This document shows, piece by piece, positions 1 through 64,000 of a stretch of DNA of 64,000 nucleotides. Origin of the DNA: Streptomyces durmitorensis. Lineage in GTDB: Bacteria; Actinomycetota; Actinomycetes; Streptomycetales; Streptomycetaceae. The notes beneath the pieces are model-generated. The model was not told where the DNA came from. It saw only the letters and a program-made list of their open reading frames with translations, and did no database searches. Each line of letters opens with the position of its first letter. Within the stretch, counting starts at the first letter, position 1. Both the position numbers and the translations under genes were made by a program. The DNA lies in contig NZ_CP097289.1 of the NCBI RefSeq assembly GCF_023498005.1, positions 6,448,001 to 6,512,000 of the forward strand. Direction: 5' to 3'.

Positions 1-431
1 AGCATCAGATGCCCCCCTGGCCTGAGCACTCTGCGCAGTTCGTCGAGAGCGCTGTCGGGATCGACGAGATGCTCGATGACCTCGCTGAAGAGGACGGCGT
101 CGGCGGAACCGTCGCCGAACGGCAGCCCGCCGTCGGTGAGTTCACCGCGCACGACGTACGGCAGGTGCGCGTGCGCCCGCTTGAGGGCGTCCTGGGACCA
201 GTCGACGCCGACGACGCGATGCCCCGCGAGGAACGGGGCGGCGGCCGCCGCCGCGGTGCCGTCGCCGCAGCCGATGTCGAGGACGACGGAGGTGCGGGCG
301 GTGGCGGGGCCGATGGCGTCGGCGAGCATCCGGGCCTGGCGCAGGCTGCGGGCGTCGCCGGAGGCGACGGGGACGGAGGGGTCCTCGTAGAAGTCCCGCA
401 GGTCGCGGGGTGCGGTGCTGGTACTGGTCAC
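1..431 (-). CDS. Class I SAM-dependent methyltransferase (partial, 3' end beyond window)
   Basis: Translated from a GTG at 431, the frame stays open to the window edge (about 143 residues). It shows a class I Rossmann methyltransferase: glycine-rich motif I VLDIGCGDGT near residue 50, an acidic VVGVDWS strand end that would bind the SAM ribose, and the post-I region ending in ELRRVLRPGGHLM typical of Methyltransf_11/25. The GTG overlaps the stop codon of the upstream acyltransferase gene by four bases (GTGA), so it is the last visible member of the same operon. The substrate cannot be read; the context suggests a surface glycan or lipid. The C-terminal part lies outside the window. Confidence 0.85.
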   Translation of the reverse strand, partial: MTSTSTAPRDLRDFYEDPSVPVASGDARSLRQARMLADAIGPATARTSVVLDIGCGDGTAAAAAAPFLAGHRVVGVDWSQDALKRAHAHLPYVVRGELTDGGLPFGDGSADAVLFSEVIEHLVDPDSALDELRRVLRPGGHLM

Positions 432-2599
432 GGCGTGGTCCCCTCCTCCGTGTGCTCCGTGTGCTCCGTGGCGTGGAGGTAGTGCTCGAAGAGGTCGCGC
501 AGATGGGCTCCGTCACCGCTGCTGAGCAGGGACTTCGACCAGCGCAGGGCCACGTGCAGGCGGCCCGCGGTGGACGCCGTGGTCACGGTCAGGCCGCGTG
601 GCAGACGGGCGGGGGCGGAGAACCAGACGGCGTGCGCGCGTCCCGCGTCACCGAAGTCGAGGGAGTACGGAACGCGCCCGATGTTGCTGAGCAGCGTGGT
701 GGAGGTCCAGGGCGCTGCGGCTCTGCGCAGGCCGCGCGTGACGGCGGCTCTGAGGGTGACGGGCAGGACGGGCGAGGTCAGCAGGGCTGCCCCACGGCCG
801 AGTTGGGGCCGGGGGAGGGCCTTGAGGGCGCGGGTGCGGTCGGCGGTGCGGCGCAGGAGTGCGCCGATGTCCTGCGGCCCCCAGTCCTCGGAGGTCAACT
901 CGGCCGCGCTGAAAGGCACTTCGACGAGCCGCGTGCCGTTCCCGATGGGCATGTCCATGTCCCGGGTCCGGTCGTCGACGGGCATGGTGATCCGGAACGG
1001 CTTGGGCCGGGCCCCGTGCTCCCGGTTCCAGTGCGCGATCATCAGCGCGGTCGCCACCATGAGCTGATCGTTCACGGTGAACGGCGCCCCCTTGGGCCGC
1101 CGCGGCACGGAGAACTCGGCGACGAGCATGCCGTTGCCGGGGGAGGGCTCGGGGGTGCCGCGCGAGACGCGGGCGGGAGGAGCCCACCCGGAGGGCGCGT
1201 CGCCGACGTCCTCGGCACGCTCGGGAGCGGAGGGCGAGGGCGTACGCAGCGGGGGCGCGGCGGGGGAGTTGTCCTGCCCGCCGTACAGCTCGGCGGCGGT
1301 GGCGAGGACGCGGAGGCAGGCGGGGCCGTCGAGGGCGGTGTGGTTGATGGTGAGGAAAAGGACGCTGCTGCTGCTGGCGGGGCGCCTTTCGCTGGCGGGG
1401 CGCCCTGAGCTGGGCGGGGTGCCTCCGGTGCCAGTGCTCCCCAAGGCGCCGGAGGCAGCGGCATTCACCGCGCCACCCGCACCCGCCGCGCCGCCCGCAC
1501 CCGCTGTGCCGCCCGCACCCGCTGTGCCGCCCGCACCCGCTGTGCTGCCTGCACCTGCTGTGCTGCCTGCACCCGTCGTGCTGCCTGCACCTGCTGTGCT
1601 GCCTGCACCCGTCGTGCTGCCTGCACCTGCTGTGCTGCCTGCACCCGTCGTGCTGCCTGCACCTGCTGTGCTGCCTGCACCTGCTGTGCTGCCTGCACCT
1701 GCTGTGCTGCCTGCACCTGCTGTGCTGCCTGCACCCGTCGTGCTGCCTGCACCTGCTGTGCTGCCTGCACCCGTCGTGCTGCCTGCACCTGCTGTGCCGC
1801 CTGCACCCGTCGTGCCGCCCGCACCTGCCGTGCCGCCTGCACCCGTCGTGCCGCCCGCACCCGTCGTGCTGCCTGCACCTGCTGTGCTGCCTGCACCCGT
1901 CGTGCCGCCCGCACCCGCCGCGCCACCCGCACCCGTCGTGCCGCCTGTGCTGCCGGGGACAGGCTGGGTGCCTTCCGTGTGGGTGGTTCCCGGGGTGTTG
2001 GGGACACCGAGGCTGCTGGAGTCGGCCGTGCCCGCCTCTGCGCTTGCGGTGGCTCCGCTCGACTCGGCGACCGCCGGGTTGTCGCCCGAGGCGAGTGCGT
2101 CACCCGCGCCGGGCGAGGTCGGGGCGGCTGCGCTGCCCGGAGTGACGCGCTCGGCGTGGGTATGCGCACTGCCCCCGCCGTCACCCCCGCCGGAGGCGGC
2201 GATCACCTCCAAGCGGATCGGGGGTGAGGCCGACAGGGGTGGGGCCTCGGACAGGGAGCGGACGCGGGCCTTCTTCAGGGCGTCCCGTTCCGCGGACGGG
2301 AACGTCACGACCTCCACGTCCGGATCCGCCGTCAGTTCCCACTCGTAGCGGCGGCGGTACCAAGGCCCCCGCGCCTCCCGCATCAGGATGCGCGGGTGGC
2401 GGCGCAGGGCCTCGTTGAACGCGGCCTTCAGGCGGGCCGGGTCCGGGGTGCCCGGCAGGTGGACCTCGATGTGTACCGTCTCCGGCTCCTCCTCCTGGAG
2501 GCAGTGCCGGGCGACCTCGTCGACGACGGGGAACGGCACGCGCTCCGGGGGCCGTTCGGGTCCGTCCGCGTGACGTGCCGGGTGATCGAGTGCGGTCAT
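428..2599 (-). CDS. Condensation/WS-DGAT-like acyltransferase interrupted by a hexapeptide-repeat insert
   Basis: 723 residues. The N-terminal ~165 residues (including PARLKAAFNEALRRHPRILMR) and the C-terminal ~310 residues look like the two halves of a condensation-superfamily acyltransferase (CoA-dependent, wax ester synthase or NRPS C-domain fold). The catalytic-type motif HTALDG falls at residues 420-425, whereas in ordinary family members the HxxxDG motif sits near residue 130-150. The extra ~230 residues are low complexity, with 26 in-frame six-residue units of type G-[SG]-[TA]-[TA]-G-A flanked by Ser/Thr/Gly-rich spacers. Start and stop both overlap neighbours by four bases, so it is translationally coupled in the glycan/lipid operon. 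The substrate is unknown; acylation of a glycan or lipid is an inference. The intact flanking halves argue against a pseudogene. Confidence 0.75.
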   Translation of the reverse strand: MTALDHPARHADGPERPPERVPFPVVDEVARHCLQEEEPETVHIEVHLPGTPDPARLKAAFNEALRRHPRILMREARGPWYRRRYEWELTADPDVEVVTFPSAERDALKKARVRSLSEAPPLSASPPIRLEVIAASGGGDGGGSAHTHAERVTPGSAAAPTSPGAGDALASGDNPAVAESSGATASAEAGTADSSSLGVPNTPGTTHTEGTQPVPGSTGGTTGAGGAAGAGGTTGAGSTAGAGSTTGAGGTTGAGGTAGAGGTTGAGGTAGAGSTTGAGSTAGAGSTTGAGSTAGAGSTAGAGSTAGAGSTAGAGSTTGAGSTAGAGSTTGAGSTAGAGSTTGAGSTAGAGSTAGAGGTAGAGGTAGAGGAAGAGGAVNAAASGALGSTGTGGTPPSSGRPASERRPASSSSVLFLTINHTALDGPACLRVLATAAELYGGQDNSPAAPPLRTPSPSAPERAEDVGDAPSGWAPPARVSRGTPEPSPGNGMLVAEFSVPRRPKGAPFTVNDQLMVATALMIAHWNREHGARPKPFRITMPVDDRTRDMDMPIGNGTRLVEVPFSAAELTSEDWGPQDIGALLRRTADRTRALKALPRPQLGRGAALLTSPVLPVTLRAAVTRGLRRAAAPWTSTTLLSNIGRVPYSLDFGDAGRAHAVWFSAPARLPRGLTVTTASTAGRLHVALRWSKSLLSSGDGAHLRDLFEHYLHATEHTEHTEEGTTP
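1478..1945 (-). repeat. Minisatellite: 26 tandem 18-bp units, in frame within the acyltransferase gene
   Basis: Exactly 468 bp, 26 back-to-back units of 18 bp. On the coding strand the main versions read GGCAGCACAGCAGGTGCA (GSTAGA) and GGCAGCACGACGGGTGCA (GSTTGA), with GC-richer variants (GGTAGA, GGAAGA) at both ends. The central units are nearly identical at the DNA level, which suggests recent slippage or unequal crossing-over. There are no spacers, so it is not a CRISPR array. A unit length divisible by three keeps any copy-number change in frame. Confidence 0.95.
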
Positions 2600-5500
2600 C
2601 GTTCCGTGTCCTCCCCGGGGGCGGAGGGCGCCGCGGCTCCCGCGAGCCCCTCCTCCGACCTTGGCCTGCGCCGCCTGAAGCGCGTGGTCCGCGCGGTCCG
2701 CGTGCCCGACGGTGCCGGTTCCGGCTGGGCGGACGCGGGGCCCCTGGCGGAGATGGTGGAGCTGGTGGCCGCCTGCGGCGCGCCACCGTCCTGGCCGCTG
2801 CCGGGGCCGCCCGGCTCGTTCTCCCCGCGCTTCCTGCGCGGCAGCGGCGTCGTCCCCAGATCCCGGTCGGGACCCAGCGGCTGAGGCGCCACCGGAGGAG
2901 CCGCGGGCGGCGGCTGGTGCGCAGGCGGCTGGTGCGGAGGCGGACCCCAGGGGGCGGCCTCGCCACCTCCACCCGTGTCCCCGGATCCGTACGCCGCCGG
3001 TTCCTCCGCGGCGGCACCCCGCACGCTCACCAGCGCCGCGAACAGAGCGATGAGCGCCAGGAGTTGGGCGGCCGGGCTGAACGCGCCCGCGTCCGACGTC
3101 GTCGGCTCACCAGCTCCCACCGCCGCCACGATCCCCGCCCCGGCCATCGCCACGAAGGCGAGCGGGACGAGCAGCGCGTGACGGCGCCACGCGAGGAGGG
3201 CCAGCGCCGGCACGAGCAGCGCGAACCAGCCCGCGATCACCGCGGCCACCAGCGTCAGCGCCACCGTGCCCAGGATCAGACCGGGCGCGGGCGGCGCCAG
3301 GTCGGGACCGTCCGGGTTCGGCTCGCGGCGCCGGATCAGGACCAGGGCGAGCAGGGCCAGGACGGCGACACCGCCGCCGATCAGGCCGATCTCGTAGATC
3401 CGCGACGGCTCGTAACTCAGCTTGACCGTGCCGCCCTCGCCCTCGGGGACCAGGAAGCCCTGCTGCCAGCCGTCGAGGCGTACGGACGACAGCTCCTTGC
3501 CGTTGAGCGTCGCCTTCCAGCCGTCGTTGACGTTCTCGTACGTCGAGAGATAGGAGGCCGCGCCCGCGCCCACCGCGATCTCGCGCCGGTCGCCGAGCCA
3601 GTCCTTGATGTTCAGGGAACGGGACTCCTCGTCGATCGTGCCCGGCGTCCCCTGCGTCAGCGAGACGTCCATGAGGGTGAGCGGACCCGCGTCCCCGGCC
3701 TCGACGGTGTGCTCGCCGGAGCCGAGGGAGACCTTCGTGTTCTCCGTGCCGCGCGAGCAGAGCGTCACCTCGATGGGCCGCCGCTCGACCAGATCCCGTA
3801 CGGAACCCTTGGCGCTCGTCGCGTACAGCTTGCCGTCGACGGCGAGCTCCGGGCCTTCCCCGCAGGCGAGTTCGAACTTCTCCGAGGCCGCGGGCTGCTT
3901 CGTCCGGTACTTGTCCAGGGCCGGGACGTAGACCTCGGTGAGGCCCACCGGCAGTTGCAGGTCGTCGTCCGCCACCGGGTTGTGGACCGTCAGGGGCGCG
4001 GTCTCGGTGATCGTGACGGTCAGCTCGTCCGTGGTGATCGGAGAGAACCGCGCGTTGCCGTTCTCGTCGACCCCGGCGACCGCCGCACCGTCCGGCGAGC
4101 TGATCTCGATCTTCTCGGGGCGCGTCGAGAGCCCGCCCGCCGCCGGAAGGACGATCTCACCGATCGGCTGCTTGCCCTTCCACTTCAGATGGACCACCGG
4201 ACTGTCACCGGCGATCCAGGCCGTCGTCAGATCGCCGTCCGTGAGGTTGCGCGGCGACAGGCTGCCGCCGAGCTTCGACGTGGAGTCGGCGCTCGCGACG
4301 ATCTGGTCCTTCTGCTCCGGAGCCACCTTGTAGAGCAGCTTGTCAAGATCGGACCCCGGCACGGCGACCGCGCTCGCACTCACCTCGTACTCGGCCTCGG
4401 CCGGAGTCTCGAAGCGGCGGTGCAGCCCCGCCTCGGAGTTGACCGGCGACAGCGCGCTCGGGTCCGAGGAGCGGTGCATCGAGTACGTCGTCGCGTCGGC
4501 GCCCGCGGCCCCTTCCCGACTGGCGTCGGACCCGGTGTCCTTGGGCAGCTGGAGCAGCTTCGTCACGCGCACACCCGGCACGGTGATCTCCGAGAACCCC
4601 GCGCCCGTCAGGCCCTCGTGGCCGATCTGCGCGTCGAGGATGGTGACCTTCAGCCAGCTGGAATCACCGGCAGGGGCCTTGACGCTCTGCCGCATGCCGT
4701 TGGGCTGGAGCGAACTCGTGCGGCTGCCCTGCTCCGTCTCCACCTTCACCCGCGTCGGCGCGGCCCGCACGCCCTCCTGCGGCAGCGGGATGACCCGGAT
4801 CGAGGCGGGGATGGACTCCTTGGACCTGAACTCCGCCTTGATCCAGGCGCCCTTCGGCTTTCCGGGGCTGCCCTCGGCCCACGAAGTGGCGGGGTTGCCG
4901 TCGAAGGCGTTCACGGGGTCGTACTGCGGCAGGTGGAAGAGCCAGTTGCCGTAGCTCGACGCCGTCACGGACTTCGCGCCGCGCAGCACCGCCGTCGTCT
5001 GGTGCTCGATCCCCTTGGTCGGGAGGATCTGGTGGGGCTTCTTGCCCGCGTCCTGGACGGCGTCGCTCGCGTTGCGTTCGCCCGGTGTGTACGTATAGGA
5101 GGTGTTGGAGTTGACCAGGCCGAAGCGCGTGTCGGCCCGGCGAAGTCCGTCACCGACCGCCTGCAGGCCGGGAGTTCCGACGCCCGGGTGGTTGTCGCCC
5201 GTCAGGACGGAGGGGCGGTCGCGCATCGAGGGGTCGGCGGACAGCTGGAGCAGCGATTCGGGGCCGCCGCTCACCACGGCCGTGTTGGAGACCGGCTTGA
5301 TCCCGGCCTGCCCCGGCCGCTCGGCGCCCGAGCTCGGGGCGTAGATCTCCACCGCGCGCTCGCGCGGGTAGAGGCCCTCGACCTGGAGGGGCGTGTCCTT
5401 GGGGATCGTTCCGCCGGTCTCTGTCGGACCGAAGCCGGTGACACGGTCGAAGCCCGACTCCTCCAGGGTCCGCTTCACGGTCGCGGTGGGCACGTTCCCG

Positions 5501-7140
5501 ATCTGGTCGGGGTCGAGGTCATTGCGTACGACGACGTAGTACAGGCCCGCGCGCGTCAGGTAGTCGCGCAGACCGGGGACCGCGCCGCCCGTCGTGAGCG
5601 CCTGCTCCACCGCGTCCATCGCGCGCCGGTTGCCGGGCGTGCCGAACGGGACGTAGTCCCGCTGCGCCCAGCGCGACTCGGCGAGCACGTCGAGGGGCTG
5701 GTCGATGGGCGAGCCCCAGGTGTAGATGCCGTGCGCGGTGGCGGGCACCACGAGCGCGCGGGAGTCGGGGGAGTACTTCTTCAGCCAGTCGCCCGTCGCC
5801 TCCCAGTAGTTGGGCAGCTTCTGGAACGAACCGGGCTGGAGGATCGAGCCGTTCAAGTAAGGGAAGGCGAGCCCCGGAAGGACCAGCAGGGCGGCGATCA
5901 GCGGGGCGAACTTGCGCCCGCGCACCGGCCGCGCCCCGCGCGACTGCGCGGCCACGCCCACGAGATGCATCAGACCGAAGACAAGGGCGAGCGCGAGGCC
6001 CGTCTGGAACTTGTAGATGTTGCGGAAGGGGACGAGCCCGCCGTTCAGCCACGACTGCACCGTCTCGTGGAAGGGCGCCCCGAACGCGCCGCCGTACCCG
6101 GCGAGCGTGATCAGGACGACCGAGAGCACGGTCAGGACCAGCCAGCGCCGCTCCGGCAGATCGCGCCGCGCGAGCCCGGCGAGGCCGAGAGCGGCGGCGA
6201 GCGCCGAGCAGACGACGACGATCACGGACGTCGCGACCGTCCACCCCGCGGGCAGCCATGCCTCGCCGAAGTGCAGGTACGCGACCCAGTTGCCGGCGCC
6301 GCGCAGCGTCTCCGTGGCCGACATCGTGCCGGTCGTGGTGGCCGAATTCTCCACGTACGGAAGGAAGTTCTCGCCGTAGATGCCGAGCATCAACAGCGGC
6401 ACCACCCACCAGGCGGTGGCGAGGATGACGCCGGGCACCCACCAGGTGATCAGCTTCCGCTTGCGCGGGCCGTTCGGTCTCGACAGGAGATACAGGCCCA
6501 CCGGAAGGAGGGACGCCAGCGTCGCCGCCGCGTTCACGCCGCCCATGAAGGGGATGACGAGCGCCGAGCGCAGGGCCGCCGAGCGCGCGCTGATCCGGTC
6601 GTTCGTCAGCGGGAGCAGCACCCACGGCAGCAGGGCGCCGGGCAGTGCCGCCGCCGACGTCGACCCGACGACGACCGTGAACGTCGGCCACAGGGCGTAC
6701 GCCACCGCGCCGATCAGCCGGCTCGAACTGCTGCCGATCCGCAGCCGCTCGGCGAGCCGCAGCGCACCCCAGAACGCGGTGGCCACGATCAGCGAGAGCC
6801 AGAGCCGCTCCGCGAGCCACACGGGCAGCTGGACGAGATCCGCCAGGCCGTAGAACGGCAGCATCGGCCACGTATAGCCGACGTACTGGTCCTGGATCCC
6901 GCCGAAGCCGCCCCGGTCGTGCCAGAGCTGGCCCAGGTCGGAGAGGAACTGCCAGGGGTCGACGGCGACCCCCAGCTTGGTGTCGAACGTCATCCGCCCC
7001 GGCTTCACGGCCAGGAAGAGGACGAAGACCACGGCCCAGAACCCGAGGAGCCAGCGCTTGGAGCGCGGACCTCTGCCGGGTTCGGGGGCGTCAGCCGTTG
7101 GCCGGACTGCCGCCGGGGGTGGGGCCTGGACCGTGGTCAT
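2596..7140 (-). CDS. AftD-like alpha-(1->3)-arabinofuranosyltransferase family protein (DUF3367)
   Basis: About 1,514 residues, a giant membrane glycosyltransferase of the GT-C fold. The N-terminal ~450 residues carry many transmembrane segments. An early loop has the acidic sequence MTFDTKLGVAVDPWQFL in the position of the GT-C catalytic Asp. The long extracytoplasmic middle (roughly residues 550-1300) contains segments resembling discoidin/carbohydrate-binding modules (NAFDGNPATSWAEG; NLTDGDLTTAWIAG). The last ~200 residues carry several more membrane helices and a proline-rich tail. It matches the AftD/DUF3367 family, which in mycobacteria adds arabinofuranose to arabinan. Streptomyces lacks mycolyl-arabinogalactan, so the substrate here is probably different. 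The chosen ATG gives a four-base overlap with the upstream methyltransferase stop; a GTG at 7146 is an alternative. The downstream gene overlaps by four bases too. Confidence 0.85.
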   Translation of the reverse strand: MTTVQAPPPAAVRPTADAPEPGRGPRSKRWLLGFWAVVFVLFLAVKPGRMTFDTKLGVAVDPWQFLSDLGQLWHDRGGFGGIQDQYVGYTWPMLPFYGLADLVQLPVWLAERLWLSLIVATAFWGALRLAERLRIGSSSSRLIGAVAYALWPTFTVVVGSTSAAALPGALLPWVLLPLTNDRISARSAALRSALVIPFMGGVNAAATLASLLPVGLYLLSRPNGPRKRKLITWWVPGVILATAWWVVPLLMLGIYGENFLPYVENSATTTGTMSATETLRGAGNWVAYLHFGEAWLPAGWTVATSVIVVVCSALAAALGLAGLARRDLPERRWLVLTVLSVVLITLAGYGGAFGAPFHETVQSWLNGGLVPFRNIYKFQTGLALALVFGLMHLVGVAAQSRGARPVRGRKFAPLIAALLVLPGLAFPYLNGSILQPGSFQKLPNYWEATGDWLKKYSPDSRALVVPATAHGIYTWGSPIDQPLDVLAESRWAQRDYVPFGTPGNRRAMDAVEQALTTGGAVPGLRDYLTRAGLYYVVVRNDLDPDQIGNVPTATVKRTLEESGFDRVTGFGPTETGGTIPKDTPLQVEGLYPRERAVEIYAPSSGAERPGQAGIKPVSNTAVVSGGPESLLQLSADPSMRDRPSVLTGDNHPGVGTPGLQAVGDGLRRADTRFGLVNSNTSYTYTPGERNASDAVQDAGKKPHQILPTKGIEHQTTAVLRGAKSVTASSYGNWLFHLPQYDPVNAFDGNPATSWAEGSPGKPKGAWIKAEFRSKESIPASIRVIPLPQEGVRAAPTRVKVETEQGSRTSSLQPNGMRQSVKAPAGDSSWLKVTILDAQIGHEGLTGAGFSEITVPGVRVTKLLQLPKDTGSDASREGAAGADATTYSMHRSSDPSALSPVNSEAGLHRRFETPAEAEYEVSASAVAVPGSDLDKLLYKVAPEQKDQIVASADSTSKLGGSLSPRNLTDGDLTTAWIAGDSPVVHLKWKGKQPIGEIVLPAAGGLSTRPEKIEISSPDGAAVAGVDENGNARFSPITTDELTVTITETAPLTVHNPVADDDLQLPVGLTEVYVPALDKYRTKQPAASEKFELACGEGPELAVDGKLYATSAKGSVRDLVERRPIEVTLCSRGTENTKVSLGSGEHTVEAGDAGPLTLMDVSLTQGTPGTIDEESRSLNIKDWLGDRREIAVGAGAASYLSTYENVNDGWKATLNGKELSSVRLDGWQQGFLVPEGEGGTVKLSYEPSRIYEIGLIGGGVAVLALLALVLIRRREPNPDGPDLAPPAPGLILGTVALTLVAAVIAGWFALLVPALALLAWRRHALLVPLAFVAMAGAGIVAAVGAGEPTTSDAGAFSPAAQLLALIALFAALVSVRGAAAEEPAAYGSGDTGGGGEAAPWGPPPHQPPAHQPPPAAPPVAPQPLGPDRDLGTTPLPRRKRGENEPGGPGSGQDGGAPQAATSSTISARGPASAQPEPAPSGTRTARTTRFRRRRPRSEEGLAGAAAPSAPGEDTER

Positions 7141-7856
7141 GGACACCGCCTGAGGATGAGGAGGAGATTCCAGGTGGCGAACTCGCGTACACCCGGCACT
7201 TTGGTGATGCCACTGGCCCAGAACGGCCAGTAGCGGGACCGTGCGGACACGACGGACACGTCTTCCCTCGCCCGCACTTGGCGCAGGGTCGGGCCGACGT
7301 GGTGAGCGAAGAGGTTCTCGCCGAGCGTGTGTTTGGCTGCTTTACCGGTACGTCGTTCATAGCGGGCGCGCCCACGGGCGCCGCCCAGGTAGTGCCAGGG
7401 CGCCCACTCGTGGCCGCCCCACGGCGAGTACCAGTTGGTGAAGGAGACGTAGATCAGACCACCCGGCCTGGTCACCCGCACCATCTCGCTGAGGAACGTC
7501 TGCGGATCGTCCACGTGCTCGAGGACGTTGGAGGAGAAAGTGACATCGGCGACGCCGTCCGCCAGCGGGAGCAGGTAGCCGTCGGCGACGACCGAACCCT
7601 CCGGCGGCTTGGCGCCCAGCTCGGCCGGGTCCGGCTCGAAGAGGAAACTCTGCGCGCCGCGCCGCCGGAACTCCTCGGTGAAGTAGCCGCCGCCACCGCC
7701 GACATCGACGACGACACGGCCCTTGACCGGTCCATAGGCCTCGACCTGGTCGGCGGCGTCACGGGCGAGCAGGGTGTAACACCGCTCGGGCTCTTGCTGC
7801 TCGCGCAGGAAGGCCCGGAAGAGGGTGAGCGAGCGCCGCAGCGAAGGATCTCTCAT
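7137..7856 (-). CDS. Class I SAM-dependent methyltransferase
   Basis: 239 residues from the ATG at 7856 (MRDPSLRRSLTLF...), which has an AAGG-type ribosome site just upstream. The frame is open further upstream to 8045 but that would overlap the glycosyltransferase by 110 bp, so the shorter start is preferred. Motif I is VVVDVGGGGGYFTEEF (near residue 50), followed by an acidic FLFEPDP, then DVTFSSNVLEHVDDP and MVRVTRPGGLIYVSF, all typical of Methyltransf_11. It overlaps the AftD-like gene by four bases. It probably modifies a surface saccharide or lipid together with the neighbouring glycosyltransferase; this is inferred from context only. Confidence 0.85.
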   Translation of the reverse strand: MRDPSLRRSLTLFRAFLREQQEPERCYTLLARDAADQVEAYGPVKGRVVVDVGGGGGYFTEEFRRRGAQSFLFEPDPAELGAKPPEGSVVADGYLLPLADGVADVTFSSNVLEHVDDPQTFLSEMVRVTRPGGLIYVSFTNWYSPWGGHEWAPWHYLGGARGRARYERRTGKAAKHTLGENLFAHHVGPTLRQVRAREDVSVVSARSRYWPFWASGITKVPGVREFATWNLLLILRRCP

Positions 7857-7935
7857 GCCCTTGAGCCACTTTCTGCCGCGGGGCAAACGGTCGGGTGGGC
7901 GGGAGAAGAAAGCGCACGCCGCGCTGCCGGGACAC

Positions 7936-9093
7936 TCATGGCGCACCGATGCCCGACGCCACGGCTTCTGCGGCCACGGCTTGAAACTCACGTACGGAAT
8001 TCGCCCACCGGTAACCGGTCGCCCGTTCGCCCGCCGCCTTGCCAAAGGTCTCGCGGCGCTCGGAGCTCAGCGCCAGGGTGCACCAGGCGGCGGCGAAGGA
8101 ACTCTCGCCCCGGGCGAGCAGCCCGGTCACGCCGTCCTCGATGGAGTCACGCACACCCGGTACGTCGAAGCCGATCGCCGGGGTCGAGCGGGTCGCCGCC
8201 TCGGTGATGACCAGGCCCCAGCCCTCCACGGCGGAGGGATGAAGCAGCATCCACGCCTCGCAGAGCAGCCGGTGCTTCTCGGCCTCGGAGACATGGCCCT
8301 TGAACTCCACGCCAGGACCGGCGAGTTGCTGCAGCCGCTGCCGCTCGGGCCCGTCGCCCACGATCACCAGACGTCCTCCGGTGACGGGTCTGACGCGCTC
8401 CCAGAGGCGAAGGAGCAGATCGATGCGCTTGTACTCGACGAGCCGTCCCATCGCCAGGAACAAAGGCTCGTCCGAGCGGGGGTGGAGCGGGCCCGGCTCC
8501 TCGACCCCGTTGTGGACTATGCGTATTCGCTCACGCTCGACGCCTATCGCGCGCAGGGCGGTGGCCGTCGACGGCGAGACGGCCACCAGGAGATTGCCGC
8601 GCTGGGCACCGGAGAGCGACCAGTGTTCGAGTCTTCGGCCGAGCCGGGCCGCGGGGGCGAGCGCGCCCTGGAAGCGCATCCCCCACAGATCGGTGTGGAC
8701 GTGGTTGACCAGGCACAGCGTGGGCCCGCGGTGCCACAGCGGCGCCAGGTACGGCATGCCGTTGCAGACCTCGACAAGGAGGTCGCAGTCGCCGACCTGC
8801 CGGGTGAAGGCGGAGCGCGAGCGCAGATAGTGCCCGAGGTCTCCGCCGGCCGACACGACGCGGTAGTCGCGGAAGGCGGCAGGGCCCCCGCACAGGAGGG
8901 TGACCTCATGGCCGAGCTTGCTCAGTCCGTCGGCCAGTCGGTCGACGAGCAGTTCGGATCCGCCCGCGGCCGGGTTTCCGAGGTCGCGCCGGGCGAGAAA
9001 AACGATCCGGCTCGGCTGCGGGGGAAGTGCCGGGAGCCGTTGCGCGACCCGGGGGGCGGCGTCGCGCAGCGGAGAAGGCACGTGCTGGGGCAT
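7936..9093 (-). CDS. Glycosyltransferase family 4 (GT-B fold)
   Basis: 385 residues. The N-terminal Rossmann half has the donor/acceptor loop DLGNPAAGGSELLVDRLADGLSKLGHEVTLL. The C-terminal GT1/GT4 half has PLFLAMGRLVEYKRIDLLLRLW, VIVGDGPERQRL and the retaining-GT4 signature region LLHPSAVEGWGLVITEAA, with the E-x7-E type nucleotide-sugar binding element. It is cytoplasmic, as expected for a nucleotide-sugar-dependent enzyme. It is the first gene of the minus-strand block leading into the methyltransferase (79-bp gap) and the AftD-like gene. Sugar specificity cannot be read. Confidence 0.88.
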   Translation of the reverse strand: MPQHVPSPLRDAAPRVAQRLPALPPQPSRIVFLARRDLGNPAAGGSELLVDRLADGLSKLGHEVTLLCGGPAAFRDYRVVSAGGDLGHYLRSRSAFTRQVGDCDLLVEVCNGMPYLAPLWHRGPTLCLVNHVHTDLWGMRFQGALAPAARLGRRLEHWSLSGAQRGNLLVAVSPSTATALRAIGVERERIRIVHNGVEEPGPLHPRSDEPLFLAMGRLVEYKRIDLLLRLWERVRPVTGGRLVIVGDGPERQRLQQLAGPGVEFKGHVSEAEKHRLLCEAWMLLHPSAVEGWGLVITEAATRSTPAIGFDVPGVRDSIEDGVTGLLARGESSFAAAWCTLALSSERRETFGKAAGERATGYRWANSVREFQAVAAEAVASGIGAP

Positions 9094-9301
9094 GCGTGCT
9101 CCAACTCGTCAGGGTGCGGAACCGTGAGGTCGCTATGGGGGGTTGCACCGTTCGGGGGTCGCTTGCGGAGGTGCTGTGCTCTGGCTGTGCGGGGGCGGTG
9201 CGGGGACTGTGCTGGGGTGGGGTCGTTAGTTTTCGCCGCCGTGTTCGACGCGGCTACTCACCGAAGTGACAACTTTCGGGGTTTCAACTGCTGACGTCTC
9301 A

Positions 9302-10336
9302 TCACATCGTGGTGGGTTGCAGGGCGGTTGGTGACGTATCGCTATTCGGACCGCTCGGCTCCGCCGCGGAACCCGGCCCTCCGGGCCCTTGTGCCCCACT
9401 GTCGGAACGCCGTCCGCGCAGGACGAGAACGCCTCCCGCGATGGCCAGCAGCGCACCCAGCACACCCGTCCCGACCGGCAGCGTCTCGCCCAGGAGCTTC
9501 AGCCGGCTGCTGTCGTCGTCCGCGAGCTCGACCTGCGCCTTCTGGGTCTTCTCGGTGAACGCGATGCGCTTGCTCTCAAGCAGCACCGTCGCGTCCTTGT
9601 CCGAGCCGGGCGCGCGCAGCGTCTTGCGGGGGCCGATCGCCGCGTAGATGATCCGGCCGGTGCGCTTGTCGGCGACCAGCTCGACGCCGTGGTTGGAGTA
9701 CCACTCCTCGGCGATCACGTTGCTGCGCTTGGGCTGCCCCACCAGGCGGCCCGGCACGAGGCGGGTCCCGGTCTTGGCGGGCTTCACCTTGGCGGTGAAG
9801 CGGTAGCCCTCGTAGCCCTGGATCTTCTTCGTGCCCCGGAAGGTCAGCGGAACGGTCGCGCCGAGGGTGTTGTCCCACCAGACGTAGGAACGCCGTTCCA
9901 CGTCGAAGGGGAACTTGAGGTAGGCCTCGCCCTCGAAGTACGGCTTCTCGTCGCAGCAGTGCACCGGCTTGTTGGTCTCGCGGTCGGTGACCCAGCGCTC
10001 CTGCGTGAACTGGAGCGAATCGTGCGGGTCCGAGGCCGGCAGGGACTTGTCCGGATCGACGGACGTGACCACGTCCCAGACGGCGTGCTCGCTGGTGCTG
10101 TCGTCGACGTCACCGCGCACCTGGCGCGTGACCGTGAGGTTCTTGCCGTGCACCGTCTTGATCTTCTCGGTGTCGAAATAGCTCCCTTTGCCCTTGAACA
10201 CGGTGGTCGTGTCGATGTCGACAGGCGTGCGTTTCGCCCGTGGCTCGACGTACCACGCGAGCATCGGGGCCAGGACGAGCAGAAAAACGCCGAGTCCGAG
10301 GAGGATCAGCGAGAGGGGCGAGGCTGTGCGGCGCAT
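9302..10336 (-). CDS. DUF3068 (PorA-like) membrane-anchored protein
   Basis: 344 residues. It has an N-terminal hydrophobic segment (PLSLILLGLGVFLLVLAPML), then a ~260-residue extracytoplasmic domain, then a C-terminal helix (VGTGVLGALLAIAGGVLVL) and a short polar tail. This is the architecture of DUF3068, annotated in databases as porin PorA family. The extracellular domain contains a HCCDEKPYFEG cysteine pair. It sits just upstream of the GT4/methyltransferase/AftD-like operon and has its own convincing promoter. Mycobacterial DUF3068 proteins occur near methyltransferase and glycosyltransferase genes too (recalled, not checked). Molecular function unknown. Confidence 0.85.
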   Translation of the reverse strand: MRRTASPLSLILLGLGVFLLVLAPMLAWYVEPRAKRTPVDIDTTTVFKGKGSYFDTEKIKTVHGKNLTVTRQVRGDVDDSTSEHAVWDVVTSVDPDKSLPASDPHDSLQFTQERWVTDRETNKPVHCCDEKPYFEGEAYLKFPFDVERRSYVWWDNTLGATVPLTFRGTKKIQGYEGYRFTAKVKPAKTGTRLVPGRLVGQPKRSNVIAEEWYSNHGVELVADKRTGRIIYAAIGPRKTLRAPGSDKDATVLLESKRIAFTEKTQKAQVELADDDSSRLKLLGETLPVGTGVLGALLAIAGGVLVLRGRRSDSGAQGPGGPGSAAEPSGPNSDTSPTALQPTTM

Positions 10337-10387
10337 CCGGCACTCCTGGGGGCGGGTGAGAAGTGTTACCGAGCCGTAGGGGCCGGA

Positions 10388-10417
10388 ACGCTAGGCGGAC
10401 CCTTGACGAAGTGTCAA
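10388..10417 (-). promoter_or_regulatory. Sigma-70-type promoter of the DUF3068 gene with overlapping inverted repeat
   Basis: On the minus strand TTGACA (10417-10412) and TAGCGT (10393-10388) are separated by 18 bp, a strong match to Streptomyces HrdB promoters. The predicted leader is about 45 nt. The -35 lies in a perfect inverted repeat TTGAC-GAAGT-GTCAA (10403-10417), which could be a repressor site and also lies upstream of the divergent small gene. Confidence 0.6.
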
Positions 10418-10526
10418 TGCGTTGATGAAACTGTGCACCTGCCGGGTGGGGCCGGTGAGGGACTGTGCGCACGACATCCGCGCGACCTGGGTGGGGACGA
10501 CCTCCAGCAGAGAGGCTGACCCTGAC

Positions 10527-10679
10527 ATGCACCGATTGCTCGCCGCCGGTCTGACCGTCGTAGCCGCCGCGGCACTCGCCGTGGCCGCCGCGTTCGGCGT
10601 CGTCGCGCTCCTGAACGCGACCCCGGAACAACCCAACACCCCCCTCGTGCATTACGAGACTGCCCCGCGGGGACAGTGA
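10527..10679 (+). CDS. Small DUF2613-like membrane protein
   Basis: 50 residues, MHRLLAAGLTVVAAAALAVA..., with one long N-terminal hydrophobic segment followed by a short polar tail (TPEQPNTPLVHYETAPRGQ). This looks like the small secreted/membrane DUF2613 proteins of actinobacteria. An AGAGAGG sequence lies 12 nt upstream of the ATG. Its stop codon abuts the GTG start of the PucR regulator with no gap, so the two are probably cotranslated. A small DUF2613 protein also sits beside aftD in mycobacteria (recalled), which fits the AftD-like gene nearby. Function unknown. Confidence 0.65.
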   Translation: MHRLLAAGLTVVAAAALAVAAAFGVVALLNATPEQPNTPLVHYETAPRGQ

Positions 10680-12005
10680 GTGGCCGTGCCCGTGACCGAG
10701 AGCCAGGGGTCACTTTCCGTCCGCTCGGCCTGGCGCGACGTACCGCCCATGCAAGTGCGCCGGTTCGCCGCGCTCGCCCTGGACGAGGTGCCCGCCCTGG
10801 CGCAGGACATCCTGCGGCAGATCCGCTCGGAGTACCCCGGCCTGCCCGTCGTCCTCGACGACTCGGGCGAACCCATGGCGCTCATCGGCATACGCCGCGC
10901 CCTGGAGGGCTTCGTCCAGCAGATCGCGGCCGCCGAGGGCGGGCGCCCGTGCTACCCCCTTGAGGTCTTCCAGGAATTCGGCAGGGGCGAGGGCCTGCAC
11001 GGCCGCAGCCTCGACTCGCTCCAGGCGATCTACCGCCTCGGCGTACGGCTCGCCTGGCGCCGCCTGGCCGAGATCGGCCAGCAGATCGAGATCCCGCCAC
11101 CGGCCATGTACGAACTCGCCGAGTCCGGCTTCGAGTACCTGGACGGCCTGGTCGACCAGTCCGTCCGCGGATACGCCGAGGCGGCGGCCCGGCAGGCCGG
11201 TGAACGGCTGCGCCTTCAGCGGAAGTTGATGGAGCTGCTGCTCTCCGAACGCCGCGGGGAGTCCGGGGCGGGAGCACCGGCGGATTCCGGTTCCGGTTCG
11301 GGTTCCGGTTCCGGTTCGCACTCCGGGTCCCGGCAGCCCGGCGCCCGCAGCGCGCTCGACGAACGGGCCGCCCGCGTCGGCTGGCAGCTGCCCGAGCGGG
11401 TCGCCGTCGGCGTGCTCCTTCGCCCCGCGCGCGAAGCCGTGGCGCCCGCCGTCGGCCAGGGCGTCCTGCTCGACATGGAGACCGAACAGCCCCGCATGGT
11501 CGTCCCCGACCCGGACGCCGCCGGGCGCCCCGAACTCCTGCGGCGCGCCATGACGGGCTGGTCCGGCGCGATCGGCCCGCCCGTACCGCTCGCCGACGCC
11601 GCGAAGTCGCTGCGCTGGGCGGAGGCCGCCGTCCGCCTGATGGAACGCGGCCTTCTCCCCTCCGGCGAGGTCCTGCACTGCACCGAGCACACCGAGGCCC
11701 TGGTCCTGCTCCAGCCCGAGGAGCTCATCGAGGACTTGGCCCGCCGCTGCCTCGCCCCGCTCGCGCACTGCGGCCCGGCGCACGGCCGCCGCCTCGCCGA
11801 GACCCTGCTCGCCTGGCTGGAGACGCGGGGCGGAGCGCCGGAGGTCGCGGCACGGCTCGGGGTGCACCCGCAGACGGTGCGCTACCGCCTGCGGCAGATC
11901 AGGGAGCTGTGGGGCGACGAGGTCGACGACCCGGACCGCCGCTTCGAGCTGGAACTGGTGCTCAGGGCAAGGCGGTTGCGAGGAGAGCTCGGACGGGTGG
12001 GCTGA
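10680..12005 (+). CDS. PucR family helix-turn-helix transcriptional regulator
   Basis: 441 residues. The C-terminal PucR HTH_30 domain is clear (AARLGVHPQTVRYRLRQIRELWG followed by RRFELELVLRARRL). The central region resembles the GGDEF-like PucR domain, and the N-terminal ~170 residues form a helical sensor-like domain (RFAALALDEVPALAQDILRQI). Between the two is a Gly/Ser spacer encoded by near-perfect 6-bp repeats around 11283-11330. The start is the GTG touching the stop of the preceding small gene. In-frame GTGs at 10686 and 10692 are alternatives. Targets unknown; the adjacent surface-glycan genes are candidates. Confidence 0.85.
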   Translation: MAVPVTESQGSLSVRSAWRDVPPMQVRRFAALALDEVPALAQDILRQIRSEYPGLPVVLDDSGEPMALIGIRRALEGFVQQIAAAEGGRPCYPLEVFQEFGRGEGLHGRSLDSLQAIYRLGVRLAWRRLAEIGQQIEIPPPAMYELAESGFEYLDGLVDQSVRGYAEAAARQAGERLRLQRKLMELLLSERRGESGAGAPADSGSGSGSGSGSHSGSRQPGARSALDERAARVGWQLPERVAVGVLLRPAREAVAPAVGQGVLLDMETEQPRMVVPDPDAAGRPELLRRAMTGWSGAIGPPVPLADAAKSLRWAEAAVRLMERGLLPSGEVLHCTEHTEALVLLQPEELIEDLARRCLAPLAHCGPAHGRRLAETLLAWLETRGGAPEVAARLGVHPQTVRYRLRQIRELWGDEVDDPDRRFELELVLRARRLRGELGRVG

Positions 12006-12044
12006 CCGCAGACGTTCGGACAGCCGTACGGGTAGCCTGCCGCA

Positions 12045-12893
12045 ATGGACATAGCGGTACGCGCGCAGGCAGCACTCGGCGAGGGTCCCACCTGGGATGC
12101 CGCCGCCCGGCGGCTCATCTGGGTCGACATCCTGAGCTCACGCGTCCACACGTACGACCCGTCGACCGGGCACCGCTCGGTCCTGGCCACCGAGCAGCAC
12201 GTCGGCGCCGCGAAGCCGCGCGCGGGCGGCGGCCTGGTGGTGAACCTGCGGGACGGCGTGGGCCTCTACGACTCCGTGGCCGACGGCGGCGCCTTCCGCT
12301 GGCTGCACCGCGAGGTCGTGCCGGGCCGTCGGGGCAACGACGCGGCGGTCGCGCCCGACGGCGCGCTCTGGGCGGGCACGATGCGCTACGACGAGGGAGC
12401 GGGCGGCGGCAACCTGATCCGGCTGACCGGCGACGGCACCGCGACCGAGGTGTACGACGACGTGTCCGTCAGCAACGGCGTGGGGTGGAGCCCCGACGGC
12501 CGCTCCCTGTACTACATCGACACCCTGACCCGGCGCATCGACGTACTGGACCTGGGCGACGGCCAACTCCCGCTCTCCAGGCGCCCCTTGGTGACGATCG
12601 AGGACGGTGCCGGATACCCCGACGGCCTCACCGTCGACGCCGACGGCTGCGTCTGGGTCGCGCTGTGGGACGGCGCCGCCGTCCGCCGCTACACCCCCTC
12701 CGGCGCCCTGGACCGGGTGATCGAGCTCCCGGTGGTCCGCCCGACCGCGTGCGCCTTCGGCGGCCCCGGCCTGCGGGACCTCTACATCACCTCCGCTTCC
12801 ACGGGACTTGAGGCGCCGCACCCCTTGTCCGGCTCTGTGCTCGTGGTGCCGGACGCCGGGCAGGGCGTGGAACAGGCGGCGTTCGCCGGTTAG
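12045..12893 (+). CDS. SMP-30/gluconolactonase (LRE) family protein
   Basis: 282 residues of the six-bladed beta-propeller SMP-30 family, which hydrolyses sugar lactones with a divalent metal. Visible family features are ALGEGPTWDAAARRLIWVDI at the N-terminus (metal-ligand Glu), the central RGNDAAVAPDGALWAGTM with N-D metal ligands, the VSNGVGWSPDGRSLYYIDT blade and GYPDGLTVDADGCVWVALW with the conserved Asp. No signal peptide, so probably cytoplasmic. It starts 40 bp after the PucR gene on the same strand. Substrate unknown. Confidence 0.88.
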   Translation: MDIAVRAQAALGEGPTWDAAARRLIWVDILSSRVHTYDPSTGHRSVLATEQHVGAAKPRAGGGLVVNLRDGVGLYDSVADGGAFRWLHREVVPGRRGNDAAVAPDGALWAGTMRYDEGAGGGNLIRLTGDGTATEVYDDVSVSNGVGWSPDGRSLYYIDTLTRRIDVLDLGDGQLPLSRRPLVTIEDGAGYPDGLTVDADGCVWVALWDGAAVRRYTPSGALDRVIELPVVRPTACAFGGPGLRDLYITSASTGLEAPHPLSGSVLVVPDAGQGVEQAAFAG

Positions 12894-12953
12894 GACATCC
12901 GTCGAGGCCTCGTGCCGGGCGTTGAGGCCTCGTGCCGGGCGTGGAACAGGCGG
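12863..12953. repeat. Short direct repeats after the SMP-30 gene
   Basis: GAGGCCTCGTGCCGGGCGT occurs at 12904-12922 and 12924-12942. GGGCGTGGAACAGGCGG occurs at 12863-12879 (inside the coding end) and 12937-12953. The pattern suggests a local tandem duplication at the 3' end of the gene. The rest of the gap to 13060 shows nothing clear. Confidence 0.8.
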
Positions 12954-13060
12954 TTTGCCCCATAGGGGAAGCCGGCGCGGCTGGAACATTCGATTCCGCA
13001 CACAACCTTCACGGCAGCGGCTTCCTCTGTTCCCCGCGGCTCACTTAGCCTCCATGCCTC

Positions 13061-13765
13061 ATGGACTACTGCCACCCGTGCCACAGGCACCTCAACGGCG
13101 CCCTGGCCTGCCCGGGGTGCGGAACCCCGGCCGAAGCCTGCCGTGAGTACGCGGAGGCGGTCGCCGCACAGGACGAGCCGGAGGGTGCCGAGCGGGAGCA
13201 CGACGACGTGGCGCCGCGTGGCAGGGGCCGCCGCCGGGAGCGTGGCCGCCGGGCCCACCGGCGCAGACGCCGCAAGGTCCTGCTGATCACCGCGGGGCTC
13301 GCGCTCGCCGCCGGTGGTCTGAGCCTGGCCGAGCTCGGCATCGAGGGCCCGTCGGACGAACCGACGGCGGCGTCGTCGCCGGACGGGGGAGCGGGCGGCC
13401 CCGCGTCACGGAAGCCCACCGACCCGGACAGCGGCCCGGCGACGGGCGCCGAGTCCACCGCGGCCACGTCGGCGGCGCCTTCGGCATCGGCGTCAAAGTC
13501 AGCGAAGGACAAGGCGGCCAAGGCGGCCAAGGAGGCGAAGAAGGCCAAGGACGCCGAGAAGGCGGACGCGGACGCGGCCGACAAGGACCCCGATTCCGCG
13601 GCCCCGGCCACGACCTCGGCGCCGGACACTCCGGACACTCCCGATGCTCCGGACAACCCCGGGACCACTCGCCCCACGCCCCCGCCGAGCACGCAGCAGC
13701 CGGATCCGACGCCTGAGCCGGAGCCCTCGGAGACGTGCGACCGCTTCCTGTGGTGGTGCACCTAG
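13061..13765 (+). CDS. SCO2400-type zinc-ribbon, single-pass membrane protein
   Basis: 234 residues. The N-terminus has paired cysteines (CHPCHRHLNGALACPGCG, plus AEAC) that look like a short zinc ribbon. A very basic stretch (GRGRRRERGRRAHRRRRRK) precedes one membrane helix (VLLITAGLALAAGGLSLAEL). The rest is a Ser/Ala/Lys- then Pro/Thr-rich low-complexity tail ending in CDRFLWWC. Conserved proteins of this design in Streptomyces are named SCO2400 family. The basic stretch predicts the zinc ribbon is cytoplasmic and the tail is outside. A TAGCCT hexamer 10 bp before the ATG could be a -10 element for a near-leaderless message. Function unknown. Confidence 0.8.
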   Translation: MDYCHPCHRHLNGALACPGCGTPAEACREYAEAVAAQDEPEGAEREHDDVAPRGRGRRRERGRRAHRRRRRKVLLITAGLALAAGGLSLAELGIEGPSDEPTAASSPDGGAGGPASRKPTDPDSGPATGAESTAATSAAPSASASKSAKDKAAKAAKEAKKAKDAEKADADAADKDPDSAAPATTSAPDTPDTPDAPDNPGTTRPTPPPSTQQPDPTPEPEPSETCDRFLWWCT

Positions 13766-13790
13766 CCTTCGACGGACGGTGGGGCGAGGG

Positions 13791-14240
13791 TCAGCCCGCG
13801 TCCTCGCCGATCATCCTGCGCAGCAGCCCGCGCAGCGAGAGCCGCTCCTCGCGGGAGAGCTCGGCCAGCGGCTCCCGCGCGAAGTCCAGCGAATCGCGCA
13901 GACTGCGGGCGACCGTCAGGCCCTCATCGGTCGGCGCCGCGAGCTTCACCCGGCGGTCGGCCGGATCGGGCCGCCGCTCGACGAGCCCGCGCGACTCAAG
14001 GCGGTCGATGATCCCCGTGATGTTCGACGGCTCACACTTCAGCTTCTGCGCTATGCGCCGCATGGGCAGCGGTTCCAGGGAGAGCAGCCCCAGGACACGT
14101 GCCTGCGCACCCGTGAGGGCGTGCTTGCCCGCCGCGGCGTCGTACTCCTCGTAGTAACGCGCGACGACCGTGCCGATGAGCTCGACGACTTCGAGCGTCA
14201 GGGGATCGGTGCGCGGGGTGCGGGAGCTGGTGGTGGCCAT
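13791..14240 (-). CDS. MarR family transcriptional regulator
   Basis: 149 residues from the ATG at 14240. The winged-helix core is clear: LTGAQARVLGLLSLEPLPMRRIAQKLKCEPSNITGIIDRLESRGLVERRPDPADRRVKLAAPT, with the DRR wing motif typical of MarR. A single cysteine lies at the recognition-helix start (KLKC). It is divergent from an NADP-dependent oxidoreductase gene, with an Ohr peroxidase further on, a context often seen for MarR regulators of electrophile or oxidant response. A longer open frame to 14312 would run through the intergenic promoter region and is rejected. Confidence 0.88.
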   Translation of the reverse strand: MATTSSRTPRTDPLTLEVVELIGTVVARYYEEYDAAAGKHALTGAQARVLGLLSLEPLPMRRIAQKLKCEPSNITGIIDRLESRGLVERRPDPADRRVKLAAPTDEGLTVARSLRDSLDFAREPLAELSREERLSLRGLLRRMIGEDAG

Positions 14241-14262
14241 GCGTTCCAGGCTACCCCGATAC

Positions 14263-14308
14263 TTGACATCATGAAATATGTAGGAGCATGGTTGTTTCAC
14301 AACGTGAA
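14263..14308. promoter_or_regulatory. Divergent promoter/operator region between marR-type gene and oxidoreductase
   Basis: A TTGACA hexamer at 14263-14268 points toward the oxidoreductase. A perfect inverted repeat TTCAC-AAC-GTGAA lies at 14296-14308, and a looser ACAT...ATGT pair at 14266-14281. These AT-rich palindromes stand out in this GC-rich DNA and are candidate MarR binding sites. No -10 hexamer is convincing. Confidence 0.45.
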
Positions 14309-14368
14309 GCATTTCCGCAACAGTGGCCCGCTGGAGACAGCGGCCTGAAGCAGCAGGAGGACGACCGC

Positions 14369-15415
14369 ATGTCCGTCACCCCCGAGGCCCCCGGGTCCCA
14401 GCAGCTCCCCGCCGTCAGCCGCGAATGGCACCTCGTGCGCCGCCCGCACGGCTGGCCGGTCCCGGAGGACTTCGCGCTGCGCGAGGCCCCGGTCGCCGCC
14501 CCGGCCGACGGCCAGGTCCTGGTCCGCAACCTGCACTTCTCCGTGGACCCGTACATGCGCGGCCGGATGAACGACGTGAAGTCGTACACCCCGCCCTTCC
14601 AGCTCGACGAGCCCATGCAGGGCGGTGCGGTCGGCGAGATCATCGCCTCGAACGCCGAGGGCTACGCGGTGGGCGACCACGTCCTGCACTTCGGCGGCTG
14701 GCGCGAGTACGCGACCCTCCCCGCCAAGCACGCCACCAAGGTGGACGGCAGCGCCGCGCCGCTCTCGGCGTACCTCGGCGTGCTCGGCATGACGGGTCTG
14801 ACGGCGTACGCGGGCCTCTTCGAGGTCGCCTCCTTCAAGGAGGGCGACGCGGTCTTCGTCTCCGGCGCAGCGGGTGCCGTCGGCGCCCAGGTCGGTCAGA
14901 TGGCCAAGCTCAAGGGTGCGTCGCGCGTCATCGGCTCCGCGGGCTCGGACGAGAAGGTCAAGCTCCTCGTCGAGGAGTACGGCTTCGACGCCGCGTTCAA
15001 CTACAAGGACCCGCGCCCGGTCGTGGAGCAGCTGAAGGAGGCGGCCCCCGACGGCATCGACGTCTACTTCGACAACGTGGGCGGCGAGCACCTCGAAGCC
15101 GCCATCAGCCGCATGAACGTGCACGGCCGCGCCACCATCTGCGGCATGATCGCCGCCTACAACGACACCGAGCCGACGCCGGGCCCGCGCAACATGGCCA
15201 TGATCATCGGCAAGCGCCTGCGCCTCCAGGGCGTGCTCGTCGGGGACCACGAGGCGCTTCAGCCGCAGTTCGTGGCCGAGGTCGGCGCGTGGATCCGCTC
15301 CGGTGAGCTCAAGTACAACGAGACGTTCGTCGAGGGCGTCGAGAACGGCGTCGAGGCGTTCCTCGGCATGCTGCGCGGCGAGAACACGGGAAAGATGATC
15401 GTTTCCCTGGTCTGA
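14369..15415 (+). CDS. NADP-dependent MDR oxidoreductase (prostaglandin/alkenal reductase type)
   Basis: 348 residues from the ATG preceded by AGGAGG. Medium-chain dehydrogenase/reductase without the structural zinc site. It has the N-terminal GroES-like domain (VRNLHFSVDPYMRGRMND, hallmark of the leukotriene B4 12-hydroxydehydrogenase branch) and the nucleotide-binding loop VFVSGAAGAVGAQVGQMAKLKG, then DVYFDNVGGEHLEAAISRMN. Such enzymes reduce alpha,beta-unsaturated aldehydes and ketones with NADPH. Divergence from a MarR gene suggests induction by electrophiles. An upstream in-frame start at 14288 has no good ribosome site and lies in the operator region. Confidence 0.9.
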   Translation: MSVTPEAPGSQQLPAVSREWHLVRRPHGWPVPEDFALREAPVAAPADGQVLVRNLHFSVDPYMRGRMNDVKSYTPPFQLDEPMQGGAVGEIIASNAEGYAVGDHVLHFGGWREYATLPAKHATKVDGSAAPLSAYLGVLGMTGLTAYAGLFEVASFKEGDAVFVSGAAGAVGAQVGQMAKLKGASRVIGSAGSDEKVKLLVEEYGFDAAFNYKDPRPVVEQLKEAAPDGIDVYFDNVGGEHLEAAISRMNVHGRATICGMIAAYNDTEPTPGPRNMAMIIGKRLRLQGVLVGDHEALQPQFVAEVGAWIRSGELKYNETFVEGVENGVEAFLGMLRGENTGKMIVSLV

Positions 15416-15438
15416 GGCGCGGGCATACGAGGCTTGGC

Positions 15439-15468
15439 GCCGGATGGTTTTCCGGCATCCGATAAAGT
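15439..15468. promoter_or_regulatory. Overlapping inverted repeats and -10-like element upstream of ohr
   Basis: CGGATG (15441-15446) pairs with CATCCG (15456-15461) and GCCGG (15439-15443) with CCGGC (15452-15456), followed at once by TAAAGT (15463-15468). This may be a weak terminator for the oxidoreductase gene or an operator overlapping the ohr promoter. No clear -35. Confidence 0.3.
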
Positions 15469-15530
15469 GATTCCACATTGTCGCGACTGTGGGCGCGCAT
15501 CGCGGAACATCTCAGGAGGAACCGGCACTT

Positions 15531-15959
15531 ATGTCCATCCAGCAGATCGACGTCAAGTACACCGCCGTCGCCACCGCCGAGAACGGCCGTGACGGCCGCG
15601 TCGCCACCGATGACGGCAAGCTCGACGTCGTCGTCAACCCGCCGAAGGAGATGGGCGGCAGCGGCGCCGGCACCAACCCCGAGCAGCTCTTCGCGGCCGG
15701 CTACAGCGCCTGCTTCCAGGGCGCGCTCGGCGTGGTCGCCCGCAAGGAGAACGCCGACATCTCCGGCTCGACCGTCACCGCCAAGGTCGGCATAGGCCAG
15801 ACCGAGGCCGGCGGCTTCGGCCTGGAGGTCGCGATCACCGCCTCCATCCCGAACGTGGACGCGGCCACCGCGCAGGCCCTGATCGAGAAGGCGCACCAGG
15901 TGTGCCCGTACTCGAGCGCCACGCGCGGCAACGTCAAGGTGGAGCTCGCGGTCGCCTGA
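15531..15959 (+). CDS. ohr: Organic hydroperoxide resistance protein (Ohr/OsmC family)
   Basis: 142 residues. Ohr reduces organic hydroperoxides with two reactive cysteines: the peroxidatic one in the family motif AAGYSACFQGAL and the resolving one in the C-terminal QVCPYSSATRGN, both present. The N-terminal part carries GRDGRVATDDGKLDVVVNPPKEMGG typical of Ohr rather than OsmC. A strong AGGAGGA ribosome site precedes the ATG. A perfect long hairpin terminator follows. It lies 115 bp after the MDR oxidoreductase; a shared oxidative or electrophile response is plausible. Confidence 0.93.
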   Translation: MSIQQIDVKYTAVATAENGRDGRVATDDGKLDVVVNPPKEMGGSGAGTNPEQLFAAGYSACFQGALGVVARKENADISGSTVTAKVGIGQTEAGGFGLEVAITASIPNVDAATAQALIEKAHQVCPYSSATRGNVKVELAVA

Positions 15960-15974
15960 CCAGCGCGTTCGCGT

Positions 15975-16023
15975 ACGTGACGGAGGGCCGCACCCCGGAA
16001 AGGGGTGCGGCCCTCCGTCACGT
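15975..16023. terminator. Bidirectional terminator hairpin, perfect 22-bp stem
   Basis: ACGTGACGGAGGGCCGCACCCC (15975-15996) pairs perfectly with 16002-16023 around a GGAAA loop. It lies between the convergent ohr and serine hydrolase genes and can serve both. No U-tract, as is common in Streptomyces. Confidence 0.93.
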
Positions 16024-16034
16024 GGTCCGGCCGC

Positions 16035-17216
16035 TCAGCAGCTCACGGCGGTTGTGTGGATAGCCGCGTGGAGGGCTGTGTGGATGGCCCGCACGAGAGG
16101 CTCGTCCTCCGGGGGCGGTCCACCGGGGAAGGGAAACCGGCGCCGCGTATAGCCGTAGGCGAGTCCGCTGCGCGGATCGGCGAACGCCTGCGAGCCGCCC
16201 ACGCCCTTGTGTCCGATGGACCCCGCGCCGAGGAACGGATACCCGGCTTCGGCGGTGCTCTGGAACCCCACCCCGAACGACTTGTGGGCCTGCGTCACCA
16301 GGTCGTACCCGTTGGAATGGATCTGCCCGAACTCGGCCACGGTGTCCGCCTTCAGGAGCGGATCCCGCCCGTCGAGCCCGCTGACCGCCGCCGCGTACAT
16401 CCCGGCGAGACCGCGCGCGGAGGCGACACCGCCGACGGAGGCGGGCCCCTTGGCGCGCACCAGACGGGAGTTGGGGAGCGCCTGGAGGCCGGTGGGGTGT
16501 GCGCCGTTGCGGTTGAAGGCGATGGAGTTCAGGGTGTGCGGCTGCGGCGGCTGCGCGTCGAGGAAGGCCTGCTCCGTGGCGGACGGGATCATCGGCAGTA
16601 CGGAGCGGAAGCGGGGTTCGAGCGCTTCGGGGAGCCCGAGGTGGAAGTCGAGACCGTACGGGGCGCGGACCCGCTCCTCGTACACCTCCTGCAGTGTCTG
16701 CCCGGTGGCCCGGAACACGACCTCACCGGCCAGCGCGCCGATGGAGAACGCGTGGTAGCCGAAGGCGGTGCCGGGGCGCCAGTAGGGCCGCTGGGCCGCG
16801 AGGCGGGCGGCGATGGCGCGGTCGTCCGCGACCTCATCGGGGCTGAAGCCGCTGTCGGCGCCGACGATGCCCGCGCGGTGCGAGAGGAGCTCCCGGAGGG
16901 TGATGCGCCCCTTGCCCTCGGCGGCGAACTCCGGCCAGTAGTGGGCCACTTCGCGATCCAGGTCCAGGGTGCCGTCCTGGACGAGCAAGGCCATGACGAG
17001 GTGGGCCGCGCCCTTCGTGGACGAGTACACCCCGAAGAGGGTGGTGCCGTCGGTGTCCGGCCCCACCCACAGGTCGACGACCTGCTTTCCCCTGACGTAC
17101 GCGGCGAGTTGAGCGGCATGATCGGGCTTCTCCCCGGCGAGCAGGGCGGTGAACGCGTCCCGCACGGCTTCGTATCCGGCTGCGGTGGTGCCTTGGATCC
17201 TGATCTCACGTGTCAT
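16035..17216 (-). CDS. Serine hydrolase, beta-lactamase/EstB-like family
   Basis: 393 residues of the class C beta-lactamase fold family. The catalytic SxxK is S65-S-T-K68 in TLFGVYSSTKGAAHLVMALL, followed by the LLSHRAGI region and a C-terminal KGVGGSQAFADPRSGLAYGYT block, where the HKGVGG stretch replaces the KTG motif. There is no signal peptide, so it is likely a cytoplasmic esterase or peptidase-like enzyme rather than a true beta-lactamase. It is convergent to ohr with a shared terminator and lies 31 bp after the M14 carboxypeptidase gene on the same strand. Confidence 0.88.
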   Translation of the reverse strand: MTREIRIQGTTAAGYEAVRDAFTALLAGEKPDHAAQLAAYVRGKQVVDLWVGPDTDGTTLFGVYSSTKGAAHLVMALLVQDGTLDLDREVAHYWPEFAAEGKGRITLRELLSHRAGIVGADSGFSPDEVADDRAIAARLAAQRPYWRPGTAFGYHAFSIGALAGEVVFRATGQTLQEVYEERVRAPYGLDFHLGLPEALEPRFRSVLPMIPSATEQAFLDAQPPQPHTLNSIAFNRNGAHPTGLQALPNSRLVRAKGPASVGGVASARGLAGMYAAAVSGLDGRDPLLKADTVAEFGQIHSNGYDLVTQAHKSFGVGFQSTAEAGYPFLGAGSIGHKGVGGSQAFADPRSGLAYGYTRRRFPFPGGPPPEDEPLVRAIHTALHAAIHTTAVSC

Positions 17217-17247
17217 GCGTTCTCCCTCCCCAACCCCGCCCCCAACC

Positions 17248-19851
17248 TCAGCTCACACTCAACAAAGCCCGCCCCACCTGCGGGAAAGCCCCCTTCGGGT
17301 GGTCCCGGAACAGCGGCTCGGTGCCGAAGAGAACGACACGCGACCCCGCAGCAGCCCCACTCACGACAGAAGCCTGCCCCGCGGCATCAGAGGGCCCACC
17401 GGCGCCGCCCTCGCCAGCGCGCCAGTGCCCGGACAGCAACGGATTCCCGCCCCCATACGACTGCTCCACCCGCACACCACTCCCAAGCCCCTTGAACCAC
17501 ATGGGCGCGTAGACGAACGAATGCGAAGGCGCACCCCCAGTAACAGGGCCGCCGGAATTCACGACCCGCACCACACCATTAGCGTCCCCGTTCCCGGAGA
17601 CCGCCTCAACGGAAAGCAACTTCGCGTCGGAGTTCAACGCGGCCCCCTCCGCACCACGCCCGACAAGGCCACCCCCACCCGCGAGGAAGTCGTCGAGCCC
17701 GGCTCGGGCCCCGGCGTTCAGCTCCCCGTACGAAAGCCCCGCCGACACGAACAGCGCGCCCACGCCCGACTTCTTCCAGTCGAAACCGCCGTTGAGGACA
17801 TCCGTCGAAACCGGCACCACGTCGAAGTTCATCTCCCGCAGAGCGAACAGCTCACCGGGAGTGACAGCCGCCGCGACCCGCGTGGGACGCACGACAGCGC
17901 CGCCCTTCGCCTTGGTCGCGTCGAAGGCGACGTCGTACTTCCTCGCCGCGACGACCGCCGCACCCCGCGCCGCCGACGGCAGGATCACGCTCCCGTCGTC
18001 GGCCCGCCGCACGGAAGTCCCCCGCGCCAGCAGCCAGTTGAGTGCCGACACCTCCCGCGCGTCGTCGAGCCGCAGCCGAAGATCCCCGCGTGAGGCGACA
18101 TGACCGACCCGCGACGAGGTGTCCACGACGCGCGTGCGCACGCCGGACAGCGAGCCGCCCTTCACCTGGTCCACCGTCGCGCCCCACAGCCGCCCGAGGC
18201 TCCACCCCGAGATGTCGTACATGGTGGAGACCTTGTCGCTGATGTCGCGTCCGTCGGCGAGCATCACATTGGCGAGCCCGCGCTTGGGCTGACGCATGTC
18301 GACGACGTACGAACCCTCGGCGTACGAGGTCCCGCCGAGGCGGAAGTCCCTTGTCGCGCGCCGCACTTGGACGTCGTTGTCGAGCAGGTGCTCCACGAGC
18401 CGCGAGGCCGCCGCGGCCGAGCGCTGGCCGCGCTCGCCCTTCTCCTTGCCCCGCGGGATCACGTACGCACGGGGGAAGTCGGTCGTGTAGACGTCCTCCG
18501 GGCCGATGCCCGGCACCCCGGGCACGGTCTCCGGCGAGACCGGCACCTGCGCGGCGCCCGTCGCGCCCCGCCGGAACGTCTCGATCTGATCGGCGATCAC
18601 CGAAGTCCGGTGCTTGTGCGTGTAGTCGAGCGTGGCCGTCATCGCGGCTCCCGCGATGTCCACGTTGATCGCGGACCGCCGCCGCAGCTCAGGCACCGAG
18701 AGGTCGTCGTACTCGTCGTTGTTGACCGTCATCGGGAACTCGATGGTGTGCGCCGCGACCGCGCCGTGGAACGGCATGTACTGCGGGGTGAAGATCGGCG
18801 GCCAGTCGTCCCAGCCCTCTTCCTGGTCGCGGAAGGGGATGATCGCGGGCTCCACGCCGTCCTTCTCGGGGGTGTAGCCGAGGCCGTTGACCGCGGCTTC
18901 CATGCCGAGGGCGTTGGCGTAGGTGTTCTTGAGGAAGAGGTCGTACTCGTAGTTCTCGCCGTGCGGGGGAGTCGTCGGCTCGATCAGCGTGCCGTTGACG
19001 TACCCGTGCAGGTCGATCATGACCGCGGGCTGCTTGTCGATGGCGATCTGCCGCATCGCGCGGACCTCGGGCTGCGAGGCGGTGATGAAGTCGCGGTTGA
19101 GGTCGAAGCCGTTGGCGTTGGGGCGGGTGCCCGCGATGCGGCCGTCGGGGTTGGCCGTGACGTTGAAGTACAGCCGGTTGTGGGCCAGCAGGTCCCGCGT
19201 CTCGCCGTCCTTGGCCTTCGCGAGCTTCTCGATGAGCTTGAGGGCGGCGTCCGTGCCCTCCCACTCGTTGCCGTGGATGTTGTTGTTGATGAAGACCGGC
19301 GTCTTGTACGAGGACTTGACCGCCGGATCCTTCGCGGCCGCGCCCGGCGCGTTCTCGATGAGGTCGCGCATCCGCTCCTGGCGTGCGGTCTCCTTGGCGG
19401 ACTCGGGAGAGGTGACCGTCACCAGATAGAGCTGGTGCCCGCCCGCCGAACGGCCCGCGATCTCCACGCTGACGCGGTCGCCGACGCCCTGGATGTCATT
19501 CAGCCTGGGGGCTACGGAGTGATAGGGGGCCAGGCCCAGCTTTATCGACTTGTCGTCCGGATTGACGGGGGGTGGCGTCAGCTTCTGTTCGCGGGGATAG
19601 CCGCGGTCCTTGCCGAGACCGGAGTCTAGGCCGGGGCTGTCCGCGGCTCCCAGGGCCCGGTCCGCGGCGCTCTCCGGAGCCTTCGCGGCCCGTTCCGTAC
19701 TGCTGAGGGGCGAGCCCTCGCGGAGGATGTCGCGGCCGCCCGGACTCGGGTCGGCGGTCGCGCTGCCGGGGGCGAGAGCGGTGAGGACAAGGGCGCCCGC
19801 CGAGACGAGGGTGGTGAGCAGAACGGGTCTGGATGGCCGGGATATGCCCAT
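17248..19851 (-). CDS. Secreted M14 family zinc carboxypeptidase
   Basis: 867 residues with a signal peptide (LLTTLVSAGALVLTALAPGSATA). The M14 domain occupies roughly residues 110-430, with zinc ligands HGNEWEG (HxxE) and IDLHGY, substrate-binding NPDG and DLNRDF, and the catalytic-Glu region AAHTIEFPMTV. The C-terminal ~350 residues form a second domain with class I glutamine amidotransferase/ThuA-like features (GVGALFVSAGLSYGELN, FLAGGGGLVGRG). It likely trims C-terminal residues from extracellular peptides. Codon use matches neighbours. Confidence 0.9.
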   Translation of the reverse strand: MGISRPSRPVLLTTLVSAGALVLTALAPGSATADPSPGGRDILREGSPLSSTERAAKAPESAADRALGAADSPGLDSGLGKDRGYPREQKLTPPPVNPDDKSIKLGLAPYHSVAPRLNDIQGVGDRVSVEIAGRSAGGHQLYLVTVTSPESAKETARQERMRDLIENAPGAAAKDPAVKSSYKTPVFINNNIHGNEWEGTDAALKLIEKLAKAKDGETRDLLAHNRLYFNVTANPDGRIAGTRPNANGFDLNRDFITASQPEVRAMRQIAIDKQPAVMIDLHGYVNGTLIEPTTPPHGENYEYDLFLKNTYANALGMEAAVNGLGYTPEKDGVEPAIIPFRDQEEGWDDWPPIFTPQYMPFHGAVAAHTIEFPMTVNNDEYDDLSVPELRRRSAINVDIAGAAMTATLDYTHKHRTSVIADQIETFRRGATGAAQVPVSPETVPGVPGIGPEDVYTTDFPRAYVIPRGKEKGERGQRSAAAASRLVEHLLDNDVQVRRATRDFRLGGTSYAEGSYVVDMRQPKRGLANVMLADGRDISDKVSTMYDISGWSLGRLWGATVDQVKGGSLSGVRTRVVDTSSRVGHVASRGDLRLRLDDAREVSALNWLLARGTSVRRADDGSVILPSAARGAAVVAARKYDVAFDATKAKGGAVVRPTRVAAAVTPGELFALREMNFDVVPVSTDVLNGGFDWKKSGVGALFVSAGLSYGELNAGARAGLDDFLAGGGGLVGRGAEGAALNSDAKLLSVEAVSGNGDANGVVRVVNSGGPVTGGAPSHSFVYAPMWFKGLGSGVRVEQSYGGGNPLLSGHWRAGEGGAGGPSDAAGQASVVSGAAAGSRVVLFGTEPLFRDHPKGAFPQVGRALLSVS

Positions 19852-19996
19852 ACGTACCTCCGGAAGAAAGCGGATGGAGAGCTGGAGAGAAGTCAGTACG
19901 CGTGGTCTACCGGTTCAACCCCCGCGCAACAAGAGGGCCTTGCGCCCCAAGCGTCCCGTGGACCGCAGGTCGCGACCGGCGGATAGGGTGTGCGGC

Positions 19997-20827
19997 ATGC
20001 GTGATCTGGGACGAGGCTTCGGCTACTTGATGAAGGGCCAGCGCTGGGTCGCCCAGCACGGCAAGCAGTACGGAGTCGGCCTGCTGCCCGGCCTCATCAC
20101 CCTGCTTCTCTACGCGGCCGCGCTCGTCGCGCTCGCCCTGTGGGGCACGGACTTCGTCGGCTGGGCCACGCCGTTCGCGGACGACTGGTCCTCTCCGTGG
20201 ACCGGCCTGTTCCGCGGCTTCCTCACGGCGCTGCTCTTCGCGCTCGCACTCCTCCTCTCGGTGATCACCTTCACGGCGGTGACGCTCCTGGTGGGCCAGC
20301 CCTTCTACGAGTCGCTGTCGGAGAAGGTCGACATCTCCGTCGCCGGGTTCGCCCCCGAGTCGGGCCTGCCGCTCTGGCGCGAACTGTGGATCTCCGCGCG
20401 CGACAGCCTCCGCATCGTCCTGCGGGCCGCCGTCTGGGGCATCCTGCTCTTCGCCCTCGGCTTCATCCCGGTCGTCGGCCAGACCGTGGTCCCGGTGGTC
20501 GGCTTCTGCGTGACGGGCTTCTTCCTCGTCGAGGAGCTGACGGCGGTGGCGCTCCAGCGCCGTGGCGTCGAGGCCCGCGAACGGCTCGCGCTGCTGCGCG
20601 GCCGCAGGCAGCTGGCGTGGGGCTTCGGCACCCCGCTCGCCGTGGCCTTCCTGGTCCCGTTCGTCGCGGTGTTCCTGATGCCGGGGGCGGTCGCGGGCGC
20701 GACGCTGATGGCGCGGGAACTGATCGGCGAGGACGGGCCGGACGACGACCCGCGGGGACCGGCGGCCGGTTCGGCCGATGCCTCCGGTCCCGGCGGGCAG
20801 GCGTCCGCTACCGGCGGGCGTCCATAG
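19997..20827 (+). CDS. EI24 domain (CysZ-like) membrane protein
   Basis: 276 residues from an ATG at 19997 (MRDLGRGFGYLMKGQRW). It has several hydrophobic helices (LLPGLITLLLYAAALVALALW; FLTALLFALALLLSVITFTAV; AVWGILLFALGFIPVVGQTV; FLVPFVAVFLMPGAVAGATL) in the EI24/CysZ arrangement, including the LLVGQPFYESLSEKV loop. CysZ family members pass sulfate; actinobacterial EI24 proteins are uncharacterised, so transport is only a possibility. The 3' end overlaps the convergent C15-like gene by 20 bp. Confidence 0.85.
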   Translation: MRDLGRGFGYLMKGQRWVAQHGKQYGVGLLPGLITLLLYAAALVALALWGTDFVGWATPFADDWSSPWTGLFRGFLTALLFALALLLSVITFTAVTLLVGQPFYESLSEKVDISVAGFAPESGLPLWRELWISARDSLRIVLRAAVWGILLFALGFIPVVGQTVVPVVGFCVTGFFLVEELTAVALQRRGVEARERLALLRGRRQLAWGFGTPLAVAFLVPFVAVFLMPGAVAGATLMARELIGEDGPDDDPRGPAAGSADASGPGGQASATGGRP

Positions 20828-22106
20828 CCGTCGTCAGGATCTTCTTCACCTGCGCGATGATGTCGAGCCGGTTGCGCACGAACTCCGGATCGGTGATCTT
20901 CCCCGTGGCCGGATCCGTGTTGCCCGCCCCGAACTGGAGGATCGGCGTGTGCACATGGCCGCCGGGCAGCCGGTCGTGCAGCCCGAGCCGGTCGCGGAGC
21001 AGCGTCGCACGGTAGGCGATCTCGTTCGACAGGTAGTTGCCGCCGCCGCCCTCGCGGGCCGTCGACCCTGCGGTGGGCCCGTCGGGACGGACCACGGGAG
21101 CACTCTGGCCCGCCGGGATCTCGGTCACCGAGGTGTTGTCGTACACGGGGAAGCGGCCGGTCTGGGCGCTCACGATCTCCTTGTACGGGAGGGTCGTGGA
21201 CGTCCACTGGGGCTGCGAGGCCGGGTCGTCGACCGGGACCGTCTCCGTGCGCGAGAGGTTCTCGTTGTCAGGGAAGCCGCCCCGCCAGGCCCCGTTGGTC
21301 CGCTCGATGTCGAAGCGGCCCGCGCGGCCCTGGCTGATGGTGGTGAAGAGGTCGACGCGGGGGAGGTGGGCGCGCAGGGTGCGCTCGACCGTCCCCTGCG
21401 CGAAGTCGTCCCAGCGGACGGGGAAGACGGCGGTCTCCACGCGGGCGGGCCCGTCGGCGGTCTCGATGACGGTGCCGTCGAGCGCGAGTGCGGTGGCGCC
21501 GGACGGGTTGCTGATGCGGACGTCCCGGTCGAGCGTGAACGGGTCGAAGCCGGTGACGAGGATGCGCTTGAGGCGGTGGCCCGCGCGGTCCTTCTTCGGG
21601 TAGCGGATGGAGTCGTGCCCGCGCGAGGCGTCCTCCAACGCCCGTATGAGACGGCTGTGCCGGGCCTCGCTCACCCCGAAACGGGTCGGCTCCCACTGCC
21701 GGAGCTCCCGCGTCATGCCGAGCCGGGCCCAGTACAACGGCCGGTCGTCGTCCCGGCTCAGGGCTTCGTCGTTCCCGCCCGCGGGACCCCGCCCCTGGGC
21801 CCGGTCGACGGCACGCCGCCACAGGGCCTCTCCCTGCCGTTCGACGATGCGTTTGGCCTCGCCGTACGAGTGGGCGCGTTCGAGGGCCCGCGCGAACTGC
21901 GGGGCCACGGTGTCGAATCCGCTGCGCCGCAGGATCTCCTGCGGCGCGGCCCGGTCGAGTCGCTGCTCCTCGGTGGTGGCGGCCGGTGCGGCGGCCGGTG
22001 CGTCGGCCGGTGCGGTGGCCGCCGCCGCGGGCACGGCGGCGAGGGACAGCAGGAGGGTGACGCCGAGCGCGGTGAACCGAGGGGATCCAGTTGGCTTGAG
22101 TGACAC
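20808..22106 (-). CDS. Secreted pyroglutamyl-peptidase (C15)-like protein with catalytic Cys replaced by Ser
   Basis: 432 residues with a signal peptide (FTALGVTLLLSLAAVPAAAA). Residues ~60-170 form an extra helical N-terminal region. The C-terminal ~240 residues align by eye with C15 pyroglutamyl peptidase I: RILVTGFDPFTLDRDVRISNPSG, the Glu region GRAGRFDIERTNGAWRG, and GGHVHTPILQFG in place of the His region GFIHVP. Where C15 enzymes have YxCN with the nucleophile, this protein has NYLSNEIAY with Ser at 360 (codon TCG at 21029-21027). Classic C15 enzymes are cytoplasmic and about 215 residues, so secretion and size are also unusual. Activity uncertain. Confidence 0.8.
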   Translation of the reverse strand: MSLKPTGSPRFTALGVTLLLSLAAVPAAAATAPADAPAAAPAATTEEQRLDRAAPQEILRRSGFDTVAPQFARALERAHSYGEAKRIVERQGEALWRRAVDRAQGRGPAGGNDEALSRDDDRPLYWARLGMTRELRQWEPTRFGVSEARHSRLIRALEDASRGHDSIRYPKKDRAGHRLKRILVTGFDPFTLDRDVRISNPSGATALALDGTVIETADGPARVETAVFPVRWDDFAQGTVERTLRAHLPRVDLFTTISQGRAGRFDIERTNGAWRGGFPDNENLSRTETVPVDDPASQPQWTSTTLPYKEIVSAQTGRFPVYDNTSVTEIPAGQSAPVVRPDGPTAGSTAREGGGGNYLSNEIAYRATLLRDRLGLHDRLPGGHVHTPILQFGAGNTDPATGKITDPEFVRNRLDIIAQVKKILTTAMDARR

Positions 22107-22166
22107 GGGAGTCCTTCCGTGGCCGGTGGGGGTGATCGCAGTATTCCGGCAGGAAGGCGGCGCCCG

Positions 22167-23069
22167 CTAGCAGTTCACGGCTGCGTGATCCGCGAGGATC
22201 TCGCCGATCACGTGGCGCGCGATCCTCGCGATGGTGGCGTTCCTCGTCCGGTAGTACGGCAGCTCGATGAGCGCGATGGACAGGGCCCAGCCGCGCCCCC
22301 GTGCCCACGTCGCGTCGTCGACGCCCAGGGCGGCGCGGAAGGTCTCCCGTACATCGGCCGTCAGGAGGCTCCACGCGGTGATCAGGTCGACGGCGGGTTC
22401 GCCGTGCCCCATGCACCCGAAGTCGATGACGGCGCTGAGCCGCCCGTCGGCGGTGAGCAGGTTCCCGGGCTGGAGGTCGGCGTGGACCCACACCGGCGGC
22501 CCGTCCCAGCCGGGCGCGCGCAGGGCGGCCTCCCAGGCGGCGGTGGCGGCATCGGTGTCGATGACGCCGTGGAGCCGCGCGATGGCCTCGCGGGTATCGG
22601 CGTCCCGGCGTGCGAGGGGCCCGCTGCGGTACGCGCGAGGCGCGTCAGCGGGATCGACGCGTTGCAGTGCCATGACGAACTCCGCCAGGTCGGCGGCGAA
22701 CAGGCCGGGTTCGTCCAGGCCGCCGACGACCGGATTCTCGCCCTCCAGCCAGCGGTAGACGTACCAGGGCCAGGCGAACCCCTCCCCGGGCTCGCCCTCT
22801 CCGAGCGGCGCGGGGATGGCGAGGGGCAACGAGGGCGCGAGCCGCGGCAGAAGAAGCATCTCGCGCTGTACGTCCTCCACGCCGCCCTCGATGCGGGGGA
22901 GCCGGACGGCCATGTCGTCGCCGAGGCGGTAGATGGCGTTGACGGTGCCGTTCGATTCGACGGGCTCGACCTTGAGGCCGGCCCACTCGGGGAACTGCGC
23001 GGCGAGCAGCCGGCGTACGAGGGGCGTGTCGATGTCGGCTTCGTCGGCGTGCATCTTGGCGGGGGACAT
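22167..23069 (-). CDS. Aminoglycoside phosphotransferase (APH)-family kinase
   Basis: 300 residues. Protein-kinase-like fold with NAIYRLGDDMAVRLPR (ATP-binding Lys region replaced by Arg-rich VRLPR), the catalytic loop VWVHADLQPGNLL (HxDxxxxN) and the metal-binding VIDFGCMGHGEPAVDL. These are complete, so the protein is probably an active small-molecule kinase. A resistance role cannot be inferred; many Streptomyces paralogues act on unknown metabolites. Stands alone on the minus strand between the C15-like gene (60 bp) and the TIM-barrel gene (67 bp). Confidence 0.9.
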   Translation of the reverse strand: MSPAKMHADEADIDTPLVRRLLAAQFPEWAGLKVEPVESNGTVNAIYRLGDDMAVRLPRIEGGVEDVQREMLLLPRLAPSLPLAIPAPLGEGEPGEGFAWPWYVYRWLEGENPVVGGLDEPGLFAADLAEFVMALQRVDPADAPRAYRSGPLARRDADTREAIARLHGVIDTDAATAAWEAALRAPGWDGPPVWVHADLQPGNLLTADGRLSAVIDFGCMGHGEPAVDLITAWSLLTADVRETFRAALGVDDATWARGRGWALSIALIELPYYRTRNATIARIARHVIGEILADHAAVNC

Positions 23070-23136
23070 GCGGGCCTTCCGGGGCGGCGGGGAAGTGTGG
23101 GCCGACGCTGATCGAAGCTGGCGGGGGCGCGTCAGG

Positions 23137-24267
23137 TCAACCGGATTCCGCGTGCCGTGCCGCGCGCCCGTAGTGTTCGGCCACCGCGTGGAACGCCTCC
23201 TTCGGCTCCCAGTGCCAGCGGCCTGAAGGCCCCTCCTCGATCGTCTTCACGATGCTGTAGCTCGCCATGTCGAGGTCGTGGCGCGGGTCCGGCCTGTGCG
23301 GGGCGTCGGGACTGACGAAGTTGTAGAGCGTCGCGGAGTAGAGGTCCATCGACTCGAAGACGTCCAGTACGTCGGTGAGGTACGCGGCCTGGGTCCGCTC
23401 GCTGCGGACGAGCCCGTCCTTGATCTGGGGCGGCTCCTTCGTGTAGTCGACGACGTCCCACCCCATGCCGCCCTGCTCCGGCGCGCCCCGGAACGTGCAC
23501 GTGCCGAACTCGGTGATCGCGACGGGCTTCCCCCAGCGCCGACAGGGCGCCAGGTCACGGACGTACCCTGCCCGACTGCGGTGATACCCGTAGTAGTTGA
23601 CGCTCACGACGTCGAACAGACCCCAGTCGACCTCGTCCCCCTCGGCGGCCCCGTACGTCAGACCGCCCCCGAAGACGGACCTGCCGACCGCGGCCGCCCG
23701 CCCGATGAACCGCTTCAGGCGCCGCTGCATCAGCACGGGGTCGAAGTTCCCCTTGGTGATGTTCTCGATCCGCTCCACGGCGCTGTCGCCGGGCACGATC
23801 CCTGGCACGAACAGCACGAACTCGCAGCCCACACTCAGCTGGACCGCCGCGCCCTGCCGCCGCAGCCGCTCGGCGTGCCGGCCGGTCTCCGCGATGTGGT
23901 CGAGGATCTCCCGCTCGGGGCGGTCGGCCAGGCGCGGCTGGAGCCACACGTGCAGTCCGCGTTCGGCGGCCTCCGTCGCACTCGCGCCGAGCCGCTCGAC
24001 GCCGTCGCCGAAGACGGAGACGGTGGTGGCGTGCAGCCGTTCCTGGATCGCGCACATGTCCTCGCGCATGCGGGCCGCGTTCCAGCCGGTCGCGGGTGTC
24101 TCGCCCGCGCCGACCTCGTAGCAGACGCCCCGATACGTGAGCCCGCCCGTCCGGCGGCCGGTGGCGACGGCGGGTGCCGCCGCCAGGAGCCCCCCTGCCG
24201 CCGCCGCGACGCCCACGGCCCCCGCCCCGGCCAGAAACCGCGCCCGGTCGATCCCGCCACTCGCCAC
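23137..24267 (-). CDS. TIM-barrel glycoside hydrolase-like protein
   Basis: 376 residues from the GTG at 24267, which has AGGGGAGG at the right distance. The open frame extends to 24384 but without a ribosome site. The N-terminus (DRARFLAGAGAVGVAAAAGGLL) resembles a Tat signal but has RAR rather than RR. The body begins LTYRGVCYEVGAGE and has barrel-strand features such as VSVFGDGVERLG, GLHVWLQPRLADR, LSVGCEFVLF, VVSVNYYGYHRS and GKPVAITEFGTCTF; the last Glu sits where retaining (GH5-like) enzymes carry the nucleophile. Relatives are often labelled abortive phage infection protein in databases, which I think is misleading. Substrate unknown. Confidence 0.7.
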   Translation of the reverse strand: MASGGIDRARFLAGAGAVGVAAAAGGLLAAAPAVATGRRTGGLTYRGVCYEVGAGETPATGWNAARMREDMCAIQERLHATTVSVFGDGVERLGASATEAAERGLHVWLQPRLADRPEREILDHIAETGRHAERLRRQGAAVQLSVGCEFVLFVPGIVPGDSAVERIENITKGNFDPVLMQRRLKRFIGRAAAVGRSVFGGGLTYGAAEGDEVDWGLFDVVSVNYYGYHRSRAGYVRDLAPCRRWGKPVAITEFGTCTFRGAPEQGGMGWDVVDYTKEPPQIKDGLVRSERTQAAYLTDVLDVFESMDLYSATLYNFVSPDAPHRPDPRHDLDMASYSIVKTIEEGPSGRWHWEPKEAFHAVAEHYGRAARHAESG

Positions 24268-24352
24268 GGTGCCTCCCCTGTGTCCGTCCGTACGGTCCGC
24301 ACGGTGGGCCCAGTCTTGCCAGCGCCGCCACCGCGCCTCGACCGCCGTCGGT

Positions 24353-25381
24353 CTACGGCGCGGGCGACTTTGGTGGCAACGCACCGCCCCCGCGGGCGAC
24401 TTGAGTCGCGCGCAGCGCCTCCAGGAACGGGCCTACGGCCGGCGCCGCCGCCCGGCCCCGCGCCGTCGCCGCGTACACGGCACGCGGCGGAGCGTCCTCG
24501 TCGCGGACCGGGACCAGGGCGATGTCCGGGCGGACCGAATCGGCGGCCAGCGCGGGCACCAGGGTCACGCCGAGACCGGCGGCCACATAGCCCTGCTTGG
24601 CGGTCCACTCGGCGACGACATGGGCGACCCTCGGGCGGAAACCGTGCCGGTGCGCCTCCTCCAGGAGGGTCCCCTCGGCCTGCGCGCTGCCGGATATCCA
24701 GTCCTCCGAGGCGAGTTGGGACAGACGGACGGACGCGCTGCCAGCCAGCGGGTGGTCCGCGGGGACGGCGACGTACAGCCCCTCGTCCAGGAGGTGATGC
24801 AGTGCGTACGCCGCCATGTCGCCGCCGCTCAGCGCCCCGCCCGTCGAGGAGACGATCGCCAGGTCGAGATCGCCGTCCCCGAGGCGCGCGAGCAGCCTGG
24901 GCGTAAGCCCCTCCTCGCGGGTGAGCGTCACGCCGGGGTGCCGCGCGCGGAACGCCGCGATGGCCCGTGGCACGAGCGCCGCGTCGGCCGTCGCGAACGC
25001 CCCGAAGCGCAGGCTCCCACCGGTCAGGTCCCGCAGTGCCGTCAACTCCCGTTGCATGGCGCTGAGTCGGGCCACCATCTCCTCGGCGTACGGCAGGAGG
25101 GTGCGGCCGTGGGCGGTCAGGCGTACGCCCCTCGGCAGCCGGTCGAAGAGCGGGGCGCCGCCGAGGGCCGCCTCCAGCGAGGAGATCTGGCGCGAGACGG
25201 CGGACTGCGTCCAGCCGAGCCCGCGGGCGGCCACGGTGAAGGAGCCGTGCCGCGCGACGTCCAGGAAGGCACGGAGCCAGACGGTGGAGAGCTCGGGCAG
25301 TGTCGGGGCCTGGGGCGTCGGCGCCTCGGCTCGCGGGGCCTGGGCCATCCGTGCGGTATGCGGAGAAGGCATGGCTCGCAT
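24353..25381 (-). CDS. LysR family transcriptional regulator
   Basis: About 342 residues. The N-terminal LysR helix-turn-helix is clear (WLRAFLDVARHGSFTVAARGLGWTQSAVSRQISSLEAALGGAPLFDRLPRGVRLTAHG). The C-terminal substrate-binding domain follows (LRFGAFATADAALVPRAIAAFRARHPGVTLTREEG). Starts at 25381, 25372 or 25348 are possible; none has a strong ribosome site. It diverges from the HIBADH-like gene 50 bp away, the classic LysR-target arrangement. A much longer open frame upstream to 26128 is antisense to the dehydrogenase gene and is rejected. Confidence 0.88.
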   Translation of the reverse strand: MRAMPSPHTARMAQAPRAEAPTPQAPTLPELSTVWLRAFLDVARHGSFTVAARGLGWTQSAVSRQISSLEAALGGAPLFDRLPRGVRLTAHGRTLLPYAEEMVARLSAMQRELTALRDLTGGSLRFGAFATADAALVPRAIAAFRARHPGVTLTREEGLTPRLLARLGDGDLDLAIVSSTGGALSGGDMAAYALHHLLDEGLYVAVPADHPLAGSASVRLSQLASEDWISGSAQAEGTLLEEAHRHGFRPRVAHVVAEWTAKQGYVAAGLGVTLVPALAADSVRPDIALVPVRDEDAPPRAVYAATARGRAAAPAVGPFLEALRATQVARGGGALPPKSPAP

Positions 25382-25430
25382 GCTAGACACTCGCTTGTCG
25401 CATCCCGTGGCCGGGCCTAGCGTCGGACGC

Positions 25431-26264
25431 ATGGAGAAGATCGCGTTTCTTGGACTGGGGCACATGGGCACGCCGATGGCCCGCCAACTGCTCGCGGCAG
25501 GACATCCGTTGACGGTCTGGAACCGGACCGCCGGGAAGGCGGATCCGCTGGTGGCGGCGGGGGCCCGGCTCGCCACCGACCCCGCCGAGGCCGTGCGTGA
25601 CGCCGATGTCGTCATCACCATGCTCGCGGGCCCCGACGCGGTGCGTGCCGTCGCCGACGCCATCGTGCCCGAGCTGCGGCCGGGAACCCACTGGGCGGAG
25701 ATGTCCACCGTCGGACCCGATGTCGTACGGGAGTTGGGGGCGAGGGTGCCGGACGGCGTGACCCTCGTCGACGCGCCCGTCATGGGGAGCACGGACAAGG
25801 CCGCGTCGGGGCGGCTCGGTATTCTCGCCGGTGGCGATGCGGACGGGGCCGAGCGGGTCCTCGCCCGCTTCGGTCCGGTGACGCGTACGGGACCGCTCGG
25901 TTCGGGGGCCGCGCTGAAGCTCGTCGTCAACACGGCCGTCATCGGGGGTGTGGCCCTCGTGGCCGAGGCGATGAAGCTGGCGGACGCGCTGGGCCTCGAC
26001 GAGGAGACGGCCAAGGCGGCGCTGGCGGGAGGGCCGCTCGGGGGTGCGGTGGGCCGCGCCTTCGCCACGGACGTGCACTTCGGCAGCGACCTCGCCGTGA
26101 AGGACGTGGCGCTGGCGACGGGCGTCACCGAACTCCCGGCGATGGAGGCAGTGCTGGCCCACTACGAGGCGGCCGCCGCCGACCCGGACGTCGTGCACGA
26201 GGACATCGCGCGGGCGGTCGCCCACATCCGTTCCCGCGACGACGCCCGGAAGCCGAAGCCGTGA
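25431..26264 (+). CDS. NAD(P)-dependent beta-hydroxyacid dehydrogenase (HIBADH family)
   Basis: 277 residues. N-terminal Rossmann domain begins IAFLGLGHMGTPMARQLLAAG (GxGxxG) with VWNRT, suggesting NADP preference through the Arg after the second strand. The family substrate motif is DAPVMGSTDKAASGRLGILAGG, and the catalytic lysine lies in GSGAALKLVVNT. The C-terminal all-helical domain is complete. These enzymes oxidise or reduce short beta-hydroxyacids such as 3-hydroxyisobutyrate, tartronate semialdehyde or succinic semialdehyde. The LysR gene diverges and RidA follows by 48 bp, so a small catabolic unit is likely. Confidence 0.9.
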   Translation: MEKIAFLGLGHMGTPMARQLLAAGHPLTVWNRTAGKADPLVAAGARLATDPAEAVRDADVVITMLAGPDAVRAVADAIVPELRPGTHWAEMSTVGPDVVRELGARVPDGVTLVDAPVMGSTDKAASGRLGILAGGDADGAERVLARFGPVTRTGPLGSGAALKLVVNTAVIGGVALVAEAMKLADALGLDEETAKAALAGGPLGGAVGRAFATDVHFGSDLAVKDVALATGVTELPAMEAVLAHYEAAAADPDVVHEDIARAVAHIRSRDDARKPKP

Positions 26265-26312
26265 CCCGGCATGCACTGGACCCGGCCTGACAGTGGAGGA
26301 GCACCCCGCACC

Positions 26313-26696
26313 ATGAACATCACCATCGACAACCCCGCGTCCGCGCCCCAGCCCCTGGGCCCTTACTCCCAGGTCGCCCGGGTCGACATGGAGGGCGGCG
26401 GCGCCCTGTTGTACCTCTCGGGCCAGATCGCCGAAGGCGACGGCGTCGCCGCTCAGAGCCGGGGGATCTTCGAGGCCCTGTCCGCCCTGCTCGCGGCGCA
26501 CGGTGCGACGCTCGACGACGTCATCAACATCCGTACGTTCATGACGGACCTCGGCGACCTCCCCGCATACGCCGCTGTACGCACCGGCTACCTGACCGCG
26601 ACGCCGCCCACCAGCACCACGGTCGAGGTGCCCCGGCTCTTCCGGCCTGAGGCGCTCATCGAGATCGACGTCGTGGCGGCCGTCCGGGCCACCTGA
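26313..26696 (+). CDS. RidA family (imine/enamine deaminase) protein
   Basis: 127 residues, full-length for the YjgF/YER057c/UK114 family. It has LGPYSQVARV, LLYLSGQIAEGDGVAAQ and the conserved VINIRTFMTDLGDLPAYAAVRTGYL. The usual catalytic arginine region near the C-terminus reads VEVPRLFRPEALIEIDVVAA, where canonical RidA has RxxLP-x-ALVEIE; the Arg appears shifted, so a non-RidA subfamily (Rid2-7) is likely. It probably forms a trimer. It follows the HIBADH-like gene and abuts the convergent TetR gene with no gap. Confidence 0.88.
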   Translation: MNITIDNPASAPQPLGPYSQVARVDMEGGGALLYLSGQIAEGDGVAAQSRGIFEALSALLAAHGATLDDVINIRTFMTDLGDLPAYAAVRTGYLTATPPTSTTVEVPRLFRPEALIEIDVVAAVRAT

Positions 26697-27311
26697 TCAC
26701 TCGCTGCCGCTGCCGCTGTCGCTGCTGCTGCCGCCGCCGCTGTCGCCCAGCAGCCCCAGGAAGTCCCTGAACGCCCCCGCCATGTCCACCGATTCGGGGT
26801 CCAGGAGCCACTGGTACTGGAGCCCGTCCATCACCGCGACGAGCAGCGGCGCCGCCGCCTCCGGAGTGAGGCCGCCCGGCAGCCGGTCCCCGTACTCCAC
26901 GCGCAGGACCGCCGCGAACTTCTCCCGCACCGATCCGTACCGTTCGGTGAAGTAGCCGCGCGCCGGGTGGCCGTCCGTGACGCTCTCGCCGAGCAGCGCG
27001 GAGAAGGTCTGGATGATGCCGGGGCGCATCGCGTTGTACTCGACGAGCGAGCCGAGCAGGTCGAGGCGGATGTCGTTCGCCGGTACGGCGTCCCACTGGT
27101 CGCGGGCCTCCAGGACGGCGACCAGGAGCGCCTCCTTGGTCGGGAAGTAGTGCAGCAGGCCCTGCTGGGTCAGGCCGACCCGCTCGGCGACGGCGCCCAG
27201 GCTCGCGCCCCGGTAGCCGCGCTCGGCGATCACCTCCAGGGCGGCCCGGAGGATCTCCGCGCGCCGCTCCTCGCTCCTGGCCCTGCTCGTGGCCTTGGCC
27301 TTGGGCGCCAT
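26697..27311 (-). CDS. TetR family regulator, probably of the adjacent beta-glucosidase
   Basis: 204 residues from the ATG at 27311 (MAPKAKATSRARSEERR). The N-terminal TetR domain reads AEILRAALEVIAERGYRGASLGAVAERVGLTQQGLLHYFPTKEALLVAVL. The C-terminal ligand domain is of the TetR_C_6 type (GIIQTFSALLGESVTDGHPARGYFTERY). The tail is a Gly/Ser run encoded by a CTG/CCG microsatellite at 26700-26745. The open frame continues upstream to 27398 but through low-complexity sequence. It diverges from the GH3 gene and an operator-like palindrome lies between. Confidence 0.88.
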   Translation of the reverse strand: MAPKAKATSRARSEERRAEILRAALEVIAERGYRGASLGAVAERVGLTQQGLLHYFPTKEALLVAVLEARDQWDAVPANDIRLDLLGSLVEYNAMRPGIIQTFSALLGESVTDGHPARGYFTERYGSVREKFAAVLRVEYGDRLPGGLTPEAAAPLLVAVMDGLQYQWLLDPESVDMAGAFRDFLGLLGDSGGGSSSDSGSGSE

Positions 27312-27403
27312 CGCGTCTGCCCTTTCACGTTCTCGTTCTCGGTCCTGCTCGCGGGACGACCGTACGTCATGCTCCCACCAATGTAACGTCCAGATCACGA
27401 AAC

Positions 27404-27421
27404 CTACCGGTCTACAGGTAG
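27404..27421. promoter_or_regulatory. 18-bp imperfect palindrome, candidate TetR operator
   Basis: CTACCGGTCTACAGGTAG is symmetrical at 14 of 18 positions (CTACC-GT-AC-GGTAG core) and lies midway between the divergent TetR and beta-glucosidase genes. Size and symmetry suit a TetR dimer. It is 54 bp before the GH3 start codon. Confidence 0.55.
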
Positions 27422-27475
27422 CCGAGGCAGGATGGAGGCAACGTACGGAACGGACTTCAACGAGGAGGTACCGCC

Positions 27476-29929
27476 ATGGCGGGAACCCAGGGCCCCGGAG
27501 CCACGCAGGCCGACCAGGCGCGCGAGGGGGTCGTCCAGGCCGCGCTCGCCGCGCTCGATCTGGACGCCAAGGCCCGGCTGCTCGGCGGGCGTGACATGTG
27601 GTCGCTGCACGCGCTGCCCGAGATCGGACTTGCGCCCCTGGTGATGTCGGACGGCCCGATCGGCGTGCGCGGCACCCGCTGGACCGCCGACGACCCCTCC
27701 ATCGCCCTGCCGTCCCCGACCGCGCTCGCCGCCACCTGGGACCAGGACCTCGCCCGCCGCGCGGGCACCCTCCTCGCCCAGGAGGCCCGCCGCAAGGGTG
27801 TCCACGTCCTCCTCGCGCCCACCGTCAACCTGCACCGCTCGCCGCTGGGCGGCCGGCACTTCGAGGCGTACAGCGAGGACCCGTATCTGACCGGCGTCAT
27901 CGGCACCGGCTACGTCCAGGGCGTGCAGGCGGGCGGCGTCGGCACGACCGTCAAGCACTTCGTCGCGAACGACGCCGAGACCGACCGCTTCACCGTCGAC
28001 AACAAGGTCGGCGCGCGTGCCCTGCGCGAGCTGTACCTCGCGCCCTTCGAGGCGATCGTCACCAACGCCCACCCCTGGGGCATCATGACCGCGTACAACC
28101 AGGTCAACGGCTCGACGATGACCGAGCACCGCTACCTGGTGAACGAGGTCCTGCGCGGCGAATGGGGCTTCGACGGCTTCAACGTCTCCGACTGGATGGC
28201 CGCCCGCTCCACCACCGGCACCATCGAGGGCGGCCTCGACGCCGCCATGCCGGGACCGCGGACCGTGTACGGCGAGGTGCTCGCCGATGCGGTGCGCGCC
28301 GGCCAGGTCAAGGAGTCCACGGTCGACGACGCCGTGCGCAACGTCCTGCGCCTGGCCGCCCGCGTCGGCATCCTCGAAGGCGCCGAGCCCGTGGTCGCCG
28401 ATGTCCCCGCCGAGATCGACGGCGAGGCGCTCGCCCGCGAGATCGCCCGCCGCGCCTTCGTCCTCGTGCGCAATGAGAACGACGTGCTGCCGCTGGGCCC
28501 CGCCGCCTCCGTCGCGCTCATCGGCGCCGCCGCGCGCGACGCCCGCGTCCTGGGCGGCGGCTCCGCCACCGTCTTCCCCGCGCGCGTGATCTCCCCGCTG
28601 GACGGCCTGACGGCGGCTCTCGGCGAGGACACCCTGACGTACGCCGTCGGCGCCGACCCGAGCGACGAACTCGCCCCCGCCGACAAGGGGTTCACGCTGC
28701 GCGCCGTCTGCCGCGACGACGAGGGCAACGTCCTGGGCGAGGGCAACCTCCCCTCCGGCCAGGTCCAGTGGATCGGCGACGACCTGCCCGACGGCGTCAC
28801 CCACGAGACGATGGCCTCCATCGAGGTCGTCGGCACGTTCACGCCGCGCGAGAGCGGCGAGCACTCCTTCGGCACGCGCGGTCTTGGCGACTTCACGCTC
28901 ACCGTCGCCGGCGAGGTCGTCTTCGACGGCTCCGAGGTGATGGGCGCCGGGTCCGACCCCTTCGAGGCGTTCTTCGGCTCACCGGTCGAGCGCGCCAAGG
29001 TGCGCCTGACGGCGGGCGAGACCGTCGAGGTCTCCCTGCGCCACCCGCTCGACAGGACGTACGAGGCCCCGCTGCCCGGCGTCGTGTTCTCCTTCGTGCA
29101 CCTCGGGCCGCGGCGCGACCCCGACGAGCTGATCGCGGAGGCCGTCGACGCGGCACGCGGCGCCGACACCGCGGTCGTGGTCGTCGCCACCACCGAGCGG
29201 GTCGAGTCCGAGGGCTTCGACCGGCAGGACCTGCGGCTCCCCGGCCGCCAGGACGAGCTGGTGCGCGCGGTCGCCGCGGCCAATCCCCGTACGGTCGTGG
29301 TCGTCAACTCCGGCTCCCCGGTGGAGCTTCCGTGGCGCGAGGACGTCGCTGCGGTGCTGCTCGGCTGGTTCCCGGGGCAGGAGGGCGGCGCCGCACTCGC
29401 CGACGTGCTGCTCGGCGCGCGGGAGCCGGGCGGACGGCTGCCCACGACCTGGGGCGCCCTGGCGGACGCCCCGGTCACCCGGGTCGGCCCGACCGAGGGC
29501 GAACTCGCCTACACCGAGGGCGTGTTCATCGGCTACCGCGCCTGGGAGAAGGCGCAGGTCACTCCTGTCTACGCCTTCGGCCACGGCCTCGGCTACACCG
29601 ACTGGACGTACGAGTCCCTCGTCGTGGAGGGCACGACGGCCACGGTCCGCGTGCGCAACTCCGGCCCCCGCGCGGGCCGCGAGGTCGTCCAGGTCTATCT
29701 CGCCCCGGCCGCGAACGACGGCGACCGCCCGGCTCGCTGGCTCGCGGGCTTCGCGGGGGCCGAGGCCGCGCCCGGCGAGAGCGTGGAGGTGCGGATCGAA
29801 CTCCCGCGCCGCGCCTTCGAGATCTGGGACGAGTCCACCAACACCTGGGCCCACCAAGCCGGTTCGTACGAGGTGCAGGCGGGCCGCTCCATCGCCGACC
29901 GCAGGCTGAGCGAGACGATCGCCGTCTGA
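27476..29929 (+). CDS. Family 3 beta-glucosidase with PA14 domain
   Basis: 817 residues, preceded by GAGGAGG. The GH3 N-terminal barrel contains the KHFVANDAETDR substrate loop (K160-H161) and the nucleophile Asp239 in GFDGFNVSDWMA. The GH3 C-terminal alpha/beta sandwich is interrupted by a PA14 carbohydrate-binding domain at about residues 395-545. The C-terminal fibronectin-III-like domain reads VRVRNSGPRAGREVVQVYL. There is no signal peptide, so the enzyme likely works on imported oligosaccharides. TetR control is suggested by the divergent gene, and the downstream convergent galM fits sugar use. Confidence 0.92.
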   Translation: MAGTQGPGATQADQAREGVVQAALAALDLDAKARLLGGRDMWSLHALPEIGLAPLVMSDGPIGVRGTRWTADDPSIALPSPTALAATWDQDLARRAGTLLAQEARRKGVHVLLAPTVNLHRSPLGGRHFEAYSEDPYLTGVIGTGYVQGVQAGGVGTTVKHFVANDAETDRFTVDNKVGARALRELYLAPFEAIVTNAHPWGIMTAYNQVNGSTMTEHRYLVNEVLRGEWGFDGFNVSDWMAARSTTGTIEGGLDAAMPGPRTVYGEVLADAVRAGQVKESTVDDAVRNVLRLAARVGILEGAEPVVADVPAEIDGEALAREIARRAFVLVRNENDVLPLGPAASVALIGAAARDARVLGGGSATVFPARVISPLDGLTAALGEDTLTYAVGADPSDELAPADKGFTLRAVCRDDEGNVLGEGNLPSGQVQWIGDDLPDGVTHETMASIEVVGTFTPRESGEHSFGTRGLGDFTLTVAGEVVFDGSEVMGAGSDPFEAFFGSPVERAKVRLTAGETVEVSLRHPLDRTYEAPLPGVVFSFVHLGPRRDPDELIAEAVDAARGADTAVVVVATTERVESEGFDRQDLRLPGRQDELVRAVAAANPRTVVVVNSGSPVELPWREDVAAVLLGWFPGQEGGAALADVLLGAREPGGRLPTTWGALADAPVTRVGPTEGELAYTEGVFIGYRAWEKAQVTPVYAFGHGLGYTDWTYESLVVEGTTATVRVRNSGPRAGREVVQVYLAPAANDGDRPARWLAGFAGAEAAPGESVEVRIELPRRAFEIWDESTNTWAHQAGSYEVQAGRSIADRRLSETIAV

Positions 29930-29962
29930 TCCTCGGTGCTCGGGCGCTCGGGCGCTCGGCGC

Positions 29963-30949
29963 TCAGCGAACCGAGAAGCCGTACACCGTCTCCGACGCGT
30001 ACACCCCACCCGGCCGCAGCACCGTCCCCGGAAACTCCGGCCGGTTGGGGGAGTCGGGGAAGTGCTGTGTCTCCAGGGCGATCCCGTCACCCGGCCCGAA
30101 CGGCAGCGGCTCCTCGAAGTGGTCCGCCGTGTACAGCTGGAGGCCGGGCTCCGTCGTGGCGACGGTCAGCACGCGCCCGGACGCCGGGTCGCTCAGCTCC
30201 GCCACCTCGGCCGGCCGCGCGGTGGCGCCCTTGTCCAGCACGTAGTTGTGGTCGATCCCGGCCCCGACCTTCCGCGCCGTCCGGAAGTCGAAACGCGTCC
30301 CGGCGACCTCCTCGTACGCCCCCGTGGGAATCTGCGCCCCGTCCGTCGGCGTGAGACGCTCCGCGTCGATCCGCAGCTCGTGCCCGCCCGCGCTGCCGCT
30401 CCCGGCCCCGGCGAGGTTCCAGTACGTGTGGTTGGTGAGGTTCACGACCGTCGGAGCGTCGGTCGTCGCCTCGTACGCGATCCGCAGCGCGCCCGCCTCG
30501 TCCAGCGTGTACGTCGCCGACACCGCGAGCCGCCCGGGGTACCCCTCCTCGCCGTCCGGGCTCACCCGGGACAGCCGCACCCCGTGCTCGACCTCCGCCG
30601 CGTCCCACACCCGCTTGTCGAAACCGGAGACGCCGCCGTGCAGCGCGTTCGGCTCGTTGTTCCGCTCCAGGCGGTGGGTCCGGCCGTCGAGCGTGAACTC
30701 ACCGCCCGCGATGCGGTTCGCGTACCGGCCCACCAGCGCCCCGAAGTACGGACCGGGATGATCGAGGTAGCTCTGGAGGTCGTCGAAGCCGAGGGCCACA
30801 GGCTCGCGCCGCCCCGACCGGTCAGGAACTTCCGCCGACTGGATGATCCCGCCGTACGTCAGGACGCGTACGCGCACCCCGCCCCTTTCCAGGGTCCAGC
30901 GATGGACGGGCGTGCCGTCGGGGAGCGTCCCGAAGAGTTCACTGCGCAT
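29963..30949 (-). CDS. galM: Aldose 1-epimerase (galactose mutarotase)
   Basis: 328 residues. It interconverts alpha and beta anomers of hexoses. The family residues are present: YANRIAGGEF with the substrate Arg, NNEPNALHGGVSGFDKRVWDA (His), VVNLTNHTYWNLAG (second His) and the catalytic base Glu in GIALETQHFPDSPNRPEFP. No secretion signal. It lies convergent to the GH3 beta-glucosidase with 33 bp between stops, which fits joint sugar metabolism though not in one operon. Confidence 0.93.
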   Translation of the reverse strand: MRSELFGTLPDGTPVHRWTLERGGVRVRVLTYGGIIQSAEVPDRSGRREPVALGFDDLQSYLDHPGPYFGALVGRYANRIAGGEFTLDGRTHRLERNNEPNALHGGVSGFDKRVWDAAEVEHGVRLSRVSPDGEEGYPGRLAVSATYTLDEAGALRIAYEATTDAPTVVNLTNHTYWNLAGAGSGSAGGHELRIDAERLTPTDGAQIPTGAYEEVAGTRFDFRTARKVGAGIDHNYVLDKGATARPAEVAELSDPASGRVLTVATTEPGLQLYTADHFEEPLPFGPGDGIALETQHFPDSPNRPEFPGTVLRPGGVYASETVYGFSVR

Positions 30950-30988
30950 GATCGCGACCCTACGCCGGGCCGCCGGGCCGCCGGGACC

Positions 30989-31900
30989 TCAGGCCCCGGG
31001 GTCCTTGGCCTTCACCTGCCGGTAGGCCAGCTCCGCGAGCCGCGACTGGCCGTTCTTGCTGGGGTGGAACCAGTCCCAGTGGCTCAACTGGTCGCCGTCG
31101 AAGCGGTAGTCGAAGACCGCCCCGCCGTCGTACCGGCAGCGCAGGTCCTTCGCGCACACGTCCTTGAGCACGTCGTTGTACGCCACCACGCGGCCTTGCA
31201 CCGTGGCCCGCCGCTGCGTCGCCGAGGCGTCCAGGTCGTCCGGGTCCGCCAGCATCGAGGCGCAGATGCCCAGCTTCCAGATCTGCTTGCCAAGGGCGTT
31301 GGTGCGCCCCTGGGACCAGAGTCGCTTCAGGTCCGGCACGGAGGTGACGTACACCTGGGTCTTGGGAAGCTCGCGCCGCAGCGTGCGCATCGCCTCCTCG
31401 AAGTCGGCGCGGAACTCGGCGACCGGGGTCATGGAATCCGCCGAGGGGCGGCAGGCGTCGTTCGCGCCCGCCATCACCGTGATCAGCTCGGGGCGCTTGA
31501 GAGCGGCCTGCTCGACCTGCCCGGGGAGATCCGTCATGCGGGCGCCGGTCTTGGCGTAGTTCCAGCTGTGCGTGGCGGCCCGCTCCTTGCCGAGCAGGCG
31601 CGTGGCGAGGCTGCGCACCTCGGAGTCCGTGCCGGTCGCCCAGGACGCCTCGGGGCAGTCGGCAAGGACCGAGCAGGCGTCGAAGCCGCGGGTGATCGAG
31701 TCGCCGACGGCCGCCAGGGAGTTCGGATCCGTGTCCCAGGTCGGGGTGGGCTTGGGGGACGGTTTGTCGTGCGCCGATGGTCCCTTGGGTGCGGGGGAGT
31801 CGCCGCCGGAGGCGTCGCACGCGGTGAGCGCGGTGGCGCCGAGAAGAACCGCCGTCGCGATGGCGACGGCGGCACGCGGGCGGTGCCTTCGGTTCCGCAT
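30989..31900 (-). CDS. SGNH/GDSL hydrolase, predicted lipoprotein
   Basis: 303 residues from the ATG at 31900 (GACCTGGGG upstream). The N-terminal signal has a lipobox ending LLGATALTAC, followed by a Ser/Pro-rich linker. The SGNH blocks are clear: block I AAVGDSITRGFD with the Ser, block III VMAGANDACRPS with the Asn, and block V SHWDWFHPS with the DxxH pair. It is probably a membrane-anchored extracellular esterase or lipase. A longer open frame to 32053 would remove the signal from the N-terminus and is rejected. It diverges from the DUF3145 gene. Confidence 0.9.
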   Translation of the reverse strand: MRNRRHRPRAAVAIATAVLLGATALTACDASGGDSPAPKGPSAHDKPSPKPTPTWDTDPNSLAAVGDSITRGFDACSVLADCPEASWATGTDSEVRSLATRLLGKERAATHSWNYAKTGARMTDLPGQVEQAALKRPELITVMAGANDACRPSADSMTPVAEFRADFEEAMRTLRRELPKTQVYVTSVPDLKRLWSQGRTNALGKQIWKLGICASMLADPDDLDASATQRRATVQGRVVAYNDVLKDVCAKDLRCRYDGGAVFDYRFDGDQLSHWDWFHPSKNGQSRLAELAYRQVKAKDPGA

Positions 31901-32096
31901 CCCCAGGTCCCCTCTGTTGTCGTAGCCCGTCCTAGGCCGACCGCGCCGTTTCGGCGCCCCTGCGAGTGAATGGTGGGTGATTCCTGGCCTTGGGACCGAC
32001 GGTACGTCACACTCCTTGTTCCGCCGCACGGTAGCCTCGCCACCCAGTGGCACCCTGCGCTTTCGGTTCCGCTAAATTACATCACGTCACATCTGT

Positions 32097-32119
32097 CCCG
32101 TTTTCGGGAGTTTCCCGAA
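32097..32119. promoter_or_regulatory. Overlapping palindromes upstream of the DUF3145 gene
   Basis: CCCG-TTTT-CGGG (32097-32108) overlaps the perfect 17-bp inverted repeat TTCGGGA-GTT-TCCCGAA (32103-32119). The two hairpins exclude each other. The site lies 75-97 bp before the DUF3145 GTG, in the 293-bp gap to the divergent lipoprotein gene. A TAAATT at 32073-32078 may be a -10. Candidate operator; the rest of the gap shows nothing clear. Confidence 0.4.
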
Positions 32120-32193
32120 TGCGGGGCCACAACGCTCGGCACGGGCGCGAGGCCGCTGGGGAAGGCGAACCTCGACCCACACTGGAGGTCCCG

Positions 32194-32688
32194 GTGACGA
32201 CACGTGGAGTTCTGTACGTGCACTCCGCACCGCGCGCGCTGTGTCCGCACGTCGAATGGGCAGTCGCGGGCGTACTCGGCGCGCGCGTCAACCTCGACTG
32301 GATCAGACAGCCCGCGGCGCCCGGCAGCTGGAGATCCGAGTTCTCCTGGCGCGGTTCTGTGGGCACGGCGTCCAAGCTCGCCTCCGCCCTGCGCGGCTGG
32401 CAGCTGCTGCGCTTCGAGGTCACGTCGGAGCCGTGCCCCACGGCCGAGGGCGAGCGGTACAGCGCCACACCCGAGCTCGGCATCTTCCACGCGGTCACCG
32501 GAATCCACGGCGACATCCTGATCCCGGAGGACCGCCTGCGCGCCGCCCTGGCCCGCTCCAAGGGCGGCGAGAGCAACCTGGAGGCCGAGCTCGCCAAGCT
32601 GCTCGGCAAGCCCTGGGACGACGAGCTGGAGCCCTTCCGGTACGCGGGTGAGGGCGCTCCGGTGCGGTGGTTGCACCAAGTCGTGTGA
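32194..32688 (+). CDS. DUF3145 domain protein
   Basis: 164 residues from a GTG preceded by CTGGAGG (TTRGVLYVHSAPRALCPHVEW). It matches the actinobacterial DUF3145 family, found next to fabF in Streptomyces. Conserved features are VLYVHSAP, GARVNLDWIRQPAAPGSWRSEFSWRG and a C-terminal RYAGEGAPVRWLHQV. No membrane segment or known catalytic motif. Its conserved position convergent to the fatty acid synthase operon suggests but does not prove a link to it. Followed by a perfect terminator. Confidence 0.9.
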   Translation: MTTRGVLYVHSAPRALCPHVEWAVAGVLGARVNLDWIRQPAAPGSWRSEFSWRGSVGTASKLASALRGWQLLRFEVTSEPCPTAEGERYSATPELGIFHAVTGIHGDILIPEDRLRAALARSKGGESNLEAELAKLLGKPWDDELEPFRYAGEGAPVRWLHQVV

Positions 32689-32696
32689 TGCGTACG

Positions 32697-32732
32697 CGAA
32701 GGGGCCCCCACCAGACGGTGGGGGCCCCTTCG
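32697..32732. terminator. Bidirectional terminator, perfect 16-bp stem
   Basis: CGAAGGGGCCCCCACC (32697-32712) pairs with 32717-32732 around AGAC. It lies between the convergent DUF3145 and fabF genes. Confidence 0.93.
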
Positions 32733-32763
32733 GTTACCTGCGGTTCGGTTGCCTGCGGCCGGT

Positions 32764-34026
32764 TCAGACGGTCCGGAACGCGAGCACCACGTTGTGGCCG
32801 CCGAAGCCGAACGAGTCGTTCAGCGCCGCGATCCTGCCTTCGGGCAGTGCGCGGGCCTCGTCGCGGATGACGTCCGCGTCGACCTCGGGGTCGAGGTTCT
32901 CGATGTTGATCGTCGGCGGGGCGATGCGGTTCTTCAGCGCGAGGACCGTGGCCACGGTCTCCACGCCGCCCGCGCCACCGAGCAGGTGACCGGTCATCGA
33001 CTTCGTGCTGGAGATCGCCATGTGGTCGACATCGTGGCCGAACGCCTTGCGCAGCGCCTTGATCTCGGCGACGTCACCCTGCGGCGTCGAGGTCGCGTGC
33101 GCGTTCACGTGCACGATCTCGGCGGGCTTGAGGTCCGTCGTGTCGATGAGGTTCTGCAGCGCCGCCGCGATGCCGTTGCCGGACGGCTCGGGCTGCGTGA
33201 TGTGGTGGGCGTCGGCCGAGATGCCCTGGCCGACGGCCTCCGCGTAGATCTTCGCGCCGCGGGCCTTGGCGTGCTCCTCGGACTCGAGGACGATCACGCC
33301 TGCGCCCTCGCCGAGCACGAAGCCGTTGCGGTCGACGTCGTAGGGGCGCGAGGCGCCCTGCGGGTCGTCGTTGTTCTTGGACATCGCCATCATGTTGCCG
33401 AACGCGACGATCGGCAGCGGGTGGATCGCCGCCTCCGTGCCACCCGCGACGACGACGTCGGCGCGGCCGGTGCGGATCATCTCGATCGCGTAGCCGATGG
33501 CCTCGGCGCCCGAGGCGCACGCCGAGACGGGGGTGTGCACGCCCGCGTGGGCGCCCAGCTCGATGCCGACGTTGGCCGCCGGGGAGTTGGGCATCAGCAT
33601 CGGCACGGTGTGCGGGGAGACGCGGCGTACGCCCTTCTCCTTGAGCACGTCGTACTGGTCGAGCAGGGTGGTCACGCCGCCGATGCCGGAGGCGATGACC
33701 GCGCCGAGGCGGTCGGGGTCGACGGATGTGTCCTCGCCCGCCTTCGCGGTGTACCCCGCGTCGGCCCAGGCCTCCTTGGCCGCGATCAGCGCGAACTGCG
33801 CCGAACGGTCCAGCTTGCGGGCCTGCGGACGCGGAATGACCTCGCCGGGCTCGACCGCGATCTGGCCCGCGATGCGGACCGGAAGCTCGGCCGCCCAGTC
33901 CTGTTCGAGAAGACTGACACCGGAACGGCCCGCGAGCAGGCCTTCCCAGGTCGAGGCTGCGTCGCCACCCAGCGGTGTGGTTGCGCCGATACCGGTGACG
34001 ACCACGGTGCGATTGGTCGAGTTCAC
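32764..34026 (-). CDS. fabF: Beta-ketoacyl-ACP synthase II
   Basis: 420 residues from the GTG at 34026 (VNSTNRTVVVTGIG), which has GGAG nine bases upstream; a GTG at 34041 is an alternative. FabF condenses malonyl-ACP with acyl-ACP in fatty acid elongation. The catalytic triad is visible: Cys170 in PVSACASGAEA, His310 in VNAHATSTPQGD and His347 in SMTGHLLGGAGG. It is the last gene of the fasR-fabD-fabH-acpP-fabF block; acpP ends 70 bp upstream. Confidence 0.96.
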   Translation of the reverse strand: MNSTNRTVVVTGIGATTPLGGDAASTWEGLLAGRSGVSLLEQDWAAELPVRIAGQIAVEPGEVIPRPQARKLDRSAQFALIAAKEAWADAGYTAKAGEDTSVDPDRLGAVIASGIGGVTTLLDQYDVLKEKGVRRVSPHTVPMLMPNSPAANVGIELGAHAGVHTPVSACASGAEAIGYAIEMIRTGRADVVVAGGTEAAIHPLPIVAFGNMMAMSKNNDDPQGASRPYDVDRNGFVLGEGAGVIVLESEEHAKARGAKIYAEAVGQGISADAHHITQPEPSGNGIAAALQNLIDTTDLKPAEIVHVNAHATSTPQGDVAEIKALRKAFGHDVDHMAISSTKSMTGHLLGGAGGVETVATVLALKNRIAPPTINIENLDPEVDADVIRDEARALPEGRIAALNDSFGFGGHNVVLAFRTV

Positions 34027-34096
34027 AGGAAATTTCTCCACGGTGTTGAGGGGATCAGCGGCGCCACCGCCGGGTGGCGACAGCAGAGCAGCCTGG

Positions 34097-34348
34097 TCAG
34101 GCGGCCTGGTGCTTGAGGATGTAGCTGGTCGCGTCGCCGACCGTCTTGAGGTTCTTGACGTCGTCGTCCGGGATCTTGACGTCGAAGCGCTCTTCGGCGG
34201 CGACGACGACCTCGACCATGGACAGCGAGTCGACGTCCAGGTCGTCGGTGAAGGACTTGTCCAGCTGGACGTCCTCGACCGGGATGCCGGCGATCTCGTT
34301 CACGATCTCGGCGAGACCGGCGACGATCTCTTCCTGAGTGGCGGCCAT
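34097..34348 (-). CDS. acpP: Acyl carrier protein of fatty acid synthase
   Basis: 83 residues (MAATQEEIVAGLAEIV), with an AGAAGGAG ribosome site. Ser41 in the DLDVDSLSMVE motif is the phosphopantetheine attachment site. Strongly acidic helix II (VEVVVAAEERFDVKIPDDD) is typical of ACPs. It carries growing acyl chains between FabD, FabH and FabF, encoded next to it. Confidence 0.97.
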   Translation of the reverse strand: MAATQEEIVAGLAEIVNEIAGIPVEDVQLDKSFTDDLDVDSLSMVEVVVAAEERFDVKIPDDDVKNLKTVGDATSYILKHQAA

Positions 34349-34445
34349 GTTGGCGCTCCTTCTATGTATCCAGAGGGTGTGGCGCCCGCCGCGGCAGCGG
34401 CAGGTTGGTTGATGCCGTACGGATCGGATGATCCGGACGTGATGC

Positions 34446-35477
34446 CTAGGGGAGGGTAACGACCGTGGCGGCGTACACGAGACCCGCCCCGAAGCCGATG
34501 ACGAGCGCGGTGTCGCCGCTCTTCGCCTCGCCGGTGGCCAGAAGCCGCTCCATCGCGAGCGGAATCGAGGCTGCCGACGTGTTGCCGGTGGTGCGCACAT
34601 CACGGGCGACCGTGACGTGTTCCGGCAGTTTCAGAGTCTTCACCATCGAGTCGATGATCCGCTCGTTGGCCTGATGCGGAATGAAGACATCCAGGTCGTC
34701 CGCGGTGATCCCGGCCGCGTCCAGCGCCTGCTGGGCGACCTTTGCCATCTCGAACACGGCCCAGCGGAAGACCGCCTGGCCCTCCTGCGTGATCGCAGGG
34801 AACTTGATGTTGCCCTCGCTGTCGAGCGGCAGCTTCGAGACATCGCCGACGTGGAACTCGTTCCACGCCACGGTCTGCTTGATGGTCTCGGACTTGTCGC
34901 CCTCGCTGCCCCAGACGGTGGGGCCGATGTGCGGCTCCTTGGACGGGCCGACGATCACGGCGCCCGCGCCGTCGCCGAACAGGAAGGCCGTCGCGCGGTC
35001 CTCCAGGTCGGTGAGGTCGCTCAGCCGCTCGACGCCGATGACCAGGACGTACTCCGCGGAACCGTCGACGATCATGCCCTTGGCGAGGGTCAGGCCGTAG
35101 CCGAACCCCGCGCAGCCGGCGGAGATGTCGAACGCGGCGGGCTTGCCCGCGCCGATCTTGTCCGCGATCTCGGTCGCGATGGCGGGGGTCTGCTTGAAGT
35201 GCGAGACGGTCGACACGACGACCGCGCCGATCTGCTCCGGAGTGATGCCCGCGTCGGCGATCGCCTTGCCGGACGCCTCGACGGACATCGCGGCCACGGT
35301 CTCCTCGTCGGAGGCCCAGTGGCGGGTCGCGATGCCGGAGCGGGAGCGGATCCACTCGTCGGACGAGTCGATCGTCTCGAGGATCACCTCGTTGGGCACG
35401 ACACGGGTCGGGCGGTAGCCGCCGACACCCATGATGCGCGCGTACGGGGCGCCCTTACTGGGCTTGATCTTCGACAT
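34446..35477 (-). CDS. fabH: Beta-ketoacyl-ACP synthase III
   Basis: 343 residues. FabH starts fatty acid synthesis by condensing a short acyl-CoA with malonyl-ACP; in Streptomyces it accepts branched primers. The triad is Cys122 (DISAGCAGFGYG), His268 (FIPHQANERI) and Asn299 (RTTGNTSAASIP). It lies between fabD (17-bp gap) and acpP. Confidence 0.96.
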   Translation of the reverse strand: MSKIKPSKGAPYARIMGVGGYRPTRVVPNEVILETIDSSDEWIRSRSGIATRHWASDEETVAAMSVEASGKAIADAGITPEQIGAVVVSTVSHFKQTPAIATEIADKIGAGKPAAFDISAGCAGFGYGLTLAKGMIVDGSAEYVLVIGVERLSDLTDLEDRATAFLFGDGAGAVIVGPSKEPHIGPTVWGSEGDKSETIKQTVAWNEFHVGDVSKLPLDSEGNIKFPAITQEGQAVFRWAVFEMAKVAQQALDAAGITADDLDVFIPHQANERIIDSMVKTLKLPEHVTVARDVRTTGNTSAASIPLAMERLLATGEAKSGDTALVIGFGAGLVYAATVVTLP

Positions 35478-35494
35478 GCTCTCCTGGCTCCTTC

Positions 35495-36448
35495 TCAGGC
35501 ACCCGCCGCGTCGGCGGCGGATGCGGTGTCGGCGATGAGCTCAGATGCGGCTTCGAGATCGTCGGGTGTCTTGAGGGCCACCGTCCGGACGCCGGGCAGA
35601 GCGCGCTTGGCGAGACCGGTCAGCGTGCCACCGGGGCACAGCTCGATCATCGCCGTGGCGCCCAGTTCCTTGAACGTCTCCATGCACAGGTCCCAGCGCA
35701 CCGGGTTGGCCACCTGGCCGACCAGGCGGGACAGGACGTCCGAGCCGGTCGTCAGGGCCTGGCCGTCGCGGTTCGAGACGTACGTCAGCTCCGGGTCGGC
35801 CGGGTCGAGGGCCTTGGCGGCCTCTTCGAGCGTGGCGACCGCGGGAGCCATGTGGTGCGTGTGGAACGCGCCGGCCACCTTCAACGGTACGACGCGGCGG
35901 ACGCCTTCGGGCTTGTCCTCGGCGAGCGCCGCGATCTGCTCCGCGGTGCCCGCGGCGACGATCTGCCCCGCGCCGTTCACGTTCGCCGGCGTCAGGCCGA
36001 GCTTCTCCAGGTGCGGGACGGTGATCTCGGGGTCGCCGCCGAGCAGCGCCGCCATGCCGGTCTCCGTGATCGCCGCGGCGTCGGCCATGGCCAGACCCCG
36101 GGTGCGGACGAGGCGGAGCGCGGCGTCGTCGCTGAGCACACCGGCATACACGGCCGCGGTGATCTCGCCGACGCTGTGTCCCGCGACCGCGCCGGGCTTG
36201 TTCGCTGCCAGGGCGTCACCGAGTGCCGCGGCGGAGAGCAGACCGGCGGCCACAAGGAGCGGCTGGGCCACGGCGGTGTCGCGGATCTCGTCCGCGTCGG
36301 CCTGCGTGCCGTAGTGGGCGAGGTCGAGGCCGATGGCGTCCGACCACGCCCCGAGGCGGTCGGCCGCGCCGGGGAGTTCGAGCCAGGGAGTCAGGAAGCC
36401 GGGCGTCTGAGCGCCTTGGCCGGGAGCGACGAGTACGAGCACTCTCAC
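35495..36448 (-). CDS. fabD: Malonyl-CoA:ACP transacylase
   Basis: 317 residues. It loads malonate onto ACP for fatty acid and often polyketide synthesis. The acyltransferase serine is Ser92 in VAGHSVGEITAAVYAG; the N-terminal VAPGQGAQTPGFL and the malonyl-selecting Arg region LRLVRTRGLAMADA are present. The catalytic His is probably His196 in GAFHTHHM. The GTG at 36448 or the one at 36442 may be the start. First gene of the fab set, 83 bp after fasR. Confidence 0.96.
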   Translation of the reverse strand: MRVLVLVAPGQGAQTPGFLTPWLELPGAADRLGAWSDAIGLDLAHYGTQADADEIRDTAVAQPLLVAAGLLSAAALGDALAANKPGAVAGHSVGEITAAVYAGVLSDDAALRLVRTRGLAMADAAAITETGMAALLGGDPEITVPHLEKLGLTPANVNGAGQIVAAGTAEQIAALAEDKPEGVRRVVPLKVAGAFHTHHMAPAVATLEEAAKALDPADPELTYVSNRDGQALTTGSDVLSRLVGQVANPVRWDLCMETFKELGATAMIELCPGGTLTGLAKRALPGVRTVALKTPDDLEAASELIADTASAADAAGA

Positions 36449-36531
36449 ACTCTCTCTTGTGGACGGTGCAAGCCGCCCGTGGGGACAGGGACGAAGAACC
36501 GCTGGGGGAATTGTAGGGGCTCGACAAAATC

Positions 36532-37797
36532 CTACGGTTGGAGATCCCCGTCGGCCAGACGCCCCAGGATCAGCGCGATCCGCAGCGTGAATGCGGAGCG
36601 TACGTCCGATGGCGACCAGCCGGTGACGTCAGTCACACGTCGCAGCCGGTAGCGCACGGTGTTGGGGTGCACGAAGAGCATCCGGGCGGCGCCTTCGAGG
36701 CTGCTGGCCTGTTCCAGATAGACGCTGAGAGTCTCCAGGAGCGCGGAGCCCGCTTCCTCCAGTGGTCTGTAGATCTCCTCCACCAACTGGTCGCGCGCGG
36801 CCGGATCGCTCGCGATCGCGCGCTCCGGCAGGAGATCGTCCGCGAGGACGGGACGCGGAGCGTCCTGCCAGGCGGCGCACGCCTTGAGTCCGGCGGCCGC
36901 GGCCTGCGCGGACCGGGTGGCGGCGAGCAGGTCGGGGACGATGGGTCCGGCGACGACGGGACCGGCCGCGTACGGACCGATCAGACCCTTCGCGACCTGC
37001 AGCGGATTGTCGCTGCCGCCCGCGATGACGACCAGGCGGTCGCCGAGCACCCCGGTCAGGACCTGGAGCTTGGCGTGCCGGGCGGCGCGGCGGATGGCTT
37101 CGACGGTGAGCTCGCTGTCGCCGTCGGGCGCGGTGCCCAGGACGACACAGACGTGCTCGGGGGAGTTCCAGCCGAGCGCGGCGGCCCGGCTCACCGCGCC
37201 TTCGTCGGCCTCCCCGGAGAGCACGGCGTTCACGACGAGCGATTCCAGACGGGCGTCCCAGGCACCGCGTGCCTCGGCGGCCTGCGCGTAGACCTGCGCG
37301 GTGGCGAAGGCGATCTCGCGGGCGTACACGAGGAGCGCCTCGCGGAGGATGGACTCGTCTCCGGGGGCCGCGATCTCGTCGACCGCGGACTCCATCACCT
37401 CGATCGTCGTACGCACCATCTCGACGGTCTGGCGCAGGGTGATCGCCCTGGTCAGCTCGCGCGGGGCGGTGCCGAAGACGTCGGTGGAGATGGCCTGGGG
37501 AGCGTCGGGATGGCGGAACCACTCGGTGAAGGCGGCGATGCCGGCCTGCGCCACCAGGCCGATCCAGGAGCGGTTCTCCGGAGGCATCGCCCGGTACCAG
37601 GACAGCGTCTCGTCCATGCGCGCGATGGCCTGCGCCGCGAGGCTGCCGGCCGACTGCTCCAGGCGCTTCAGCGTGGCTGAGTGCGCGTGGGCCTTCCGGT
37701 GCGCGTCCTGACGGGCGGCCTCCTCGTGGCGCGCGGCTTCCTCGTGGGCTGCCTGATGGGCGTCCGGGCGGGCTTCGTTCGCAGAGGGTTCGGGCAC
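36532..37797 (-). CDS. fasR: PucR-type transcriptional regulator FasR of fatty acid synthesis
   Basis: 421 residues. C-terminal HTH (ARMLFVHPNTVRYRLRRVTDVTGWSPSDVRSAFTLRIALIL), central GGDEF-like region, and an N-terminal helical domain after a His/Ala/Glu-rich leader (AAHEEAARHEEAARQDAHRKAHAHS). By position directly upstream of fabD it corresponds to S. coelicolor FasR, reported to activate the fabDHPF operon. The 83-bp gap to fabD holds a TACAAT-like -10 (36514-36509 on the minus strand), so fabD may have its own promoter. A second PucR protein at 10680 is a distant paralogue. Confidence 0.93.
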   Translation of the reverse strand: MPEPSANEARPDAHQAAHEEAARHEEAARQDAHRKAHAHSATLKRLEQSAGSLAAQAIARMDETLSWYRAMPPENRSWIGLVAQAGIAAFTEWFRHPDAPQAISTDVFGTAPRELTRAITLRQTVEMVRTTIEVMESAVDEIAAPGDESILREALLVYAREIAFATAQVYAQAAEARGAWDARLESLVVNAVLSGEADEGAVSRAAALGWNSPEHVCVVLGTAPDGDSELTVEAIRRAARHAKLQVLTGVLGDRLVVIAGGSDNPLQVAKGLIGPYAAGPVVAGPIVPDLLAATRSAQAAAAGLKACAAWQDAPRPVLADDLLPERAIASDPAARDQLVEEIYRPLEEAGSALLETLSVYLEQASSLEGAARMLFVHPNTVRYRLRRVTDVTGWSPSDVRSAFTLRIALILGRLADGDLQP

Positions 37798-37856
37798 GGG
37801 GACAAGACTGCCTTATCGGGACGGGGGCGTGCGGTGCCGGGTCTAACGTGGGGTGT

Positions 37857-38522
37857 GTGATTGATGTACGGCGCTCCGGCGATCGGTACCGCGGCGGGGA
37901 GCCCGGTGCCGGTATCGAGACCTTCCACGCCTTCTCCTTCGGGCCGCACTACGACCCGGACAACCTCCGCTTCGGCGCGGTCCTGGCCTGCAACGAAGAG
38001 CGTCTCGCACCCGGCGCGGGCTTCGACGAACACCCGCACAGCCACACCGAGATCGTGACCTGGGTGGCGCAGGGCGAGCTGACCCACCGCGACTCGGCCG
38101 GGCACGCTTCGGTCGTGGGCCCCGGGGACGTCCAGCACCTGAGCGCGGCCGGCGGTGTCCGCCATGTGGAACGCAACGACGGCGATGCCCCCTTGGTCTT
38201 CGTCCAGATGTGGCTGTCCCCCCTGAAGCCCGGCGGAGAACCGTCCTACGAGGTGGTCCACGGCATCGCGGACTCGACTCCGTACGCGGTCCCCGCGGCG
38301 GGCGCGCTCCTGCACGTCCGCCGCCTCGGCGCGGGCGAGCGCACCGCGATCCCGGACGCACCCTTCGCGTACGTCCACGTGGTACGTGGTGAAGTGCGCC
38401 TGGGCGGCGAGCAGTTGGCCGCGGGGGACGCGGCCCGGATCACGGCTGCGGAGGGCCTGGAGGCGGTGGCCACGGAGGAGGGCGCGGCGGAGATGCTGGT
38501 GTGGGAGATGGCGGAGGGCTGA
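37857..38522 (+). CDS. Pirin family bicupin protein
   Basis: 221 residues. The N-terminal cupin has the metal-binding cluster FDEHPHSHTEIVTWV and a further His in GDVQHLSAAGGVRHVE, as in pirins; the C-terminal cupin is more degenerate. Pirins act as quercetin dioxygenase-like enzymes or redox cofactors; the role here is unknown. A TAACGT hexamer at 37844-37849 ends seven bases before the GTG at 37857, so the message may be leaderless; an in-frame GTG at 37848 is the other option. It diverges from fasR. Confidence 0.9.
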   Translation: MIDVRRSGDRYRGGEPGAGIETFHAFSFGPHYDPDNLRFGAVLACNEERLAPGAGFDEHPHSHTEIVTWVAQGELTHRDSAGHASVVGPGDVQHLSAAGGVRHVERNDGDAPLVFVQMWLSPLKPGGEPSYEVVHGIADSTPYAVPAAGALLHVRRLGAGERTAIPDAPFAYVHVVRGEVRLGGEQLAAGDAARITAAEGLEAVATEEGAAEMLVWEMAEG

Positions 38523-38528
38523 GGGAAG

Positions 38529-38594
38529 CGGCACCCCGCTGTGGGCAGTCGTGCCGCTGGGGCGGCACGGGTGGGCACAGCGGCGGCACCCCGC
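38529..38594. repeat. Streptomyces REP-like intergenic element
   Basis: A GTGCCGC-TGGG-GCGGCAC hairpin (38551-38568) is flanked by TGTGGGCAGTC (38540-38550) and GGTGGGCACAGC, and by copies of GCGGCACCCCGC on both sides. This resembles the widespread intergenic sequence TGTGGGCAATCGTGCCGC seen many times in Streptomyces genomes (recalled). It may act as a terminator after the pirin gene. The rest of the 163-bp gap shows nothing clear. Confidence 0.6.
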
Positions 38595-38685
38595 CACCGC
38601 CGGGCTGCGGAGATGCTCCTTGCGGTATCCGTGCTGCGGGGTGCGACGCGAGGCCGGGGCCCGCGAGGCCACCGAGAACGCCGCC

Positions 38686-39501
38686 TCAGAGCTCGGCGAG
38701 CACCGCGTCCGTGAACGGAGGCCACGCCTCGACGGCCCACGGCCCGAACGCCCGATCCGCCAGAGCGACACACGCCGCCCCCGCGTCGGGATCGACCCAG
38801 AGGAACGTCCCGGCCTGCCCGAAGTGCCCGAACGTCCGAGGCGACGACGAACTCCCCGTCCAGTGCGGCGACTTGGAGTCCCGAATCTCGAACCCGAGAC
38901 CCCAGTCGTTGGGACTCTGATGCCCGTACCCGGGAAGCACACCCTTGAGCCCCGGATGCACCACGGACATCGCCTCCGCCACCGTCCGCGGATCGAGCAA
39001 CCGTGGCGCCTGCACCTCGGCGGCGAACTTCACCAGGTCATCGACCGTGGAGACCCCGTCCTTGGCGGGCGAAGCGCCCCCGTCGAGCGAGGTGGCCCCC
39101 ATCCCCAACGGCTCGAGCACGGCCTGCCGCAGATACTCCCCGAAGGGAATGTCCGTCGCCTTGGCGACATGATCCCCGAGCACCTCGAACCCCGCGTTCG
39201 AGTACAGCCGCCGCGTCCCGGCAGGTGCCGTCACCCGGTGCTCGTCGAACGCAAGGCCGCTGGTGTGCGCAAGGAGGTGCCGCACGGTCGACCCCTCGGG
39301 CCCGGCGGGCTCATCGAGCTCGACGGCCCCCTCTTCGTACGCCACGAGCACCGCGTACGCCGCCAGCGGCTTGGTCACCGAAGCGAGCGCGAAACGGTGC
39401 GCGGTGGGTCCGTGCGTCCCGACGACCGTGCCGTCCGCGCGGACGACGGCGGCGGCAGCGGTGGGGACCGGCCAGTTCTCGATCAACGCCAGGCTCTGCA
39501 T
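38686..39501 (-). CDS. Serine hydrolase, beta-lactamase-related family
   Basis: 271 residues. Penicillin-binding fold enzyme with S41-V-T-K44 (FALASVTKPLAAYAVL), a YSN triad element in TRRLYSNAGFEVLGD, and HFGQAGTFLWVDPDAG replacing the KTG box. No signal peptide, so probably a cytoplasmic esterase or peptidase rather than a secreted beta-lactamase. A GNAT gene lies 19 bp upstream on the same strand, so the two may be cotranscribed. Confidence 0.88.
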   Translation of the reverse strand: MQSLALIENWPVPTAAAAVVRADGTVVGTHGPTAHRFALASVTKPLAAYAVLVAYEEGAVELDEPAGPEGSTVRHLLAHTSGLAFDEHRVTAPAGTRRLYSNAGFEVLGDHVAKATDIPFGEYLRQAVLEPLGMGATSLDGGASPAKDGVSTVDDLVKFAAEVQAPRLLDPRTVAEAMSVVHPGLKGVLPGYGHQSPNDWGLGFEIRDSKSPHWTGSSSSPRTFGHFGQAGTFLWVDPDAGAACVALADRAFGPWAVEAWPPFTDAVLAEL

Positions 39502-39520
39502 ACGTACGAGCCTAAGCGCC

Positions 39521-40009
39521 CTACAGGCTCAACCGCATCGAGGGGTCGGGCTTGCGGACGAAGCCGAGCGAGGCGTACAACGGCTCCGCCTCCGCCGACG
39601 CATTGAGATCGACGCTCCCCGCACCACGCTCCCGGAACCAGTCAAGGAGTACCTCCATACAGGCCCGCGCATACCCCCGCCGCCGCTGATCCGGATCGGT
39701 GGCGACGCTGAACACGCACCCCGTGGCGCCCCGCGGATTGCCCGCCCGCCCGATGCGGTACTCCAGCGTCCCCACCACCAGCGCCGCGAGCTTCCCGGGC
39801 CGACCGGGCCGGTCGACGACGAAGGCGGCGAAATCACCCTCCGGATCGGCCAGTTTGTCCCGCAGGACCTGAAGGGACTCGGCATGCCAGCTGGTGTCGG
39901 ACTCCGTGGCGGCCGCCGAGCCGGTGGCGAACACCGAGTCGATCATCACCTGCCGCAGCCTGATCAGTTCCTCGACATCGTCTGGCGTGGCACGACGCAC
40001 AACACTCAT
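39521..40009 (-). CDS. GNAT family N-acetyltransferase
   Basis: 162 residues from the ATG at 40009 (MSVVRRATPDDVEELIRLR). The acetyl-CoA-binding motif A is CVFSVATDPDQRRRGYARACMEVLLDWF (Q/RxxGxG/A type), followed by DLNASAEAEPLYASLGF. The acyl acceptor is unknown. A longer open frame up to 40126 runs into the MerR promoter and is rejected. It diverges from the MerR/AKR operon. Confidence 0.9.
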   Translation of the reverse strand: MSVVRRATPDDVEELIRLRQVMIDSVFATGSAAATESDTSWHAESLQVLRDKLADPEGDFAAFVVDRPGRPGKLAALVVGTLEYRIGRAGNPRGATGCVFSVATDPDQRRRGYARACMEVLLDWFRERGAGSVDLNASAEAEPLYASLGFVRKPDPSMRLSL

Positions 40010-40106
40010 GATCGGCACCGTAGTCACCACACGAAGCAGCGTCCTCCGATTTTCCCAGGGTTTGCTTCCGTCACATACTTCCTCCCGGATTTCCTCCCGG
40101 TTCTGC

Positions 40107-40137
40107 TTGCTTAGAGCGCACTCCAAGGTTCTAGCGT
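40107..40137 (+). promoter_or_regulatory. MerR-type promoter with 19-bp spacer and embedded operator
   Basis: TTGCTT (40107-40112) and TAGCGT (40132-40137) are 19 bp apart, the over-long spacing that MerR activators correct by twisting DNA. Between them is the near-palindrome CTTAGAGCGCACTCCAAG (40110-40127, symmetrical at 14 of 18 positions), a typical MerR operator. The predicted transcription start falls on or next to the ATG at 40145, so the message would be leaderless. It most likely drives the merR-AKR operon under autoregulation. Confidence 0.8.
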
Positions 40138-40144
40138 GGTGGTC

Positions 40145-40738
40145 ATGACGGTGATGGAGACCGAGACCGCCCGCACACAGGCCCCCTCACAGGCCGCAAC
40201 CGCAGCGCCCGCCGGTGTCGCCGGTACCGCGAGTACCCCTGGCGTTGCCGAGAGCGTCGACAGCACCGACAGCACCGACAGTGCCGACAGTGCCGACAGT
40301 GCCGACACCAAGGCGGATGCCTGCGCCTCGGCACCCACCGCGCACCCCCGCCCGAGCGGGCAGGACCACTACACGATCAGCGAGGTCGTCGCCTTCATCG
40401 GCCTGACCGCACACACCCTGCGCTGGTACGAGCGGATCGGCCTGATGCCCCACATCGACCGCTCCCACACGGGCCAGCGCCGCTACCGCAACCGCGATCT
40501 GGACTGGCTCACCTTCGTCGGCAAGCTCCGCCTGACCGGCATGCCGGTGGCGGACATGGTCCGCTACGCCGAGCTGGTGCGCGAGGGCGATCACACCTTC
40601 ACCGAGCGCCACGAACTCCTTGAACAGACCCGCCGCGACGTCCGCACCCGCATATCGGAGCTCCAGGACACGCTCGCCGTGCTCGACTACAAGATCAACT
40701 TTTACGCTGACGCCCGCCCGGCGTCGGAGAGGCTCTGA
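40145..40738 (+). CDS. MerR family transcriptional regulator
   Basis: 197 residues from the ATG at 40145. The MerR HTH is YTISEVVAFIGLTAHTLRWYERIGLMPHIDRSHTGQRRYRNRDLDWLTFVGKLRLTGMPVADM, followed by a coiled-coil dimer helix and a short C-terminus without metal-binding cysteines. This is the subgroup that senses small organic stress signals. An unusual ~75-residue Ala/Thr/Ser/Asp-rich extension precedes the HTH, encoded partly by 9-bp repeats (GACAGTGCC-type, about 40257-40310). Aldo-keto reductase follows after five bases. Confidence 0.9.
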   Translation: MTVMETETARTQAPSQAATAAPAGVAGTASTPGVAESVDSTDSTDSADSADSADTKADACASAPTAHPRPSGQDHYTISEVVAFIGLTAHTLRWYERIGLMPHIDRSHTGQRRYRNRDLDWLTFVGKLRLTGMPVADMVRYAELVREGDHTFTERHELLEQTRRDVRTRISELQDTLAVLDYKINFYADARPASERL

Positions 40739-40743
40739 AACCG

Positions 40744-41844
40744 ATGACCGCAGAGACGCCGAAGACCCCCCAGACCCCCGAGCCGGCTGCGACGACCGGC
40801 ACAGCGGGCACCGCGGGCACAGCCGGTACGACCCCTGCCCCGATCGCGAAGGTGCAGCTCGGGACGGACGGCCCGGAGGTCGGCGTCCAGGGACTCGGCT
40901 GCATGGGCATGAGCTTCGCCTACGGCCCCACCGACGCCGATGAGGCCCGGGCGACCCTGGAGCGAGCCCTCGAACTGGGCGTCACCTTCTACGACACCGC
41001 CGACGCCTACGCCGCCGGTGAGAACGAGAAGTTCCTCTCTCCCTTCCTCAAGGCACACCGTGACGAGGTCGTGCTCGCCACCAAGTTCGCCCTGGCCGTC
41101 GACCCGAACGACTCGACCAAGCGGATCATCAACAACGACCCCGCGTACATCCGCGCCTGCATCGACGCCAGCCTCCAACGCCTCGGCGTGGACGTCATCG
41201 ACCTCTACTACATGCACCGCCGCAGCCCGGGGGTGCCGATCGAGGAAACCGTCGGCGTGATGGCCGAGCTGGTCGCCGCGGGCAAGGTCAAGCACCTCGG
41301 CCTCAGCGAGGTCACCGGCCCCGAACTCCGCGCCGCCCAAGCCGTCCACCCCATCGCCGCCCTCCAGTCGGAGTGGTCGCTCTTCAGCCGTGACATCGAG
41401 CAGGGCGTGGTCCCCGCCGCCGCCGAACTCGGTGTCGCCCTCGTCCCCTACTCCCCGCTCGGCCGCGGCTTCCTCACCGGCTCGTTCGTCAGCGCCGACA
41501 AGGAGCTCGGCGAGGGCGACTTCCGACGCCAGCAGCCCCGCTTCACCGGCGACAACGCCGCCGCCAACGCCGCCCTCCTCGAGCCCGTCCGTACTGTCGC
41601 CGAAGCCCATGGAGCGAGCCTGGGCCAGGTCGCCCTCGCCTGGGTCCAACAGCAGGCCCAGGCCCACGGACTGGCCGTCGTCCCCATCCCCGGCACCCGC
41701 AAGCGCAACCGCGTCGAGGAGAACACCGCGGCCACCCGCCTCGAACTCACCTCCTCCGAACTGGCCCTGCTGGACCCCATCGCCGCCCAGGTCGCAGGCG
41801 ACCGCTACGCCGACATGACCTTCACTTCGGCGGGCCGCGAGTAA
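40744..41844 (+). CDS. Aldo/keto reductase
   Basis: 366 residues. NADPH-dependent (alpha/beta)8-barrel reductase with the full catalytic tetrad: Asp84 and Tyr89 (FYDTADAYAAG), Lys114 (LATKFALAV) and His158 (DLYYMHRRSPG). The C-terminal cofactor signature VVPIPGTRKRNRVEEN is complete. A low-complexity N-terminal stretch of about 35 residues (TTGTAGTAGTAGTTPAP) echoes the extension of the preceding MerR protein. Five bases after merR, hence one operon, probably induced by an aldehyde or quinone sensed by MerR. Confidence 0.93.
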   Translation: MTAETPKTPQTPEPAATTGTAGTAGTAGTTPAPIAKVQLGTDGPEVGVQGLGCMGMSFAYGPTDADEARATLERALELGVTFYDTADAYAAGENEKFLSPFLKAHRDEVVLATKFALAVDPNDSTKRIINNDPAYIRACIDASLQRLGVDVIDLYYMHRRSPGVPIEETVGVMAELVAAGKVKHLGLSEVTGPELRAAQAVHPIAALQSEWSLFSRDIEQGVVPAAAELGVALVPYSPLGRGFLTGSFVSADKELGEGDFRRQQPRFTGDNAAANAALLEPVRTVAEAHGASLGQVALAWVQQQAQAHGLAVVPIPGTRKRNRVEENTAATRLELTSSELALLDPIAAQVAGDRYADMTFTSAGRE

Positions 41845-41953
41845 CGAGTAGCGAGTAGGGAGGAACGAGCAGAGGACTGCCGGCTCGCTCCGCAGGGTGG
41901 GGCGGGGGGGGCGTGGGGGCGTGGGGCCATGGGGGAGGCGCCCACACGCTTCC

Positions 41954-41991
41954 GCTGTTCACGCCAGCCCCAGCTGTTCACGCCAGCCCCA
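41954..41991. repeat. 19-bp tandem duplication at an acyltransferase stop codon
   Basis: GCTGTTCACGCCAGCCCCA occurs twice in a row (41954-41972 and 41973-41991). The second copy contains the stop of the acyltransferase-3 gene, so the duplication leaves a second copy of the last codons downstream. The gap 41845-41977 also holds a G-rich run (about 41898-41938) and nothing else clear. Confidence 0.9.
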
Positions 41992-43207
41992 GCGCGAAGA
42001 CCGCGAACCCCGCCGCCAGGAGGCTGGTGAGTGCCCGGCGCGCATACGTGGCCCGCTTCCACGGAGCCTCGAAGCCGCGGGTGTAGCGGCCTATCAGCAG
42101 CAGGAGCGCCCCGAAGACCGGAAGCCAGGCGATCCGGGCGGCTATCCAGCCCCAGGTGTCAGGGCCCGCCGTCAACCCGGGCACCGTGCCGCCGAGGAAC
42201 GAGCCGGGCACGGCCGCTGCGAGCATCGCCGTCTGGTGCCAGCACAGGATCGTCATCGCCGACAGGTTGATCACGACGACCGGTGCCCACAGGGCTGGCC
42301 TGCGCAGCAACTTGCCGATCCGCTCGCGCAACAGGATCGCCGCACCGCTCTGCGCGGCGGCCAGCGCCAGGACCAGCAGCGACGGGGGATGCGAATTCGT
42401 CCGCGCCTCACCCGGGACGCCGACCATCGACGCCGGATAGTGGAGGACGAGCAGCAGTGCGGCGAAGAGGGCCGTCCCTCCGACGAGCAGCAGCCACGCA
42501 CCGCGCCTGCTCAGCTTCTTCTCGCCCCAGCTGACGCCCAGTTGATAGGCGAACATCCAGCCGGGCAGCAGATTCAACAGGCTCAGCCAGGACGGCATGG
42601 TGTCCCCGAACGGGCCGTAGCGCAGGAAGTCGACGACGGCGACCGAGCCGAGCAGCGGCGCCGCGGCCCAGGCACCGAGTCGCTCGGCCGCCCTGATACA
42701 CCATGGGGTGAGCGCGGTGATCACCGCATAGATCCCGACGAACCACAGCGGCTGTATCACCAGCGTGGACCCCGTGCGCAGTGTCGTGCCCGGCACCCCC
42801 ATCGCGTACAGCACAGGGATCAACGCGGCCCAGACGGCGGTCACCCCGAGGACCGGACGACCGAGTCGCGCCACCCGCCCGCGAAGCCAACGCCCCGTGG
42901 ACTCGCCGCGCGCCGCCGCCCGGCGATACGAAAGGACGGAGGCATAGCCGCCGACCAGGAAGAAGATGCCGAGCATCTGCAGCACCCAGCTCAGCGGCGC
43001 GAAGAATCCGAACGAAGCCAGGGGACTGGCATTGTGTAGCGCGCCGCCCGCATCGAGGGTGAATCCGCCGAGCAGCCAGTGTCCGGTCGGCACGGCGAGC
43101 AGGGCGAGCGCACGCAGCCCGTCTATGGCCCGGTCGCGATGTGCGGGTGTCTTGGCGTCGATCGCCGACGCCGTGCTGCGCAGGGTGGTCAGCGGGGTGA
43201 GGCTCAT
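41978..43207 (-). CDS. Acyltransferase family 3 membrane protein
   Basis: 409 residues. It starts with the family signature RDRAIDGLRALALLAVPTGHWLLGGF (the His is the proposed acyl-transfer base). About ten hydrophobic helices follow (LQMLGIFFLVGGYASVLSY; VIQPLWFVGIYAVITALTPW; AWLLLVGGTALFAALLLVLHY), ending in a basic tail. Such enzymes O-acylate sugars, peptidoglycan or lipids from the cytoplasmic side. The ATG overlaps the stop of the DUF1023 hydrolase by four bases (43204-43207), so the two are translationally coupled. The substrate is unknown; a matched acylation/deacylation pair is an inference. Confidence 0.88.
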   Translation of the reverse strand: MSLTPLTTLRSTASAIDAKTPAHRDRAIDGLRALALLAVPTGHWLLGGFTLDAGGALHNASPLASFGFFAPLSWVLQMLGIFFLVGGYASVLSYRRAAARGESTGRWLRGRVARLGRPVLGVTAVWAALIPVLYAMGVPGTTLRTGSTLVIQPLWFVGIYAVITALTPWCIRAAERLGAWAAAPLLGSVAVVDFLRYGPFGDTMPSWLSLLNLLPGWMFAYQLGVSWGEKKLSRRGAWLLLVGGTALFAALLLVLHYPASMVGVPGEARTNSHPPSLLVLALAAAQSGAAILLRERIGKLLRRPALWAPVVVINLSAMTILCWHQTAMLAAAVPGSFLGGTVPGLTAGPDTWGWIAARIAWLPVFGALLLLIGRYTRGFEAPWKRATYARRALTSLLAAGFAVFALGLA

Positions 43208-44421
43208 GGCCGCTCTCCGATCGGGCGGGCGTCGGCGGCAGGCGCAGCCAGGGCGGTGCCGTTGTCCGGTGTGCCGTGGGCAGTGGGCTCCGCGATGGAG
43301 GCGAAGGCCTTGAGGGAATCCGTCCCCGGGGCGAAGTAGCCGGTGTGGCCCTCGGCTCGCTCCGCGGGAACCCGTCGGGCGCCGAATGCGGGGTCGGCCG
43401 GGTCCTCGCCATGGCCGAGGCCGAACAGCTCGACGTTCGGCACGTCACCGATCCAGTCGCTGTCGTCCTTGGCCGCCCAGACGCGGGCGGAGGTGTGCAG
43501 ATCGGCCACGCTGTCCGCACGCATGCCGGGGGAGCCGAGCACCACCAGGTCGGACGCCGTCAGTTGTGGAGCCGCCAAGCCGCACACCACGGAGCCGTAG
43601 CTGTGGCAGAACACCGCGGGGCGTGGGGTGCCTGAGGCTGTCAGGCCCTGCACAAACCGGGCGAGTCGGGGCGCGCCGGCCTGCGCGAGCCGTCCCGTCG
43701 CGGCGTCGGGGCCGAGGCCGACCGGAGTGGTGTATCCGACCCAGGCCACCACGGCTGTGTCGTTGCCCGCCGCGGCGTGCAGGGAGCGTGCCATCCCGGC
43801 CGGTGTGCCGTACTCGTCGGTCGAGCGGTCGAAGGTGCTCAGATCTATGTCGGATCCCGGCACGACAACGGATACGTGCTTGGCGCCCGTCAAGTCCCCG
43901 TATACCGCAGCCACTTGTCCTCTGCCGCGCGGATCGAAGGCGAGTATCTGGCGATCGGGTGCGAGGAGCTGTTCGTAACGCGTGACGAGAGAGCGGGCCC
44001 GCTCGTGGTCCTGCAGGGTGAGGCTCGGGTCGCTCAGGCGGGCCCGCTCGCGGGCGCGCTCGGCTTTCAGGGAAAGGGAGTTGGCCTCGAACCGCAGGGC
44101 GGTCGGGGCGCCGTCCAGATTGCCGACGACCGAGGGGTGCCGGGTGGCCAGGCTGTGCTGCTGCGCCTCGCTCAACGAGTCGAAGAACGCGGCGACTCGG
44201 GCGGGGGAGGCGGTCGCCGGATCCGGCAGCCGAACCCCCCACGTATGGTCCGCGCGCCAGGCCTGCGTGCCCGGTGGCGGGCCCGTGAGCGGCTGCTGTT
44301 CGTTGCCGACGGCCCAACCGGCCGTGCCGGCCACGATCGTCGTCGTGAGCGCCGCGGCGATCAGCGTCCGCTTGCTGCGGGTCTTCCAGCTCCTGCGGGC
44401 TTTCCAAGAACGAAGGCGCAT
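43204..44421 (-). CDS. DUF1023 alpha/beta hydrolase (copy A)
   Basis: 405 residues. An N-terminal membrane/signal segment (TLIAAALTTTIVAGTAGWAVG) follows a basic start, so the protein is outside or membrane-tethered. The DUF1023 domain has the nucleophile elbow PAVFCHSYGSVVCGLAA, a strand region QILAFDPRGRGQVAAVYGDL, and DSDWIGDVPNVELFGLGHGEDPADPAFGARR with the GHTGYFAPGTDSL catalytic-His region. It is clearly paralogous to the protein at 47774. It is coupled to the acyltransferase-3 gene downstream. The leader contains ATACC/GGTAT boxes and a hairpin that covers the ribosome site. Confidence 0.88.
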   Translation of the reverse strand: MRLRSWKARRSWKTRSKRTLIAAALTTTIVAGTAGWAVGNEQQPLTGPPPGTQAWRADHTWGVRLPDPATASPARVAAFFDSLSEAQQHSLATRHPSVVGNLDGAPTALRFEANSLSLKAERARERARLSDPSLTLQDHERARSLVTRYEQLLAPDRQILAFDPRGRGQVAAVYGDLTGAKHVSVVVPGSDIDLSTFDRSTDEYGTPAGMARSLHAAAGNDTAVVAWVGYTTPVGLGPDAATGRLAQAGAPRLARFVQGLTASGTPRPAVFCHSYGSVVCGLAAPQLTASDLVVLGSPGMRADSVADLHTSARVWAAKDDSDWIGDVPNVELFGLGHGEDPADPAFGARRVPAERAEGHTGYFAPGTDSLKAFASIAEPTAHGTPDNGTALAAPAADARPIGERP

Positions 44422-44424
44422 GGC

Positions 44425-44499
44425 CCGTCTCCCTCCCCATCTCGTGGCACGCTCCGGCGTGACGAGGGGAAAAGTAGGGAGACGGTGCCCGGCGGCACC
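44425..44499 (-). promoter_or_regulatory. Structured 5' leader that can mask the ribosome site of the DUF1023 gene
   Basis: On the minus strand the ribosome site AGGGAGACGG (44434-44425, four bases before the ATG) is perfectly complementary to CCGTCTCCCT (44485-44476). Between them is a nested hairpin CTCGT-CACGC-CGGA-GCGTG-cc-ACGAG (44466-44441). A separate hairpin GGTGCC-GCCG-GGCACC (44499-44484) overlaps the distal strand by two bases, so it competes with the masking pair. This is a candidate translational switch; it could also be a chance fold or an attenuator. Confidence 0.45.
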
Positions 44500-44526
44500 T
44501 CACACTGGGGAGCCAACTCGCAGGTG

Positions 44527-44559
44527 ATACCGGGGTATGTGGACCTCATACCGCGGTAT
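44527..44559. promoter_or_regulatory. Two ATACC-NN-GGTAT boxes upstream of the DUF1023/acyltransferase operon
   Basis: ATACCGGGGTAT (44527-44538) and the perfect palindrome ATACCGCGGTAT (44548-44559), starting 21 bp apart (two helical turns). Similar boxes lie before the histidine kinase gene at 46683 and 46712. They are probably binding sites of the response regulator encoded next door. Confidence 0.65.
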
Positions 44560-44584
44560 AGGAGTGAGGGATTGAGCGAGGGGT

Positions 44585-45256
44585 CTACTGCTCTCCGGGC
44601 GTGATCAGACCGGACTCGTAGGCGAAGATCACGGCCTGTGCGCGGTCCCGCAGGTCCAACTTGGAGAGGACCTTGCCGATGTGGGTCTTCACCGTCTGCT
44701 CGGCGAGTACCAGGTGCTCGGCGATCTCCTGGTTGGAGAGGCCGCGTGCGATGAGCACCAATACCTCGGTCTCACGCGGGGTCAGGCCGTTCAGCCGCAG
44801 CGACTGGTCATTGCGTGGCCGCTGCTTGGCGAAGTCCGTGATCAGGCGGCGCGTCACCGACGGAGCGAGCAGCGCGTCGCCCGCCGCCACCACGCGTACC
44901 GCCGAGATCAGATCGGCGGGCGGGGCGTCCTTGAGGAGAAAGCCCGAGGCTCCGGCGCGCAGCGCCTCGTACACATAGTCGTCCACGTCGAAGGTGGTGA
45001 GCATCAGGACCTTCGGCACGTGCACCACCCCGGGCGGTGGGTCCAACAGGGCGCGTGCCGCGACGAGTCCGTCCATCTCCGGCATCCGGACGTCCATCAG
45101 GACGACATCGGGATGGGTTTTGCGGCTGACGTCGACTCCGACCTTGCCGTTCGGCGCCTCGCCCACGACGTCGATGTCGCTCTGGGCCGCAAGGAGTGCG
45201 GCGAACCCGGCCCGCACCATGTTCTGGTCATCGACGATGATCACGCGGATGGTCAT
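44585..45256 (-). CDS. NarL/LuxR-family response regulator
   Basis: 223 residues. The receiver domain has DD at residues 9-10, the phosphoacceptor Asp55 in VVLMDVRMPEMDG, Thr in MLTTFDVDDY and Lys in GFLLKDAPP. The C-terminal LuxR HTH is NGLTPRETEVLVLIARGLSNQEIAEHLVLAEQTVKTHIGKVLSKLDLRDRAQAV. The start overlaps the kinase stop by four bases (45253-45256). It likely binds the ATACC-NN-GGTAT boxes on either side of the operon. Confidence 0.95.
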   Translation of the reverse strand: MTIRVIIVDDQNMVRAGFAALLAAQSDIDVVGEAPNGKVGVDVSRKTHPDVVLMDVRMPEMDGLVAARALLDPPPGVVHVPKVLMLTTFDVDDYVYEALRAGASGFLLKDAPPADLISAVRVVAAGDALLAPSVTRRLITDFAKQRPRNDQSLRLNGLTPRETEVLVLIARGLSNQEIAEHLVLAEQTVKTHIGKVLSKLDLRDRAQAVIFAYESGLITPGEQ

Positions 45257-46617
45257 GCGGTTCCGGAGTCCTTTTTCAGGAGGGGCAGTTGGGCCGCCAC
45301 ACGGAAGCCACCGTCGGGCAGCGGCCCGGCGTCGACCGTGCCGCCGACCAACCGTACGCGTTCGCGCATGCCGACGAGTCCGTGACCTGTGCCGCTGTGC
45401 TCCAACGAGTCGGGTGTCTCGGTGGGTGGGCCGTTGACCACGAGAATCAGCAGATGCTCTTCGTCCAGGGTCACGGTGATGGTGGTGTGCGCTCCCGGCG
45501 CGTGCCGCATCACGTTCGACAGGGCTTCCTGGACGATGCGGTACGCGGAAAGGTCGACGGCCGGTGTGACGTCGGCCAGCTGTGTGAGCACGGACAGTTC
45601 GGGGCGGGACAGATCGATCGGTATGCCGGCGCGCACCGTCGCTTCCACCAGATGCGGCAGCCTGCTGAGCCCGGGCTGCGGGGACCGCTCACCCGGTGTG
45701 TCCTCACTGCGCAGCACCGCGAGCAGCCGCCGCATCTCGGTGAGGGACTCACGGGCGCTGGCCGCGATGCTCCCGAACTCCTCACGTGCCGCGTCCGGAA
45801 GGCCGTCGAGGCGGTAGGGCGCGGAGTCCGCCTGCACCGTGATCACCGACATGTGGTGGGCAACGACATCGTGCAACTCCCGGGCGATGCGGGCCCGTTC
45901 TTCAAGGAGGGTGCGCTGGGCGCGCTCGGCCTCGCTGATGGTCTCCTGCTCGATGAGTCTGCGCTGTGCGTCGCCACGCTCACGGAGCAAGGCGCCGAGC
46001 AGCAGCGCGACACCGCTCAGCACGATCAGCAGCACGCTGGTGTCCTGGCCGCCGTCGTCGCGGAACGCACCGAGGACGAGGCTCACGACGACCGTGACGA
46101 GCCAGATGCCCAGGAGCGTGCGGCGGCTCTCGCGCAAGGACAGCAGGAGGCACACGACCACGTAACCCACGATGATCATGGCTGTCCAGGGGGCGGGCCG
46201 GTCGTGGCCCATGGACAGCGTCACGATCGCCCCGATGACATCCGCGACGATCAGGATGCACCAGGCGGCCAACGGACGGCTGACCGCCAGCAGCAGCGGT
46301 GCGGCCTGGGCGACGCCCAAGGCGCCCGCCAGACCGCCGTTCACCCCGTAGTCGTTCGTCAGCACCTGGGTGGTGACAGGGATGAGTGTCGCGACGAAGC
46401 CCAGCGCGGCGATGATGGGCATCAGCCGCATCCAGCGCTTGGGTGCACGGGCGAGGAGAGGCTCGGTCCGCCCCGCGGGCGTCGAGAGGAAGGTCCCTGC
46501 CCTGCCGAGCCCTTCGCGGACGCCCGCGGCCGCACGCTGAAGGGTGACCCCACGCCTGTCCGGCTCGGCGGCCGGTGTGCGGGGATCCTGGTCCGGTGGT
46601 GTCGATGAGCTGCTCAT
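45253..46617 (-). CDS. Sensor histidine kinase (HisKA_3, NarX/DesK type)
   Basis: 454 residues from the ATG at 46617. After a ~60-residue polar N-terminus come about five or six membrane helices (residues ~65-210), with no large extracellular domain, as in kinases that sense membrane or envelope state. The phosphoacceptor is His249 in ERARIARELHDVVAHHMSVI. The HATPase_c domain has YRIVQEALSNVMRHAPGA (N box) and GTGHGLVGMRERV (G box). It is four-base coupled to the response regulator. A longer start at 46644 is less likely. Confidence 0.93.
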   Translation of the reverse strand: MSSSSTPPDQDPRTPAAEPDRRGVTLQRAAAGVREGLGRAGTFLSTPAGRTEPLLARAPKRWMRLMPIIAALGFVATLIPVTTQVLTNDYGVNGGLAGALGVAQAAPLLLAVSRPLAAWCILIVADVIGAIVTLSMGHDRPAPWTAMIIVGYVVVCLLLSLRESRRTLLGIWLVTVVVSLVLGAFRDDGGQDTSVLLIVLSGVALLLGALLRERGDAQRRLIEQETISEAERAQRTLLEERARIARELHDVVAHHMSVITVQADSAPYRLDGLPDAAREEFGSIAASARESLTEMRRLLAVLRSEDTPGERSPQPGLSRLPHLVEATVRAGIPIDLSRPELSVLTQLADVTPAVDLSAYRIVQEALSNVMRHAPGAHTTITVTLDEEHLLILVVNGPPTETPDSLEHSGTGHGLVGMRERVRLVGGTVDAGPLPDGGFRVAAQLPLLKKDSGTA

Positions 46618-46682
46618 GGCCTGATCAGCGTAGACATGACGCACGCCGTGCGCCGTCGTACCGCGGAGCTGACCTGCACCTC

Positions 46683-46723
46683 ATACCCGGGTAGGAACCG
46701 GGCTTCTCGCGATACCCAGGTAT
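46683..46723. promoter_or_regulatory. Two ATACC-NN-GGTA boxes upstream of the kinase gene
   Basis: ATACCCGGGTAG (46683-46694, one mismatch from a palindrome) and ATACCCAGGTAT (46712-46723), starting 29 bp apart and 66-106 bp before the kinase ATG. They match the boxes at 44527-44559 and suggest autoregulation by the response regulator. Confidence 0.6.
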
Positions 46724-46756
46724 GACCCATGACCCATGACCCATGACCCATGCCCC
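46722..46756. repeat. 7-bp tandem repeat ATGACCC
   Basis: Four perfect ATGACCC copies (46722-46749) plus a degenerate fifth. The first copy overlaps the end of the ATACCCAGGTAT box. The rest of the gap to the SHOCT gene (to 46825) is C-rich with imperfect CAGCCC repeats and no clear terminator. Confidence 0.85.
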
Positions 46757-46825
46757 TGACCGCGGACCACGGCTCGCCAGCCCCAGCCTCAGCCCCAGCC
46801 CGCGCTCTGCCCCGCCCGGCCCAGG

Positions 46826-47698
46826 TCACAGCTCCGCCAGCAGCTCAGCCTTCTTCGTGGTGAATTCCTCGTCCGTGAGCAGGCCCGCCTGGTGCAGCTC
46901 ACCGAGGTGCCGGATGCGTTCCGCGATGTCCGCCGGGTCGCGGCGGGTCACCGGGGCGGTGCCCGGGACCGTGCCGGGCGTCAGGGCCGGACCCGACGCC
47001 CGCACCGCGGCGAGCACCGACGCCGCGAAAGGCAGCGATTCGTGCACCGGGCCGTACCCGAGGCCGAAGACGACGGCCGCGGGGTCCTGGTCCGCCTGTG
47101 CGGGCTGGGCGAGCGGGGTCTCACGGCGCAGCAGCCGGAGATGGCCCTCGAAGACCTCGGGGGAGCGCCATTCGACGCCGCTCAGGTCCGTGACCAGGAA
47201 ACTCTGATCGCCGGCTTTCCACTTGGCCGACGAGGCACCCGTCCAGAACCACCGGAAGGCCACCGACTTGCCGTCGAAGGACGCCTTCCCGTCGTACGCC
47301 TTGAACTGCAGCGGAGTCTCCGGTGCGGCGACCAGGTAGCGGTCCGGAGGCCCGCAGTCATCCTGAGTGAGCTGGGCCCGCAGCTCGTCCGCGTAGTACT
47401 CGGCGAGCGTCTCGCGCTCGGCGGGCAGCACGAGCCGGTACGGGTCGCAGCCGTCCTTGAGCTGGCCCGCGGCCGCCTCCATCAGAGGATCCGCCCCCGG
47501 TCTCGGCACGGCGTGCAGGACGACCGTCCCTCGCTTGCCGGGAGTAAGTGTCACCGCTGCGATCGCCTCGTGCGGGATGCGGCGTTCGCCGAGCGCCTGA
47601 AGGAGCTTCGGCGTGCGGATCCCCCGTTCGAAGCGGATGAGCACGGAGTCGGACTCGAACTCCCAGGCGGCATGAAATCCGGCCAGTACGTCACCCAT
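46826..47698 (-). CDS. DUF4429/SHOCT domain protein
   Basis: 290 residues from the ATG at 47698 (GDVLAGFHAAWEFESDSVLIRF); starts at 47707 and 47719 are possible. Two PH-like DUF4429 repeats (around residues 5-100 and 125-215; compare VLIRFERGI with VAFRWFWTG) are followed by a linker and a C-terminal SHOCT motif (ADIAERIRHLGELHQAGLLTDEEFTTKKAELLAEL). SHOCT segments usually mediate oligomerisation or membrane association. Its place between the second DUF1023 hydrolase and the kinase suggests membership in the same unit; no direct evidence. Confidence 0.85.
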   Translation of the reverse strand: MGDVLAGFHAAWEFESDSVLIRFERGIRTPKLLQALGERRIPHEAIAAVTLTPGKRGTVVLHAVPRPGADPLMEAAAGQLKDGCDPYRLVLPAERETLAEYYADELRAQLTQDDCGPPDRYLVAAPETPLQFKAYDGKASFDGKSVAFRWFWTGASSAKWKAGDQSFLVTDLSGVEWRSPEVFEGHLRLLRRETPLAQPAQADQDPAAVVFGLGYGPVHESLPFAASVLAAVRASGPALTPGTVPGTAPVTRRDPADIAERIRHLGELHQAGLLTDEEFTTKKAELLAEL

Positions 47699-47773
47699 GC
47701 GGCTCATCGTAGGCGGCACGCGCGCCTCCGTCCCTCCTGCGGCGTGCCGCTGTTTTGTCGATTTCTACGCGCG

Positions 47774-48985
47774 TCAGGCCACTGTCGTGCCGGAAAATTC
47801 CTTCCGGCACGCGTCATCCCCGCTCGCACACCGCACTGAGCGGTACGAACCAGTGCCGATGTCGGCGAAGTTGCTGAGGCTCTCCGTGCCCGGCTCGAAA
47901 TAGCCGGTGTGGCCGATCGCGCCCCGTGCGGACAGCACCCGCGCTCCGAAGTCCCGGGAGACGGGGTCGGCACCGTGGCCGAGCCCGCCGACCTCCATGT
48001 TTGGCACATCCTGGATCCAGTCGTCGCCGTCCCTGGTGGCCCAGATCCGGGCACCGGTGCCCAGCTGCGACGCCGTGTCGGCGCGCATGCCGGGGCTGCC
48101 CGCGACCGCGATGTCGGAGACGCGGGAGGGCAGCTGTCGTGCCGCGACCCCACACACAACGGAGCCGTAGCTGTGGCAGTACAGCGCGACAGGCGAGTGC
48201 CCCGGAAGCCCGCGCACCAATGAATTGAGCCGGATCGCGCCCTCATCCGCGCGCATGGACGTGGCCGCGTCCACACCGAGGCCGATGGGCGCGGTGTAGT
48301 CGGCCCAGGCGATCACGGCGGTACGCGCGCGTGGGCTCGCCGAGTGCTCCGCGCGGTACAGGGCCTTGGCCATGCCGACAGGCGCCGAGTACTTGCGGTT
48401 CGTCCGCTCGAAGGTCAGCAGGTTCGTGTCCACTCCGGGCACGACGACTGACACCCGGGACGCCTGGTCGAGGTCTCCGAAGACCTCGGCGATACGACCC
48501 GACCCCATGGGGTCGAAGGACAGGACCTGCCGACCCGGATGCATCATCACGCCGAAGCGCTTCATTCTGCGCTCCGCCTCCTGCTGCCCGAGAGGGGAGA
48601 GCCGGTTGTCGTGCATGCGCTTTCGCTCGGTCTTGCGCGCCTGATCAAGGGCGATGTGGTTCGCGCGATATCGCAGCTCTACAGGGGCACCGTTCATGTT
48701 GCCTACCGCAAGGGGATAGCGGGTGGCGAGTCGGGTGCGCTGTTGCGCGCTGAGCGAGGCGAAGAAGTGAGCGAGCTTGCCGGCCGGGGCAGTGGCGTCG
48801 GGCAGGGCCCGTCCGTTGATGTGCCCTTGCTCCCAGGCGGAGAGCGAGGCCGCGAGCGGCGATGCGGCGTCCTTGTGGTGGCGCACCGCGGTCCAGCCCG
48901 TGGTCGCCAGCATGACGAACACCACGGCGAGCGCAAGCAGTGCGCGCCAGGCGCTGAGTTGAGGGGAGGAGTCGAAGGAAGTCAC
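47774..48985 (-). CDS. DUF1023 alpha/beta hydrolase (copy B)
   Basis: 403 residues from the GTG at 48985 (TSFDSSPQLSAW), with a membrane/signal segment ALLALAVVFVMLATTGW. The nucleophile elbow is VALYCHSYGSVVCGVAARQL, with QVLSFDPMGSGRIAEVFGDL, DGDDWIQDVPNMEVGGLGHGADPVSRDFGARV and GHTGYFEPGTESLSNFADI. It parallels the protein at 43204 along its length, so it is an ancient duplicate within the locus. No ATACC boxes are seen before it. A TAGGGT sits 8 bp before the GTG, so a leaderless message is possible. The open frame extends to 49114 through AT-richer intergenic DNA. Confidence 0.86.
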   Translation of the reverse strand: MTSFDSSPQLSAWRALLALAVVFVMLATTGWTAVRHHKDAASPLAASLSAWEQGHINGRALPDATAPAGKLAHFFASLSAQQRTRLATRYPLAVGNMNGAPVELRYRANHIALDQARKTERKRMHDNRLSPLGQQEAERRMKRFGVMMHPGRQVLSFDPMGSGRIAEVFGDLDQASRVSVVVPGVDTNLLTFERTNRKYSAPVGMAKALYRAEHSASPRARTAVIAWADYTAPIGLGVDAATSMRADEGAIRLNSLVRGLPGHSPVALYCHSYGSVVCGVAARQLPSRVSDIAVAGSPGMRADTASQLGTGARIWATRDGDDWIQDVPNMEVGGLGHGADPVSRDFGARVLSARGAIGHTGYFEPGTESLSNFADIGTGSYRSVRCASGDDACRKEFSGTTVA

Positions 48986-49230
48986 TACGGAACACCCTAG
49001 GAGAATCGTGATGCCTACCGTGCACCGGGTGAGACAGATCACGTTTCCTGTGGGGTAATTGAGGCAAAGCGGGCGCACTCTGAGCACTTTCATCACACTC
49101 CGTAGGCGGAGCATGCGCGCAGCGCACTCGGAGCGCGCCGTTACTGACGGCGCATCAATCAGTCACTCAGCGTGTTGATTTGTTCGACGGGTTGATCTGC
49201 TCCGCAGTCCGACACGGAGTGCGCGCACCG

Positions 49231-49935
49231 TCACTCTGCGCGCCAGTTCTCCGCCAACGCGGGTCCCAGGTGGTCGAGATACGTCTCGGTGATCGCGCGG
49301 ATCGACTCCACGCTCGAGTCCTCGCCCGCACCCCAGAGCCGCCCGGTCACGCGCATCACTCCGCTGAACGCGGCCACCACCACGCGTGGTCGGGGGTCCG
49401 TGTCCAGGTCGAGCCCCTCGCGCTCGGCGATCACTCGCGCGATCTCTTCCTCCATCTCGATGGAGCGGCGCAGGTGGGCGGCGAGCAGGGAAGGGGTGGA
49501 CTCGATCATCTGATAGGTGCGCATGTGGAGTTCGACGGGGACCACCTCTTCGATGGACCGGCCCATCGCGTCCCAGGCGCCGATCACGGCTCCGCGCAGG
49601 GCGACGAACGGCGTTTCGTCTGCGGGGCGTTCGCGCAATGTCTCCACGAACCGCTGCTCCACCATCTCCTGCACGGCGAAGGCGGTCTCCTCCTTGTTGG
49701 TGAAGTAGCGGAAGAACGTGCGCTGGGAGACGTCGACGGCTTCGGCGATCTCGTCGACCGTCGTCTCCTCGTACCCCTTGGTCGTGAAGAGCTCGAGCGC
49801 CGCGCGCAGAAGTGCGTCACGGGTGCGCTGCTTCTTGCGCTCGCGCAGTCCGGGCCGGGAGGGCTCGCCGGAGATGTCTCCAGAGGCCTCGGCCCGCGGC
49901 TTCGCGGGGCCCGCCGCTCGCTGCCCGGTCCTCAC
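49231..49935 (-). CDS. TetR family regulator, probable repressor of the adjacent MFS exporter
   Basis: 234 residues from the GTG at 49935 with AGAGGGA six bases upstream; an ATG at 49974 is an alternative. The TetR HTH is TRDALLRAALELFTTKGYEETTVDEIAEAVDVSQRTFFRYFTNKEETAFAV. The N-terminal ~30 residues are a polar extension. The ligand domain is of the type seen with EmrB/QacA pumps. It diverges from the MFS gene across a 115-bp gap containing several palindromes that overlap both promoters. Confidence 0.9.
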   Translation of the reverse strand: MRTGQRAAGPAKPRAEASGDISGEPSRPGLRERKKQRTRDALLRAALELFTTKGYEETTVDEIAEAVDVSQRTFFRYFTNKEETAFAVQEMVEQRFVETLRERPADETPFVALRGAVIGAWDAMGRSIEEVVPVELHMRTYQMIESTPSLLAAHLRRSIEMEEEIARVIAEREGLDLDTDPRPRVVVAAFSGVMRVTGRLWGAGEDSSVESIRAITETYLDHLGPALAENWRAE

Positions 49936-49988
49936 GCCATGTCCCTCTTTCCGCCGTTCTGACCAGCTCACCATATCTGTGAGCTACG

Positions 49989-50044
49989 TGACAGTTACCG
50001 ACTTGTGAAACAGTTTGTCAACTGTCAGCGACTGACACTAGCCT
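49989..50044. promoter_or_regulatory. Divergent tetR/MFS promoters overlapped by inverted repeats
   Basis: Inverted repeats: ACAGTT-TGTC-AACTGT (50010-50025), TGTCAG-CGA-CTGACA (50023-50037), and the distant pair TGACAGTT (49989-49996)/AACTGTCA (50020-50027). On the minus strand TTGACA (50021-50016) and TAACTG (49997-49992) are 18 bp apart. On the plus strand TTGTCA (50015-50020) and TAGCCT (50039-50044) are 18 bp apart, placing transcription start at the MFS ATG (leaderless). One repressor could shut both promoters. Confidence 0.65.
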
Positions 50045-50050
50045 CGATGC

Positions 50051-51661
50051 ATGACTAGTCAGATCACCGTCGACAAGGCGGACAAGGCGCCGGAGCCATC
50101 GTCCGCTCCGACCCCGGCCAAGGGGCTCCGCGGCCACCCTTGGCTGACGCTCTTCTCCGTCGCGATCGGCGTGATGATGGTCGCCCTGGACGGCACCATC
50201 GTGGCGATCGCCAACCCGGCCATCGCGAAGGACCTCGGCACCACGATGGCCGGTGTCCAGTGGATCACCAACGGCTACCTCCTCGCGCTCGCCGTCGCGC
50301 TGATCACCGCCGGCAAGCTCGGTGACCGGTTCGGCCACCGGCAGACCTTCCTGATCGGCGTGGCGGGCTTCGCCGTGGCCTCCGGCGCGATCGGGTTCTC
50401 CAGCAGCGTCGGCCTGGTCGTCACCTTCCGCGTGCTCCAGGGCCTCTTCGGAGCCCTCCTGATGCCGGCCGCGCTCGGCCTGCTGCGCGCCACCTTCCCC
50501 GCCGAGAAGCTGAACATGGCCATCGGCATCTGGGGCATGGTCATCGGCGCATCGACCGCGGGCGGCCCCATCGTCGGCGGCCTGCTCGTCGAGCACGTCA
50601 GCTGGCAGTCGGTGTTCTTCATCAACGTGCCCGTCGGCGTCATCGCTCTCGTCCTCGGCCTGGTGATCCTCAAGGACCACCGCGCGGAGAACGCGCCGAA
50701 GTCCTTCGACATACCCGGCATCGTCCTGCTGTCGGGCGGCATGTTCGCGCTGATCCTGGCCCTCATCAAGGGCTCGGAGTGGGGCTGGGGCGGGACGAGG
50801 ACGCTGCTGTTCCTCGCGGGCGCGGTGGTGCTCTTCGCGCTCTTCGCCTTCTGGGAGACGAAGGTCAAGGAACCGCTCATCCCGCTGGGCATGTTCAGGT
50901 CCGTACCGCTGTCCGCAGGCACGGTCCTGATGGTCCTCATGGCCTTCGCCTTCATGGGCGGGCTGTTCTTCGTCACCTTCTACCTGCAGAACGTGCATGG
51001 CATGAGCCCGGTCGACAGCGGACTGCACCTCCTGCCGCTGACAGCCATGATGATCGTGTCCTCGCCGATCGCCGGTGCGCTCATCACCAAGTTCGGCCCA
51101 CGCGTCCCGCTCGTCGGCGGCATGGTGGCCACCGCCGTCGCGATGTTCGGCATGTCCACGATGACGACGGACACCGCGACGCTGCCGATGTCGCTCTGGC
51201 TCGGCATGATGGGCCTCGGCCTCGCGCCCGTGATGGTGGGAGCCACCGAGGTCATCGTCGGCAACGCCCCGTTGGAGCTGTCCGGCGTGGCAGGCGGTCT
51301 CCAGCAGGCCGGCATGCAGGTCGGCGGCGCGCTCGGCACGGCGGTTCTCGGCGCGGTGATGGCCGCCCGGGTCGACAAGGACCTCCCTGCGAACTGGGCC
51401 GACGCCAAGCTCCCGCCCATGACGCCGGAGCAGCTCGACCAGGCGTCCGCCGCGGTCGAGATGGGCGGGGCGCCGGTCCCGCCGAAGGCGCCGGAGCCGG
51501 TCGCCGAGGCGATCACCTCCGTCGCGCACGACACGTTCGTGTCCGGCATGGGGCTGGCCTTCACCGTCGCCGGTGTCGTCGCGGTCGTCGCGGCCCTGGT
51601 CGCCACGTTGACCAAGCGGGGCGCCAATGCCGAGGCGGGCGCCGGAGTCGGACACATCTAG
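50051..51661 (+). CDS. MFS drug exporter, DHA2 (EmrB/QacA) family, 14 TM
   Basis: 536 residues, about 14 membrane helices. It has the DHA2 motif C-like segments: VALDGTIVAIANPAIAKDLGTTMAGVQWITNGYLLALA, GKLGDRFGHRQTFLIGVAGFA (motif A) and GMVIGASTAGGPIVGGLLVEHVSWQSVFFINVPVG. It likely exports toxic organic compounds using the proton gradient. Divergent TetR control is probable. A hairpin terminator follows. Confidence 0.93.
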   Translation: MTSQITVDKADKAPEPSSAPTPAKGLRGHPWLTLFSVAIGVMMVALDGTIVAIANPAIAKDLGTTMAGVQWITNGYLLALAVALITAGKLGDRFGHRQTFLIGVAGFAVASGAIGFSSSVGLVVTFRVLQGLFGALLMPAALGLLRATFPAEKLNMAIGIWGMVIGASTAGGPIVGGLLVEHVSWQSVFFINVPVGVIALVLGLVILKDHRAENAPKSFDIPGIVLLSGGMFALILALIKGSEWGWGGTRTLLFLAGAVVLFALFAFWETKVKEPLIPLGMFRSVPLSAGTVLMVLMAFAFMGGLFFVTFYLQNVHGMSPVDSGLHLLPLTAMMIVSSPIAGALITKFGPRVPLVGGMVATAVAMFGMSTMTTDTATLPMSLWLGMMGLGLAPVMVGATEVIVGNAPLELSGVAGGLQQAGMQVGGALGTAVLGAVMAARVDKDLPANWADAKLPPMTPEQLDQASAAVEMGGAPVPPKAPEPVAEAITSVAHDTFVSGMGLAFTVAGVVAVVAALVATLTKRGANAEAGAGVGHI

Positions 51662-51757
51662 CCGAAGGCGTTCTGGATTCCGGGCCACCAAAAGGCATTT
51701 CCGGACATATCTAACGCGTACGTCGAGCAAGCATCTGCCTGGCGCGCACGCATCAGG

Positions 51758-51790
51758 GAAAGCCCCTCAGGGTCCAACTGGGGGGCTTTC
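51758..51790 (+). terminator. Hairpin terminator after the MFS gene
   Basis: GAAAGCCCC (51758-51766) pairs with GGGGCTTTC (51782-51790) across a 15-base loop that can pair further (CCCT/GGGG). It lies 97 bp after the MFS stop and before the I36-like gene. The rest of the gap to 51888 shows nothing clear. Confidence 0.7.
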
Positions 51791-51888
51791 GCCTATCTGG
51801 GTGACGCACATCCGTACCCCTTCCGACGGAGCTAGCGAGTGGGTCACAGTTCTGACAAGTGATCCACACGACACGGGAGTTGAAGCAG

Positions 51889-52317
51889 ATGCGTACGACC
51901 ATGCCCACGACGTTTGCCGCAGCCGCGCTCGCCACGGTGATCCTTGCCCCCTCACAGGCCGGTGCCACGACACTGTCCCCACAGGCCGATCTCGCGACAC
52001 CCGCGAAGCATGCGGGGGCCGCCGCACCACCCACGCTCGCCGGTTGCGGGCCGGGGGAGCTCTGTCTATGGGAGAAGGCGGAGTTCAAGGGCGCCCGGCA
52101 GACGTATGAGCTGTCCGAGATCGACATCGAGAGCTGTGTAGCGCTGCCGGAGGGGGGCAGCGCTCAAGCCCTCGCCAATCGCACGGGCCGTCCGGTCACC
52201 ACGTATCAATCCGCGGAGTGCGGCGAGACCGGCGAGTTCGACACGTATCCAGGTGGCGGCACCTGGCTCCCCGAATCGCCTTATCGCGTGCGGGCGTTCA
52301 AGGTCTGGGAGAACTGA
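51889..52317 (+). CDS. Secreted peptidase inhibitor family I36-like protein
   Basis: 142 residues from the ATG at 51889, with a signal peptide (TFAAAALATVILAPSQAGA). The mature domain has LAGCGPGELCLWEKAEFKGARQTYEL, and later Cys residues (SCVALP; SAECGETG), resembling the beta/gamma-crystallin-like I36 inhibitors (SMI type) common in Streptomyces, with CLWE and late YRVRAFKVWEN. It may inhibit an extracellular metalloprotease; no partner gene is adjacent. The end overlaps the convergent channel gene by 20 bp. A start at 51859 lacks a ribosome site. Confidence 0.75.
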   Translation: MRTTMPTTFAAAALATVILAPSQAGATTLSPQADLATPAKHAGAAAPPTLAGCGPGELCLWEKAEFKGARQTYELSEIDIESCVALPEGGSAQALANRTGRPVTTYQSAECGETGEFDTYPGGGTWLPESPYRVRAFKVWEN

Positions 52318-53194
52318 CCGGAGGCACAGGAGGACCTTCCGGGGCCGGCGCCGACCGCGGAATCTCCTGCGGCGCCGACCGCGGAATCTCCTCCGACGGC
52401 GGTCGCGGAACCTCAGCCGGTTCCGATCGCGGTACCTCAGCAGACGCCGGCTGAGGTACCCCGCCCGACAGCGCCGTCACCTGAGCCCGCAGCGCTCGAA
52501 CCTCCGTCGTCAGCGCCTCGATCGCCGCGGTCTGGCGCCGCTCCTCGACATCGTCCCGGTCGAAGCGCGAGATGAACCAGGCCGCGATATTGGCGGTGAC
52601 CACACCAAGAAGCGCGATGCCCGAGAGCATCAGGCCGACCGCGAGGATGCGGCCGAGCCCGGTCGTCGGCGCGTGATCTCCGTAGCCGACGGTGGTCATC
52701 GTGGTGAAGGACCACCACACCGCGTCGCCAAGGGTCTTGATATTGCCGTTCGGTGACTCCCGCTCCACCGAAAGGACGGCCAGCGAACCGAACATGAGGA
52801 GGCCCACGACGGCCCCGGCGACATAGGTCGTCAGCTGAATCTGAGACGCCATCCGGGCCCGGCGCCCGACCAGCAGCAGAGTCGAGACGAGCCGCAGCAA
52901 CCGCAGCGGCTGCAGCATGGGGAGGAGGACAGCGCAGAGGTCGAGCCAGTGCGAGCGGACGAACTGCTTGCGGTGGTCGGTGAGGTAGAGGCGTACGAGG
53001 TAGTCCGTGGCGAACGACGCCCAGACGATCCACTCCACCGCCGTGCAGGTGGTCGCGACGCTCTTGCTCGCGTCGGGCACCACGATGGGCACGGCGTAGG
53101 CGATGGCGAAGGCCACCGCGAGCACGAGGAGCGGACGTTGGGTGCGTCGCTCCCAATGGAGCTGTGCCGGTGGGTGCTTTATGGGCGCTTCCAT
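52298..53194 (-). CDS. Voltage-gated-like potassium channel (single-pore, six-helix type)
   Basis: 298 residues from the ATG at 53194. Helices S1-S3 lie before residue 95; an S4-like segment carries spaced arginines (PLRLLRLVSTLLLVGRRARM, residues 97-115). The pore has the selectivity filter TTVGYGD (residues 167-173) before the last helix (VGLMLSGIALLGVVTANIAAWFI). A coiled-coil tail (ERRQTAAIEALTTEVRALRAQVTAL) precedes a proline-rich repeat end (EVPRS/EIPRS units). It probably forms a tetrameric K+ channel. Convergent overlap of 20 bp with the I36-like gene. Confidence 0.9.
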   Translation of the reverse strand: MEAPIKHPPAQLHWERRTQRPLLVLAVAFAIAYAVPIVVPDASKSVATTCTAVEWIVWASFATDYLVRLYLTDHRKQFVRSHWLDLCAVLLPMLQPLRLLRLVSTLLLVGRRARMASQIQLTTYVAGAVVGLLMFGSLAVLSVERESPNGNIKTLGDAVWWSFTTMTTVGYGDHAPTTGLGRILAVGLMLSGIALLGVVTANIAAWFISRFDRDDVEERRQTAAIEALTTEVRALRAQVTALSGGVPQPASAEVPRSEPAEVPRPPSEEIPRSAPQEIPRSAPAPEGPPVPPVSSPRP

Positions 53195-53296
53195 GCGCGC
53201 ATCGTATGAAACGCCGGAGGGCGGCGGGAGCCACTGCCCCACCGCCCTCCGAACGACCTACGTGCTACAGGAATCGCTCAGGCCCGCCCCGCAGGG

Positions 53297-56029
53297 CTAG
53301 GCGTCGCCCCCAGCGGCGCCCGGGTCGGCCGCCGTGACGTCCAGGAGCTGGTAGCGGTCGATGGCCTGCTTCAGTACGGAGCGGTCGACCTTGCCCTCGC
53401 GGGCCAGCTCGGTCAGCACACCGACCACGATCGACTGCGCGTCGATGTGGAAGAAGCGGCGGGCAGCACCGCGGGTGTCCGCGAAGCCGAAGCCGTCGGC
53501 GCCCAGGGACTGGTACGTGCCGGGGACCCAGCGGGAGATCTGGTCGGGGACGCTCCGCATCCAGTCGGAGACGGCCACGAACGGGCCCTCGGCGCCGGAG
53601 AGCTTCTGCGTCACGTACGGGACGCGCTGCTCCTCCTCGGGGTGCAGGAGGTTGTGGCGCTCCACGTCTACCGCCTCGCGGCGCAGTTCGTTCCAGGAGG
53701 TCGCCGACCAGACGTCCGCCTTGACGTTCCACTCCGAAGCGAGGATCTGCTGGGCCTCGACCGCCCACGGGACCGCGACACCGGAGGCGAGGATCTGCGC
53801 CGGGATGGCGCCCTGCTCGCCCGCCTTGAAGCGGTGGATGCCCTTGAGGATGCCGTCGACGTCCACATCGGCGGGCTCGGCCGGGTGCTGGATCGGCTCG
53901 TTGTAGACGGTGAGGTAGTAGAAGACGTCCTCGCTGTCGGGGCCGTACATCCGGCGCAGGCCGTCCTTGACGATGTGCGCGATCTCGTAGCCGAAGGCCG
54001 GGTCGTAGGCGACGCAGCCCGGGTTGGTCGAGGCGAGCAGCTGCGAGTGGCCGTCCGCGTGCTGGAGGCCCTCGCCGGTCAGTGTCGTGCGGCCGGCGGT
54101 GGCGCCGAGGACGAAGCCGCGGGCCAGCTGGTCGGCCATCTGCCAGAACTGGTCGCCGGTGCGCTGGAAACCGAACATCGAGTAGAAGACGTAGACCGGG
54201 ATCAGGGGTTCGCCGTGGGTGGCGTAGGCCGAGCCCGCGGCGATGAGGGACGCCGTGCAGCCTGCCTCCGAGATGCCGTCGTGCAGCATCTGGCCGGTCG
54301 GGGACTCCTTGTAGGCCAGGAGCAGCTCGCGGTCGACGGCCTCGTACTGCTGGCCGAGCGGGTTGTAGATCTTCGCGCTCGGGAAGAAGGCGTCCATGCC
54401 GAAGGTGCGGTACTCGTCGGGGGCGATCAGCACGAAGCGCTTGCCGATCTCCTTGTCCCGCATGAGGTCCTTCAGGATGCGGACGAACGCCATGGTGGTG
54501 GCGATCGACTGCTGGCCCGAACCCTTCTTCGCGGTCGCGTACGTCTTGTCCTCGGGAAGCTGGAGGGGCTTCGAGCGGACCACTCGGGTCGGGACATAAC
54601 CGCCGAGGCCCTGGCGGCGGTCGTGCATGTACTGGATCTCTTCCGAGTCACGGCCGGGGTGGTAGTACGGCGGGGCGCCGCCCTCCAGCTCCTTGTCCGT
54701 GATCGGGATGTGCAGACGGTCGCGGAAGCCCTTGAGGTCGTCGGCCGTCAGCTTCTTCATCTGGTGCGTGGCGTTGCGGCCCTCGAAGTTCGGGCCGAGG
54801 GTCCAGCCCTTGACCGTCTGCGCCAGGATGACGGTCGGCTGGCCCTTGTGGGCCTTGGCGGCCGCGTACGCCGCGTAGACCTTCTTGTGGTCGTGGCCGC
54901 CGCGGCCCAGGTGCAGGATCTGCTCGTCGGACATGTTCTCGACCATGGCGCGCAGGCGGTGGTCGTCGCCGAAGAAGTGCTCGCGGATGTACGAGCCGGT
55001 CTCGGTCGCGTACGTCTGGAACTGGCCGTCGGGCGTCGTGTTGAGCCGGTTGACCAGGACGCCGTCGCGGTCCTGCGCGAGCAGCGGGTCCCAACTGCGG
55101 TCCCAGACCAGCTTGATGACGTTCCAGCCGGCGCCGCGGAACTGCGACTCCAGCTCCTGGATGATCTTGCCGTTGCCGCGCACCGGGCCATCGAGGCGCT
55201 GGAGGTTGCAGTTGACGACGAAGGTCAGGTTGTCCAGGCCCTCGCGGGCGGCGATGGAGAGCTGGCCGAGCGACTCGGGCTCGTCCATCTCGCCGTCGCC
55301 GAGGTAGGCCCAGACGTGCGACTTGGAGGTGTCGGCGATGCCGCGCGCCTCCATGTAGCGGTTCATCCGCGCCTGGAAGATCGCGCCGAGCGGGCCGAGG
55401 CCCATGGAGACGGTCGGGAACTCCCAGAAGTCCGGCATCAGACGCGGGTGCGGGTAGGACGAGAGCCCGTTCGGTGCCTTCGACTTCTCCTGGCGGAACG
55501 CGTCGAGCTGCTGCTCGGAGAGCCGGTCCAGGAGGAAGGCGCGGGCGTAGATACCGGGGGACGCGTGCCCCTGGAAGAAGATCTGGTCGCCGCCGTCGCC
55601 CTCGTCCTTGCCACGGAAGAAGTGGTTGAAGCCCACGTCGTAGAGCGAGGCCGACGAGGCGAAGGTGGCGATGTGACCGCCGACCCCGATGCCGGGACGC
55701 TGGGCGCGCGACACCATCACCGCGGCGTTCCAGCGGGTCGCGTTCAGGACCTTGCGCTCGATCTCCTCGTTGCCGGGGAAGAACGGCTCGTCCTTGGTGG
55801 CGATCGTGTTGACGTAGTCCGTGCTGCGCATCTCGGGCACAGCCACACGCTTCTCGCGCGCACGTTCGATGAGCCGGAGCATCAGGTAGCGGGCCCGCTC
55901 GCGGCCGCGTTCGTCGACCGCGGCATCGAGGGAGTCGAGCCACTCCTGGGTCTCTTCGGGATCGAAGTCCGGGACCTGACTCGGCAGGCCGCCAATGATG
56001 ATCGGGTTGCGATCGGATCCGGAAGCCAC
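53297..56029 (-). CDS. aceE: Pyruvate dehydrogenase E1 component, homodimeric type
   Basis: 910 residues, full length for AceE. It decarboxylates pyruvate with thiamine diphosphate and passes the acetyl group to E2. The ThDP-binding motif region is [34 protein letters not shown] (GDG...NN-type). The N-terminal [16 protein letters not shown] region ([16 protein letters not shown]) and the catalytic His-containing [19 protein letters not shown] are present, as is the [17 protein letters not shown] segment. E2 and E3 genes are not nearby. The position and sequence fit S. coelicolor aceE1 (SCO2371). Confidence 0.96.
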
Positions 56030-56453
56030 GCTGTTCCTTCGCTGTTGGGGCTTTCGCCTGGGTTCTGCCTGGCTGTGAGACGTTCCCCATCGTGTACCGC
56101 GTGGGCGGAATCGTCATCTCTACTGAGAGGTAACCGAGGCCTCCGCCCGGCGGCCCTGGGGTAGGCTCGACCAAATCGCAACGATACGCCCATCCTGCCT
56201 AGCCGGTTCGTAAGGCCGTTCGGACCTCAGTTCCGATCGGCGTCGTACGAGCGAAGTACGAGCGAAGTGCGAGCGGAGAAGGATCTGGCAGGTGGGCCTT
56301 GAGTTGCGGCGACACGGCCGGGAACGTCACCGTTTCAGCGGTCTTGACGGCCGGGTACTTGCGCGATCCGGTCCGCCCGTGTGGACTACCGCCAATGTCC
56401 CGCGCACGCGCGTGGATGAAGGCATTCCCGAAAACATGATCAGGAGGCAAGCC
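56030..56453. promoter_or_regulatory. 424-bp divergent gap aceE/DUF3052 with triple 11-bp direct repeat
   Basis: This is the longest gene-free stretch in the window. GTACGAGCGAA occurs twice in tandem (56245-56255, 56256-56266) and a third, degenerate copy GTGCGAGCGGA follows (56267-56277). The 11-bp period places all copies on one DNA face, as in sites for SARP-type activators. TAGGCT at 56163-56168 and TTGACG at 56344-56349 are isolated promoter-like hexamers. No convincing small gene was found; the frame upstream of the DUF3052 start (from 56292) lacks a ribosome site. Confidence 0.5.
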
Positions 56454-56891
56454 GTGAGCGCGACCGCGGACCACGCGGAGGAGCGGACCAACCCTGCCGC
56501 GAGGCTGGGTTTCCAGCCCGAGCAGGTGGTCCAGGAGATCGGCTACGACGACGATGTCGATCAGGAGCTCCGCGAGGCCATTGAAGGGGTGATCGGCAGC
56601 GAGCTCGTCGATGAGGACTACGACGACACTGCTGACGCTGTAGTGCTGTGGTTCCGCGAGGACGACGGCGACCTGACGGATGCGCTGGTTGACGCCACCC
56701 AGCTGATCGAAGAGGGCGGCGACCTCTGGCTGATGACGCCGAAGACCGGCCGCGACGGCTACGTCGAGGCGAGCGACATCAACGAAGCAGCCCAGACCGC
56801 AGGCCTCGCTCAGACCAAGAGCATCAGCGCGGGCAAGGACTGGACGGGCAGCCGTCTGGTCACGCCGAAGGCGGCAGCCAAGAAGCGGTGA
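56454..56891 (+). CDS. DUF3052 domain protein
   Basis: 145 residues from a GTG with a perfect CAGGAGG upstream. An acidic protein (LGFQPEQVVQEIGYDDDVDQELREAIEGVIGSELVDEDYDD) of the DUF3052 family, conserved in actinobacteria; VVLWFREDDGDLTDALVDATQLIEEGGDLWLMTPK resembles a Rossmann-like core. No catalytic residues recognised. Its conserved place between aceE and a peroxiredoxin is seen in other Streptomyces. Followed by a terminator. Confidence 0.92.
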   Translation: MSATADHAEERTNPAARLGFQPEQVVQEIGYDDDVDQELREAIEGVIGSELVDEDYDDTADAVVLWFREDDGDLTDALVDATQLIEEGGDLWLMTPKTGRDGYVEASDINEAAQTAGLAQTKSISAGKDWTGSRLVTPKAAAKKR

Positions 56892-56934
56892 AGCTGCCGC
56901 TCAGGCAGCAGGAAGTCGACTGAGCCAATCGCTG

Positions 56935-56968
56935 TGAGCCCCCACCGACGCATGCCGGTGGGGGCTCA
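56935..56968 (+). terminator. Terminator hairpin, perfect 13-bp stem
   Basis: TGAGCCCCCACCG (56935-56947) pairs with 56956-56968 around an eight-base loop, 44 bp after the DUF3052 stop codon. Confidence 0.9.
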
Positions 56969-57079
56969 TGCGTGCGCGCGGGCCGCGGGGAAAGTCCCGC
57001 CCTGCGGGGTGATCGGACGAAACGCCCGTTGCGTAGGGTGGTCGTCACCCGAACAGCCCCATCGAAGGGATGCGTACTC

Positions 57080-57538
57080 ATGGCGATCGCGGTCGGCACC
57101 AAAGCGCCGGACTTCGAGCTGAAGGACAACCACGGCCGTGCCGTGAAGCTGTCGGACTTCCGCGGCGAGAAGAACGTGGTGCTGCTCTTCTACCCGTTCG
57201 CGTTCACCGGCGTGTGCACGGGCGAGCTCTGCGCGCTGCGCGACGAGCTGCCCAAGTTCGTCAACGACGACACACAGTTGCTCGCGGTGTCCAACGACTC
57301 CATCCACACGCTGCGCGTCTTCGCCGAGCAGGAGGGCCTGGAGTACCCGCTGCTCTCCGATTTCTGGCCGCACGGTGAGGCGTCGCGTGCGTACGAGGTC
57401 TTCGATGAGGAGAAGGGCTGCGCGGTGCGCGGCACCTTCATCATCGACAAGGAGGGCGTGGTGCGCTGGACTGTCGTCAACGGTCTGCCGGACGCCCGCG
57501 ACCTCGACGAGTACGTCAAGGCGCTCGACACCCTGTGA
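57080..57538 (+). CDS. AhpE/BCP-type peroxiredoxin
   Basis: 152 residues. Thioredoxin-fold peroxidase with the peroxidatic Cys46 in [23 protein letters not shown]; the second Cys in this motif (C51) could be resolving, as in BCP-type enzymes. The pattern [10 protein letters not shown] closely resembles mycobacterial AhpE. It detoxifies hydroperoxides in the cytoplasm. The ATG at 57080 follows an AAGGGA site. Located upstream of the TerD genes, fitting a general stress neighbourhood. Confidence 0.93.
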
Positions 57539-57678
57539 TTCCTCAGGGGTGACACCCTGTGATTCTTCGGGTGCAGAGCCTGTGGCGGCCGGGAACCGGT
57601 CACTAGGATCCACTCGTTGATCCGATGGCAAAGCACGACTGGGGCTCCCCGCCCCTGGACATCAATTTGGGAGGACTT

Positions 57679-58254
57679 GTGGGAGTCAGCCTCAGCAAGG
57701 GCGGCAACGTATCGCTGAGCAAGGAGGCCCCCGGCCTGACCGCGGTTCTGGTCGGCCTGGGCTGGGATGTCCGTACCACCACCGGTACGGACTTCGACCT
57801 CGACGCCAGCGCCATCCTGACCAACGCCGAGGGCAAGGTCAGCAGCGACGGCAACTTCGTGTTCTTCAACAACCTGAAGAGCCCGGACGGATCCGTCGAG
57901 CACACCGGTGACAACACCACCGGTGAGGGCGAGGGCGACGACGAGGCGATCAAGGTCAACCTGGCGACGGTTCCGGCCGACGTGGACAAGATCGTCTTCC
58001 CGGTTTCGATCTACGACGCCGAGACCCGCCAGCAGTCGTTCGGCCAGGTCCGCAACGCGTTCATCCGCGTCGTGAACCAGGCGGGCGGCGCGGAGATCGC
58101 GCGGTACGACCTCTCCGAGGACGCCTCGACGGAGACGGCGATGGTCTTCGGCGAGCTGTACCGCAACGGAGCGGAGTGGAAGTTCCGCGCCGTCGGCCAG
58201 GGCTACGCCTCGGGCCTGCGCGGCATCGCGCAGGACTTCGGCGTCAACGTCTGA
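57679..58254 (+). CDS. terD: TerD family stress protein (copy 1)
   Basis: 191 residues from a GTG with GGGAGG upstream ([19 protein letters not shown]). Typical calcium-binding TerD domain: [55 protein letters not shown] and [26 protein letters not shown]. TerD proteins help resist tellurite, phage and other stresses and influence development in Streptomyces. In-frame sequence upstream to 57625 is open but lacks a ribosome site. A close paralogue follows 150 bp downstream. Confidence 0.95.
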
Positions 58255-58404
58255 GCCGAGCAACACCCTCCGCCTTGTCGTCCGGCGCCGCACACCACGA
58301 GTGCGGCGCCGGACGCGCTCAACACTCTTGCTCCCGGACCCGCTCCCGACCACCCAGGGGAGCCCAGGGAATTCTTGCTCTCGAACCACGGGGAGGACCA
58401 CATC

Positions 58405-58980
58405 ATGGGCGTCACGCTCGCCAAGGGAGGCAATGTCTCCCTCTCCAAGGCCGCACCGAACCTCACACAGGTCCTGATCGGCCTCGGCTGGGACGCGCGC
58501 TCCACCACCGGAGCACCCTTCGACCTCGACGCCAGCGCGCTGATGTGCAACTCGGGCCGGATTCTCGGCGACGAGTGGTTCGTCTTCTACAACAACCTCA
58601 AGAGCCCGGACGGCTCTGTCGAACACACCGGCGACAACCTCACGGGTGAGGGTGACGGGGACGACGAGTCGCTCCTGATCGACCTCTCCAAGGTGCCCGC
58701 CACCTGCGACAAGATCGTCTTCCCGGTCTCGATCCATGACGCGGACAATCGTGGCCAGGCGTTCGGCCAGGTCAGCAACGCTTTCATCCGTGTGGTCAAC
58801 CAAGCCGACCACCAGGAGCTCGCGCGCTACGACCTCTCCGAGGACGCCTCCACGGAGACTGCGATGATCTTCGGAGAGGTGTATCGCTACGGCGGCGAAT
58901 GGAAGTTCCGCGCCGTTGGGCAGGGGTACGCGTCTGGACTGCGGGGCATCGCTCTAGACTTCGGGGTCAATGTTTCGTAA
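58405..58980 (+). CDS. terD: TerD family stress protein (copy 2)
   Basis: 191 residues ([23 protein letters not shown]), with GGGAGG upstream. Same calcium-binding pattern as copy 1 ([41 protein letters not shown]), and identical C-terminal blocks such as [12 protein letters not shown] and [19 protein letters not shown]. The two arose by tandem duplication. The DUF475 gene follows after 64 bp. Confidence 0.95.
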
Positions 58981-59044
58981 AGCTGGGGACCGGCGCGGGG
59001 GAGACCGCTAAACGGGAGCCCGTACACACACGATTGGGTAGCCA

Positions 59045-60196
59045 GTGCTTCTGAAAACCTTCGGCTGGTCGTTCGCGGTTACCGCGCTCGGCCTGGTCGC
59101 GGCGGTGTTCTACGGGGGGTGGACAGGTTTCGGGATCGTGGCGATCCTGTCCATCCTCGAGATCTCGCTGTCCTTCGACAACGCGGTGGTCAACGCCGGG
59201 ATCCTGAAGAAGATGAGTGCCTTCTGGCAGAAAATCTTCCTCACCATCGGTGTGCTGATCGCCGTCTTCGGCATGCGGCTCGTGTTCCCCGTCGCGATCG
59301 TGGCCATCAGCGCCAAGATCGGCCCCATCGAGGCCGTGCGGCTCGCGCTCAACGACAAGGACCGTTACCAGCAGCTGGTGACCGACGCTCACCCGTCGAT
59401 CGCCGCGTTCGGTGGCATGTTCCTGTTGATGATCTTCCTCGACTTCATTTTCGAGGACCGTGACATCAAGTGGCTCGGCTGGCTGGAGCGCCCGCTGGCC
59501 AAGCTCGGCAAGATCGACATGCTGTCGGCCTGCATCGCGCTCATCGTGCTGATGATCTCCGCGATGACCGTCGCCACCCAGGCCCACCAGCACGGTGGCG
59601 CGCATGTGAACAAGGCCGAGACGGTGCTTCTCTCCGGCGTCGCCGGCCTCATCACCTATCTCGTGGTGGGCGGTCTGTCGGGCTTCTTCGAGAACAAACT
59701 CGAGGAAGAGGAGGAACGCGAGCACGAGCAGGAGGAAGAGGCCAGGAAGAGCGGCAAGAAGGTTCCTGCCGTCGTCATGGCCGGCAAGGCCGCGTTCTTC
59801 ATGTTCCTCTACCTCGAGGTCCTGGACGCGTCGTTCTCCTTCGACGGCGTCATCGGCGCCTTCGCCATCACCAACGACATCGTCCTGATGGCGCTCGGCC
59901 TGGGCATCGGCGCGATGTACGTCCGTTCGCTCACCGTCTACCTGGTCCGCCAGGGCACCCTCGACGACTACGTCTACCTGGAGCACGGCGCGCACTACGC
60001 CATCGGCGCCCTCGCCGTGATCCTGATCGTCACGATCCAGTACGAGATCCACGAGGTCATCACCGGCCTCGTCGGCGTCGTCCTGATCGCCTGGTCCTTC
60101 TGGTCGTCCGTGCGCCGCAACAAGGCGCTGGCACAGGCCGAAGGAAACGACTCGGGCTCATCGGGTGAGAAGACCGAGGTCTCTTCCGGCGTGTGA
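59045..60196 (+). CDS. DUF475/TerC-like integral membrane protein
   Basis: 383 residues with about eight or nine membrane helices. Two TerC-type acidic signatures lie in symmetrical halves: SILEISLSFDNAVVNAGIL near residue 45 and YLEVLDASFSFDGVIGAFAI near residue 270. A cytoplasmic Glu-rich segment (KLEEEEEREHEQEEEARKSGKK) separates the halves. TerC-family proteins are linked to metal ion (Mn2+) export and work with TerD. The gene follows the two terD genes on the same strand. Confidence 0.9.
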   Translation: MLLKTFGWSFAVTALGLVAAVFYGGWTGFGIVAILSILEISLSFDNAVVNAGILKKMSAFWQKIFLTIGVLIAVFGMRLVFPVAIVAISAKIGPIEAVRLALNDKDRYQQLVTDAHPSIAAFGGMFLLMIFLDFIFEDRDIKWLGWLERPLAKLGKIDMLSACIALIVLMISAMTVATQAHQHGGAHVNKAETVLLSGVAGLITYLVVGGLSGFFENKLEEEEEREHEQEEEARKSGKKVPAVVMAGKAAFFMFLYLEVLDASFSFDGVIGAFAITNDIVLMALGLGIGAMYVRSLTVYLVRQGTLDDYVYLEHGAHYAIGALAVILIVTIQYEIHEVITGLVGVVLIAWSFWSSVRRNKALAQAEGNDSGSSGEKTEVSSGV

Positions 60197-60254
60197 CTTC
60201 GGGTCCGACGCGTTCCCGGCGTGTGACCCGGGGCCGAGTGAGGAACGCTTCTGA

Positions 60255-60295
60255 ACGGGGCGGCCAGCGAGGACGAGTCCTCCTGGCCGCCCCGT
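60255..60295. terminator. Large inverted repeat after the DUF475 gene
   Basis: ACGGGGCGGCCAG (60255-60267) pairs with 60283-60295, and inside it GAGGAC (60269-60274) faces GTCCTC (60277-60282). Only two bases remain at the centre, so the top pairs open to form the loop. Probable terminator before the TerA-like gene. Confidence 0.75.
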
Positions 60296-60343
60296 GGCAT
60301 TCGTAACGGGCCCATGGGGCTCCGGCATTTATTGGGGGCGGCG

Positions 60344-61087
60344 ATGTCCTTCTGGGACGGTCTTTGGCGTGGGCGCTCGATGGACTACGAGTCGGGCAGC
60401 GCCGCGACCAACTCCATCGAACTCACCAAGCGGCACCCGACGGTCTCGCTCAACAAACAGGGCGCGGCCACCGGCAACCTCCGGGTCAACCTCTCCTGGC
60501 AGATGCGTACGTCCGACATCATCGGCAAGCCCAAGGGCGGCGGCCTGCTGCGCCACCCCTTCAAGATGTTCCAGCCGGACGTGGTGCAGGCGCACACCCA
60601 GGGCGTGGTCAACGTGGACCTCGACCTCGGCTGTCTGTACGAGACGGTGGACGGCGCCAAGGGCGTCGTGCAGCCGCTGGGCAGCTTCTTCGGTGACCTG
60701 AACGGCCCGCCGTTCGTGAAGCTCAGCGGCGACGACCGGTTCGGCTCGCCGTCCGGCGAGACGATCTACGTGAACCTCGACCAGCGCGAGTCGATCAAGC
60801 GGCTGCTGTTCTTCGCCTACATCTACGACCAGACGCCGGCCTTCGACCGCACGCACGCCAAGGTGACGCTCTACCCCAGCAACGGCCCGCGGATCGAGAT
60901 CGACCTGGACGAGCGCCAGCCGCAGGCCCGCTCCTGCGCGATATTCACGCTGGAGAACGTCAAGGACGAGCTGATCGTGCGCCGCGAGGTGAAGTTCGTG
61001 TACGGCTTCCAGGCCGAACTCGACCGGCTGTACGGCTGGGGGCTGCAGTGGGGCCGTGGCTACAAGTCGAAGGTCGGCGGCACCTGA
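60344..61087 (+). CDS. TerA-like TerD-superfamily protein
   Basis: 247 residues from the ATG at 60344 (SFWDGLWRGRSMDYESG); an ATG at 60314 is an alternative. Residues ~25-240 form a variant TerD domain: KRHPTVSLNKQGAATGNLRVNLSW, VNVDLDLGCLYETVDGAKGVVQPLG, and RLLFFAYIYDQTPAFDRTHAKVTLYPSNGPRIEIDLDERQ. The LDLGCLYE motif is that of the TerA branch (tellurium resistance). The C-terminal GYKSKVGGT is a short conserved tail. It belongs to the Ter stress module. Confidence 0.88.
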   Translation: MSFWDGLWRGRSMDYESGSAATNSIELTKRHPTVSLNKQGAATGNLRVNLSWQMRTSDIIGKPKGGGLLRHPFKMFQPDVVQAHTQGVVNVDLDLGCLYETVDGAKGVVQPLGSFFGDLNGPPFVKLSGDDRFGSPSGETIYVNLDQRESIKRLLFFAYIYDQTPAFDRTHAKVTLYPSNGPRIEIDLDERQPQARSCAIFTLENVKDELIVRREVKFVYGFQAELDRLYGWGLQWGRGYKSKVGGT

Positions 61088-61127
61088 GCGGGCCGCGCGG
61101 TGTCCTCACTCCAGACTCGACGTGGCC

Positions 61128-61196
61128 TCGGTCCCGGCCCCGGTCCCAGCCCCGGCCCCGGTCCCAGCCCCGGTCCCGGTCCCGGCCCCGGGATCG
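61128..61196. repeat. GGTCCC/CCCCGG hexamer-like tandem repeats
   Basis: The gap between the convergent TerA-like and TerD-tail genes is filled by degenerate six-base repeats (GGTCCC, GGCCCC, AGCCCC). They can form several alternative foldbacks; no single clean terminator hairpin is seen. Confidence 0.7.
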
Positions 61197-61213
61197 TCCT
61201 GGTCCCCGAGCCC

Positions 61214-62146
61214 TCAGCGTGCGAGGAACTGCGGCCCCTGGGGCGGCAGCCGGAAGTTCGGGTCGGGCATCGCGGCCACGGGCTGCGGATAGCCGTAACT
61301 GGGCTGCGGGACCGGCGCCGCGTGGGCGGGCGCGTGCTGCGGGTAGCCGTAGGACGGCTGCGGGGCGGGCTGGTGGCGCGGGGGCTCGGGAGGGTAGCCG
61401 TACGAAGGCTGCGGGGCCGGTGCGGGGAAGGGCTGCGGAGCCGGAGCCTGCGTGGCCGGGGTCGGCGTGACCTGAGCCTGCGTGGCCGGGGTCGGCGTGA
61501 CCTGAGCCTGCGTGGCCGGTTCGGGCAGCGGCTGGCGCTGGGGGTACGGCTGCGGGAGCGAGGCCTCGGTCGTCGGCTCGGGCACCGCCTCCGACTCGTC
61601 CACGGAGATGCCGAAGTCGCCGGCCAGACCCTCCAGGCCGTTCAGATATCCCTCACCCAGGGCGCGGAACTTCCAGACGTCACCGCGCCGGTAGAGCTCG
61701 CCGCAGATCAGGGAGGTCTCGGCGCCCGTCTGCGGGGTGATGTCGAAGTACGCAAGCGGTTCGGCCTCGCCCGCGCCGGCGTCGTACAACAGGATGCGCA
61801 GCGCGCGTACGTTCTCGAAGGCGATGTTGTCGGCGGAGGCGACCAGCAGGACGCGGCTCACGGCGGGATCCAGGCCCGCGAGATCCGTCTGGATCGTGTC
61901 GGTCAGGCCCTCGGAGAGTCCCTGGGAGACGCGCTTCTTGCCGAGCCGCCAGACCTTGCCCGAGGGGTGGCGCGGCTGGTTGTAGAAGACGAAGTCCTCG
62001 TCGGACCGCACGCGGCCGTCGGCGCCGAGGAGCAGAGCCGACGCGTCGACGTCCGGGACGCCCTGCCCGGGGGTCCAGCGCAGCACTGCGCGGACGGCCG
62101 TGGCTTCGAGCGGGACGTTCGACCCCTTCAACATCGCGTGCGTCAT
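61214..62146 (-). CDS. TerD family protein with proline-rich repeat tail
   Basis: 310 residues from the ATG at 62146. Residues ~1-185 are a TerD domain ([88 protein letters not shown]). The C-terminal ~125 residues are disordered, with three PQPSYGYP units and two [10 protein letters not shown] units, the latter from a 30-bp direct repeat. Tyr/Gly/Pro repeats suggest binding or condensate behaviour (inference). It is encoded opposite to the rest of the Ter module. Confidence 0.9.
61444..61519 (-). repeat. 30-bp direct repeat, two and a half copies, in the TerD tail
   Basis: Two identical 30-bp units, each starting GAGCCTGCGTGGCCGGG (61444-61473 and 61474-61503), plus the first 15-16 bases of a third. 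They are in frame and encode Gln/Thr/Pro-rich decapeptides. Confidence 0.9.
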
Positions 62147-62327
62147 GCGGTCATCCTGCCTTCCCGGTCCTGGACGGGACAACGCGGGGGTGACGGTGTG
62201 TGGCCTGTGTGTCTGACATGGCCGGGTTACCTGAATTTCATGCCCATGGGGAACCCTTGACACCCGTCCCTACGTACTATTACCGGCCACATCACGTCGG
62301 ATCGCGCCGACGAGTACAGGGGAAATC

Positions 62328-63494
62328 ATGCGTCATTTCGGGCATATAGCCCCAGAGGTGCGACAGCGTCTCTTCCATCGGGAGCCGTGTACCTTCACTG
62401 CGGACTCCTCCCCGCGCCTGCTCGCCGCCGCCCTGGGGGCCACGCTCTACAGCCCCGCCACGCGCCCCCGCCTCGCCGACGACATCCTGAAACAGGCCGG
62501 GCGTGGCGTGATCTCGATGGTGCTCTGTCTTGAGGACTCGATCGACGACGCGGAGGTCATCGGCGCCGAGGAGAACCTGGTCAGACAGTTCGCCGACCTG
62601 GCGGAGCGGGACGGCGCGCAGCCGCCGCTCCTGTTCATCCGGGTCCGGGCCCCCGAGCAGATAGCCGACCTGGCCGACCGCCTCGGACCCAGCATCCGGC
62701 TGTTGTCCGGATTCGTACTGCCCAAGTTCACCGAGGAGCGCGGCGTCGCCTTCCTGGAGTCGCTCGCCGTGGCGGAGGCCGCGAGCGGTCGGCGGCTCTT
62801 CGCGATGCCCGTCCTCGAATCGCCCGAGCTGCTGCACCTGGAGAGCCGCGCCGAGACCCTCGCCGGGATCGCCCGCACCGTCGACAAGTACCGCGAGCGG
62901 GTGCTCGCGCTGCGGCTCGGTGTCACCGACTTCTGCTCGGCGTACGGACTGCGCAGGCCGCCGCACATGACGGCGTACGACGTCCACATCGTGGCCTCGG
63001 TCATCGCCGACGTGGTCAATCACCTCGGCAGGGCCGACGGCACGGGCTTCACCGTGACCGGGCCCGTGTGGGAGTACTTCCGCGTCCAGGAGAGGATGTT
63101 CAAGCCGCAGCTGCGCCGGAGCCCCTTCCTGGAGGGCAGGGCGGAGGAGCTGCGGCAGGCGCTCATCGAGCACGACATCGACGGACTGCTCCGCGAGATC
63201 GAGCTCGACCGGGCCAACGGCCTGCTCGGCAAGACCTGCATCCACCCCTCGCACGTCCTGCCCGTGCACGCGCTCTCGGTCGTCAGCCACGAGGAGTTCA
63301 GCGACGCCGAGGACATCCTGCGCCCGGAGCGGGGCGGCGGCGGGGTCATGCGCTCGGCGTACACGAACAAGATGAACGAGGTGAAGCCGCACCGCGCGTG
63401 GGCCGAGCGGACCCTCCAGCGCGCCGAGGTCTTCGGCGTCGCGCGCGAGGACATCGGCTTCGTGGAGCTGCTCACCGCCGGGCTCTCCGGCTGA
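62328..63494 (+). CDS. HpcH/HpaI aldolase/citrate lyase-like enzyme of the Ter module
   Basis: 388 residues. CitE-type TIM barrel: MVLCLEDSIDDAEV (Glu/Asp metal region), LLFIRVRAPEQI (substrate Arg), FVLPKFTEERG, MPVLESPELL, ALRLGVTDFCSAYGLRR and GKTCIHPSHVLPVHAL (family C-terminal signature). These enzymes cleave or form C-C bonds next to a carboxylate. A member of this family occurs with TerD, ATP-grasp and phosphoribosyltransferase genes in bacterial Ter systems and is predicted to help make a nucleoside-like metabolite. The next gene is the expected phosphoribosyltransferase. Confidence 0.9.
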   Translation: MRHFGHIAPEVRQRLFHREPCTFTADSSPRLLAAALGATLYSPATRPRLADDILKQAGRGVISMVLCLEDSIDDAEVIGAEENLVRQFADLAERDGAQPPLLFIRVRAPEQIADLADRLGPSIRLLSGFVLPKFTEERGVAFLESLAVAEAASGRRLFAMPVLESPELLHLESRAETLAGIARTVDKYRERVLALRLGVTDFCSAYGLRRPPHMTAYDVHIVASVIADVVNHLGRADGTGFTVTGPVWEYFRVQERMFKPQLRRSPFLEGRAEELRQALIEHDIDGLLREIELDRANGLLGKTCIHPSHVLPVHALSVVSHEEFSDAEDILRPERGGGGVMRSAYTNKMNEVKPHRAWAERTLQRAEVFGVAREDIGFVELLTAGLSG

Positions 63495-63562
63495 CCACCG
63501 CCTCGCCGGGCTCTCCGGCCGACGGCGAAGAACGTAAGGAACCTAAGGACTGTGCGAGGACT

Positions 63563-64000
63563 GTGAACGACGACGTGGTGTGGTCAGGGACATGGGTCGC
63601 CGAGCGGCTCGGCGTGGAGTTGGCCGGGGACGCGGGGCTGAGCGACCTGCTCGGCCTCGCCCTGCGCCGCAACCCGAAGCGGGCGCACCTCCTGGTGTCG
63701 AACGTCCTCGGCAAGCACGTGCCACAGCGCCCCTCCGTCGTGTACGCGGCCGGGCACGACCTCGGTGTGCGGGCGCGCGCGCTCCTGGGCGACGCCCAGG
63801 CCCGGCGCGCGGTCGTCCTCGGCTACGCGGAGACGGCCACCGGCCTCGGCCACTGCGTCGCGGACGGCATCGGCCTCGCGCCCTACCTCCACTCCACGCG
63901 CCGCCCGGTCGACTCGGTGCGCAGCGCGGGCGGCTTCGAGGAGTCCCACTCGCACGCGACCTCGCATCTGCTGCTCCCGGAGGACCCCCGGCTACTCACC
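63563..64000 (+). CDS. Phosphoribosyltransferase-family protein of the Ter module (partial)
   Basis: 146 codons open to the window end from a GTG at 63563 with GAGGA upstream (NDDVVWSGTWVAERLGVELAG). Motifs include LLVSNVLGKHVPQRPSVVYAAG and the phosphoribosyl pyrophosphate loop-like region VVLGYAETATGLGHCVADGIG, then the Ser/His-rich GGFEESHSHATSHLLLPEDP. This matches the PRTase seen in TerD-linked biosynthetic operons. It follows the HpcH-like gene by 68 bp on the same strand. The C-terminal half lies outside the window. Confidence 0.85.
   Translation, partial: MNDDVVWSGTWVAERLGVELAGDAGLSDLLGLALRRNPKRAHLLVSNVLGKHVPQRPSVVYAAGHDLGVRARALLGDAQARRAVVLGYAETATGLGHCVADGIGLAPYLHSTRRPVDSVRSAGGFEESHSHATSHLLLPEDPRLLT

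Follow-up and report, generated by a model that had tools for sequence, protein, structure and literature searches.

The window analysed here, a stretch of 64,000 nucleotides of Streptomyces durmitorensis DNA (contig NZ_CP097289.1), contains a two-component locus whose genes and regulatory features are collected in Table 1. The kinase and regulator genes overlap by 4 nt, and the regulator, encoded beside a HisKA_3 kinase, consists of a receiver domain followed by a LuxR/GerE helix-turn-helix (HTH), which is the layout of the NarL/FixJ family. Its phospho-acceptor is Asp55 in VVLMD, as counted by eye on the translation, and the nearest solved chains by sequence bear the name VraR. The initial annotation drew attention to four boxes upstream of the two operons of this locus, and these are indeed found where it placed them, namely ATACCGGGGTAT at 44527, ATACCGCGGTAT at 44548, ATACCCGGGTAG at 46683 and ATACCCAGGTAT at 46712, with ATACCCGGGTAG carrying one mismatch to the motif.

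Table 1. Genes and regulatory features of the two-component locus (positions in the window; -10 hexamers and box centres relative to predicted start sites)
Feature	Position	Strand	Remarks
Sensor histidine kinase	45253..46617	-	Pfam HisKA_3 (PF07730) and HATPase_c (PF02518), above cut-offs
NarL/FixJ-type response regulator, proposed box binder	44585..45256	-	Pfam Response_reg (PF00072) and GerE (PF00196), above cut-offs
HYD1, alpha/beta hydrolase, gene 1 of target operon	43204..44421	-	Pfam Abhydrolase_8; signal peptide by eye
AT3, membrane acyltransferase, gene 2 of target operon	41978..43207	-	Pfam Acyl_transf_3
TetR protein, neighbour	49231-49974		
Box A, HYD1 promoter	44527..44538	-	ATACCCCGGTAT on minus strand; centre about -68.5; position common to other species' HYD1 promoters
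Box B, HYD1 promoter	44498..44513	-	gctccccAGTGTGAGG; degenerate left arm; centre about -43.5
Extra upstream box, HYD1 promoter	44548..44559	-	ATACCGCGGTAT, perfect palindrome; 21 bp from Box A; centre about -89.5
Predicted -10, HYD1 promoter	44471..44476	-	TACTTT; TAnnnT layout common to HYD1 promoters
Box A, kinase/regulator operon promoter	46683..46694	-	CTACCCGGGTAT on minus strand; centre about -68.5
Box B, kinase/regulator operon promoter	46654..46669	-	GCTCCGCGGTACGACG; centre about -43.5
Extra upstream box, kinase promoter	46712..46723	-	ATACCTGGGTAT on minus strand; 29 bp from Box A; centre about -97.5
Predicted -10, kinase promoter	46627..46632	-	TACGCT; TAnnnT layout after Box B in related loci

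Exact matches to ATACCNNGGTAT occur at 3 places in the whole 9.86 Mb genome, all of them at the two-component locus, and the reversed control motif has 0 exact matches in the same genome. In other words, a genome-wide scan restricts the exact box to the two promoters, which agrees with the role that the initial annotation gave it. If one mismatch is allowed, 24 places are found, as compared with 7 for the reversed control. Seven of the 24 are ATACCCTGGTAG or its complement, and all 4 of those seven that were examined lie in 16S rRNA; a further 12 one-mismatch places are located outside the locus and are not of the rRNA type. In the window itself, 8 box matches with at most two mismatches are seen against a shuffle mean of 4.14, and 5 of 100 shuffles reach 8, so that the count alone is weakly above chance. 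For this reason, the mismatch count within the window was given up as a deciding test, and genome-wide and comparative tests took its place. The same window scan places a one-mismatch copy at 44761, inside the response-regulator gene, which means that the earlier statement that there were no other copies is true of the window's gaps and not of the window overall.

Comparing 80 related loci revealed a larger element, in which Box A, a strong palindrome of about GTCATACC-NN-GGTATGAC, is followed, usually 25 bp further on, by Box B, a degenerate second box with the consensus gctccccGGTRTGACG, and then, 21-22 nt past Box B, by a -10 hexamer. Box B did not figure among the boxes first listed and is conserved by comparison. 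The role first assigned to the boxes is supported, with the refinement that Box A and Box B together form the conserved unit. The outermost boxes (44548 and 46712), on the other hand, are extra copies present in a few loci, mostly near relatives: as at the HYD1 promoter here, a second A-type box is found at L016, L018 and L087 (21 bp) and at L017 (30 bp), and the 29-bp pair of the kinase promoter recurs in L016, the nearest relative.

The core of Box A, TACC-N2-GGTA, is the commonest palindrome with 4-bp arms both upstream of HYD1 (41 of 51 regions, next best 15) and upstream of the kinase gene (38 of 74, next best 21), where dinucleotide shuffles give means of only 0.10 and 0.11, respectively, for this core. 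The boxes are, therefore, kept at orthologous loci, in keeping with the initial annotation. With at most three mismatches, the complete element is present in 48 of 54 HYD1 upstream regions and, at 25-bp spacing, in 32 of 80 kinase upstream regions, the latter number being 44 of 81 if the spacing is free and a score of at least 17 of 19 is demanded. When the spacing was left free between 15 and 40, 30 of these 44 well-scoring kinase promoters chose 25 bp and 8 chose 24 bp. Could the motif be a chance or compositional feature with no regulatory role? The mildly high number of two-mismatch copies in the window would suit such a view, as would the single exact matches at unrelated places in other genomes. 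Nevertheless, the confinement of the exact box to these promoters in its own genome, its frequency in orthologous upstream regions as compared with shuffled ones and the preferred spacing to Box B all speak against it, and we regard it as extremely improbable. That said, at 36 of the 74 loci the 250 nt upstream of the kinase match contain no exact core, so that autoregulation, which the initial annotation expected, is not general.

In its own genome, the bipartite element is found with at most two mismatches only at the two promoters, the match at the kinase promoter (46655-46693, 1 mismatch) being the genome's best and that at the HYD1 promoter (44499-44537) having 2 mismatches. With at most three mismatches, there are 4 places, as compared with 1 for the control, the third and fourth of them (L117 and L118) having 3 mismatches each. 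We also searched 61 genomes of the same genus, counting the regulator as present at 75% identity or more. Here, the bipartite element occurs at 54 places, as opposed to 3 for the reversed control, and it is found, with at most two mismatches, in 31 of the 33 genomes with the regulator and in just 1 of the 28 genomes without it. The corresponding Fisher value of 7e-14 is descriptive only, since the 61 genomes may include species from which the pattern was derived and since relatives do not count as independent samples. The two genomes that have the regulator and no element at this threshold are G029, which has one match at 3 mismatches, and G031, in which the stretch read contains no match with up to 3 mismatches. 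The 12-base box alone, with 29 exact places in the 61 genomes against 8 for the reversed control, is not specific in other genomes: in 13 of 19 loci with an exact box read from them, none of the window's genes adjoins it.

As for location, 28 of the 54 bipartite places precede HYD1, 12 precede the kinase gene and 14 lie elsewhere, 3 of the last group looking like chance and 2 adjoining a paralogous regulator pair (G056:C15 and G009:5134449). On account of these two places, the paralogous regulator may use a similar operator. What is more, the element stays with the hydrolase gene when the latter is relocated: it is kept where HYD1 lies 12 kb (G038) or 4.7 Mb (G051) from the regulator, as well as where the two are found on different contigs (G018 and G060). 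These findings bear on the question of whether the boxes are bound by another protein, such as the nearby TetR regulator or a further NarL-type regulator encoded elsewhere in the genome. The TetR gene is often kept in the same neighbourhood, TetR dimers would suit palindromes equally well, and the matches beside the paralogous pair suggest that related regulators may read similar DNA. However, the element is found upstream of HYD1 also where the flank examined has no TetR match (e.g. L053, L057, L074), it is retained when HYD1 is megabases away from the regulator, it tracks the response-regulator gene across genomes, and no box with at most two mismatches lies upstream of the window's TetR or MFS genes. 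For these reasons, we consider binding by another regulator to be unlikely.

The arrangement of the two boxes relative to the promoter is equally regular. In 45 of the 48 element-bearing HYD1 promoters, a TAnnnT hexamer starts 22 nt beyond the end of Box B, and among the 32 kinase promoters with the element at 25-bp spacing, the corresponding distance is 22 nt in 20 loci and 21 nt in the other 12. Taking this hexamer as -12 to -7, and the start site thus as a predicted one, the centres of Boxes A and B fall near -68.5 and -43.5 in both promoters of the window. A class II activator site lies near -41.5, beside region 4 of the sigma factor, and judging from the predicted start, the position of Box B agrees with this, the two-box layout being that of a class II activator. 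An in-frame ATG follows the -10 hexamer after 9 nt in 26 of 32 loci, and we predict the kinase mRNA to be leaderless, or nearly so, starting at the ATG at 46617. A GTG at 46644 was rejected as the kinase start because the conserved -10 is located downstream of it. The fixed distance of 21-22 nt to a -10-like hexamer could also be read as a sign that an alternative sigma factor recognises the element as its core promoter, with no activator bound there. Yet promoter elements usually lie about 17 from the -10, which is less than the distance at which GGTRTGAC ends, the -10 is an ordinary TAnnnT, the best conserved part is Box A, a two-fold palindrome further up, and the distribution follows the response regulator, all of which makes an alternative sigma factor very improbable.

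Altogether, we believe, with a probability of roughly 0.87, that the boxes are operators of the adjacent response regulator, whose phosphorylated dimer would activate both the kinase/regulator operon and that of the hydrolase and acyltransferase. That the regulator controls these two operons had been expected in the initial annotation, and the expectation is supported by the genome-wide restriction of the box, its conservation at orthologous loci, the co-occurrence of element and regulator in the 61 genomes and the relocated HYD1 genes, all of these being direct observations. As to the mechanism, we infer that the phosphorylated dimer would bind the strong palindrome of Box A and that its occupancy would help binding to the weaker Box B, beside the sigma factor of RNA polymerase. 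The dimer would thereby activate a promoter that has a -10 (TAcgcT / TACCTT) but, as judged by eye, lacks a -35 at the usual spacing. In S. durmitorensis, both operons would be switched on in this way, with the extra upstream boxes at -89.5 and -97.5 adding occupancy. Binding would depend on phosphorylation, be cooperative and result in activation, although a box at -43.5 could mediate repression instead.

How does this system compare with known ones? The 7-2-7 site of E. coli NarL is an inverted repeat of TACYYMT, in which TACC and GGTA lie about 8 bp apart. The box here shares the inverted repeat, the TACC and GGTA arms and the centre of 2 bp, but its TACC and GGTA are just 2 bp apart. NarL is the regulator's best NCBIfam match, yet at 163.5 bits the regulator stays far below the cut-off of 250 for a NarL of the E. 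coli type. It reaches no cut-off among the 25 listed of 81 families. The consensus of MacRS is TGAGTAC-nn-GTACTCA, which differs from the boxes here. DevR (DosR) promoters contain primary and secondary Dev boxes, with the proximal site near -42.5 overlapping the -35. Box sequence and spacing differ here (25 bp), and, as a further difference, Pfam matches only kinase domains in the kinase. What is shared is a set of tandem boxes upstream of the regulator's own operon, which in Mycobacterium tuberculosis are bound by a NarL-type regulator (PMC6868718). MacRS of S. coelicolor is, like the present system, a Streptomyces two-component system; its binding consensus is established, and its targets include membrane proteins (PMC9739842). 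VraR/LiaR have the receiver and LuxR-type HTH layout in common with our regulator, and the kinase scores 37.7 bits against LiaS (NF052531), well short of the cut-off of 450. AbrB1/B2 (SCO2165/66) of S. coelicolor is described as a VraR/LiaR homologue, with no binding motif found for AbrB1, in PMC7581861. We examined whether the present system could be AbrB1/B2 and judged this unlikely from the residues quoted there: AbrB1 has Leu13, Leu14 and Val22, the regulator here has, by eye, Met13, Val14 and Leu22, and the S. coelicoflavus orthologue (L073) also differs from AbrB1 at these residues, so that our regulator is probably not AbrB1.

Among the NarL-type regulators of Streptomyces, those with a defined operator are, to our knowledge, few. 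A text search for the box sequences (TACCNNGGTA, GTCATACC, GGTATGAC, GGTATGA) and a search for the gene content of the locus, both covering few subscription papers, found no relevant literature. Here, operator, promoter layout and gene set are visible in the sequence of many species, which allows the regulon to be predicted for each genome in turn. In other species, the element lies in front of an ABC exporter, of MFS transporters or of a lipase resembling PAF-acetylhydrolase. Among 21 loci with no HYD1 match and with sequence available after the regulator, the 6 that have an ABC gene behind the regulator all show the exact core there as well, as do 2 of the 15 that have none. L080 and L066 have a core behind the regulator, exact in the former and with 1 mismatch in the latter, although neither a hydrolase nor an ABC gene could be recognised at that position. 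The PAF-acetylhydrolase homologue of the present genome (L184, 46% identity) has no element in the stretch examined, the best match, on the plus strand only, having 7 mismatches.

One can tentatively imagine, at somewhat less than even odds, a deeply conserved actinobacterial regulon, in which an often autoregulated NarL-type system acts through one bipartite operator, operator layout and near-leaderless kinase start stay constant, and outputs are swapped by lineage while sharing one function, namely the detoxification or expulsion of a membrane-active compound. That exporters, lipases and acyltransferases are swapped behind one operator points to a common signal, and, more speculatively, the system may answer envelope or lipophilic-compound stress. 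The outputs concerned are the hydrolase with the acyltransferase, a MacB-like ABC exporter, MFS exporters, the PAF-acetylhydrolase-like lipase and a sensor-like membrane protein, and the range would take in, outside Streptomyces, a Mycobacteriales MAG (L088) as well as Nocardioides (L070).

The initial annotation had placed four ATACC-NN-GGTAT boxes before two operons, that of a NarL-type response regulator and that of an alpha/beta hydrolase (HYD1) with a membrane acyltransferase (AT3), and had proposed them as operators of the regulator; the positions it gave are correct. Searched with up to two mismatches, the box has 8 matches in the window against a shuffle mean of 4.14, a count that would not convince by itself, since 5 of 100 shuffles reach 8. 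What decides in favor of the observation is the genome-wide restriction of the exact box: namely, ATACCNNGGTAT occurs only at 44527, 44548 and 46712 in the 9.86 Mb genome. With at most one mismatch, the whole genome holds 24 places, including 44761 within the response-regulator gene; seven of the 24 read ATACCCTGGTAG or its complement, and the four of these that were examined all lie in 16S rRNA. The 12-base box alone is less specific in other genomes than in its own: across a same-genus set of 61 genomes, own included, the exact form is found at 29 places in 20 genomes (reversed control, 8), and the window's genes adjoin it in 6 of the 19 loci read from other genomes.

The four genes all lie on the minus strand, in the order kinase, regulator, two-box gap, HYD1 and the Acyl_transf_3 gene, and the window search at up to two mismatches found no box in front of HYD2. 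Its named relatives mark the organism as a Streptomyces. The part of L016, the nearest relative, that could be aligned did not show the tandem repeat that lies directly upstream of the outer kinase box.

Features of the two-component locus, in window coordinates
Feature	Position	Strand	Remark
AT3, Acyl_transf_3 membrane protein	41978..43207	minus	
HYD1, alpha/beta hydrolase (Abhydrolase_8)	43204..44421	minus	overlaps AT3
Predicted -10, HYD1 promoter	44471-44476		
Box B, HYD1 promoter	44498-44513		
Gap between response regulator and HYD1			holds two boxes
NarL-type response regulator	44585-45256	minus	
HisKA_3 histidine kinase		minus	4-nt overlap with the response regulator
Start region of the kinase ORF called from GTG 46644	46615-46644		ORF probably too long
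Predicted -10, kinase promoter	46627-46632		
Box B, kinase promoter	46654-46669		
7-bp unit (CATGGGT, minus strand)	46724-46753		four in tandem
DUF4429/SHOCT gene and HYD2			upstream of kinase
HYD2	47774-49114		paralogue of HYD1, 48% identity

Conservation was followed in 80 related loci, the top-ranking ones among 582 relatives retrieved by a search with the kinase. Looked for in the adjoining 250 nt, the exact core, TACC-N2-GGTA, precedes the kinase match in 38 of 74 loci (47 with one mismatch), follows the regulator in 42 of 71 (51) and precedes HYD1 in 41 of 51 (50); the means in dinucleotide shuffles were 0.08-0.11 for exact cores and 3.4-3.6 when one mismatch was allowed. In a prior-free scan of palindromes with 4-bp arms, TACC with a 2-bp gap was the commonest in both sets tried (41 versus 15 for the next best upstream of HYD1, and 38 versus 21 upstream of the kinase). 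Among palindromes with 5-bp arms, scanned in the HYD1 upstream regions only, none dominated (best 12 of 51), because the HYD1 boxes usually read CTACC..GGTAT.

Aligned, the promoters show this strong palindrome (Box A) followed, usually 25 bp on, by a degenerate second box (Box B), with a conserved right arm, GGTRTGACG. A TAnnnT hexamer comes next: in HYD1 promoters it begins 22 nt past this arm in 45 of 48 cases, and in the 32 kinase promoters that have the 25-bp spacing the distance is 22 nt (20 loci) or 21 nt (12 loci). Window included, the element at up to three mismatches and 25-bp spacing is present in 48 of 54 HYD1 and 32 of 80 kinase upstream regions, and 14 of 405 random 510-nt windows from the same loci reach this level, some of which may overlap true sites. 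When any spacing from 15 to 40 is allowed, a score of 17 or more out of 19 is reached in 44 of 81 regions upstream of the kinase, with spacings of 25 bp (30), 24 (8), 26 (2), 32 (2), 29 (1) and 31 (1). Taking the hexamer as -12 to -7, Box B is centered at -43.5 and Box A at -68.5 at both promoters, the extra boxes being centered at -89.5 (HYD1) and -97.5 (kinase). In the simplest account, a NarL-type activator would occupy two sites in tandem, with the proximal site next to the sigma factor; the window's regulator would bind the boxes, would have to be phosphorylated, and would activate.

The same layout bears on the start of the kinase. An N-terminal extension from GTG 46644 would contain the predicted -10, and an in-frame ATG lies 9 nt past the -10 in 26 of the 32 element-bearing loci and 8, 10 or 6 nt past it in five, the first ATG/GTG being out of frame in one. 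Given both points, the kinase probably starts at ATG 46617, and its mRNA is likely to be leaderless, or nearly so.

In the same 61 genomes, the bipartite pattern at up to two mismatches occurs at 54 places in 32 genomes (reversed control, 3); of these places, 28 precede HYD1, 12 precede the kinase and 14 lie elsewhere. A regulator orthologue (at least 75% identity) is present in 33 of the 61, and the element is found in 31 of these 33 versus 1 of the 28 without it (G022), which is an association and not an independent test, since the genomes share ancestry and the pattern was itself derived from this genus. G029 and G031 have the regulator and no element at up to two mismatches, G029 having a 3-mismatch site upstream of HYD1. 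All in all, we believe, with a probability of roughly 0.87, that the boxes are operators of the adjoining regulator.

The element also stays with its target gene. HYD1 keeps it when 12 kb (G038) or 4.7 Mb (G051) from the regulator, or on another contig (G018, G060), and where HYD1-AT3 lies upstream of the kinase (L053, L057, L074, L084), a box is found upstream of HYD1. Among 21 loci with no HYD1 match and at least 250 nt after the regulator, an ABC Walker A motif is encoded downstream in six, each of which carries the exact core behind the regulator; so do two of the remaining 15, L070, where a HYD2-like gene follows, and L080, where no target was recognized. L066, another of these 15, has a one-mismatch core behind the regulator, and loci with no hydrolase genes (L063, L066-L069, L071) keep the box upstream of the kinase.

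As for the places elsewhere, those in G018 and G060 lie before a PAF-acetylhydrolase-like protein (PF03403), that in G051 before one resembling it at the N-terminus (by eye; the frame is short), that in G032 before an ABC ATPase (by eye) and that in G004 before a small membrane protein; in G009 two overlapping matches lie between the regulator and a methyltransferase gene. The G008 place is near a contig end, at a probable kinase start, the one in G021:C9 ends at a contig end, and those in G022, G002:C48 and G021:C7:32405 look like chance matches. Could the boxes belong to another regulator? Two bipartite sites (G056:C15 and G009:5134449, in L155 and L157; 2 mismatches) adjoin a paralogous kinase-regulator pair, its regulator 55-59% identical to the window's, and precede membrane-protein genes whose products are 50% identical mutually; they may be sites of the paralogue, using a related operator. 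For the boxes of the window, with the element following the orthologue through the genus, we consider assignment to another regulator improbable and retain the adjoining one. In L091, L094 and L095, a first and then a second kinase-regulator pair come after HYD1-AT3-like genes, with no exact core; their identity to the window's proteins is 36-43% for the kinase and 58-63% for the regulator.

A wider search of 246 genomes at up to one mismatch gave about 115 places in 83 genomes (control, 1). Twenty stretches with 23 places were read, picked by eye because most were not kinase/HYD1 pairs, and thus not a random sample; contexts rest on Pfam for L165, L166, L167, L171 and L174 and on inspection by eye for the others. 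In nine (L164, L166, L168, L169, L170, L172, L173, L174, L176) the element and then an ABC ATPase gene come after a regulator. The element is followed by MFS genes in L165, L167 and L174, an alpha/beta hydrolase in L171 and L172, a PAF-acetylhydrolase-like protein in L177, HYD1 in L169, L175, L180 and L182, the G004-type membrane protein in L178 and the kinase in L181; L183 has a G009-like context, and nothing clear follows in L179. The ABC arrangement is also that of S. coelicoflavus (L073), where the permease looks FtsX-like by eye. In these other Streptomyces (L166:1026-1925 and L073:8239-9099), an ABC exporter gene replaces HYD1/AT3 after the same regulator and element.

Since the targets comprise hydrolases, an acyltransferase and exporters, and the window's regulator resembles VraR, a response to envelope stress or to lipophilic compounds may tentatively be suggested, at somewhat less than even odds. 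The closest described Streptomyces system found is AbrB1/B2 of S. coelicolor; the residues quoted for it in PMC7581861 differ from those of the window's regulator, and that paper states that no motif was found. The words 'palindrom' and 'GGTA' are absent from the main text of a review (PMC9739842), and among the papers listed by literature text searches none was judged to describe this motif.

Beyond the genus, a search of 121 family genomes at up to two mismatches gave matches in 45 (reversed control, 9 places). These are 15 of the 28 genomes from the own genus and 30 of the 93 from other genera, of which 8 of 16 are represented; some of the matches look like chance. Nocardioides (L070) has a Box A/Box B pair, spaced at 25 bp, behind the regulator. 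A Mycobacteriales MAG (L088:5372-5420) has another, equally spaced, in front of a sensor-like membrane protein whose gene comes before that of the kinase; this protein scores 27.4 bits against PF13796, just under the 28.2 cut-off, and has 29% identity to the G004 target.
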